Source: Pigoraptor vietnamica
Taxonomy: Eukaryota > Opisthokonta > Filasterea
Length of the DNA: 50,631 nucleotides
Assembly: GCA_943704525.1 (NCBI GenBank)
Contig: CALSCQ010000505.1
Coordinates: forward strand, 1 to 50,631
Direction: 5' to 3'
Numbering within the stretch: the first letter of the stretch is position 1; every line of letters begins with the position of its first letter. A program made the translations under genes and the position numbers. The notes under the pieces were generated by a model, which ran no database searches, was not told the DNA's origin, and worked only from the letters and a program-made list of their open reading frames with translations. This document shows, one piece after another, positions 1-50,631 of the stretch.

Positions 1-3000
1 GGGGGGGGGGCAACAGACACGACACAGCAACCTCACAGAGTGTGAAGAGCGCTAGGGTTAAAGCGGCGCGCACACTCACGTCGTATATGTGCACAAACTT
101 GAGCCACGCCGAGTCCTCGTTGTCGCGAAGGTACAGCGCGGCCTTGTTCATCACCACGACGTCAGGCTCCTTCAGCAGAAAGACGATCTTCTGCGAGCAG
201 ATCTCCTTCATCGCGGCCGTCGCGCGCCCTCCCAGCCTGCAGGACGGACAGATCGCCGATGAACACAAGGGTTATTGAGGGACGGAAGAACACAAAGGTC
301 TCGCCAGGGACACATGCAGAATAACAGATACACGTCGACTTGCGCCGGGCATCTCAATGAACATTGAATAAAATCGCAAAACAGACGCAGTACTGCACAG
401 CATCGCGCGCACCTTTCGAGGAAGCGACCCCATCGCGACTGTGCAGGGGCCCGCCCTTCCCTCGGCCGCAGCCACGTGAGGGTAAACTTGATGAGGCGCT
501 TCCGCTGGAACATGACGAGCACAATGGCGACGGTCGCCGTGTAGTAGATTGCAAAGTACTTAAGGTCCGAGGGGCTCCGAACAATAGTGCCGACGATGGC
601 TGCGCGGCAAAGAGATTAGCGAGTCGTGCAGACACGGAGAACACCTTGGCCCACGCTTGAAGCGAGTTGTGTGTGCTATAGCGCGGTGTGCACGTGTTGC
701 TTACCGGCACACACAGCGAGGAACGCCGTGACGACCGCGGCGGGGTGCGCGACGACGGCCCGCGCAATGGACGACCGCTTGTACTTCATAATGAGGTTGC
801 CGAGCGCAAATAGCGACATGACCGACAGGAAGCTGATCGTGTAGATGGCCGAGAGGACGAGCGTGCTCCCGCCCACAATAAAGTAAAGCGACGTGCACAC
901 GCCGAAGAAGAGAATGACGATGATGTAGTTCGTCCCCGTCCACGGGTTCGTCGCGAGGAGAATGCTCGGCAGGCACCGGTCCAGCGCAAGGCGACGGATG
1001 AGCCCGGTCACGCCGACGTAGCTGCAATGCACGCGCGCAACACAGTGAGAAGGACGTGTCTCAGACAGCCGCAATCGCAATCAACACACGGGACAAATAA
1101 AAAACAATAGGAGAGTAAAAAAGACCGACACGTGTGCAACCATGTGGCCAATAAGGCGAAGAGGTGGCGAATGGCTTTTCGTCGCACCTGGTGAGCACGG
1201 CGCCGCTGAGGACGAGCGTGGCGTCCACCGAGACGAGCTTCTTGAGCCACTCGTGGCCTGCCATTTCCTCGAGAAGGATCTTGTCCGCCGCCATCACCTC
1301 CTGCAGTGGTAGCACGGCCATCGCGAGGAAGCTGTCCGCGCGCGTGGGGGCGTGCGTGTCAGACGATGTCGGAACATGGACGCGTCAATTCAAACCCGCA
1401 GAGATAACGACGCCTCATCCACTCTACCACACGACACGAAGGCTAAATGGGAGGAAGAGAGTGAATGTGGGAGCCGCCATCGCAGAACAGATTTTTCGGA
1501 CTCCGAAGTCGGCTGCACACGCAATGCCCCTTCACCTGATCGTCGGGTTGAGGACGGTCACCGCCAGCCACATGTTACGCAATGTCTTCGGAAACACGCC
1601 GGGCTTCTGTTCCTCGACGAAGTTGGCCGACGTCTCAAACCCCGAAATGCCAAGCATGCCTGCAGATGGGGTTAGGGTTACGGCGGGTGAGTGAGCGAGA
1701 AGTGGAGAACTAGAAGTGGAGAACTCGCGTGCATGCACATCAATGGCGTGTAGGAAAAAAAAAAAAAAAACAACGGGAATTACAGCAGTTCGTGTGTGAG
1801 AAAGGCACCTTGCTAGAGCTACGTTTCAATGTGCACAACGGCCACGCTGCGCGCACCTGCAGAGAAGCCGTAGAAGAGCGACTCGGCGACATTGCCGTCC
1901 CAATAGCCAGGCACGCTGGTGAGCTTGATGTTCTCGCGCAGGATGTGCCAGTCATCTGGAACAACAACCACGCGACCATAAGCCAAGCTCACAGCGAACG
2001 ACCGACACAGCAACGACAACGACGGGCGAACATGCTTGCGTGGATGAATGCCCACCCTGCACTGCGCGCACGAACGAGCTGACGATGAGGATCGCGAGCG
2101 TCGTGAGGTGGACGAGGAAAATGAAGATGGCTACGGGCGCCGACTCGGTCACGCCGATGATGGTCAGCAGCGCAAACAGTGCGAGGACGCCGACGGTCGC
2201 CGCATCAATGTTGAGGCCGCCCCACAGGTGGTGCAGATACCACATGCCCTCGGTGGCGCTCATCTGTCGCAGAAAAGGGGGGGAGGGGGTGGGGGAATTG
2301 TGGTTTAAATTTCGCGCCCGTGCTTGTACTCTACTGTGCACTTCAAGCAATTGCGTGCTTTCCAATGACGGAATGTGATGGAACACAGGCGTGGGCGTAC
2401 AATACGGGCAGAGTAAAAGGAGAGGAATTCTTAACACATTTGCGCAAACGCACGCGGCACCCACCACGGCCGTGCTGACGTATGACAGAAGAGTGAGGCA
2501 CGCGGCCAGCGCGGCGACGCCCTTCGTTGTCGTGTTGAGGAGGAGAGTGTAAGTGCCGCCGTTGACGGGAAGCGCGGTCACGACCTCGCTGTAGATCTTG
2601 CGGAAAAGAAAGAGTACGGCGCACACAAGGCCGAGGCCGATAGGTGCCCTGCGTGTGCGTGTGAGGCGCTACGTGAGCAACGCGTAGGAGCGTGTGAGGC
2701 GCTACGTGAGCAACGCGTAGGAACGGCCTCGGGCCTCGCAATGACAGTTCGGCATATCGCGCCAACTCAAGGACATAATACGAATAGTTGACCAGAGGAG
2801 ACATGCCATCGCCCGCATAACAAACACAGTCGCTAAGGCAGCTTCCACACACTTCCTCAGAGCAACAAACAACCGAAGATTGCGCCGTAACACAGCCCCA
2901 AACACGGCGTCCCAACTCACCACTTGCCCCCGTTGAGCGCCGCAATGCCCGCCACGTACAAGCAACTCGACGTGATGTCGTTGCCCGATATCGCCGTCGC

Positions 3001-3563
3001 CGCAAGCTGACCCAGCAGCTTGTGCTCCTTCTTCGGCGGCGCCGGACGGCCGTCCACGGGCGCCAGCAGTGGCGAGCTCGCATTAGAATCACCATCGCCG
3101 CTCTCCGGCGCGGCGCCCCGCCCCGCGTAATATCCCCCGTCGTCGGCGTCGACTTCAAGGTCCGTAATTGTCTCAAATGTGCCATAGCCAGCAAACTCCC
3201 TGCGGGGCCGGATTACACTCGCGTCAACGCGCATGTGCCACTGGGCCGTTTGCCAAAACAGGCTCACCATTCGTGCACGTTCGGTGGCAGTTCGCCCGCC
3301 GCTTCGTACGTGGACTTCATAAAAGGATCCTCGGAGACGGCTGCAATGCTCACAACCGACGAGCCACGGAGCGTGCGCGCGCGCAGCTGTCGCCCAGACT
3401 CGTTCATGCTGCCCATCCGCGACCGGCTCTCGCTCTCGCGCATGGCGTCGGCCTCTAGCACCGTCGGCAGCGGCGCGATGTATTCGGCGTTGTTGCTGTT
3501 GGCGGCACCGGCGGCCTCGTGTGCACTCGCAGAAGCCGACGAAATGGAGCGCAGGCGGATCAT
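1..3563 (-). CDS. APC-superfamily amino acid transporter, C-terminus off the left edge
   Basis: Ten exons on the minus strand: 3563-3268, 3199-2921, 2648-2465, 2263-2056, 1955-1857, 1659-1536, 1331-1188, 1021-705, 599-476 and 236-80, giving 644 codons with all phases consistent; the last exon ends in a GTGAGT donor, so more coding lies beyond position 1. The start is the ATG at 3563 (MIRLRS), which opens a Ser-rich hydrophilic N-tail of about 170 residues. Membrane segments follow, beginning at GNDITSSCLYVAGIAAL. The family signature is clear in GFSAGMLGISGFETSANFVEE, split by one intron. The last visible exon encodes a cytoplasmic domain (NKAALYLRDNEDSAWLKFVH) as in the cationic or broad-range amino acid permease branch. 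It probably imports amino acids at the plasma membrane; the substrate is not readable. It is head-to-head with PF20. Confidence 0.85.
2657..2722. repeat. 33-bp tandem duplication in a transporter intron
   Basis: Two copies of a 33-bp unit beginning GCGTGTGAGGCGCTACGTGA lie head to tail at 2657-2689 and 2690-2722, just upstream (on the minus strand) of the acceptor of the third transporter exon. The copies look identical, so the duplication is recent or maintained. Confidence 0.9.
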
Positions 3564-4213
3564 TGGGCGCGGCGCAGATAACCCGACAACTGTCGCGGCG
3601 AACCAGCCTGTCACGAAGCGACGCTGCGTTGCGCACAAGACGGCAACAACCAGCGCACACGCACAGACGCATGCGCATGTGTGAGTCGATGGCCCAGTGC
3701 CCGGTGCTTGCACGCTTGACGATCTGACGAGCCCAAGTGGCGAGAAGCACCTGCGTCAGCGTGCGACATGTTTCCCGGCTTTGCGCGGTTTCATTAAACA
3801 ATGGACGAATATCATCCGGGGTGGAAAATGCACTGGACTGTAAATATTTCAGTGTATCTTCAATGAAGTTTAATACTATACTTGACGCTCTTCATCCGGG
3901 GTACCAATATTTATTCACGTGATATCACGTGCCGTTGCCATGGACACTACTCTCAGCAGCCTTCACACCAAGAGAAAACGAGATGAGCGCACGCCTCCCC
4001 TAGTTCAAGTGCCTGTTCGTACTAACAGGTCGTGGCGCTGTTTTTGAACGTGAACGTGTGTGGCGTACGAACAGGTGGCGCTGTACTCGTGCCCCGTGTG
4101 CGGCTTGGTCGTTGTTTTGAACTTGCGCGTGTGCGGGGGGGACTGCGGGCTGTTGGTGCCCGCTCGCAACACTGTCGCGCGGCGGTCGCGGGGCGCGCGC
4201 CCCTTCGTCGGAG
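3564..4213. promoter_or_regulatory. Head-to-head intergenic region with a CACGTG palindrome
   Basis: This 650-bp gap separates the divergent transporter and PF20 starts. An AT-rich core at about 3810-3940 holds the perfect 16-bp palindrome CACGTGATATCACGTG at 3916-3931 (two E-box cores) and two copies of TCATCCGGGGT about 79 bp apart (near 3811 and 3891). Closer to PF20, CTGTTCGTAC at 4011-4020 and GTACGAACAG at 4067-4076 form a perfect 10-bp inverted repeat, each next to a GTGGCGCTGT word. It is probably a shared bidirectional promoter; no protein coding seen. Confidence 0.5.
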
Positions 4214-6581
4214 ATGGCGGCGGCGGCGCGGAACCCCACCGGCGCGGGGGCCTTGGACGACATGGACGGGTATTACCTTGAGCAGGTGTCGATCCCCGGC
4301 GACTCGGACGACGAATTCAGCTACGCGGAGGTGGCCGTGGAAGACTCGCTGCTCTCCGATTCGAGCGAGGGCGAGGAGGACCTCGACAGCATGGTGCGCA
4401 CGCTGAACGAGCGCACGGCGCAGGCGGACGCGGGGAAGGACAAGGAGAAGGCGAAGGAGGCGGCTGCGAAGGAAGAAGCGGCGCCGCAAGCGACCATCGC
4501 ACGGCGACCAGAGACCGTCGAGGACTTTGTGCGCAATTACCTCGCGCGGATGGGCCTTGAGCGGACGCTGGACGCCTTCCAGTGCGAGTGGTACGAGCTC
4601 GCGCAGCAGGGGCGGTTGCCGGCGGGTCACGTGGCGGACAGCCCGGCGGACGTGTACGCCCACAACCAGCAGCTGACGGAGACGGTGAAGCAGTTGCAGG
4701 GGGAGTCGCAGCGCGCGCACGACGTCGCCGCAAAGGCCGCGCAAAAGTGCGAGAAGATGCGCAAGGAGCGCGACTTCCACCGCATGCACCACATGCGCGT
4801 CGTCCAGGAGAAGACGCGCGTCGCAGCCGACATCAAGCGTCTCGAGCGGCAGCTGGCATCGGTCGAGCCGACCCTCCGCACACTCCGCCAAAAGTACGAG
4901 GCCGCCATGCGCGAGAAGATGCTTGCGAAGCTCGATCGCGACCGCCTCAACGGGCGGCTTGCCGGGCTGGAGGCTGCGCTGCGACAGGCGGGCATTCCTG
5001 TGGAGGGTCTCACGGACACGGACTTTCGCGCGGCGTCCTCCGCACTCGCGACGGTGCCCGCGAAGGTCGAGCGCGGGGTCTCTTCGGCGTCGAGCGCGGC
5101 TGTGGTCGCACCCGCCGCCAGCACGAGCACGGCGCTGGTGCCCGCCGCTGCCCCGGATGAGCCGCGAGGCGCACCGAAGGACGCGCGTGACACGCAGTTC
5201 CCGTCGGACGACCGACCCACGCGCTCACGTGACGAGTCGCAGGCGCCGATGCACGCGTGGGAGTTTATCCTGTCGAACACGATCCACGCGCACGCGTCTG
5301 CCGTGACGTCGCTCGCGGTGCATCCGAAGCGGCCGGTGGTGGCGACGGGCGGCAACGACAAGACGTGGAAGCTGTGGTCGATTCCCTCGGGCGAGCAGAT
5401 CACCGCCGTCGAAGGTTCGTGGGCGTGTGCGTGCGTGTTCTCGACACGGGCGAAGGGGCCTCTGTTCTGTGTGTGTTGCAAGGAAACCGCACTATGAGGC
5501 GGGGTTTTGCAGGTCGTCGCAAGGCTCTTGCTCTTCGAACGCCCACTCACGTGACTTTGCCGCACCATTCGCACAGGACACCGCGAGTGGGTATCGCACC
5601 TCGAGTTCAGCCCGAACGGCAACCACCTTGCGACGGCGAGCGGCGACTGCACGGCCAAGGTGTGGGACGTGACGCGCGGCACGTGCCTGGCGACCCTCGC
5701 GGACCACAAGCTGCCCGTGTGGGCGTGCGCGTTCCACGACCAGGGTGAATTCCTCGCGACAGCGTCGATGGATCAGACGGTGCTTATCTGGGATCTCATG
5801 AGGTGGGAACGGCAATGGCTCGCTTTTTGTGTCAGCACTCTGCTGCATACGCACGTGACCTGGAACTGTCCCTTTGTTAATGTGTGCCAGTGTTGCATGT
5901 ATACCGCCTCTCTTCATCACTCAAACTCAGTCTCACGTCCGCTTCTCTTCGCCCCCCACAGCCAGCGGTGCCGCAGCATTCTCCGCGACCACGGCGACTC
6001 GGTTGCGACCGTCGCCTTCCGCCCGTTCTCGAACGTGCTTGCTTCCGGCTCTGGAGACCGTACCATCAAGATATGGGACCCGCGCTCGTCGCAGCCCATC
6101 GCGACCCTCCTCGGCCACGAGGCGGGCGTCAACAGCGTCGTCTTTGACTCGAAGGTGCGCATCGATCGCGCAGCCGTTGCTGCAGTGTTTAGAACGTGTC
6201 ACCTTTCAAACATTCATTGCTTGTGTATTGTTGTTGGGAGTGTTGCGCTTCTCTGACCGCGCATTTGTCGTGCAGGGTGAGAACCTCTTCTCGGCCGACG
6301 CCGGCGGTGTCGTCAAGGTGTGGGACGCGCGCACATTCCTCGAGCACGCCTCGACAGACTTTGGTCCGCACACGGCCAACCGCGTCGCCGTGGACCCCAG
6401 CGGAAGCGTCGTTGCGGTGGCCGTCAACAACGGCGGCATTTCGCTGTGGGAGACGCCCGACAAGTACTACTCGCTGCAGGCGCACGAGGGGCCCACACAG
6501 GCCGTCGCGTTTGCGCGAAATGCCGCGGGCGACTTTTTGGTGTCCGGTGGCGCGGACGGCACTGTGCGGCTGTGGTCGTAG
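4214..6581 (+). CDS. SPAG16: PF20/SPAG16, ciliary central-apparatus WD40 protein
   Basis: Four exons, 4214-5414, 5577-5802, 5962-6154 and 6276-6581, give 641 residues, close to the size of animal SPAG16. The N-terminus is acidic, followed by a LisH-like stretch (VRNYLARMGLERTLDAFQCE) and a long basic coiled coil (EKMRKERDFHRMHHMRVVQE), which is diagnostic for the PF20 family. The C-terminal half carries about seven WD repeats ending in DKTWKLWS, DCTAKVWD, DQTVLIWD, DRTIKIWD, VVKVWD, GISLWE and DGTVRLWS. PF20 bridges the two central-pair microtubules of motile 9+2 cilia, so the cell should swim or beat a flagellum. The start is the first ATG of the frame in GGAGATGGCG. Donors are GTTCGT, GTGGGA and GTGCGC. 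Confidence 0.93.
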
Positions 6582-7010
6582 GCGTGGAGTCTGCGCGCGA
6601 GGGAATCGCTCGAGCACAGAGTGCGTGCGTTTGCGGGGCGGCGTTGTCTTTTCGCATAAAGTGGAATTTACACATTTAAGCAAGCGTGACTCGTGTGTGT
6701 GTGTGGTGTGTGTGTGTGCGTGCGTGCGTGTGCGCGTGTGTGCGTGTGTGTGTTGCAGCCACTGGCGAGTACACCAACCAATCGGTTGAGATCATATATT
6801 AGCTCTCGAGACGGACTGTAAATGCGAACCACACGCAATGGCAAAGAAAAAACTCAGAATAACGAAAGGCAAGAAAACGAAACGCAGTGCACGCGCGATT
6901 CATCAATTAAGAGGCGCAACCGCTCGTGGCAGCGGCAAGCAGTACAGCGCCCCTCTCCCGAGTGGACGGCCACACAAACAGCGAAGCAGACCAGCAGACG
7001 ACAGTGCCGC
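6582..7010. other. Convergent intergenic spacer with TG microsatellite
   Basis: This is the 429-bp gap between the PF20 stop and the adenylyl cyclase stop (tail to tail). A TG/TGCG microsatellite occupies about 6690-6752 and an AT-rich patch follows at 6780-6830. Nothing else was recognised. Confidence 0.6.
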
Positions 7011-10000
7011 TCACACAAACGACTCTTGGACGTTCTCCGATTCCCGCTCGAGCGATATCGCGCCGCCAATCGTCTCAAGCAGCAGCTGCTGCTGTCTCGT
7101 CGCAAACGAGTCCTCGGGACGACCCGGCACAGAGTCCCGCGTGCCCGCGAGGTACGACGGCGAGCGCGCCGACCGCGCCGCCGCGACCGCCGCCCTTCGC
7201 CGCACGCGCCGCGCAGCCGCCTCCTCGAGGTCAATCTCCTCATCCGTCTCTTCGTCGTTGTCCGAACAGCTCAGCCCGTTCTCCGAGGGCGCGGACGTCA
7301 CGGTGATCGCGACGTCTGCGACATCCGTGGGCCTTGCGCGCTGCGCACCCGACGGCGAACCACCGGCCTCCACGGCGGCGGACACCTCGGGCATCGACGA
7401 AAACGGCGCCGAGAGCGACCCCTGCATTGGCTGCTGCTGCGTTTGCTTCTGCTGCGCCTTCTTCCCCCACATGGCAAAGTTTTCAGAGCGGGAGTTGTTG
7501 AGGGACAGCGAGCCGGACCGCGACCCGCGCGTGCCGCGGGGACTGCGCTCGGCCGCAGGGTCCTCCGCTAGCGACGGAAGGGACGTCCCCCCAATCGAGG
7601 CACGCGACCGCCGCTTTGAGTGCGACGACGTCAGCGACTTGTTCGAGCCGAGCGATCCCGACGACGACGCCGGCGACATGGACTTTGCCGGCGCGGCGAC
7701 CGTTGCCGTGGGCTCGGGACCGCCCGCGGGGGGTTCGCTTTCGCTGCCGGTCGCGACGGCCGCGATGAGTGCGGCGGGCGGCGTGGCGGTGCTGGTGCGC
7801 GGCGACTTGTTGTAGTGCTCGTCGTGCTGCTTCTGCAGCTCCTCCAGAGACACCGGCCGGTTGGCGTCCGGGGTGTTGTGGGCGGCAATGACGTCAGAGA
7901 GGCGCTTGCGGGCCTCGTGGTCCGGGATGAGCCGCTCGACAAACAGTGACATGCGGCGCTTGCGCTTGCCGACGAGAAAGTACGTCGTCATGTCCCCCTT
8001 GCCCTTGACGTAAACGGTGCCGCGCCGCTCAAACTCATACACGTCCTTAAGAATCTCATACGTCCACTCGGTCACCTGCAGGAAGAGTGGGGGAAATGCC
8101 GTCAACGGGACGCCACAAGCGCAAAAAGTTGACGAGATGGCACAAGGAACATCACACACGCAGTACACGTGCGACACACGCCGTACACGCGCGATAGACG
8201 CAGTACACGCGCGACACACGCAGACACGCTACATCTTTTCCATCAAATGCCGCACCTGTATCCGGCCAGGGACGCCGCTCGACTCCATTCGTGACGCCAC
8301 GTTGACGGCATCGCCCCAAATGTCGAACGCAATCTTCTTGCGCCCAATCACGCCCGCGACGACCGTCCCGACGTTCATCCCTACGCGCAGCGTAAAGTAG
8401 TTGCTCTTGTCCACCGAAAACTCAAAGCAGTCGCGGTTGAGGCGGTCGAGCACGCGCTGCATCTCCAGCACAAAGTCCGCGAGCGCGTACACGTGCGGAT
8501 AGAGCCCCTCGCGCGGGCCTGACCCCGACGCACGCAGCCCCGCGGCGGCCATGTACGTCGCACCGATCGTCTTGATCTTCTCGACGGCGTGGTACTTGAC
8601 CTTGTCGCACATCTCGTCAAACTCCGAGATAAACTCGTTCAGCAGGCGCATGGCCTCCACGCTGAGGTCGATCGTCTCGACGCCGTCCAGGCCGCGGTCG
8701 CGGTCCGCAAACAGCTCGGAGAAGTTCGAAATGTTGCAAAACACAATCGCGACGTCGTCGCACTTCTCGGCGATCGTGCGGCGCGGGTCCTCCATTAGCC
8801 GCTGGCCAATGTCGACGGGCAGAAGGTTCTGGAGGAGATACTCGGTACGCCGCTTTACGCTTGCCGCGTGCCACACCTCGACCTTGAGCGCGTGCTTCAT
8901 GAGAAAGTGGACGCGCACGCTAAACTCCATCTGCCAGTTGTTGGCGACGACGGCGACCGTGACGAGGCCCATCTCGATGAACACCTCGGGGAACGCGTGC
9001 TTGTAGGTGTCCCGGTAGTCAATGTGCGCGACGAGCAGCCACACGAGCATCACGATCATGCACAGCGCCGAGCGATAGGCGCTGCTCAGCCGGAAGAAAT
9101 TCGTGAAGCACAGCATCGCCACGATCGCGCACTCGGCCGCGTACAGCGGGGCGTGCGAGACGCACGTCGTGTAGAACCCGTACTGGTTCACGCACCACTC
9201 CATGCACGCGTTGTCGGCGCAGTCCGAGACGGCCAGCAGGGCATCCAGCGCGACGAGCACGAGCGTAAAGCATCCAAGCGCCTGGATCGTCTTCGCGTGG
9301 ATGATCGTGTTCGCGACCCGCACGATCAGCGGCGGAACCGTCTCCCCTCCGGTGCCAACGTCCTCCGAACCGCAGGGACCGCGCGCGTAAAACTTTGGGA
9401 AGGCCTTCGCGGTGGCAAGCACGAGGATCGTGAGGAGCGCCGAAAAGATGACGAGGAATCGCGCGAGCATGGCGGACGTCCGCGGTAGCGCAATCACTTG
9501 GATGATGGAGATGTAGAGAAAGACGACCGTGCTCATCGTCACACCCGTCACGAAAACGCGCATGCCGCGGGTCTTCGCGATGTAGCGCGTCTGAAGGGGA
9601 TAGGGATAAGGGCCGTCAGCTGCCGTCCCAAGCATGTGCGCACGTAGCCATCAAAGTTCTCTGAATTCCAACAGAGGCAGAAACAGTCGCACACACACAA
9701 CACACACACACTCTCTTCTTTACACGCGCGCACACCAACCCACCTGGTACTCCTGTTCCAGCTGCGCGTCGTTGAAGAAGAGAAGGTAAGGGTTCACCTT
9801 CGACTTGAGGCGCGTCACAATCTCATCCTGCTTTCGCGAAATCTCCGCAAGCACCATCCGGTCCTCCTCGAGCTCCCCGTCCATGCTCGCAAGCACCTCA
9901 GAATCCGCGCGCGGCCGCCCCACGCGCATCATCGCACTCGCCATCTCGGGAATCCCCGCCGACTCCGCCCGGTCACGTGGCGACCCCGGCGGCACTTCGA

Positions 10001-12464
10001 GGAACCCCCCGTTCACGTGAAAGCCGTCCCCCTTCAGCGGCGCGGTCGCCGGCAGCGCACCCGCAGAGGCCGTCGAGCCCCTCGCATCGATCGTGATCGT
10101 GATCGTCTCGACGGGTCCGCTGGGCCGCGGCACGGACACACTGTCCGCCTGCGCCGCCCCCTCGCCCTGAGGCGGCTGCCCCTGCGACTGCCCCTGCCCC
10201 TGCGACTGGCCCTGTGACTGCAACTCCGACGCGAGGTGCTCTAGCACTGCCGCGGGCGTCTTTTTCGGATCCTGCGTGGCGTCGATGGTCGCCAGCACCT
10301 CGCCCCTTCGCGACAGAATGATCGATCCCCGGTTTCTCCTCCGTGCGCTGCGTGCCTCCGCCGCCGCCGACGACATGTCCACCCCGGATGGCATCCGCGA
10401 CATCTCCATCGTGGCGCCCTCCCGCTCCGAGACCCCGCCCAGCGACTGACCGCCGACGCTCCCGGAGAAGCTCACCGCGAGGGCATCCACAGGCGCGCTT
10501 GCGCTGAGATCGATGACGCTCTCCTTTCTTGTCGCGAGTTCGGGCGCCGCGGCTTCACTTGCAACCGGCGCATCCGCCTTCACAGACTCGCGGCGACTCG
10601 GCGGCGACGTCGGTGAGAGGCAGCGCGTGGCCGCGGGCGAGCCCGGCTCCGACGACACGTCGACGAGCTCGTCGTTCACGCCCTTCACATAGTACGCCAG
10701 CATGTTCGCGAGCACTGGATGGTTCTCCATTGGCTGCTCGACCTCCAGTTCGTAGCCCAGCGTGAAGCACTGACGCGTGGCCTCGGATATCTTCACGCGA
10801 CCGGGCGTCCCCGTCGACTCCATGAGTGACGCGATAGTGACGTCCTTGGACCACACGTCGTAGTGGAACTTCTTGATACCAATCACGCCGGCGAGGACGG
10901 ACCCCGTGTGCACGCCCACGCGCATCGATATCGGCACGTGCTTCCTCGCCGCAAAGCGATTGAGCGTCTGCACCATCTCCATCCCCATTTGCACGACGCG
11001 GTCGGCGTGGTCTTCGACAGCCTCCGGCACGCCGCACACGAGGAAATAGCAGTCGCCGAGCGTCTTGATCTTCTCGACCCCGTTGACGTCGGCGAGGTCA
11101 TCGAACTTTCCAAACAGCGCGCTGAGCAAGTTGACGAGCTTTTCGGCGGTCATCGTCGACGACAGCACCGTGAAGCCGACGACGTCCGCGAAGAGAATCG
11201 ACACGTTGTCCTGCCGAAGCACCTCCGTCTCGCGCAGCGACGTGTACTGCCGCTGGTGTATCTTCATCTCCTTCGTTAACCGCTCGGCCATGGACCGCGG
11301 CAAGCACGACTGGAGCATCCGGGAGGGCAGTCCGGACTCCTCCTTCACCTTGTTCTGCACGCGCGCAAACTCGCGCGCCTGGAGAAACGTCCTCCTCGCG
11401 CTCAGGTCGCCCGCGACCGCGTAGTACAGGCCGAGCGAGTTGACGCAGAGGAACGCAATCATGTTGCACACGACCTGCATCGCGAGGTGGTCCGTGTGCG
11501 TGTTCGCGACCGACGCGGCCACGGCCTGGTGCGCGATCGACGACGCGAACCCAAGCGCCGCCGTAATGATGAAGGGGAGCGGCGCGAGCGAGTACATGAC
11601 AATCTGCGCGGCGAGTAACAGCCCGATCTTCGCCTGTGGCGACGCTTCAGGTGCATCCGCGCCGATAATAATGAGCTGCGCGTAGGTGACGACCTCGCAT
11701 AGCACAGAGATGATCATCCAGTGCCGGTGGTAAAACTGCTTGCGCGTCGTGCACACGAGCAGCATGAGGTAGATGACGAGCGATGCGACGCCCACGCCCA
11801 AGTAGACGAGGCGGGACCCCCGAAATTCGTCGCCGGCGATGGCATTGTAGAGTGCCCACGCGAGCGACGTGACAAAGATGAAGACGAGGAGCATGCGAAA
11901 CCACCGCCCCTTCTCGCGGAGATAGAACTGCCGGTAGAGCACCTCCGTCTCCTTCGAGCTGAATTGCGGGTAGAGCTTGTTGGCGTAACGGCTTTGCGAC
12001 TCGATACTCTCCGCTGCGGTTGGGGCAACCAGGCAATCGCATGAGATTGCCATCATTTCCGGAATGCCATTCAATCAGACACGCAGGCGCGCACATACAC
12101 GCATGCCGTGCAGTGTAAGTAGAGAAAGGAGATGGGAGCACGGGATAGCAGGGACATACGCTGCAATACGGCGCACAAACAAACACACCCAACGCGATAT
12201 ATTCACAACGCGAAAAATACACACCCGATGCGATATGTACACACCCAACACGAAACAGCCAGGCCACACAACAAACTCTGATGCGCACACCCCACCTATT
12301 GTCTTCTCGATGTTCTTCATGAAGAGATCGTCCTCCGTCCCGTCCTGCGACTGCGCGCGCATGTACTCTGTTTCCATGTTCGCCCCCGTCGATGGGTCCG
12401 TGAACATCGTCGACGCGCGCGGCCGCGGATCCCCCAAGGGATCGCTCGTTTTACGCGACGACAT
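7011..12464 (-). CDS. 12-transmembrane adenylyl cyclase (animal tmAC topology)
   Basis: Four exons, 12464-12296, 12013-9744, 9590-8256 and 8075-7011, encode 1612 residues. Order: short Ser-rich N-tail, six TM segments (about 90-270), catalytic C1 (about 320-500), a long Ser/Gln-rich C1b linker with a QSQGQ repeat, six more TM segments (about 820-1010), C2 (about 1090-1290) and a disordered 300-residue tail ending ESFV. C1 keeps both metal-binding Asp residues (SILFADVVGF; KTLGDCYF). C2 lacks the first (FCNISNF) but keeps the ATP-purine Lys and Asp (EKIKTIGATY; FDIWGD) and the Asn/Arg of VNVASRMES. This division of labour is that of metazoan membrane adenylyl cyclases, so cAMP production from ATP is predicted. 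The start is the first ATG before the exon; the GTG further upstream was not used. Confidence 0.92.
8160..8228. repeat. About 20-bp tandem repeat in adenylyl cyclase intron
   Basis: Three imperfect copies of a unit like CAGTACACGCGCGACACACG fill most of the intron between the two exons that encode C2. The repeat is private to this intron. Confidence 0.8.
12180..12262. repeat. Imperfect ACACCCAACGCGAT repeats in adenylyl cyclase intron 1
   Basis: Several diverged copies of ACACACCCAACGCGATAT-like words occur in the first cyclase intron, with spacing of about 24-30 bp. This is non-coding and looks like a decayed minisatellite. Confidence 0.6.
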
Positions 12465-13291
12465 TCTCTCTCCTTCTCCCTCCCGGCGACGCGCCGCCAC
12501 GCGAAAAGCGCGACGACGCTCCGGAAATACGGAGAGAAAGGGTGTCTCCCACTAGGGGACTAGGGCGCTACGGCCCGCGTGTAGTGCGGCGGGATGATGT
12601 GCCTTACATGTCCGCAACGCCTTGAACAACCGGGCTCGAAAAAGCACGTGGCGCACAAGAACGTGCCAGCTCGCACGCAAACACAAGGCCCGTGTTCGAT
12701 TCCTTACGTCCGCACGTCGGTGTGTGATGAAAGACAAACACTTTGAACAATAACTGGCGACGCACAACTCGACTTCGGAGGGTACAGAGTTTCCTAAGAC
12801 CACACGCGCAAGACAAAGCGCGCAAATGGAAAAGTGGCGCTAAACACTGAAGCGTGGAGAAGGATTGCCTTGAAGTGAGTCTCTGCGTGTGTGGCTGCGG
12901 GTTTTGGCACCCTGCATTTCAAGGGACTCGTGAATTGAAAATGTTTTGAAAATACGCCCAAAATTACATCACATGACCAATTCAATGGGCAAGTCCCGCT
13001 GTGCGTGGTGACGCACTCATGTAATGTCGTCACAATGATGCTATACGTATTGCCGACAAACGCGTCGTTTCGGTTCCTGAACTCTTAGCGTCCTCAGGCT
13101 TTAATTCATCCGCATACTCGTGTGGCCTGTGCAATGTGTTTGTATACCACGCTAGTCATTCGCATTACGGAAACTGCAGTGTCGCCGCAGTCAATATACG
13201 CTCAATCCTATTACACAGCTGCACTATCTGAACCTGAGATGGAATTCTCAAGGCGAACACTTTACGCCGGCACGGAAGTGAAGGGCGACGC
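12465..13291. other. Non-coding stretch between adenylyl cyclase start and the MsrA 3' end
   Basis: About 830 bp without a convincing gene. It should contain the cyclase promoter and the end of the msrA transcript. The part at 12940-13060 shares words with the msrA/coiled-coil promoter near 14170-14245 (CCCAAAATT, ATGTCGTCA, GTCGTCACAA). Confidence 0.5.
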
Positions 13292-13380
13292 GCCGGCACA
13301 CTGCAAGGGGTTACATCCGCGCTGCCAGTCCGCCCGAGAGCGGTTCCTTCGACAGCACATCACAAGGGCAGGGTGCCGAC
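13292..13380 (-). promoter_or_regulatory. SECIS-like element (form II) in the msrA 3' UTR
   Basis: On the minus strand, 20 bases after the msrA stop, a hairpin folds with every expected part of a eukaryotic SECIS. Stem I: GTCGGCAC (13380-13373) pairs with GTGCCGGC (13299-13292). The 5' core GTGA is at 13363-13360 and the 3' core GA at 13317-13316. Stem II: TGTGCTGTC (13359-13351) pairs over nine positions with GGCAGCGCG (13326-13318), directly between the core halves. The apical bulge GAAGGAA carries the conserved unpaired AA at 13345-13344, and a small extra stem CCGC/GCGG (13343-13340 with 13333-13330) makes it form II. The internal loop under the core is large (9 and 16 nt). Eukaryotic SECIS elements recruit SBP2 and the selenocysteine elongation factor. 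Pairing was done by eye, including G-U pairs. Confidence 0.8.
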
Positions 13381-13399
13381 AAACATCGCGCCTTCGACT

Positions 13400-14038
13400 T
13401 CACTTTGCACGACATGCCGGGGCGTATCGCGCGGAATACCCCTCGCACATCTTTCGAAGCTCTTCGCGCACGTGCGTGGGCAAGCGCTGGATCACCGCAT
13501 CGCGCTCGAAAAGCGCCGTAGATCCGTGCCCGCTCACATACGCGTTGAGCTTCGTCGTCGCTTCGTTCGCGAACATGCTCGCCTTTGACATGTTGAGGCG
13601 TTCGAGAAGGTCGCGGTTGCCCTGGAGCGAGTGCTTCTGGTGGTACTCCTCGGCGGGGTAAAAGTGCATCCCACTCGCGACCTCGGTATGCACCGTCTTG
13701 CCACTCGACGCCTCGAGCGCGCGCAGGAACTCTTTCGCCTCTTCCTTCTGCTCGGCGTCTTGTGGCCACACGGCGGACATGTACTGGCGACCCCACTTGG
13801 GCGCGAACGGGTTGTGCTGCTCCGCGAACTGCTGGAGGAGCTCCTGAAAAGTGATGACTTCGTCGTCGTAGACAATCTCCACGGACTCGGCATGATCCCC
13901 TATGCTGTGGTACGTGGGATGCGGCTTTGCGCCCCCGCAGTAGCCGACTTGCGTCGTGATGACCCCCGGAAGCGACCCAAACTGCGCCTCCGGGAACCAA
14001 AATCACCCGAGCGCGAACACGGCGCGGCGACGTCCCAT
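13400..14038 (-). CDS. msrA: Peptide-methionine (S)-S-oxide reductase, read as a selenoprotein
   Basis: A single exon of 213 codons from the ATG at 14038 to the TGA at 13402-13400 contains one in-frame TGA at 14005-14003 (codon 12). That codon sits exactly where MsrA has its catalytic Cys: RRAVFALG-[UGA]-FWFPEAQF, the GCFW motif with U for C. The reading frame on both sides is MsrA: GVITTQVGYCGG, PHPTYHSIGDHAE, PFAPKWGRQYMSA, MHFYPAEEYHQKHSLQ. MsrA repairs methionine-S-sulfoxide in proteins and uses thiol or selenol chemistry. Sec-containing MsrA is known from Chlamydomonas and a few other eukaryotes and bacteria. The downstream SECIS-like hairpin and intact flanking frame argue for recoding rather than decay. 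Two Cys near the C-terminus (MCEGY, PACRAK) could be resolving residues. It is divergent from the coiled-coil gene. Confidence 0.88.
14003..14005 (-). promoter_or_regulatory. Candidate selenocysteine codon (UGA) in msrA
   Basis: The TGA falls at codon 12 of the msrA frame, at the position of the catalytic Cys in the G-C-F-W motif, followed at once by FWFPEA. Translation as Sec requires the SECIS candidate at 13292-13380. Confidence 0.85.
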
Positions 14039-14446
14039 TCTCGAATCAGCGGGGAGTTCGTGTCGACGCTTATGAGAAGTTGTTGGGGATGCGCGCGTGG
14101 TGTTTTATACACTTTAGCGTGGGAAAAGTGCGTGGGAACGAGCGCAAGAAATGCTGTTGTGCTTTGTCTGGGCTGGTAACACGATGCCCAAAATTGGAAA
14201 ATTGCCAAAGTGCGTCATCCAATCGAAATGTCGTCATATGGTCGTCACAAGGCCGCGCGCCAAACACAAATTCAAAACTGGAGACAAACGATTCGTGCGC
14301 ATCCACCTGAGAGAACTCCCCGCGCTGCTACATCAAACTCCCCTTTTCCTTCCTGCACATAGAAAGCCTTCATTTGTACGTTAATATTTTAGAGGAGCAT
14401 CGCCATCCTATTTGGCCTCTCTCGCGGGAGTGGCCCGTCAGCAAAC
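14039..14446. promoter_or_regulatory. Divergent promoter of msrA and the KEN-box coiled-coil gene
   Basis: This 408-bp bidirectional spacer carries GCGCGCCAAA at 14255-14264, the reverse of the E2F consensus TTTGGCGC, and a CCAAT box near 14217. The element lies about 185 bp from the start of the KEN-box gene, fitting G1/S control of that gene, which is inference. Confidence 0.45.
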
Positions 14447-17305
14447 ATGCAGGCGGCGGACAACAAGGAAAACGTGGGCCCAAGGGACCCCCCGACGCCC
14501 GCCGACAAGGAGCCGACGCGAAAGGAGCTCCTTGAGCAGTGGAAGGAGGTGCGTTGAAAAAAGCTGCAATCAAAATCTATTTGTGTTTTTCTGTTTGGGC
14601 TTGAACTCGGTTGCGTTATGTTGTCGGCGGTGTTGAGCGTGCCGTTAACTCGCATGTGCTCATCTGGTGTCGTCCTCCAACATAACAGCAAAAGAGGAAG
14701 GCCGAGTCGACGCCGTCGGGCGATCGCCCCACAAAAGTGCCCAAGACCCCCCAGGCGCCTGCCGTCACACCCGCACCTGCGCCACGGGCTCGCGTGCCAC
14801 CGCACAAGAGCGCAGCAGTTGGGCAGCGCGACCACAAGACCGGACCTTCGGTACGTGCTTAGTGACAGAATGGTGTGCGCTTGATTTGATCCCACAGACT
14901 CAAAGAGTGGTGAATTGTAGGCAAGATTTCGCACGATTAATGGACCTTGATTTTCACGTCTCTGTAGGTTACCCGCACGCCGCACCCGGCAGCGCGCGCC
15001 GCCGCCGCGCCCCGCCATGTCGAGCGCACGCCGAGCGCGCACGCGGGCGTCGCTGTCGGCCGCGATTCGGAGCAGCGCAAGCGTGAGCGGCACCTCCTGC
15101 GTTACATCGGGAACCACATGGACAATCCCCACGGCATGTTTGGCACACCGCCTAAGAATGCGCACGCAGTCGCAGACGCAGGACACATGGCTGCGCCACG
15201 GGACGACGTCATGGCGGATGGCTCGTCGCCGTCCGAGTCTGTGGATGCGGGCGCGGGACGCACGCTGTCGTTTGAGAAGGCGGAGGTCGAGCTTGCTTTC
15301 GATGCGCGCACGCAGCTCGACAGCGCGTCGTCGGGCGCTGAGAGCGAAGGGCCCTGCGACGTCCCCAGGCAGCTGAGCGGGGATGCGAAGGCGGCCGGCG
15401 CGGAGGTCAATGTGGAGGAATTGCGCGCGGGATATGCGAAAATGGTGGGTGGAAATTATGTTGTATTGTACTCATTGACACAGTCTTCGCCACTTCCCTC
15501 AACTGTGTTGACCGAGTGGGCAGATTGGACAGTCGCTTGCTTCGTCGCTGTTGTTAATTCGGCACTAATCCGCTGTTTGTCTGCGCGTTCTGTTCACCGG
15601 GCAGGCCGATACTCTGCGAGCCATTGCGGCGGCCGTGGGCGCCCCAACGGACCCTGTGCGTTCTGCGGACGCAATCAAGAGCTGGGTGTTGTCGCTCGTG
15701 TCGACCCTCCGAGCGCAGATGGACGAGATTAAGGCGGAGAACGCGCAGGTGGGACGCCTTGTTTTTTGCGTCGAGTGGGGCACATCGCTTATTCGCCCGG
15801 CTTAACGCTCGTGCTCACCTGCATGACCGGTGTTGATCCCATCTCAGCTTCGTGTCGCGGCCGACGCGTTGGAAAAGCAGAAGCAGCTTACGGAGGAGGC
15901 TGAGAACATGTCCAAGTACTTTTCGATGATGTACAAGGCACGTGGCCCTCAAGCACGCACATGCACGCACACGCCAACTCGCAACGCACACACACACACG
16001 CGCGCGCGCGCGCGCATGCACAAGTGCAAGTAATGCAGGAGGCACTGACCCCACTTCATCGCAGATGGCGTGCGTGAACTCGACGGAGTCACAGCCCCAA
16101 TCCCAAGAAATGCTTCTCTCCTCCACACCTTTTGGCACGCCGCGTCGCAGTCCCCCAAAGCCGCCGGTGCGCGACGTCACACCCGCGGCCCCAGCAGGCG
16201 ATCCCATTGCGCTGGCAAGGTCGCTCACCGAGGGCATCAGCGAGGAGGACGCGCGTGGGGAACCGATGGACTGTTCGGGTCCCATGGAGGATGACCCGCA
16301 ACTGCTGACGTTCCTCTCGGACGAGGAAGAGGCACGGCGCGCGTCGCTAGGACAAGCCTCGCCGTCGCCCACGACCGCGTTGAACAGGACCATCACGATT
16401 GATCGGCGAGAGTCGCGTGGGTCGTTCTTTTCCGCCAGCGATGAGATTGTCGTCGCCCCGCGCGCGTCGCAGGGGCCGACCGTCGTGCGCAACGCAGAGA
16501 TGCAAACGGACGACTTTGTGGGCCGCGTGCTGCGCGCCGCAAAGGTCGCCGTCGGCGAGTGCGATCGCCTGCGCTTCTCAAACGAGATTCTGCTCCAAAC
16601 GGTGGGGCGAGCGTCCGCGTACTATTTGTGTGCGCGTGCCTCTATGATTGTTGCTTTGCACGTGCGCGCACTGAACATAAGCAGCGTCTCACACTTCTTC
16701 CTGGGTATACCATGGCGCAGATTCTGGAGTTGCGATCCAAACTCGAATCGTCGGAGAAGTCCGCGGCCGACCGTTTGCTGATGCTCGAGGGCAAGCACAA
16801 GGAGGAGATCACGTGGGCTGACGCTGTGCGATGTTGGACCACTGATCGCCTCGCTTGATCTGGAAAGGGTTCTCTTTCCTTTCTCCGTTTGTTCGCACCG
16901 AATGCTCGCCTCCCCGGCGCTGTCTCTCTCGTGTTGACAGGGGTCGCTGGACAGCCTTCCACGATTTCAGCCGCTCTCGTCTTGACACGGGTTTTCAACC
17001 CTTCCGCGCAGCGAGTGGCAAGAGCTCCTCCACAATACCGTGCAGGACATGAACGCCAATCTGCAGTCGGCACTCCGCGCGTCCGTCGAGAAGAACAAGG
17101 CCATGCAAATGCGCCTCGAGAGATCCAACGAACGCGTCGCATTGCTCGAGTCGACGCTCCGTGCTCTCGGCCACGAAATTCCCGACGATGTCGGTGAGTG
17201 TTGCGCCCAATTGCGATAATTGCGGTTATAAGTGCCATGTCCTAATGCATCGCTCCATGCGCAGGGCTGCAGAGCCGTCGCACTGTCTTTGAAGGTGCCC
17301 CTTGA
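14447..17305 (+). CDS. Coiled-coil protein with N-terminal KEN box, family unknown
   Basis: Nine exons: 14447-14548, 14689-14850, 14968-15444, 15605-15748, 15848-15937, 16065-16601, 16721-16812, 17012-17193 and 17265-17305, encoding 608 residues with consistent phases. The start MQAADNKENVGPR places a KEN box at residues 7-9, a motif for APC/C-driven degradation. A Pro/Ala/Lys-rich basic region follows, then an acidic Ser-rich region, a short coiled coil (LEKQKQLTEEAENMSKY), a second Ser/Pro-rich region and a C-terminal coiled coil (exons 7-8, KLESSEKSAADRLLMLEGKH). The fifth intron is GC-AG (AAG|GCACGT). I do not recognise the family; a centrosomal, kinetochore or replication-associated role would fit the KEN box and the E2F-like promoter site but is not shown. 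Confidence 0.75.
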
Positions 17306-17669
17306 GGCGTTGTCGTTATAGTTCGCGTCTTGAATCAGCAGCGTAATCGCATTTGAAGAGGGCGTGCGTGCGTGCATCGCGTTTGGGCGCAGCGTTGCGT
17401 TGCACATTGTGTTTCATACAGAGGCAAATACGAGCTGGGCTTTGATTGCTGCGAGTGCGAGTAGGGGTCCTAAGGCTAATCACGATAAGCCACAGTGGCG
17501 CTATTTACAGCATTGTGCGTCGCTTCCAGAGCAAAGCACATTACAACGCGCAAAATGCACACGAAACAAAGACAACACGACGCAACGCAACGAAGACGAG
17601 CCAAGCATGAAAGAAAAAACGGACAGTAACGGCACGCCACGAGATGAACCGTCCACGCAGCCCCTGCTC
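17306..17669. other. Convergent spacer, no gene seen
   Basis: A 364-bp tail-to-tail gap between the coiled-coil gene and the CHK1-like kinase gene. It should hold both polyadenylation regions. No element recognised. Confidence 0.6.
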
Positions 17670-20383
17670 TTAGCCGGTCGCCGGCTGTGCGTCCGTGCCA
17701 CCGAGTGCGTCGATAATTTCGCGCGCGGCCGCACGCCGCGTGGGCTCAATCTCGAGCATTCGGCCAAGCAACAGCTGCACAAACGACGGCATGTCGCAGA
17801 AGGGGCGCGTGCGAAGGCCGTTCTGACGGAACGCCAGAAATTCTGGGCACACGTCCGCAGCGACGTCCCAGGGTATCCTCGCCAGGAGCAGCGCAAAGAA
17901 CACCACGCCGCAGCTCCAAATGTCCGCCTTCCGACCGTCAAACGGTTGCCGCATCGGTGCCGGTTGTCGCTTCGAGGTCGACGGCGATTCGTAGGGAGTC
18001 GAGTCGCTCGACCGAGAGTCGCCATCATTGACAGGGGATGCCGAGCTCTCGCTCACCGCACGCGGCTGCGCAGAGACGGCCAGGTGCTGACCAGAGGACG
18101 AAGAGAGCATACTGCCGGTGAAGCTGTTGCCGGCGACGCTGCCGTCTCGGTCGGAGCCCCGGCTAAAGCGAGGTCCCAGGCGGGTGGAGAGTTCTGGCGC
18201 TGCGTACGCCGTCGAACCTCGCGCGTGTCGCGGGGGATCAGAGTCCACCATCTGCATCGAATTGAGGGGTGGATGTCACGCGATTTGGGACGTGAGAAGG
18301 ACGCACTGCACATCTCGCCGACTGCATCAAAACGTAGTGTTCGGTGCCGGAAACTACGCAATGCAGACGTGTGTGACTCGCACGCGCGCATAGCCACCCC
18401 GTGAAGGAAGTGCCCACACTTCGCGACACGCACCGCCCCAAGCCCAAAGTCGCCGAGGACGAGCGCACCCGAGGCATTGATTTGCATGTTCTCCGGTTTG
18501 ATGTCGAGATGACACACGCCGACGCCGTGAATGTGGTCCACCGCACGCATCAGCTGCACAAAGTACGTAACGGCCATGGAGGGCGTAACGCACTTGCGCG
18601 TGAATATCATGTCGAACATGTCGCCGCCGGTGCATAGCTGTTCGGGAGTGAATTGCAAGGGTCAACTCAGGGACACAACTAATTGCGCACAAGCACACAC
18701 ACGCACATGAGCCTCTCGGCAAACACAAGCGTCGCATACACAAGACCTGCAACACGCACACGAATATATACATACACAAGACCTGCATACACGCACACGA
18801 ATACATACATACACAAGACCTGCACACACACACACGAAGCCGTACCTCGAAGAAGAGACACGACAGGCGCTTCGTGTTGTGAATGTACGGGGGAACGAGC
18901 GGGATGATGTTGGGGTGGGACCCAACAGCCAGGTTGACGCGGTATTCGTTGTTGAACACCTCGACGCCCTCGGCGCTGTGCTTCGTCAGCACTTTCATGG
19001 CCACGCGAAGGCCGGTCTTGAGATTGGCCGCTGTTGGAGTAAGGAAGCACGCGCGATGAGCGCGCTTGATCTGCTACAGCAAATTCAAACACGAAGAACA
19101 TAGCGCAGTTACGAATATAAGAAAACACACGTGCGCTACGACCACAACGCAGACACACGCAGCCCACCTTCGTACACGCGGCTGTAGCTGCCACGCCCCA
19201 GCGTCCGCACAATCCGATGGCCTGCGATCACAACGCTGCCGTCCCGTGACAGGGTCGTGGACGAACCCGACAGCGATGCCGCCAGCGAGTCGTCCGACCC
19301 ACGCTTCGCCCCCTCGCCGCCCTCCACTTTACCACTGCCGGTAATTGCCGAGAGGCTCGATCGCGCGCTCATTGCTCCGGTGACTGAGACTGTCGGTTCC
19401 GAGTGTCGCCCGTTATGGGGCGTTGCAGAGGCGCGCAGGGACATGCCCGCGGCCGACAGCGGCGAGATTTCCGCAAGTGACACCGACGAGTTGCCACTCG
19501 GAGCGGCCCTCTCGTCCTCCGCGCTGTCGACATCGTCGTCGCTCAAAACAGCGCTCAACCGAGTCGCAAGCGGACGAAATGCACTGCGGCGACCCGCGGT
19601 CGCACCGCCACCCACGCGCAGCGTCGGGGAGGCGCTATCTGCTCGCAGCGCTGGAGAGAGAGCTGGCGGCGGTACAGTGACAGCCGTCGGCGCGAATGCA
19701 ACCACAGGCGACGACGTCGACCCCAATTCGCTCCGCGACCACCATGAGCGGCCACCCTTGGCCGAATTCACAGCTTCCTTCTCAACGACAGCAGCCGCAG
19801 TTTCAGCTCCGCTCGCGACTTCGTCCACATCCCCTCCGCTGAAAGGACTGCGCGGCCGTTCTCGCACGCCCACTTCGACAGCGTTCGTCCGCCGCCGCGG
19901 GCCACTGGCGCCGGGGCTCGCGGGTAACGACGCGACCTTGTCCGACACAACATCGGCGCTGCGCAACGCCAGTTCCTCGCGCGTGCGCAGGGAGGGCGAC
20001 CTGGCAAGGTACACGCCCTCATAAGGTCCGTCCGAGTCCCCGTCGCTGTCCGCAGAGACGCTGATGGAGGGCGGTCCCTCGACACGCATGGCGCGCAGCA
20101 GGTCGGTAACGTGACGCGTGCGTGCGGCATCGATTTCCTCTGACGAACGCTCCGGCGCCGTTTGCGCACCGCCATCATCCTCATCGTCGCGAATGGAACC
20201 GTTCAAAGACGCATGCGACACGCTTGCCTCGCGGGAGCGCGATGACGGGCTCTGCTTGAACGGGACGTCGGGTAAGGACTGTACGCTGCCCCTTGCGCTT
20301 CCCGGGTACGGCGGTGTGAGGGACGACGTCAGAGACAGACGCGCACCGTCGTTGCCGCGCAGCACGCGACCACGTGGAGCCAT
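17670..20383 (-). CDS. CHK1/CAMKL-like serine/threonine kinase with HLD loop
   Basis: Four exons, 20383-19168, 19030-18846, 18637-18434 and 18251-17670, encode 728 residues. The first ~390 are disordered and Ser/Pro-rich. The kinase domain follows: Gly loop LGRGSYSRVYEG, VAIK-type lysine in GLRVAMKVL, then LCTGGDMFDMIF, catalytic loop CHLDIKPENM, LGDFGLGA, GSTAYAAPEL, ADIWSCGVVF and IPWDVAADVCPEF. The spacing and the PWDxxxDxCxEF block resemble CHK1 most closely. Two oddities: the HRD arginine is Leu (HLD), implying no need for classical activation-loop phosphorylation, and about 75 Ser-rich residues are inserted after the APE motif. A DNA-damage checkpoint role is plausible but the extension is not CHK1-like. 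ATG at 20383 chosen over an upstream TTG. Confidence 0.82.
18736..18840. repeat. About 36-bp minisatellite in CHK1-like kinase intron 2
   Basis: Three copies of a unit like ACACAAGACCTGCATACACG plus CACACGAATACATACAT lie in tandem between kinase exons 2 and 3. Copies differ at a few positions. Confidence 0.8.
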
Positions 20384-21231
20384 GTCGCGCAAGAAGGCAC
20401 ACGAGTTATAGAGGAGGAATCAAGAACGACGGCTGTGGGCGACCGCAGACAGCCGTTGTGGCGGGGCCATTAGCCCGAATGCGCACTATCGGCCCATGCT
20501 TGCGCTTCTTCTCAACCGACACTATTCAAACAGCATTTCAACGACGAGGCAATAGGCGCATGGAAGGGAAGGGAGAGCCTTTTTTCGGCACAATTGAAGA
20601 GGTGCGTGCGCACACACAAAATGGAGGGACGATGGGCGTCATTGCATTTGGTGGTTGTGGCGGTTACCTTCCTTCCCGGAAAGGAAACTAAGGAAATCTT
20701 CCATACCATTCATAGATTTATTCTTCTTTAAATGGAAAGAAAGTTATATATGGTTACTATAAACAGACCAATGGCTGAGCGGGATGCCATATATAGCTAC
20801 ATCCCACCGTCTGTTACAGCGCATGTTACACACCGTCCCACAAGCCAGTCGTCGCAAGGGTCTGTTTGCGTGCGTGCACGTCCCTCTCGCACACCGCGTC
20901 TTCTTTGGTTATGATAAATTTCTTGAATTTATTGCCCTGAGGGTTCCGAGCGCCGCTGTGTTGGGGTGCCATTTCAAGCCTCCGGCGCGGTGGATGCGTC
21001 GCCCTCTTCTCTCTCTCTGACGAAATGAAGCAAGCCGTACACACACTCGAGCTGGCGTCGTGCATACTTACTTTTCACGTTTCAGCAGGTGCATCCTTCT
21101 GCTAAGCACGTTCGAGGGACGAGGTACGTCGCCGGAGGTACGTTTGTGTGAAGAACCGCGCTGTAGTTCTTTGCGTTATGACGCGTTTGCAATGACTCTG
21201 CCGCGTTTTATCACGCCTCCCTGTCGCCCGA
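20384..21231. other. Intergenic region upstream of the CHK1-like kinase gene
   Basis: About 850 bp with no convincing coding. It contains TATA-like words (TTATATATGG near 20743; CATATATAGC near 20788) and is less GC-rich than its surroundings. It should hold the kinase promoter. Confidence 0.5.
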
Positions 21232-21942
21232 TCAGTAAGGGCAGCGCCCGCAGTACCCGCACTCACTGTCGCACGCGGTGAAGTCCTCGGGCTCTCCCTC
21301 AAACTGGAAGACGCTGTCTCCAGCCTGTTACATGATACCCCATGTACGGAGTGAAGTCTCGGCTGGACGTGTCGCCGCTGTATGAACGGTCGTCGTCGTC
21401 ATGGTCTCGCGCGGTGCGGAACGAGTCTTCCCCACGCCCCTGCACTTTAAAGAAGCCTGTACCGATTGATTGATTGTCAGAAATGGTGTGCGCAGGCAGA
21501 CGTGCGATTGCAAGAACGCACCGGAAAACTCCTCACAGAGTCGCAGCTGAATTTCTTCGCACGCACGCGCGAACTCGGGCGACATGCACATCGAGTCCAG
21601 TCGCTGGTCGCGGTCCGTGGGCTCCGTGACTTGAAGTGGGTCCCACCACAGTGCCCAGCCGTGCCGGCAGTTGTTACACTCGCTCCGCGTGCAAATGTAC
21701 TCGAATCGCGCAAAAAGGTTGGTTGTGGCGCGCGCATCGCCGCTCTCCCATTCGATGGTCGCGTTCACGTATGTCCGTCCTTCGTGTGTGCGCTTGATGT
21801 CGGCGAGCACGGCGTGGTAGCGTTCCATGTCAAACGTCTTTGTGATGTTGTAACGGTTTGCCGCGAATTGGGTGAACGTGAACTCGCGATCGCCGTGGCC
21901 GGCGCTGCGATAGCACGGAGCGGTCGCAGAGGAGGAACTCAT
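21232..21942 (-). CDS. Cysteine-containing protein of unknown function, 3' exons uncertain
   Basis: Exon 1 runs from the ATG at 21942 (MSSSSATAP) to 21522 with a GTGCGT donor and encodes about 140 residues including TRSECNNCRHGWALWWDP. The simple model adds one exon, 21456-21299, ending GWRQRLPV (192 residues). An alternative uses an 11-nt exon 21456-21446 (donor GTGCAG) and a last exon 21324-21232 that ends DFTACDSECGYCGRCPY, adding five closely spaced Cys. The second tail looks more like protein and would complement the Cys cluster of exon 1, recalling but not matching zf-3CxxC domains, since the first CxxC of that family is absent. No function assigned. Confidence 0.45.
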
Positions 21943-23125
21943 CTTGACTTTTTGCGGACAGAGAGAGTACCTCTTTGTGGGCACTTAAAAGCTGGCCCAT
22001 GACGGCTTCTGTCTCAGCAAAAGCACGTCATAATCAGCAGTTCAGTCCCGCCGGCCGGTTAGCCTGGTTAGCCATCACCACAAATCACCCCGACTGTTTT
22101 GCTGAACAGCCCGCGAACGGCGCGGGCAAAGCGCCCGAGTGGAATGCTGGCGCCCCCTCCCTGCCTCTCCGGTCCTCTGTTGGTACCATGCACATACCGA
22201 TCAGTAACACCTTGACAGGACTTAGTCAGTACAGTTACTGCGTGAGGGGAACGGCCTGCCGACTTGATGGCGGCAACTGAACAGTCTGTGCCGGACGGTG
22301 TGTGTTGGTATTTCACGCCCGGTCACGTTCATCTAAGTGTCCTGACGTGACTGTGGTAATCTTCCCGGCAGGTCCACGCCGAGTGTCGGCGGAAGCGCTT
22401 GAACTGACCGAATTCGGCATGCCGTTCAGATCCAAACTGAAGCGACCGGCAACCGCCGACCCGCCGGCCTGACGGCACTGTACAACTTCACGGCCGGCGG
22501 GCCACGTCTTTGAGCCGTCAGCGCCAAGGCCGCCGCTGACGTGACCAGCCGTGAATATGGCCGGCTCCGGCCGTGTGACTGCCGGCCGCGGCCGCGGGGT
22601 CAGCCGAACTGCGGCCCGGGCGCCGAGTACCGGCTGAGTCGGAGGCGTCGCACCGGGCGACACAGAGTGGCGGCCCGACTACTGCTGTCTTCGGAACTGA
22701 TGAGCATCGAGGGCTTTGCAATGAAATTGAGACTGAGGTGCAGGATCACCCACGTTACCATCGGGGCAACCACCGGCTGGGGATGTCAATGGTACAGTGG
22801 TAGTGACGTCGGTTTGCTGATTTGGGCAAACCTCCTCAGTGTTGTGTCACCTCGGGATTCGGCGAATACAAAGTTGATGTGTACATCGGACTGAGCTTTC
22901 TTTCTTTCTTTCTTTTTTTCTTTTTCTGTAAGTTGTTTGCTAGTTGAAGTCACAGTCTATGAAGAAGGGCGACCCTAAAGTTTGTTCTGCTGACGCTTGT
23001 TTCGCGTCGGTTCACGCGGCGCCCGGGCCGGCGCGTCGGGGGAAACAGTTGGCCCGCACCCCCGACGCCGCCTGCGTTGATTGTGTCTGTGTGGTGCCGC
23101 CGCTTATCCCACTGGCATTGGAAGC
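21943..23125. other. 1.2-kb non-coding divergent region
   Basis: No frame here looks coding. The stretch is rich in CCGGC/GCCGG words between 22045 and 22680 and ends in a T-rich tract with TTTC repeats (22895-22930). It lies between the divergent Cys-protein and tyrosine-kinase genes and may carry both promoters. I see no terminal repeats or target duplication that would make it a transposon. Confidence 0.4.
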
Positions 23126-26100
23126 ATGCCGCAAAACGCGGACGACACCTCTCCACACCCTGCGTCGGCCACAGCGGCGGCAGAGATGATTGCGGAGCGT
23201 CGGCGGCCTCACGTCGCGCCGCTGTCGGGTGCGGAAGTGGCTGTGCGCCGGCTGTCGAAGCTTGGTTTCGCAGTTTCCGTCATGGCCATGTCGTTGATGA
23301 TAATCTGCATCGCTCTCCCCGCCGATTCATTGCCGTGGTTTGCGAGCCCATCTCTCGACAATTCTTTGGGCGGTTTGCGTTCTTTTCAATTGCGAGCGAA
23401 TCTCGGCGAAATATGCGGCTTTCGTCGGATAACACTCGCGCGGGAGTGTGTGGCATACAAAGATGGGGACAAAGTGCTCACGGACGACCCCGCCTATCCC
23501 TCAATTGCGGGAATTGCATGGACTTGGAGACTTATCGGATCGCTTTCGTTCACGCTGGCCGTCGCGGCAACGACCTGTGCGGCCGCGTGCAGTGTTTGTG
23601 CTGCCGTGTGGGCTTTCAGGATTGTCTTCTCGCGCCCGGCGTTGCAGAGGCATGCGCAGAGAACAGCGGCGAAGTACGATCGGTTCTTCCTCGTTGTTGG
23701 CATCGCAATCGCAGCGGGTGTGTTTTCCGGTGAGTGCTGCCGTACTGCCGTACATTTGGTATGTCCCCTGACCGGCGTTTTTATAGTGAAGTGTGCACAG
23801 TCACGCCGGCCGGTCAGTCGGATGGCACCTCGCAGTCGTGAGGTTGTGTGAGGAGGCAAATTCGATTGTCATTGTGCCGCGGCTGAGTCGTGATGCATGT
23901 ACTTGTATGCGAGTCAATATGTGCCCCAGCGGGAATAGAAATGCATGCGGCAACCGCCGGCGGCATGACCGACAATGCGCGCTCATGTACAGTGGTAGCA
24001 CTCCGGCGGCTGCATTGGGGTTTGGCGTCAGCGGTCAGGTTGCTCAAGGCGCGCAGGAGACGTTCAGTGTGTGGTAACGCACCGCTATCAAGGTCGTACT
24101 CATGTGCCCTGTATTCTGCGCAGCGTACTTGATGATAGGGACATACTTCTCGATCGTCTACGTTGTTGGGGCCGTGCGCATTAATTACGTGATACAAGGG
24201 ACTACCTGCTTCGTCCTGAACGCGGTCGCTATCGTCCTCGTATTGGTCGCCGCCGCCATATTGCTTCGCGCCCGTGACGTCGCAAAGGCAATTGAGCATG
24301 CTGCCGGCCGCCCCCCCACGGCCGACCCCGTGCAAGAACGACAGGCTAGTACTCTAGGCTACGTTTGTTGTACTGCGAGTGCTTCTAGATCTGAGTCTGT
24401 CGGATTAGATCTTAGCTGATGGCAGTCGTCCGAAAGTGACTGGTGGCGCCTCGCATGTTACAATATTTCACCTTGTTTACATATTTTTGTCGCACACAGG
24501 TCACCTCACGTGTGGGACGACGATATCTTCTTCGTCGTGGCCGGGGGAACGGAAATGCGGCGCCTTAGCATGTCCGACCTGGACGGCTCTCGGCGTCTCG
24601 ACGGCGACGCGCATCACCAGCACGACGGCCATCACAATGTCGACGAACACGGGCGGGGTCGCGAGGAGACAGCCGGCAGAGCACGCGTATATGCCGTCGA
24701 GGACCTACCCATGCAGCGAATCGGGCCCGCCAACGAACCTCACGCTCTCAACTGTAATTACGTTGTCGCCATTCCCGCCGCTACGGTGGAGGCACCGGCG
24801 CCTGCGCCGCGAGTCAATGCACCCGAGGCCGGTGTTCCGAAACGCGCCTCACGCACAGACATCGAGGCGCCCTGGGACGACATACCGATCGGCCTACTGA
24901 CGCGCATACGTCGAGAGCAGCTGGAGCTGAGCGGTGAGCTCGGTGAGGGACAGTTTGGCGCCGTCGTCGAGGGACTGTACAGGGAAGACTCGCGCAGCAC
25001 GGGTGAGGCGGTCGCTGTGAAGATGATCGCGGCGGGCGCCGACTTCGACCGAACGGAGTTTCGGGACGAGTGCATCCTGCACGGCTCGCTGCGACATCCC
25101 GCGATTGTACGCGCGATTGGCATATGCGAGACGCGGAACGAGTTTCTGTTTGTGCTGGAACTGATGCCCTTCGGATCGCTCAAGAGCTACCTCGAGAGGA
25201 ATTACGGGCGGCTGCCCTTCGAACAGCTGCTGGGCTATTGCGCGCAGGTTGGTGTCACGCAGCCCTTCTGTTAGTCTGCCTGCACTTTGTCGAGTGCATC
25301 ACCGACGCAGATGGCACCCCAAACTTGCAAACTTTCTTACTATTATCGGCCCACCAGTCGTTATTAGTGCCGTTTTTGCCGCTGGCGGTACTCAGTACAA
25401 GGCTTTCTCTTATCAATGCCGGCCGCCGCCGACCTTGACTGTAGTTATGAACACAGTAATGAGTCACCATCACCGGCTTCTCTTCGCAGATTGCGAGCGC
25501 AATGGCGTACTTGCAAGAGCGACGGCTGGTCCACCGGTGTGTTTCCTGTCGACAGACGTCTGTCACTGACATGGATCTAATGTCACTGTAATAGCTCCGC
25601 TGGTGCGCCCGGACAATGGGTGTACGGCCGGCGGCACTTTTTATTTCTTACTCTGTTCTCTGACAACACGGCCTGTGCCCACGGCAGAGATCTCGCGACC
25701 CGAAATGTGCTTGTCGAGACGGAAACCCACGTGAAGGTAGGGTGCCATGGCGTCTCTTGCTTCGCTTGTACAATAGATCTCAGCCCGGCAATTCGCAATA
25801 TTTGTCAACATTTGGCCGACTGCCGCCGGCCCGCAACCGTTACGGTATCGTGCAATGTTATCACATTCAGTCCAATAGCACTTCGAATGGCATACTGATT
25901 TGCAGTCTTCCAAACGCAGCTGACGGACTTTGGCCTTGCGCGTCCCTTGAGTGGCGTCGAGCGCGTGTACGAGAGCACGCGAAGCCGCCGCATGCCCCTG
26001 AGATGGATGTCGCCGGAAGCCATCCGCTACAATCGGTTCGACGTGAAAACGGACGTGTGGAGCTTTGGTGAGAGGCATGGGTCCGAACCAAACCGTGCGA

Positions 26101-26474
26101 ACTGTCCTCTGCTGCCACCGTCGGCAAGAATCGCTTTGTCGTTTATTTGCATCTCAATTATTCAGCCGCCGGCGATTGATCGGTGTGTTGCCGACTGTCC
26201 AGTGAGCCACGATCTAATCCATAATCCATCTGCGCTGGCGCAGGCGTACTCGTGGGAGATCTTCTCGTTCGGCGCAATGCCGTGGAAAAACCACTCTGCA
26301 GAGGACATGGTGCGGCGCGTCGAGGCGGGCGAGCGACTACCGCGCCCGTCCGCGTGTCCACCGGTCGTATACGACGTGGTTTTGGTCATGTGTTGGCTGG
26401 CCAATCCCGTCCTCCGGCCGGACTTTTTGCAGCTGTGCGACATGCTCGACCAGTGTCACGATGATGTGGGATAA
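23126..26474 (+). CDS. Claudin-like four-TM protein fused to a tyrosine kinase
   Basis: Seven exons: 23126-23729, 24124-24394, 24500-25247, 25490-25536, 25688-25736, 25920-26067 and 26203-26474 (712 residues; exon 2 donor and exon 7 acceptor are less certain). The N-terminal 255 residues hold four membrane spans. The first outer loop has W, then LGEIC-x10-C, matching the W...C-x(8-10)-C signature of the claudin/SUR7 superfamily. After a cytoplasmic linker, the kinase has GELGEGQFGAVVEG, VAVKMI, HRDLATRNVL split over two exons, LTDFGLARP, an activation-loop Tyr (RVYEST), MPLRWMSPEAI, SWEIFSFGAMPW and CW-x6-RP. HRDLATRN and PLRWMSPE identify a true tyrosine kinase. It would sit in the plasma membrane and could couple a junction-like or stress-sensing tetraspan module to phosphotyrosine output (inference). 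Confidence 0.82.
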
Positions 26475-26690
26475 AGCTTTCAGTTTTACCGCGCTCGCGG
26501 TGCAAACTGCTCGGTAGATCCTTGGTGCATTCCAAAATTTAATGTCGTCCAACGCGTGGGTTGGATTGCGGCACTCGATTCGCTATCCCGTGACACAACT
26601 ATTGAGCCCGATAACTGAAGCGTTCTCCCCTTCCGCCTTCATCCTTGACCTTAAGTCGGACCTTGCGACAGTACATTCACGGGTACGACC

Positions 26691-27721
26691 TCAAACGCCC
26701 CCCTCGCGCACAATACGAAACGCCTCCCAGCTGGTCGAGGGAACAATTGCGCCCGCATTTGGGACGGCCATAATCGTGCGCCAGCCTTTGTCGGATATCG
26801 GGACGTCGCCACGAACGGAGACATAGAACGGCCTCTCGTAGCCCGAGTAGGTGGTTTTCAGCCCGACGACGTCGCTGTAGCGGACCACCGCAGAGGACAA
26901 GTCCGAGACAATTCCTGCGAAACTCTGAAGACTGAGCGGACGGCGGAGTCGACGGCATCGACGGCACACCTACACGCACACGCAACTGGACGACGCACGC
27001 ACCTTGAGCTTTGCGTATGTCGTTTTGAATTTGGCTCACGGCACTCGAAAGTGCTGCAATTTTGTTAAGCGCGCCCTGCGCACTCGTCGCCGCGCCTTGC
27101 GCCTGCCCTGTCGAGTTCAATGCCAGTTTGACGATCCAAGTCAACCACGGTGTTACATGCCTGACACTCGACGGCATTGCTTTCTCGAGTCGGTAACGAA
27201 AACGCAGGGCCATTGACGGGACCGAGTCCGCCGGCCGGCAACCCAACAACAAAAAAGGACGCAGGAGTCGAAACCGACCGATCTTCAGGTCACACACCTC
27301 TCAGGAACTGCTGAAACGTGTTGGCGGCCCTCAGGTCTTCAATCTCTTTGCGCGTATCCGTCGAGTTGAGGTCCACAAACATCGCCTGAAGGCTCGAGCG
27401 GTCGCGTTCAAAGGTCATCATGTCGACCGAGAGATTGTCTGCGGCGGCCTTCAGCGACGAAAGCTCCGTTTGCAGGTGGTCGACGCGCTTCTCGAGCGCA
27501 GGGATGACGACGAGCGCAGCGACGAAGACCGCAACCTTGACGAGAGTGATGACCCACTCAAAGTTCTTGAGGCGTTCGGCAGCATCGTCAAAAAACTTCT
27601 GGATCCGTCCACACAGCGACAGTGGCTTGGGACTGGCATGCGCAGGGCCGTCACTTGTCGCCGTGTCCTCCGTCAGAGCCATCAGGTAGGCCTTCTCAGC
27701 GTCGCTGCCGTGGCGTGCCAT
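26691..27721 (-). CDS. Single-pass membrane protein with coiled-coil ectodomain
   Basis: Three exons, 27721-27298, 27107-27003 and 26914-26691, give 250 residues with consistent phases. The start MARHGSDAEKAYLMAL opens a cytosolic tail of about 55 residues. One membrane helix follows (VITLVKVAVFVAALVVIPAL), then a heptad-rich stretch (KRVDHLQTELSSLKAAADNL) and an Ala/Gln-rich coiled coil in exon 2. The C-terminal globular part (VVGLKTTYSGYERPFYVSVR) has no family I recognise. It is tail-to-tail with the tyrosine-kinase gene. Confidence 0.7.
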
Positions 27722-28534
27722 TCGTGTTGCCCGTTGAATGCGGGTTCTGCGACAACGTCAGTTGCAAAGAAACTTACATTGCCTTACGATCTTGGTCGAT
27801 CGCCGCCGGGTTGCTCTGATTGTGTGCGTTCGTGTGAGTGTGCGTGTGCGTGCGTGCGTGAGTGTGAGTGTGCGTGTGAAGCTGTGTGTGTGTGTGTGCG
27901 AATGATTGCTCAGTAGGGATAACTCGTTATCGACCATATTGGAAGCACATAACGAATGCTGAACCGTCGGCAAGACGTCGCGTTAACGACAACTCTCGAG
28001 CGAGCGAAGCAACGTCAGCCGACAGTACGAGAACGGCCAGGGAGAAGTAATATCTGGTCACGTGATCACACTGAGAGCACCATCTCAGTCCGATCTGGCG
28101 CCAGCACGAGATGATGAGTCAGATGATTTTGGGCGGCCGGTTGCGTAACACTCCCCCATCGAGCGGCGATCGTTACCCGGCTGGGTACCGCCGGCCGGGT
28201 TTGGCTGTTCGCGCGTGTGCAGCCGCCGGAGGGCCAGTCAGCCGGCAACGGCCCTGGCTACCGGGCGCCCACTGGCATCCCGGCTGTCATGCGGTTCGGT
28301 GAATGTCAACTTGTGTGGGAAACATCGCCACTGCGAACCAGGGAGAAGCTTCAACGCAACAAGGTGTCTGTGTGTATTGATAGGGTCCCGTCTACCGACA
28401 CACGCACAGATACCTGACGACACACACACGCACACTCACGCACCACACACGCCGGCACACACGCACACACGCACAGCACGCCGCGCAAAATAAATTCCGT
28501 CGACAAGCCGGCGCAATGCTGGACGGACGGACGA
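27722..28534. other. Intergenic region with TG/CA repeats and an E-box
   Basis: This holds the promoter side of the membrane coiled-coil gene. TCACGTGA at 28058-28065 contains a CACGTG E-box. TGTG/TGCG repeats lie at 27820-27900 and CACA/CACGCA repeats at 28395-28480. No coding seen. Confidence 0.5.
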
Positions 28535-29130
28535 TCAGGTGCAATTCTTGACCGCCATCTCAATGGCCTTGGCCGTGATGCCACACACAGCCACGCACGC
28601 GGCAGCCGCACCGGGAGCGAGCCCGCCGGCGCTTATCCCAGACATGATTGTTCCTGCGCCAATGCACGAAAAGCAGCCGGGACCCGCTTTAGCGGCAGCG
28701 AGGGAGCCACGACGCAGGCCGACAGCTTTGCCCGGCAAGCGAGCCTCTGTGCAAGACAGACGGGGTCGTCGAATTTGGACTGGCACTTGATCTTCCACTT
28801 GCTCATGCCGCAGGGGTAGTTGGGCCCTTCACGAGGCAGCTCTCGTTGGGATTGCACGCCGCGTCGGCACTGCGCAGTTATTGCCATTCAGATAAGACCA
28901 ACTGTGCGTCACAGTGGGCGATGCAAATGGCAGGGGAGGGAAGGACGCGCTGTGAGAACTCGAAGGCAATCTGGACAATGGGGTCGAGTTCAGCACGCAT
29001 CACAGCTGCAGACCGTGACGGACCTGACGAAGACGGCAGCCGCGAAGAAGAGGTAAACGCCGTTGCGTCCGAGGGCCATCTTGAAGAGGATGCGTGAGTC
29101 TTTCGCTGGGCCTCGAGTGGAAGACGCCAT
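28535..29130 (-). other. Cys-rich small secreted-protein-like locus, structure unresolved
   Basis: On the minus strand an ATG at 29130 opens MASSTRGPAKDSRILFK and a signal-like hydrophobic stretch (GVYLFFAAAVFV). Further along lie Cys-rich stretches (YPCGMSKWKIKCQ) and a last open segment, stop at 28535-28537, with CFSCIGAGTIMSG, a Gly/Ala-rich hydrophobic run and a Cys-containing end (VAVCGITAKAIEMAVKNCT). I could not derive one consistent exon model, so no product is proposed. The Gly/Ala-rich, Cys-flanked tail resembles in style small secreted hydrophobic Cys peptides, without a family match. Confidence 0.3.
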
Positions 29131-29335
29131 GAGACTTTCACGCTTCAGTTGTTGGAAAGCAGGGGTTCAAGACTTGCCGGCGTGAGTCTTTCGCTGGGCC
29201 GCGAGTGGAAGCAGGGAAGAGCCATGAGACTTTTCGCGCTCGGTTGTCCGGGAGAGAAGGACTAGTGTTCAAGACTTGCGTGAGTCTTTCGCGCTCGGTT
29301 CTCGAGTGGAAGCAGGGGGTCCTGAGCCGAGCTGC
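29092..29335. repeat. Tandem repeat (88 and 98-bp periods) over the Cys-rich locus start
   Basis: Copies begin with GCGTGAGTCTTTCGC at 29092, 29180 and 29278 and share CGAGTGGAAG, GCCATGAGACTTT and GTTCAAGACTTGC; the third is partial. The first copy contains the ATG of the Cys-rich minus-strand frame, so the repeat covers its 5' UTR and start. Confidence 0.85.
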
Positions 29336-29997
29336 TCAGTGCATCTGCGCCGTGCCTCTTTATACCCATCGCAAGCACACCGTGAGCATGCCTGGCGAAA
29401 ATAAATGGCACGACAGGGGTTTTTTCGCCGGAAGCCCATACTCGGCTCGCACAGTAACGCACACTACACTGACGACAATAGCCGTGTACAGACTTTATGA
29501 ACGGCATGAAACCGTTCGTTGGTCCATAGAGAAAAAAAATCCCACATAGCAACGCACACATTTCCGACAGCACAACAGCGACTGGAAAATAATACGTCAG
29601 TCTGAGGTTTCTCTCGGACATGACGAACAAACTCAGCCGGGTGCGGAACGGACATGACGAACCGGCAAACTCCACGGGGGGCTAAGATAGCCCCCATGGC
29701 AAACACAGCTGGACGGTACCTTGTTTCCGTTGTTGTTCCGCGAGACATTTCCACGGCAACGCACACTGCAGCAGCAGCACGAACAAGCAGGCGTCATTCT
29801 GAGGTAGTTCGTCTTAGCACAACGACAGAGCGCCGTTTAACGCACAACGTGACAGGGGTTTTTTCGCCGCACACCAGAGTAACAATTTCCGTTACAACAC
29901 ACGTGCGAACCACGTGACCGTCGACAGGGGGCGTTGTCATTTTTGGCTACTTCTCGCGGTCCTCCTTTTGGAGCCCTTTCCTCTCTATGCGCCGAAA
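29131..29997. promoter_or_regulatory. Divergent region upstream of the class C GPCR
   Basis: Besides the tandem repeat it carries two identical 19-bp words, GACAGGGGTTTTTTCGCCG, at 29412-29430 and 29851-29869, two GACATGACGAAC words near 29618 and 29650, and a CACGTG at 29911-29916, about 80 bp before the GPCR ATG. No coding seen. Confidence 0.5.
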
Positions 29998-32900
29998 ATG
30001 CGCCCGTTCAGCGCCGCGGTCGCGGTCCTCGCGCTCTTATGCGCGTTGCCGCTGGCCACGTCGGCTGCTGCCGGGCCCGTCACGTGGGTTGTGGCGCAGC
30101 TGGCGGCAGATTCCGTGCTCGATTTGGGTCCCGGCATGCCGTCCTTCACGGGCGTTTTCGGCACAGGTTTCTATGGTAAGGCACTGGCCGGCGCGTACGT
30201 CCCTTCGCTCGACGCGGTGCTCTTTGTGAGTGCGGCGCAGTGCGTCGATATGCCGCCGTTCGTCCCGCAGTCATTCAACGGGACGCACGACGTCCACCGC
30301 CTTTTCAAGGTGCAACCGAGCGATGCCGACGGCGGTGCGGCGTCCGGTTCGTGGCAGTCGACAGAGGAAGAGGGCGCGTTTGTTGCGTCTTGGCCGTTGG
30401 ACGCGCCCCCGCCGTGCTGCTTGAAGCCCGAGGTCGTCCATGGGGGTGATGCCATGCCCGACCTCTTCTTCCTCACAGCGCTGTGCTTTGCGGACGGAAG
30501 CGCGTCGGGGGGTCAGGCGCCCGTGCCGACATTTCTGGTGCTGAACCTGACGTCGCACGCGTGGTCGCGTGTCGTTGTGCCCGAATTCGCCGACATGCCG
30601 CCGTCCGGAGGAGGGAGGAGAGCGCCGTCACCATCGTTCGGCCTCCCATTCTTCCGCCACGCAATGGCCGCTGTCGACACCGCCGTGTACATGTACGGCG
30701 GCGTGGTGCCCGGGTCGTTCTACGAGAGCCCATCGCACTTTGTCGTCTACGCGCAAGCATCGATGGTCGTGTACGACGTCGCTCATAACACGTGGACCCG
30801 GCGGGCGTTTGAATGCGACGCCACTGTGGGCACCCTGACGCCCCGGTGGCGCCAGCCGTTCGCGCCGTTTGGACAGCCATTGGCGACGTCGACGGACCCC
30901 AACGATGCGTGCAAGACCGTGTACGACGACGGGCTGCAGGAGAATCTGAGGCCCGCGTACTGGGTCGATTCGAACGGCACCGCCTACGACGTGGTGACGG
31001 TCACTTCGCTCCCGTGCGTCGTGGCACCGCCGCTGTACGGCCACTCGATGGTCTACGACCCCTCGCGCCGTGCGCTGCTCGTCTTTGGCGGGCTCAAGGA
31101 CGGCGAGGGAATCGATGGGCTGCGATACAACCGGCTCGCGTACGCGTATGCCGTCGACACGGACGCCTGGCTATTCGCGATCGACGCCGGTGAAGTGTCG
31201 GGATACGGTTTCGGGGCCGTCGCAGTCACTGATAACAGAATTTCGTACTTGCCCGGTTGGCGACCCCTTAGTCGTGCGTCCGCTGCCACCCCGGAGGTGG
31301 GGACGTACTCGCAGGCACTGCTGACGGCGCCTCTCTCGGAGTTTCCCACTCTTGCGCGATGGGACGTCCAGTCCATTTTTGGGATGTCCGGACCAACACC
31401 TCTCACCCCGCGCATGGATGCCGTGTTGGCAGGCACGTGCGACGGGGACCTACTGGCCGTTGGGGGCGCGCGTGTTGCGGAGGGCGAGATGCACGATGAG
31501 GTAGTGCTCATGTACGCGTCCGAAGGGACGGCGAAACGGACGGTCGTCTCGGCGAACGTCACGTCAGTGGCTGCCGGACAGACAGTCGCCGTGCGGGCGC
31601 GTGTGAGGGACGCCACCGGACGCGCGCTCCATCACGGTCGCACCGTCGTGGCCGGATTCGCAACGCACAACGGCACGGGCCGCACGGGGCCGCTGACGTT
31701 CGCGCACGCGGGCGCCGGCGTTTTCGAGGCGCATCTGTACGTGACTACAGCGGGCAGGTATGAAGTGACGGTGCTGGTGAACGGCAACGTCGTGCCCGGC
31801 GAGCCGCTGTCGGTGACTGTCTCGGCGGGTGCGCCAGTGCCGGGACGGTGCGCGGCCATCGGCGTGCGTGCTTCGTTCGGACAGGCGGCGCCCGCGGCGA
31901 ATCGGTTCCGAGTGGCGTGTCTCGACGCCTTCAACAACGCGGTGGAATTGCGCGAGGACCACGGCGTGACGTTTGCGCTGGACCCGTTGGCGGGGCTGGA
32001 CCCTTCGTCGCCGCTCGCCGTGTCGTCGGCGGTCGTGATTCAGACGGGCGTTCGCGGCGGCGGTTTGGTGGAGTACGTGGCATCGCCCGGCGTGTACCGC
32101 GCGCGACTGTCTGTCGGCGGCGCACCCGCGCTGCCGGTGCCGTTGGACGTGAGCGTCGAGCCGCAGGCCTGGCAGCTGGGCGGGGACAACGAGTATGCGG
32201 CCACGCGCACCGTTTCGCTCGGACTGTCGCGGGTCGTGTTTGGAGGGCTCGTGGCCGTGTGCGCGTTTGTGGCAGCGCTGGCCGTTGCGTGCGGCGCGTG
32301 CGCGGCGCGATACCACCAGGTGAGGGTCTTCAAGCGCGCCATGCCGACGTTTTTGGGCGTCATGTGCGCGGGGATTGCGTTGTACATGATGGGGATTGTC
32401 GGCGAGCTCGTGTCCACGGAGGCCTCGTGCGTGGCATCCGTATGGCTGGAGCACGTGGGGTTCTCGATGTACTTTGCGGCACTCGCCCTCAAGACGTACC
32501 GGCTGGAACGCATATTCCGCAACGAGAAGCTTCGGCAACTGAGGCTGTCGAATGGCAAGCTCGCGACACTGCTCGGGATTTCCGTGGGGGTGATTGCCAT
32601 TTACCTCGCCGCGTGGATGGTCGCCGACATGCCGGGTCTCGCAGCGAGCGCGCGCGCACAGACGGTGCGAGGCTCGAACGGAACGCTCACGTACACGACG
32701 GTCGAGACGGTGACGATGTGTCGCTGGGGCGTGTGGCAGTTTGCGCTGCTCGCGGTCGAGTACGTTTCGTTGATACTTCTGAGCGCGTTTTGCCTGCGCG
32801 TGTTGGACGTCGACACGGACTTTAACGAGTCGCGGTTCATCGCCTTCACGGTGTGGAATTTCGTCGTGCTCGGCGGATTGCTCGTTCTTATTATCAATTT

Positions 32901-33216
32901 TTGGACCGACAGCGTCTACACGCCCGACTTTTATTACGGCCTACGAGCCGCAGGGACGTGCATACCGTCGTTCATGGCGCTCGTTCTCATGTTCGCGCCG
33001 AAAGTGGTGCGTGTGTACAACGGGACGGGCAATCTGTCGGCAGCCACGTCGTCGATACGACCGAGGCCCATTATGGGCGGCGAGTCTGTCTCGTCGCTGG
33101 CGGCCAACTCCGGGCGCGTGTCCGTATCATTGTCCCTGCGCGAAATGCGCGAAGTGGGCGCTGCTTTTGGATCCGGGCGTGGAGAGGGTTACGCCGTCGC
33201 TGATTCCGACCTGTAA
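29998..33216 (+). CDS. Intronless Kelch/filamin-like/7TM class C GPCR (GABA-B type)
   Basis: One uninterrupted exon of 1072 codons starting at ATG 29998; the frame opens earlier but only with a GTG. Signal peptide MRPFSAAVAVLALLCALPLA. Residues 50-510 form a Kelch-type beta propeller (GHSMVYDPSRRALLVFGGLK). Residues 515-615 resemble a filamin/ABP280 Ig repeat (HAGAGVFEAHLYVTTAGRYE), followed by a second Ig-like segment. Seven membrane helices occupy about 745-1010; SVWLEHVGFSMYFAALALKT and YRLERIF resemble GABA-B receptor TM3 and its cytoplasmic end. The tail is short, Ser-rich and ends DSDL. Class C receptors usually have a Venus-flytrap ectodomain; here a propeller replaces it, so ligand and mode of activation are unknown. 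Likely G-protein coupled at the plasma membrane. An intronless gene among intron-rich neighbours may be a retrocopy. Confidence 0.88.
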   Translation: MRPFSAAVAVLALLCALPLATSAAAGPVTWVVAQLAADSVLDLGPGMPSFTGVFGTGFYGKALAGAYVPSLDAVLFVSAAQCVDMPPFVPQSFNGTHDVHRLFKVQPSDADGGAASGSWQSTEEEGAFVASWPLDAPPPCCLKPEVVHGGDAMPDLFFLTALCFADGSASGGQAPVPTFLVLNLTSHAWSRVVVPEFADMPPSGGGRRAPSPSFGLPFFRHAMAAVDTAVYMYGGVVPGSFYESPSHFVVYAQASMVVYDVAHNTWTRRAFECDATVGTLTPRWRQPFAPFGQPLATSTDPNDACKTVYDDGLQENLRPAYWVDSNGTAYDVVTVTSLPCVVAPPLYGHSMVYDPSRRALLVFGGLKDGEGIDGLRYNRLAYAYAVDTDAWLFAIDAGEVSGYGFGAVAVTDNRISYLPGWRPLSRASAATPEVGTYSQALLTAPLSEFPTLARWDVQSIFGMSGPTPLTPRMDAVLAGTCDGDLLAVGGARVAEGEMHDEVVLMYASEGTAKRTVVSANVTSVAAGQTVAVRARVRDATGRALHHGRTVVAGFATHNGTGRTGPLTFAHAGAGVFEAHLYVTTAGRYEVTVLVNGNVVPGEPLSVTVSAGAPVPGRCAAIGVRASFGQAAPAANRFRVACLDAFNNAVELREDHGVTFALDPLAGLDPSSPLAVSSAVVIQTGVRGGGLVEYVASPGVYRARLSVGGAPALPVPLDVSVEPQAWQLGGDNEYAATRTVSLGLSRVVFGGLVAVCAFVAALAVACGACAARYHQVRVFKRAMPTFLGVMCAGIALYMMGIVGELVSTEASCVASVWLEHVGFSMYFAALALKTYRLERIFRNEKLRQLRLSNGKLATLLGISVGVIAIYLAAWMVADMPGLAASARAQTVRGSNGTLTYTTVETVTMCRWGVWQFALLAVEYVSLILLSAFCLRVLDVDTDFNESRFIAFTVWNFVVLGGLLVLIINFWTDSVYTPDFYYGLRAAGTCIPSFMALVLMFAPKVVRVYNGTGNLSAATSSIRPRPIMGGESVSSLAANSGRVSVSLSLREMREVGAAFGSGRGEGYAVADSDL

Positions 33217-33415
33217 AGTAACTTTCACACATAGGTGCGACCAAATATTCTACGAGATCTCGGCACAAATACCTTAGACCAAAGTAACGTTACTCCGCAT
33301 TGCACTACCTCAGCAATCGCCTCTCTTTCTTTCCCCGTCGTTCTTACTCTTTCTTTGTGTCTTTTTGTCTTCTCTTTTCGTGCGTTACGCCGCTCGCTCG
33401 TAACACTGGGCGGGA

Positions 33416-36400
33416 ATGGCAGCCCGCATTGACAAGAATCAAAAGTACGATCGACAGATTCGGTGGGTTTTTGGTTAGGCGAGTGCGGCGAGTGCGCGCG
33501 CGCTTGTGCGTGAGAGAAAGGGAGGGCTGTCTTGGAACATGCGTGCGAAAGGGGCACAAAGATGTCTGTCACTTTGTCCCTTCCGTGTATGTTGCTCGGA
33601 TTACAGTCAGTTTTTGGGGTTAACACGCTGTGAATCAGTCACATCGAAAAAGGCGTACGCACGCACTAGCATATCCCGCGAACTGTTCCCCTTTTAATGA
33701 TTCCCTTGCGCCGCGCGCAGCCTGTGGGGAGACCATGGACAGGCCGCGCTCGAGGGTGCGCACGTGTGCCTCGTTAACGGCAGCGCAACAGGCACCGAAA
33801 CGCTCAAGAACCTTGTCCTGCCAGGTGCGCAGTCAGTGTCACGTACCGCCCTCCTTCCGCCTTGCGAGAGTGTGAGAGTTGGCGCGCTGTTAGTTTCGTC
33901 GCACCGCGTGGGGACCCCTCAGCAGTGCGTCCTGCGCCGTTTGTTGTTCAATGTGCCATGTAACACGCAATTGTTAGTGCGCGGATCAGCTGAATGCACC
34001 TCGATCATGTCGCACGCAGGCATTGGTTCGTTCACGGTTGTCGACGATGCGACGGTGAGTCTTCCTAAACACGTCATACTCACGGAATAGAGCAACTTAG
34101 GGGTACCCGTGCAGAACCTCTAGTGACTTGACACTGCATCCGACCGCACGCACAGTCCCACGCGCTGTTACGCATGGCGCCATCCACAGTTGCTATGCAT
34201 TTTGTATTAGTTTCGCGCCCGGGTTCCGTTGTAAACTCGGCCATGTGTGACTGACAAAGTACCGGCCGCATCAGGTGACGGGAGAAGCTGCCGGTAACAA
34301 CTTTTTCCTCGATCGCGCATCGATCGGAATGTCGCGGTCAAAGCGCGTGTGCGAGCTCCTGCAGGAGCTCAACGGGGACGTGCGAGGCAACTATGTCGAA
34401 ATGGTTCGTATGCTGTTGTGTGTAAAAGTGTAGGATGTTGGTGCGTGCGTATGCTATGTGTGCGTGTTTCTACCTTGTTTGCATGTCATTTTCACATCTC
34501 TATGGCGTGTCGTCTGTCTTATTGACTGACAGGCACTTGCCGACAAACCACTCGCGCTCATTAACGTGACGTTCCGCAGAGCTTGAACCAGCTGCTCGAT
34601 TCGACGCCCAACTTCTTCGCCAACTTCTCCGTCGTCGTCGGTTCGCAGCTCACGACAAGCGCAGCACATCGGCTCGCCGCGCACTTGTGGGCCATCGGGG
34701 TGCCCCTCTTGCTCGTACGGTCATACGGCCAAGTCGGCTACATGCGCCTGCAGGTGCGTGTCTGTCTCGACCAACCCTCTTCATATCAGTGTGTTCCAGG
34801 ACGCAATGTGGGGTCGCACGCATCGCTGCTCTGCAATATGCAGCCGCTCTCGTGTTGACTGCGTCTACACCAATGGACGGCGTGTCTGGGTGTGGTTGAT
34901 CCCCCTTCTGTGTTACTGACTGTGAGTGGCCGCCCACTGACCCATTGTTACTGTCCACTCAAATGCGCAGGTGGCCGAGCACACGATCATCGAGTCGCAC
35001 CCGGATAGTGTCATTGACGACCTTCGTCTGGACGTCCCCTTCCCGGAGCTTGTGTGGGTATAGCGTAGTAACGTGGAGGCTGCGAGGAGTGCCATCTGAA
35101 TGGCGCCACGGTCCCACATGTGCGCTCTTGTGTGGACAGACGAGCTGGCGTGTGCCGCGTGTCGTGTTTCGTCATCCCTCTATACTGGAGGGTATCCACT
35201 TTGTAATGCGCGTGTGTGTGCGTGCCGGTAGCGTGTTGGGATCGCTGCAGGGCCGTGCGCCACATAAAGCTGAAATCGCCTTCGTTGTCCATCTCCTCCC
35301 GCAGCCACTTTTGCCAGTCGTTCGACCTCGAGTCGATGTCGCAGCACGAGCACTCTCACGTGCCCTATCTCATCATTCTCTTCCAGAAGGCGCGCGAGTG
35401 GATGGCCGCACACAACGGCGCTGTCCCGAGGTAACGATGTAACAGCCCCCCCCCCCCCCCCCCCCCCCCCCCCGGCTCCTCCAGTCGCTCCTGTTGGAAC
35501 CGCAGCCCCTTTCATTGACTTTGATGCTCGCCCACACATGCACGCCTGCCGTTGTGCGATACGATCGTCCTCGCGCCAACGCACTTAGCCTTTGTACTTG
35601 CTGGCCTTTATAAGATTTTTCGCTTGTTTGAAGAACATCGCGCTAACACCAATTATGCGCACACCCACTCAGAACCGCCGCGGAGAAGGACGAGTTTCGG
35701 CAAAAGTACATCCGGGGCAGCGTGCGCCGCAACAGCGACGGGTTGCCGCTGGACGAGGAGAACTTTGAGGAGGCCGCCGTCCACGCACACCATGTGAGCA
35801 GTCTCTCGCTTTCTCTTAGTTCGATGTCTTTGCTTGCCTCTCTCTCTCTTCTGAGTCAAGGACAGTCATGCTTTGCGCTGATCCGACGTCGCTCGCTTCT
35901 GCTGTCGGTGTCATCCCTCTCGCGGTCATGCCCATTGCGTTGTCCTATCGTCTCCAAGAGGCGTTTATTTTTGTTTTACGGAGCGACCCCTAACTTCGCT
36001 TTGTGCGCAGGCGTGGGCGAAGACGTCCATTCCTTCGGCGGTGCGTGACATCATGAACGATCCCCGAGTCCTTACGAACGATCCCGCGCGCCCGCTGTTC
36101 TGGGTGCTCGTCGCCGCACTGCGCGGTTTTGTCGAGAACGAGGGCCAGGGCTTGCTGCCCCTGCGCGGCACCATCCCCGACATGGCCGCGGACTCTGAGC
36201 GCTACGTCCGACTGCAGGTGCGTGTCTGCGCTGTGTGTGTGCGTGTGCGTGTTTTCGTTTGATTGTGTGTGTTTGTGTGCGTACGTGCGCGTGCACATGT
36301 CAGTTTTTGGTGGAATGTCTGGACCATTAATTGCCTCTTGATTGCTTCCGCAGGCTGTCTACAAGGACAAGGCGCGGCTCGATGCGCACGCCGTCTTCAC

Positions 36401-37641
36401 TCGTGCGCAGCACCTCCTCGCGGAGGCAGGGAGGGTGAGTAACGGCGGATCTCGAGAACTGGACCTGTGTTGCGAAGTGTTTGGGGTGGGGGAGGCGTCA
36501 GGGAATCGATGGCGAAGGCTTCCTAGTTTCGTATGGATGATTTGACACGGATCAATCCCACTCGCAGTAGAGTGGCCACCCGTACAATTACTCTGACCAT
36601 CTCCTTCCCTTCGCAGCCGACAGAGTTGATCTCGGAGCACGACGCCAACCTCTTTTGCAAGAACGCGGCGAACCTCCGCCTCGTCCGGACGTCCTCGCTG
36701 GCGTCTGAGCTGGAATCCCCGCAGGTCGTGGGGCAAACTGTCGGTGGGTCATTGTAGCTCTCTGTGCCGCACGTGCGCGGTTGTCGCACCTCTCCCCCTC
36801 GGTCACGCACGAGTGCACGAGTGTGGTTGAAGATGAGGCTCATGAAATGACGTCTTGCCGTGTGTGCATCAATTGACGTCTCGCCCTGTGTGCATTGCAG
36901 CGAGCGCCCTCGAAGACCCCGACAGCAACATGGTCTTCTATGTCCTTCTGCGCGCCGTCGACCGCTTCCACGATGAAGTTGGGCGGTTCCCGGGTGAGCA
37001 TTGACTTCAAGCCCGCTCTTGTTGTTTGCCACTATTATCGAGCCGCATTCATGCGCACACTCACAGATGTAACTACTTGCTTGTGTCTCTATCTATGTCT
37101 CGTGGAGTCTACGGACACTTCTAAGTGGCTCGACACCTGCACACACCCCTGTTGACGCCATCCCTCCACCTCTCATCGTCCGCAGGTGCGTACGACACCA
37201 TGGTCGAAGAGGATGTTCCCCGTCTGCAGTCGTATGTGGCGCGCGTGTCGTCGGAGCTCGGCTTGCCCAGCGGCGCCATCAAGGACGACTACGTACACGA
37301 GATGTGGGCACTCGTTCTCCGTGCGCACACTTCTCCCTCTTGTCACTCTACCTCGTGTCTCTCTTTGGTTAAATGGAGGCACTGAGTCTACATTTGTCGA
37401 TTTTTTCCGCGTCTCTTGTTGTCAAACGGGAGGGCGCCGAACGATGGCACGCACTGTCTCTCACACAGACTTTCCGCGCAGGTGCCGCTTTGGCGCGGCC
37501 GAAATCCACACGATTGCGGCGCTGCTCGGCGGCGTGGCGTCGACGGAGGTGGCCAAGCTGATCACTCACCAGTTTGTGCCCTTCAACAGCGCCTTTGTTT
37601 TCAACGGAATCAACGGGTCGTCGGCGTCTTTCACCATGTAG
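33416..37641 (+). CDS. NAE1: NEDD8-activating enzyme E1 regulatory subunit (APP-BP1/ULA1)
   Basis: Fourteen exons: 33416-33462, 33721-33824, 34020-34054, 34275-34403, 34580-34753, 34971-35053, 35305-35430, 35673-35793, 36011-36217, 36354-36434, 36617-36743, 36901-36993, 37186-37303 and 37482-37641, giving 534 residues with consistent phases, the same length as human NAE1. Diagnostic blocks: [93 protein letters not shown] and the [12 protein letters not shown]-terminus. It pairs with UBA3 to activate NEDD8 for cullin modification; it has the inactive half of the ThiF fold. Intron 7 carries a run of 28 C. Confidence 0.95.
35446..35473. repeat. C28 homopolymer in NAE1 intron 7
   Basis: Twenty-eight consecutive C residues follow AACAG within the 242-bp intron between NAE1 exons 7 and 8. 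The other strand is G28 and could form G-quadruplexes. The window ends are also G runs that fall in introns. Confidence 0.95.
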
Positions 37642-38084
37642 AGATGCGCGGTGTGATCGCGTGCCGGATGACACGGGAAACCCTCTGAGAAGCCCGTGAG
37701 TCGTGTCGATGGAGTGTCACCGCGAGGGGGGTTTGCCCCGTTTCGACGACAATACAAATGACTAGATGCCGTTTGTGTGCGAGGACTTGTCGTAGAAAGT
37801 AGGAAGTCGCTCCATTTTTACATTCGCAATTGAAAGCTGTGGCTGAAAACACTGGTTGAAGTCACGTGCACATTCATCGATGGACCCTCCATTTGGCGCT
37901 CTCTGTCGCTTTTTCGCGGCCGCTCTTTTGCTGCTTTGGCTCTTCGTTTCCGCCCTTGTGGTCGTCGTTCGCTTCGTTCCTTTCGTCTTGTTCGCCTCAT
38001 CGGACCTTCGGCGTTCGCTTGCGCCGTTTCCTCTCAGCCGCGCCCGTGCAGTGCTTGTCTTTCGTAGCTTCCCGCGCTGGCACG
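37642..38084. promoter_or_regulatory. Upstream region of the ankyrin-SOCS gene
   Basis: This 443-bp tandem spacer contains CACGTG at 37863-37868 and TTTGGCGC near 37893 (E2F consensus), both about 190-220 bp before the ATG at 38085. Pyrimidine-rich sequence follows. No coding seen. Confidence 0.4.
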
Positions 38085-39804
38085 ATGGATTGCTGCGATG
38101 GCGTGCAGGTGGCTGTTGAGCGCGGCCACCGCGAGTGCCTCGAGCGCATGCGTGACGAAGGAAAGGACATTGTGGGCAAAGTCTTCGTCATAGGGGACGA
38201 GCCGGCGTCGTCGCTTGAGCAGAAGGATCTCTGTTTCGCGGACACTGTACTTCTTCGCGACGAGCCGGGTCACGATGATTACACAAAGTGGGAATACCGC
38301 ACGCCCATCCACTCTGCATGTGCGTTCGGTCACCTCGAACTCGCGCAGTGGCTCGTCAGCGAGGGCGCTTCGGTCGATGACGAGGTTTTTCCTGGGTTTG
38401 GGTTTACGCCGCTCTTCTGCGCCGTCAACTACGGGCGCCACGACGTCGTGCGCTGGCTGTTGGAGTCGGGCGCTGACCCAAACGCCTGCGTCGCTTCACC
38501 GGACTACGCCAACGATTTGCGGTAAGTCACGCAGCAGCACTTGTGCTTTGCGTCTTCATTTCTATTGACACGCCACCCCGGCGCTCGCTCGCTCCCTTCT
38601 CTGCATTATCGGCCTTACTTTTATTAGCGACGAAGTCGATAAGTTCTGTCGGTCGGTGCATGGGGCGTCGCCACTCCTCGTGGCGTGCCAGACGGGCGAT
38701 CTGGAGTCCGTGCGCATTCTCCTCGAGTTTGGCGCCGACCCGTCAGTCGGCTTAGAGCATTATCGCGTTTTGGAGGCTCTTGTTGATGACGTGTACTTTC
38801 CGCGGGGCCCACTCGCAATGGCGCTTGCACGAAGGCGTGTCGACATCGCCGAAGTTCTCGTGCGCGCCGGCGCGAACGTTAACAGCCCTTACGTGTTTCT
38901 GAGCGCAGTCAAGTGTGGACTCGATGCGGCCAAACTGGTCATCGAGAATGGGTTGAAGCTTCCGCTTTGCGACGAAGACAGGGATTGTAAACGGGGCGAA
39001 TTTCCGTCGTACGAATTGGCCGAATACTTCGTTGAAAACGTCGCGAACTTTACGTCGTCGAACGATGCGCTGTTGGTGTTGTGCAGGTCTATTACATCTA
39101 TTGACTCGGAGAATTACTGTCGTCTTCTCGCCTTGCTGGGTCGTCGCGGGTTCGATATCGATCGGCCCGTCGTTGGCCTGACTCGGAGACGCCCTGTCAC
39201 ATTTCTGAGTTACGCCGTCCGCTGCCGTCGAGAGGACGTTGTCTCCTGCTTGCTAGGAATGGGCGCGTCGCCGAACGTTTGCGTGGAGGGCGTCAACCTC
39301 TGCGTCGATGCCGTTGTCTACATATGCGACATCAGCGGACGTGGCCGACGTCCGAAAATTGTACATGTAGCTACGGACGTTCTCATCAAACTGCTTTACA
39401 ATCTCGCTCGCCATGGGCTATCGAAGGTACCGCGCCCAATCCTCTATTACAAGTGGTGGAATGAACTGAGGCCCCTGGAGCTGAACGCCGATATCCACGA
39501 AGACGCAAGGCGTGCATTTTTGGAGGTCATACCTGCACTGACGACGAGCGGTGGGTCTCAATTGCACTGCGGCCTTCCCTTTGCATGGTGTTCGTTGACA
39601 TATTCGTTTTTTTGTCTCTTTAAATTTTTTATTTTTTTTATTTTTTCAATTATTTTATTTGCAGACAACGGCAGCCCCTGCTCCTTGCTCCACCTTTGTC
39701 GTCGCGTCATCGTTATTCGCGGCCTCCTCAGTCTGGACGAGTGGACGTCGTCGTCGCAATGGGTTCGCGAGTGCATTCCTCGCTCCATGCTCATCAGAGA
39801 ATGA
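38085..39804 (+). CDS. Ankyrin-repeat protein with SOCS-box-like C-terminus (ASB-like)
   Basis: Three exons, 38085-38521, 38628-39550 and 39665-39804, encode 499 residues. At least five ankyrin repeats are visible: TPIHSACAFGHLELAQWLVS, TPLFCAVNYGRHDVVRWLLE, SPLLVACQTGDLESVRILLE, GPLAMALARRRVDIAEVLVR and TFLSYAVRCRREDVVSCLLG. The last exon encodes SPCSLLHLCRRVIVIRGLL followed by an IPRSML end, the layout of a SOCS box (SL-x-HLCR-x-x-IR...LP...L). ASB proteins use this box to bind Elongin B/C and Cullin-5 as substrate receptors. It directly follows NAE1, whose pathway activates cullins; the two are separate genes and the link is only suggestive. The SOCS assignment is by eye. Confidence 0.75.
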
Positions 39805-39967
39805 ACTCAGGGTCAACTACCATTCGCTGTTTTCAGTTATCAGCGTTTTGAGATGCACTCATACTGAGCCCAACTTACCGCCGGTCTTTGAAACATTGCA
39901 GTGCGGCTATCTAATTGTTGGCATATAATTATTCAATAATTATCACACGGCCATAATATATTATATT
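39805..39967. terminator. AT-rich convergent 3' spacer with palindrome
   Basis: A 163-bp tail-to-tail spacer between the ankyrin gene and the PIP-box gene. ATAATTATT-C-AATAATTAT at 39925-39943 is a perfect inverted repeat with a one-base spacer, and ATAATATATTATATTTTA follows. Likely shared polyadenylation region for both strands. Confidence 0.5.
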
Positions 39968-42900
39968 TTACACGGCCGGCGTAGTCCTGAAGAACGTCGA
40001 CAGCGACTGTTGTCGGTATCCGCCGTTCGCTCCCTTCGCGCGACCCTTATCACCACATGCGACTTTGGCGCGTTTCGCTGGCCGCGCCGGCGGATCCACG
40101 ACATCATCGACCGTCCTCTTTGCAGCTGTCAATGTCGCCGGATCGACTACGACGGTCCTCTTTGTGCCCTTGTCTGTCTCGTTTTCCTGCTCGCGCGCGC
40201 ACAGGACACTCCCTTCGCCCTTCGCGCCCGCCACGTGCTTCGTTCCAATGGCGACATTCTGTTCACTGTTGCGTGCGCCGGCCGCCGAGAACGACGCGTT
40301 CGCAAGCGGCATTCGTTGCTGCTGCTTCGCGGAGTGTTTGATGCGCTCCCTCTCGCCGTCAACATTCTCCTTGCCCCTTGTGGGCACCTTCCGATAGCAT
40401 GTCGGCGACACCATCGCCTTCGCAGCGGCTCTCTTCCTGCACTCAATGATGGTCGCAATCGGCGTCGTCCTCGCACACCCCACAATGGCCCTCGACGACG
40501 GCGACTTGGGAGGGCTTCGCAGCGCAGCAACAAGCACTGAGCGCGCGTGGTCGCATCCCGCACGCCACACGTCCGCGCGCAGCCACGTGTGCCCCAAGCA
40601 CGCGTAGCGGTTCAAGAGAGACCGCAGGGCCGCCGTTCTCGCCGCACTTGCCTTGACTCCCTCTCCCGCCGACAGCACGAGCGATAGGCCGCGTGCGACA
40701 GCGCACAGCGCGTCTGCGCCATCGTCCATTAGCCGCCGTCGTACGTCGAAGCGTGCTGTTACGCTCTCTGAACGCATGGCGGCGGCGTCGTACTCCGAAC
40801 TGGCGAGCACGAGCGTCTTCGCTTGCGCAGTGTCGCAAAGCGTCTTCTTGGCCACTGCGACCGCTTCCGCAGCGACCGTCGCCGCGCCCACGCGCACGTC
40901 CCGCTTCGACCCGCGCGACAGCCACTCTGCGACGACGTCGACGGCCTTGACGACCAGGCGAATGGGAGCTTCGTAGCCGCGTCCGTGCAACACGCAGCCC
41001 TCGACCGCGGTGCCGAGCGTGCCAAGCGCCACCTGCGCGCGTTGTGATTAGCGAAGAGCCTATTGGTATGTCGTAAGAGAAAAGCACGACATAGATGATG
41101 GATTAACCCTAGTCGTGTGTGCATCGACTCCCCCAAAACAGACATAGAGGCTGTCGGATTGCATGACTCCAGGCGCGTTCTTCAACGACCACTGTCTCTG
41201 AACGCGCACGCCGAAGCCGCCCACGCCATTCAGATAAGAGAACGCCCGCACCTGCCGCGAGTACGAGACCATCGCTAGCCACGGGGACAGGCGCCTCTCC
41301 GCCGCATACACCCGGAGGTCCCTAAGCAAGTCCGAGCACCCAAACACGCGCGCAACGGACTTGCCATCGCGCGCCTTCTGCGAGTGCAGCGACCACCGCG
41401 TGGCCGACAGCAGCGTTGCGAGGGCCAGGTCGTCCTTGACGTTGCATGCGAGGCGTAACAGCGCGATGACGAGCGCCGCGTGGAAAGCCCCGTCCGAGTC
41501 GAGCGATGGACGCTCCGGAGACACCGGCACGGCCACCGTTGGCAGCGAACGTGGGGGAGTGCCAGAAGCGCCCTTCGTGTGCTGCGTTTCGCCCACTTCG
41601 CCCCAACCGATACGTGCTCGCACGACATCTGCGTCTTCTTCGTCGCTGATGTCCTCCTGCGCAGTGAGCAGCTGAGTGGGCGCACCCTCGACGACCGCCT
41701 GTGTTACGCCGTCTGCGTAAAAGTGTGGACGCGCCGGTGCGGTTGGCGATGAAGAAGGGCTGCAATTGGAGGAGAGTGGGCAAACACTACAATGTAAGTT
41801 ACAAGACGCGGGAATGCAGTATGGGACAGTGTGTTACAATTATACCGAACACGCACACCGACGACCGAAAGATGCGAAAGATTTTCTCACCTTCTCGACA
41901 AATCCGCTAGTGCGTTCGAGTGCCGCCCAAAAAGCGGCGTGCACGGTGACACCGATTCACTCCTGTTGTGCGTAAATAAGGGGGAGTTGGACGCTTATTC
42001 CCTTATCCATGCAGACGAACAGACACGCAGACGCACACACACACGCTCACACACACGATACACACTCAGAGATAGATTACGCAAACCCACCCATCCGCAC
42101 ATGCGCACACACAGCCGCATGTAATGGACACATACCTCAGCAAGCTTGACATTGTTCGCGATCGGACAAACGGCGTCTTTGCGACCGCAATGCGCCGTCT
42201 CCGCAACAGAAAATCGCTCAGAGGAATCGCTTCGAACAAATCTGCGCTCAACACGCCGGCGAGAATCGAACTCACGTCGGGACCCGTGTGGTTTTGCCGC
42301 CAACCACAACAGCAGCGCTATGACGCTCAATGAAATTGCGCAGTTGCGTGCGCCACCCACCGTCCCAATTGCCGATGTCCAATTCGGACGAGTACGCGGT
42401 GTACTTTGGCGCCAATACGAACCTTACGCCTGTGAGTGCGTGGACGAGCGCGCACTGAGGTGGACAGAGTCAGCTGCAGTGCGCGTGTCTTGCGATGCTT
42501 GCGTGTGTATGACCAAACCCATAGAGCTCACACTGTCACGTGGGCGTTCGGGACAGAGCAAGTTGCAGCACTGCCCACCCCTCCGTGCGCCATTTGGTGG
42601 CTGTCGAAGATAACGACAGAGTCACACGGCCGCGTTCCTGCAGTAGCGTACTATTGAGCTAGACGTACACGCACAAAACCTGCACAAACACACAACACAC
42701 TCGCACACTCTTGCCTCTAATTGCGCAAGAAAATGCACCATCACACGTAGAATATGACACAGCTGCGACCACTCGCACGTGCACGTACCGGATGTAGCAA
42801 CAGCCTTCTTCACACGCGCGGCAATGCCAGGCCAATCGACGAGTGCGCTCCTCTCCAGACTCTCGCAATAGCGATCGAGCACAAACGACGCCATGTCTTC

Positions 42901-43836
42901 GTGCGACTGCACTTCGCCGCGTGCGGTCGATTCGCCGTCACCTTCGAGCACCGCGCGCGCCCGACGTGCAACGACCTCGTCGTGCAGTTGTGCGACCATT
43001 GCCGTGTTGTCTTGGCCGCACGCGTCGTACTCGGACGACTGGGGAGTGAGAACAGACGTCAATAGGCAGACATAGGGAGAGAGATAATGAGACTAAGCAG
43101 TCGTAGCGGTTGAAACACCATCGCCTCTAAGAGAGATAGAAAGAGAAGGGGGTGAGAAAGAGTAGTAACGCAGGGATGTGATTGAGGGAAAGGGTGGACG
43201 TGATGTGTGTGGAGAAGCTCAAAGGATGACAACATCAATGCCCGCACGTGACGTTGGAGGACGCAAAACGAAGACGCGCTCAAACCACACACACCGAAGT
43301 GCTCGCACGGCCAGCCCATTCCTCCATTGCCACTTCGACGAGTGCGGCTTGCTCGTGTGCCGCGACGGGAGTGAACGGCGCACCCGCGTCGCCATGGGAT
43401 CGGATGAGCGACGCGCAGTACTCGGATAGCGTTGCGTGTGCGGTTGAAGTGGCGAGAAAGAGAACGGAACCAGAAGGAGCCTCTGCGCGATTGGTCGGAC
43501 TGTGTTAGCGACATACCCTATGCAGTCGTCTCGACACACATTTTAAAAAACGCACCCACCCCAATTATGGACGCATGCACGCACACGCACTCAGCGCACA
43601 CTTAATGACGCATGCACGAATATTCACTCAGTGCCCATTGAAAAGACGCATGCACGCACGCACACGGGAAACAACTTGCCTTGATTCACGCCAGCTTCAG
43701 ATGCCTGTAACAGCGGCTGGCCCTGCGACCGACCGGCCACTGCCTCTGCCCACGTGACCCTGTCCTCCGCGACCGCTATATCCCCCAGATAATAGACCGA
43801 AGTTTGCGACGACGGCGCAGCCATTTCAGTGTCCAT
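39968..43836 (-). CDS. Nuclear protein with C-terminal PIP box and KEN box, family unknown
   Basis: Eight exons: 43836-43680, 43482-43295, 43038-42789, 42429-42276, 42216-42136, 41962-41891, 41759-41252 and 41032-39968, totalling 824 residues with every phase matching. The extreme C-terminus is QQSLSTFFRTTPAV, a perfect PCNA-binding PIP box (Q-x-x-L-x-x-F-F). Upstream of it are a basic nuclear signal (PARPAKRAKV) and a KEN box (PTRGKENVDGE). The middle has a Ser/Pro cluster (SESVSPCTPLFGR) typical of CDK sites. The first intron is GC-AG (CAAG|GCAAGT) and the fourth intron is only 59 nt, with its acceptor chosen by frame. The body is helical and not recognised. A PCNA-linked role in replication or repair, with APC/C turnover, is inferred. 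Confidence 0.72.
43570..43668. repeat. About 38-bp minisatellite in PIP-box gene intron 1
   Basis: Three copies, each starting GACGCATGCACG and containing CACTCAG in the first two, are spaced about 38 bp apart within the GC-AG intron. Confidence 0.75.
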
Positions 43837-44219
43837 TGCATAAGGCGAACGTACAAATGTGCCGGTCGCCGGACCGTGGTACTCAAAGTCCCTGGGGTAA
43901 CAGGGTGCGATTGAGGCACAGCGGAACCCTTCGGAACCGCCGGAATGGTCACAATTCGCTCACAAACGCCTCGTGCGTAGAAGAGAGAGCACAGTGCGCA
44001 CAGTTCGAGAGTGAAGGTGCGATACGTAAGTGCGGCACGACAAGACAGTTGGCCGTTATGAAACAACACATTTTCAAATTTGAAACGCCACTCACGTGAC
44101 AGTCCCGGCTGTCCGGACGTCAACGCACGCCGCTGGTTCGAGTCTCGTACGAGTTTATCGCAAACGCAAAAGAGACGCGTACTCCTCATAGTTTCCTGCT
44201 TTGGGGTTGATTGTGTAAA
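43837..44219. promoter_or_regulatory. Divergent promoter of the PIP-box gene and MPHOSPH6
   Basis: A 383-bp spacer with CACGTG at 44093-44098 beside TTCAAATTTGAAACGCC (44072-44088). TTTGAA is the core of the vertebrate cell-cycle CHR element, which is only suggestive here. An open frame on the minus strand (44190 to 43780) was judged non-coding because it does not splice in frame into the PIP-box gene. Confidence 0.4.
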
Positions 44220-44347
44220 ATGGGGGACGCTGCGAAAAAAGAGAGAGACAAAAAGGCGCTGTCTAAGAACCTGATGGCCATGAAGGTGCGAACACATAAA
44301 CGCGCATCAATGCACGCACGCCTGCACACACACAGACACATGCGCAC

Positions 44348-44382
<35 letters not shown>

Positions 44383-44785
44383 CACACACGCACACACACG
44401 CACACACACGCACACGCACACGCCGCACTTGCACACATACACGTACATACACACGCATCCAGCACACTCTCGCACACTACACGCACACACCACATAGGCA
44501 CGCACACTCACAAGCACACACATACACACACACAGCGCGTCACTCAAAGGGGGTGCTTTTCTCGCAGTTTATGCAACGAAAGCACGAAGCCGATTTGAAA
44601 AGGCAACACGAAGAAGAGCAGCAGAAGGCCATTGCAGAGTCGCACTGGAAATTGAGAGACCCCCAAGCAGACACAAAGCGGTGCGTTCATCTTCTCGCTC
44701 TGACTGCTTCTCAACCCTCAATCCCTGCTGTCGTACTGCCGACACAGAATACTGTTATGTTCTGGATCGTTCGAATTTATGTGCT

Positions 44786-44834
<49 letters not shown>

Positions 44835-45347
44835 GTGTGTGTGTGTGTTTTACTTCTCATTTTCTTTATATTCACAGAAAGATTGTCCTGTCTTGTGCGC
44901 AGCGACGTTACTGTCGAGGTTTCTGCGGTCGATTTGAACGTCGAAGTCGTTGCAACGGCCGGCGGACGGCGCTCATTTCAAAATTTCAACCCTGCGGTGG
45001 AGGCAAGTGGCTGATGTGCGCCGCAGTGTATCTGCTTGGTTCGCGTATGTGCTCCCTCAGTCGTTTATATAGATGCACCTATCAACCACAAGGCATTGCG
45101 CCAGTACGTTCCGCACAACCGCCATCTGTTTCTCTGTCGCCAGACCTGCGAGTGTGCGTTATTCGTTGGCGTGTGCTGTGGATTGGGGCCGGCACATGTC
45201 TCACGTGGCTATTTTCTCCGCGCGCAGAAATTGACAAAGCAGCTCGACCACGAGCGCCGCATGCGAAAGGCCGACGAGTTTGAGGAGCGTGAGACTGTGG
45301 GCGAGGACGAAATGGCGCAGCGGTACAAGAAAATGAGAACAAAATAG
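44220..45347 (+). CDS. MPHOSPH6: M-phase phosphoprotein 6 homologue, exosome cofactor
   Basis: Four exons, 44220-44285, 44568-44680, 44882-45002 and 45228-45347, encode 139 residues, slightly shorter than the animal protein (about 160). Family blocks are in order: [20 protein letters not shown] at the start, a Glu-rich helix ending in AESHWKL, then [12 protein letters not shown] in the middle and [15 protein letters not shown] near the end. MPP6 binds the nuclear RNA exosome and aids 5.8S rRNA maturation. Intron 1 is a CA microsatellite, intron 2 a TG microsatellite, and intron 3 is GC-AG (GAG|GCAAGT). Exon 3 uses the acceptor AGAAAG rather than the nearer CACAG, which would break the frame. 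Confidence 0.9.
44286..44567. repeat. CA/CACG microsatellite filling MPHOSPH6 intron 1
   Basis: Most of the intron (about 44325-44535) is CA, CACACG and CATACA repeats. The next intron has a TG run at about 44789-44848 on the same strand. Confidence 0.9.
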
Positions 45348-45713
45348 AGCATAAAAACTGCCGATGTGGACAAACGGGAGGCACGTGACCACGAACGTCA
45401 TCAGTCGGCCGAAGTTCAAAGTTTCACCCAGTGCACAACGCGCAATCGTCTGACGATTACGTGCACGAACGGCCGTTGTTTCGCGTCTTTCAACTACGCT
45501 CGTTTTCTCGTTTGCTCGCTCGCAATGTCTAGAGGCTGTGCTTTCGTGGGGAGCTAGCACTCGGGCGGTGCCATGAGTGGTGCGTGGGGAGCTGTTGCGT
45601 ATCGGCTGTTGCTGAGTGATTAGGCGCGATTGAAGTTGACGTCGCTTTGGGACGTGATCGAGGGTAAGCTGGTGGTTGCGCACATCGAAAACATTGCTCA
45701 TTTTTTGTGTGAC
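45348..45713. other. Spacer between MPHOSPH6 and the ALS2-like gene
   Basis: 366 bp without a clear gene; presumably the promoter of the ALS2-like gene. An upstream non-coding or short coding exon of that gene could hide here, because TTTTGCCAG at about 45718-45726 could also act as an acceptor. Confidence 0.4.
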
Positions 45714-45885
45714 ATGGTTTTGCCAGGACGCCGTCCGCTGTCGGTGGCGGGCACTCGGAGGGCGTCTGCCGAGGTGCGTGCTTGGGGTGGACCATGGATT
45801 GAGTGTAAAATTGCACTCAAACCCACTCACTCACTCACACATGCACAGACACAAGCACAGATACACACACACACACACACACACA

Positions 45886-45929
<44 letters not shown>

Positions 45930-46165
45930 TATGTGTTATTTCTTACTCTCGAGTCGATCACGGTTGCGCATTGCGTCCAATTTCATGCTGTTCGTCGCAG
46001 TCGCCGTCACCCACGCCGCCGCAGCCCGCCACGCGCGCCCCTGGCGGCAAGGATGGCCTTGCGACGATTAAGGGCGAGGAATTGGACCCCTCGGGGTGCC
46101 GCGTGTTCATGTGGACAGGGTCGTCTCTGAGCACACCGAGGTGGGTCCGGCACAGTCATTCTCTT

Positions 46166-46196
<31 letters not shown>

Positions 46197-46244
46197 GACA
46201 CAGACACAGACACAGACACACACACACACAGACACACACACACA

Positions 46245-46294
<50 letters not shown>

Positions 46295-49200
46295 ACACAC
46301 AGACACACACAGACACACACACAGACACAGACACACACACAGACACAGACACAGACACATACACAGACACACACACCCGCTTGCACATTATACACGCGCA
46401 CACACATACGAGCACACGCACGCACACAATATAAGCGCGCCAGCTTCTGACACAACCGCGCCCACCCAATCTCAGGCCCATCCCCGATTTCACTCGCCGC
46501 CGCATCGTGTGCGTCGCCTTCGGTCGCGGCCATTCTGCATTTCTCGACGAAGGCGGCGCCATCTTCACGTACGGGCTCGGTCTCTCTGGCCAGCTGGGCC
46601 TCGGTGACTTTCGCAATTCGTCAGAGCCGTGTGCTGTGCGCCTCCCTTCCGACGCCCCCGCCGTGCACGTGGCGTGCGGCGCCGACCACACTGCCGCCGT
46701 GACCGTTGACGGGCACGTCTTCTGTTGGGGCGACTCTCGCAAGGGTCAGTGCGGCTCGGACGCGGCCGGCGACAAGTGTCCCTTGCCCGTGCGTGTGCGC
46801 TTTCCACTCGAGGGTCCCAAAGCGTCCACCACTGCGGCCCAACCGCTGGCTTCTCAGCCGCTGCGAGTGCCGCACACAGAGCCGTCACCGTCGCATCCAA
46901 CATCGCCCGCAGGAACGCCCGGCACACCCGTCTCTGAGGAGAGGCCGTCGTCAGCGCCTCCGGACACTGTATGGGACGGTCACGGAGGGCCAGCTGCGAC
47001 TAATGGCGGTGCGTTTGTTGTCGGCGGAAGTTCGGAACCGCGGTTTGTGCGCGTGACTTGCGGTGTGGAGCACACGATGGCGATATCGGAGGCGGGTGTG
47101 CTGTGGTCGTGGGGCAGTGGGCCGCAGCTGGGACACGGGCCAGTGGCGAAGGACTGCGCGCGGTGGGTGCTCATCTGCGAGCGCAGGGGTGCATGTGTTT
47201 GTAAGCTTGTGACATGGTGATCGGTTGCAGTTCTTGCATGCCTCACGTGACTATGGGGCATTACCACTTTGGTTTTTACCCCTCTCACCTGTCTCACTGA
47301 CTGTGGCACTCCAATCCCCTCTCACCTGTTGGTGTCCTTCGTTCGCAGGCCGGCCATCGTGAGGGGGCTTGCGGGCGCTGAGTTGCTCGACGCGTGCTGT
47401 GGCGCATGGCACTCCATGGCACTGATGCGACGGAAGGAGACGGCCAACTCGGAGGTGTGTTCGTGCGGACCTCTGTGTGTTTGTGTGTGCGTCCGTGCGT
47501 GCAGATACACGCATGCATGCCCTCTCTTCCGGCCGTCCCTATCGGGCGATGCCAACTCCCCTGTTTCGTTCTTCTGTATTGTCATTGGCTCCAAAGCCAC
47601 GCCTCACATTTTTTAACTTCACCCTCAGTTTGACCCTCCGTCGACGATGGTGTTCACATGGGGTCGCGGCGAGTCCGGACAGCTCGGACACGGTGACACG
47701 TTCGACAGCGTTCTTCCGCGCCTTGTTCATGCACTCCTCAACCGGGGCGTCGTGCAAATTGCGGCGGGAGTGACGCACTCTGTGGCTCTGACGTCGTTCT
47801 CGGACGTCATCGCGTGGGGTGGGTCGGTTGCTCGAATTTTTATTACTCAAGTTTAAACTTGGCTTGCGGTTGTGTCCGTTTGGGGCTGCGACGGCTGCCC
47901 ACGCACATACACGCACTTATCACGCACCGCGCTGGTGTGCACCTATGTTCACGCTCTCACACGAACCCCCCCCGCTTCGTCTGTGTGCATAATGTTCTCG
48001 CTCTCACACACGCGTCCCCCTTCCCCTGTGCAGGAACGGGCCTTGACGGACAGCTTGGTCTCCACGACGTCCTCGAATCGCCCGACCCGCGCGTGATGGT
48101 CGGTTTAAAAAACAGGGCGGTTGTTGCGGTGGCTGCCGGGGCACACCACACGCTGTGCCTCACGTCGTCGGATGGGTACGGACTCGCGTGGACGCACAGC
48201 GGCAGTTTGCTCAGCGCGAGCATTGGCGGATCGTCGTCGACGTCGTCGATTACGAGTGCGCTCGGAGGTGTCGGCGGGTGTGAGGGCGAGGTGCTTTTCT
48301 TTGGGCGAGAGAAGAAGTGAGTGCGGTCGGAGCTGCTCACGCGCGCAACCGAGACCGCGCTTCCCAATCTCCAAAGCTCCCACGCACACGCGTGCACTCA
48401 CACACACACTTGCCTGCCTCATGTATTTATTGTACCGCCATTGCACTCTTAGCGTTCATCTCTACTTGTCTTCTTCTCAACATTCGAATTGTCCACAGCA
48501 TTGTGCGCACGGACAAGGGCCCGCAAACCGTCGCGAGCAGCGCGACGTACGTGTCCTCAGCGAATTCGTCGCTCTCGCCGTCGCGCGGGCGATCGTCGTC
48601 TGCCATGCCCTCTGGTCGCGCGAGGTCGTATGCGCCAAAAGTGATGAAGGTCTGAGTCTCATTTCAGAGTCCTTCGTGTTGTTTACGCCTGTTATGTGCG
48701 ACTTTAATAATCGCGTGAGTGCGTATTCGCGTTTGCGCACCTCTCCGTGCTCGTTACTGTGCAACATGGCGTCTTCTTTCCCCCCGCTTTCTATGTACCC
48801 GATAGACAGCCGTCTCTATCGCACCGGCCAACATCCGTTTCATCACGCACAGGTATCGGACGGCAACGCCGATGGCGACTCTCGGCGTCGGCTTCTCCGT
48901 GGCCTCGTGGCAGGGTGGGACCAATCGGCGGTGATCAGCGAGGCGTCCCCAACTGAACTCGACACGGCATTCAGAGAGGCCGTCGCGAACGAACGCGCGC
49001 ACTTGCGAAGGCTCATGGCGGCGCGAAACGACGTCCTCACGCCCGTCATGGGCAGCCCCGTCCTCCCCTCTCCAAACGCCTTTGTGTGCGCGGATTCGCT
49101 TGGCGTCCTCTATCGCAGCTTTCTCGACGTCGTCGGCGCAACGGAGCGCTTTCTGAGCGCGCTGACGTTGCCCTCTCTGCGCCCACTCATAGCGCCCGCC

Positions 49201-50631
49201 GTTTCGGGAGACGCTGACGGTGACGGCCGTCGGCGGAGTTCGGCGGATCGGAGGGAGTCCGAGTGCTCGACGAGCTTTAGCAACGTCGATCTCTCCGCTG
49301 GGACAGGGGCGAAGAAGCGGCGCCACGTCGACGAGACGCAGGTGCTTGCGGCCGCATTCGCCGAAGACGAGGGCGGAATGAACGGACCGACTATCGTCGT
49401 GGCGAAGAGCGCGGACGCCCCCAACGGCACGCAAGACCTTAGCGAGATGTGTGGGGACGACGGTGAGTCGGAAGACCCTGCCGACAGCGATGCACTTGCG
49501 ACGGCCATTCGCGCGCTCCTCTCTGCGCAACGGGCACACACCGAGGCGTATTACAACGCCGTTGCGACGAATTTGTTCGCGGAGCTCGCGAAGCACGCGT
49601 CCGAATTCGTGCAGGAGGCTTCGAGAAAGGCGAACGATGCGTCGACGCGGTGGTTTGACGTCTCGAGCGCCGCAGTGGCTACGCCGACGCCGAGTGATCC
49701 AAAGGCCGGCGTAAAAGCGGCCGACGCACCCAAGGCACAGGGCACGCTGGTACTTGCGCCGCTGGTGTTTTTGGGTCGCACGAGTGACCCGCTGCGGTCG
49801 TGCTTTGAGCTGCCGGTGGGCCGCCTCTTTTCGCGCGCGTCGCTGTTCGGTCGCATCAAGTCCACCGTGTCCGGACTGCAGCAGCCCGCCGCGCCCGTCG
49901 GCACTAAAGAGGGAGGGGACAAGGCGGAGAATGGCAGTACCGCAAGCAATGACGGCGATTCCGTGTCGTGCTTTGTTGTCGCATCCAACTGGCTGTCGAA
50001 GGGCGCCATGTGCTCGGTGCTGGGCGGGTGGGAGGAGCTCTGGGACGAGGCGGTGCTCCAGCGAGAGCTCGCCGAGAGAACGGGCGAATTTTGGCGGGAG
50101 AATCCGACGCTCGTCAAGTCGTTCCTGCGGCCGGCGCGCCGTGCGTTATTGGGGGGAGCGCGGTCGCCGTGGCTCGCACTGAGCAGCGGGGGGATGCTGT
50201 CGGGAACGCTGTCGTCGCACGCGTTTTTCCTGTTCAGCGACGTGTTTGTGGACGTGCAGTACTTGAGCGCAAGGACGGTGGGTTTGGATGCCTCAAATGC
50301 ACTTGCACTTTAAGCGCACGCGCACAAACATCGAACTGCGCACACAAAGACGGACATGCTTCACTTTCACGTTTCCCTTTCCGTCCGCACGTCACATTAT
50401 CACACACAGTGTCGGTTGTCAATGGACGAGAATCCGCCGTTGGAGCCATTTTCATCTTACTTTCGCCGTCGCAGATGTGGTCGTCGTCCCTGCACGACCT
50501 GTGCCTCGTGTGGACGGCGGACGTGGCTGACGCTGGCAGCGTGAGGCACGCCTTCGTTATCACAAGCCCAGAGGAAACGATGACGTTGTGCGCGAGGGAC
50601 GAGGAGGGGAAGGTGGGGGGGGGGGGGGGGG
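45714..50631 (+). CDS. ALS2-like protein: RCC1-like, DH and PH domains, 3' end off window
   Basis: Nine exons: 45714-45773, 46001-46140, 46476-47162, 47349-47454, 47629-47818, 48034-48316, 48499-48649, 48853-50277 and 50475-50612, giving 1060 codons so far; the last donor starts a poly-G run and the gene leaves the window. An RCC1-like propeller comes first ([51 protein letters not shown]), interrupted by a Pro/Ser-rich insert. Then a DH-like helical region ([20 protein letters not shown]) and a PH domain ([29 protein letters not shown]), whose end resembles Alsin. Alsin is a GEF for Rab5 through a C-terminal VPS9 domain and acts on endosomes; MORN and VPS9 modules should lie downstream if this is a full orthologue. 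The first exon is the least certain. Confidence 0.82.
45850..45930. repeat. CA then CACG microsatellite in ALS2-like intron 1
   Basis: An ACAC tract passes into an ACGC tract (about 11 ACGC units) between exons 1 and 2. Confidence 0.9.
46157..46430. repeat. TC/CA compound microsatellite in ALS2-like intron 2
   Basis: TC runs alternate with CACACAGA runs over about 270 bp, nearly the whole intron. Confidence 0.9.

Follow-up and report, generated by a model that had tools for sequence, protein, structure and literature searches.

A candidate gene of Pigoraptor vietnamica that may join a four-pass membrane module to a tyrosine kinase

In a stretch of 50,631 nucleotides from the filasterean Pigoraptor vietnamica (hereafter the window; contig C200 of the 32.5 Mb assembly of 1395 contigs that our genome searches covered), a block of four predicted transmembrane (TM) helices lies upstream of a tyrosine kinase on the same strand. 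We read the two as one gene, in which the four-TM module is spliced to the kinase. We give this reading a probability of about 0.57 and find it somewhat better than the reading as two neighbouring genes. Judged from the DNA, the gene would make, or would recently have made, a protein of ~680-700 residues in which a flexible linker of ~130 residues connects a four-pass module to a tyrosine kinase at the C terminus.

Results

Gene model

The sequence is compatible with the exon coordinates proposed by the first-pass annotation: an ATG is present at 23126 and all boundaries fit GT-AG, with introns at 23730-24123, 24395-24499, 25248-25489, 25537-25687, 25737-25919 and 26068-26243. Exons 1 and 2 form one frame that runs through TM3, and the exon 1 donor, GTGAGT at 23730, has the top rank among 47 donors of the same genome. 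The parts of the gene are collected in Table 1.

Table 1. Parts of the candidate gene, in window coordinates
Feature	Position	Strand	Basis or remark
Exon 1: N-terminal tail, TM1, first outer loop of ~70 residues (W71, C97-x10-C108), TM2, basic inner loop, first half of TM3	23126..23729	+	Open frame from ATG 23126, donor, TM scan and null
Exon 2: remainder of TM3, short second outer loop, TM4, start of inner C-terminal linker	24124..24394	+	Ends either at 24331, if the GC donor is used, or at 24394 with the GT donor
Putative intron 2, acceptor ...TATTTTTGTCGCACACAG before 24500	24332..24499	+	Length of 168 nt from the GC donor at 24332 or 105 nt from the GT donor at 24395
Exon 3: linker of ~130 residues, then kinase N-lobe (glycine loop, VAVK, RDE)	24500..25247	+	Codon score, kinase match
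Exon 4: IASAMAYLQERRLVH	25490..25536	+	
Exon 5: end of HRDLATRN, then VLVETETHVK	25688..25736	+	
Exon 6: DFG, activation segment, PLRWMSPE, DVWSF	25920..26067	+	
Exon 7: C-terminal part of the kinase and TAA stop	26244..26474	+	Out of frame with exon 6 if spliced at the conserved position

The junction between the membrane module and the kinase

One gene or two is decided at the join of exon 2 with exon 3. The first-pass annotation had connected them by frame and phase, and both hold; its donor at 24395 is poor, however, and the codon statistics agree better with a GC donor at 24332. Three donors are in frame with the acceptor at 24500, namely GC 24332 (GCAAGA), GT 24395 (GTCTGT) and GC 24296. 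We do not prefer the last of these, nor a GT donor at 24363, which is better but needs an acceptor at 24426. As a reference for donor strength we took 54 kinase introns from 20 loci, not all of them certain picks, and retained those in which the best join led the runner-up by at least 3 bits; 47 passed and seven were dropped. Only 2/47 of these score no better than GTCTGT, and a C at +3 is found in 0/47; for the GC donor at 24332, judged on positions +3 to +6, 4/47 score no better, and GC donors make up 2/47. The weakness of both donors speaks for two genes. It does not exclude the use of the join, because intron 5 of the same gene, which is fixed by homology, has an equally weak donor (2/47 no better). 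At 105 or 168 nt, the length of intron 2 would be ordinary (median of the 47 introns, 139).

Read as two neighbouring genes, the region would hold an orphan four-TM protein and, behind it, a small soluble tyrosine kinase. The unspliced frame of the former ends at the TGA at 24417-24419; the latter would begin at ATG 24555, where the kinase frame has its earliest in-frame ATG, or at an ATG just downstream. We regard this reading as doubtful, although it deserves a serious hearing: the in-frame stop follows exon 2 closely, and P0007, the nearest relative found for the kinase, has no TM segment. It would, on the other hand, squeeze the end of one gene and the start of the next into the 135 nt between the stop and that ATG, an interval with no in-frame ATG. 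Codon usage also runs against it on both sides of the putative intron. Upstream, the GC content of third codon positions falls from 0.72 over 24126-24331 to 0.20 (4/20) over 24333-24392 (binomial P 2e-6 against 0.72 and 3e-4 against 0.60), and the last ~28 codons of the four-TM frame, from 24333, look non-coding, as an intron there would cause. Downstream, under a codon model trained on 23 open frames from kinase loci (12,509 codons), the score of exon 3 becomes weakly positive from ~24504, just past the acceptor and upstream of the first ATG. This early signal is modest, which leaves some room for two genes: the stretch 24504-24554 scores 4.6 bits over 17 codons, and among 44,726 non-coding stretches free of stops 3.4% score as high. 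Neither polyadenylation-like hexamers nor pyrimidine tracts were informative as markers of a gene boundary. From the sequence, a splice joining exon 2 with exon 3 appears plausible, and we retain the single gene as our preferred reading.

The kinase domain, its kinship and its frame

The kinase matches PF07714 (PK_Tyr_Ser-Thr) over profile positions 2-257 of 258 (E 2.2e-80), in a query read across a frame break between exons 6 and 7 with the residues G-V supplied by hand. HRDLATRN, which straddles exons 4 and 5, and PLRWMSPE, within exon 6, are both present as announced and lie ahead of the frame break. The domain had also been called complete, which is right for its content but not for its frame, which breaks in exon 7 under splicing at the conserved position.

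Among PDB sequences, the best 60 of 2666 matches are of the EGFR/ErbB, Src-Abl ancestor, TYK2/JAK and FAK/PYK2 types. A homologue search scored the 8000 candidates sharing most words with the query, of which 5299 matched, and the 120 listed were checked for TM helices. The protein P0007 (EukProt Opistho-2@21126, 934 aa, from what we take to be the filasterean Pigoraptor chileana) stands seventh by E-value and first by identity among these 120, at 54% against 33-39% for the six rows ranked above it. Its identity to the window kinase is 49-54% depending on the alignment (49% over 318 aligned positions pairwise, 53% in the tree comparison), and the two form one clade with support 100/99 in a tree of 40 rows, several others of which are long-branched. 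Both have the kinase domain, a conserved LTxIRREQ entry to it and a C-terminal position of the kinase behind a long linker. They differ in that P0007 carries an SH2 domain (314-387) and has no TM segment. The N-terminal 404 residues of P0007 had no match in the P. vietnamica genome, in a query run without a positive control, and none of the 27 SH2 matches of the genome falls on the window's contig. Hydrophobic segments ahead of the first kinase domain are rare among the 120 listed homologues: 97 have none, 20 have one, and two, three and four segments occur in one protein each. The proteins with four (P0115) and three (P0117) carry EGFR-type domains and were not counted as multi-pass kinases.

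Near its C-terminal end, the kinase carries an apparent frame fault in this assembly, which the first-pass annotation had missed. Joining exons 6 and 7 at the conserved position (26067/26244) yields WSFGVLV and then the wrong frame, where P0007 reads GFGVLVWEMF. The protein so obtained aligns with P0007 only to residue 870, whereas the other frame of exon 7 aligns with residues 866-930, and these alignment limits locate the fault near 26250-26256. Two joins keep the frame at the cost of residues inserted into a conserved segment: GT-AG 26067/26203 adds ~13, and GC-AG 26096/26244, the best by profile score, adds ~9. An assembly error, a real mutation and unusual splicing are all candidate causes, and the present activity of the kinase is uncertain, because in this assembly the conserved join does not give the kinase a single frame.

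This fault could also mark a decaying pseudogene, a former fusion or kinase gene that lost its frame in exon 7. We find decay unlikely, although it is compatible with the other readings. In its favour are the frame shift that the conserved join causes inside the kinase domain, the weak donor of intron 2 and a DNA search of the assembly that found no second copy of the gene. Yet the other exons are open and VAVK, HRD, DFG and PLRWMSPE are intact; a single small fault resembles an assembly error equally well, and the in-frame joins would restore the reading frame for 9 to 13 inserted residues.

The four-TM block

A 19-residue Kyte-Doolittle scan at a cut-off of 1.6 finds four hydrophobic helices, at residues 46-64, 143-161, 188-206 and 231-249, while at least three helices were found in 0/2000 random 290-codon translations with the trinucleotide statistics of the window. 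The four helices and the W...C-x10-C first outer loop of the first-pass annotation are thus present. Basic residues (K/R) outnumber acidic ones (D/E) by 6:1 in the inner loop, and the charges roughly balance elsewhere (N tail 6:5, outer loop 7:8, C tail 3:3). The simplest topology would place the N and C termini both inside, a prediction resting mainly on the basic inner loop; a C-terminal kinase would therefore be cytosolic. The first outer loop, the largest, has no Pfam domain.

Synonymous codon use is neutral in the four-TM exons, as it is in the linker, and these exons stay below the threshold of a coding-segment scan that called 24516-25268 coding. Protein-database searches returned no relatives of the four-TM part at E 1e-3 among 8000 scored candidates of ~164-523 aa, and none at E 10 among 8000 scored candidates of ~385-1220 aa. 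In the genome it found itself and one weak match (E 0.23, C814), with no clear paralogue. Matches in Pfam, NCBIfam and PDB were at chance level and were set aside (FA_desaturase, E 0.27 and 6.4; YehD, 0.23; MprF, 7.3; Rh(CE), 0.25). A chance open frame, lying ahead of a kinase gene whose first exon went unseen, is nevertheless a highly improbable reading of the block. Codon statistics that are neutral over 23126-23729, an overlapping open frame of 256 codons and the lack of relatives found would all suit such a frame, but it would have to supply four helices, more than any of the random translations, and one of these helices spans a splice that uses the best donor type of the genome.

The block had further been called claudin-like. 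Members of the claudin/PMP22 superfamily have four TM segments, inner termini, a W-GLW-C-C first outer loop and an R that starts TM2. The proposed comparison with Claudin_2, SUR7 and PMP22 profiles gave no profile match to the four-TM part: claudin, PMP22 and SUR7 Pfam models did not match the gene at E up to 1 or 10, the HMMER filters dropping most matches above 0.1, and the single Claudin_2 match of the whole genome (E 0.117, on C265) falls below the cut-off of that model. The label rests on the topology and a loose motif. W71, C97-x10-C108 and R135 lie in or beside the first outer loop; when this loop, with R135 included, is shuffled, 2.1% of the shuffles show a W and C-C pattern like it, and 0.9% show one with the R as well. 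The block resembles claudins, PMP22 and SUR7 in its four TM segments, its predicted inner termini and a short second outer loop, and more loosely in its W...C...C loop and the R at the start of TM2. It departs from them in having no profile match, in NLGEIC instead of GLW before the first Cys, and in the kinase alongside; we know of no kinase in the known members of this superfamily. A four-TM module with a claudin-like loop is the strongest label that the sequence would permit, and membership of the claudin superfamily can be spoken of at motif level at most.

Other kinases of the genome and neighbours in the window

The genome holds 177 PF07714 matches. We surveyed 54 kinase loci for membrane segments, coarsely: many had only 1.5 kb of upstream sequence, several overlapped, helices split over exons were missed, and seven loci, five of them from the window, were left out. 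Within these limits, two hydrophobic segments were found in upstream frames of L018, L036, L039, L044 and L053 and three in a frame of L044, the others having none or one per frame. L044 was rejected as a three-TM kinase; a GT-rich repeat, translated as VCVC-type sequence, accounts for two of its apparent helices, and the remaining one is ordinary. Seven loci (L001-L007, on C77, C838, C1222, C354, C180, C117 and C716) form a tight tyrosine kinase group in which the kinase runs uninterrupted in one frame, and many other kinases of the genome bear introns. With receptor-like kinases such as L001-L008, the window gene shares a membrane segment and a downstream tyrosine kinase; theirs is one hydrophobic segment in a frame continuous with the kinase. 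The kinase of the window does not belong to the clade of L001-L007. Given this separation, the clade with P0007 and the SH2 and TM content of that protein, the window kinase is nearest, among the kinases compared, to an SH2 kinase that has no TM segment and not to the receptor-like radiation of its own genome, a kinship that the first-pass annotation did not bring out.

Elsewhere in the window there are genes for a WD40 protein (4172-5410, forward strand), a membrane adenylyl cyclase (7014-11987, reverse strand) that has an AC_N transmembrane region and a pair of Guanylate_cyc domains, of which the second is split in two, and a peptide methionine sulfoxide reductase (PMSR; 13421-13990, reverse strand). 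At 29953-33108 on the forward strand, a weak Attractin/Kelch-like propeller, a weak filamin-like repeat and a class C seven-TM (7TM) region share a run of coding segments that may amount to a single large class C GPCR. In our reading, the adenylyl cyclase and this receptor, together with the many kinase and SH2 matches of the genome, suit a unicellular holozoan.

Discussion

What we observe is a list of parts, and from it we infer how they could have come together and what they could do. If four-TM module and kinase do belong to one gene, the module may have replaced the N-terminal regulatory part of a kinase related to SH2 kinases, and would now tether the kinase to the membrane. Kinases could be gathered by clustering of the module or by contacts of its outer loop, whose two cysteines may form a disulphide, and kinases so gathered might phosphorylate one another in trans. 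The full version of this proposal, in which a unicellular relative of animals has a claudin-like four-pass receptor tyrosine kinase that functions, the N terminus of an SH2-type kinase was swapped for a contact module and signalling is switched on by clustering or cell contact, is tentative, and we would not expect all of it to be correct. Were the fusion true, a kinase related to an SH2 kinase would have gained a four-pass module while its lineage is still identifiable, and tyrosine phosphorylation would gain a testable link to a four-pass membrane protein outside animals.

The gene had been presented as unusual on the ground that known receptor tyrosine kinases are single-pass and that a four-TM one was undescribed. 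The second part stands as far as our searches of open-licence PMC papers go, in which we found no description of a four-pass tyrosine kinase. The first part is outdated, because multi-pass tyrosine kinases are already known: 7TM receptors that carry a tyrosine kinase at the C terminus (GPCR-TKs) are reported, 11 of them from choanoflagellates, together with sponge relatives, whereas other holozoans yielded none (PMC12716839). The same paper cites fusions of 7TM receptors with kinases in oomycetes and amoebozoans (GPCR-TKL/K; cited in PMC12716839).

Compared with a classical receptor tyrosine kinase, the window gene would have four TM segments if fused, and none if not, where the classical receptor has one, and it has no large extracellular ligand-binding domain. 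With the GPCR-TKL/K proteins, as cited there, it would share a multi-pass membrane module fused to a kinase, but their module is 7TM and their kinase is tyrosine kinase-like or of another kind. The GPCR-TKs come closer, combining as they do a multi-pass module with a true C-terminal tyrosine kinase; they have seven TM segments and the window gene four. If the fusion is real, its occurrence beside the published 7TM kinases would suggest that multi-pass modules were joined to true tyrosine kinases on more than one occasion among holozoans. If confirmed, the gene would take its place as a four-pass variant among the multi-pass tyrosine kinases already known.
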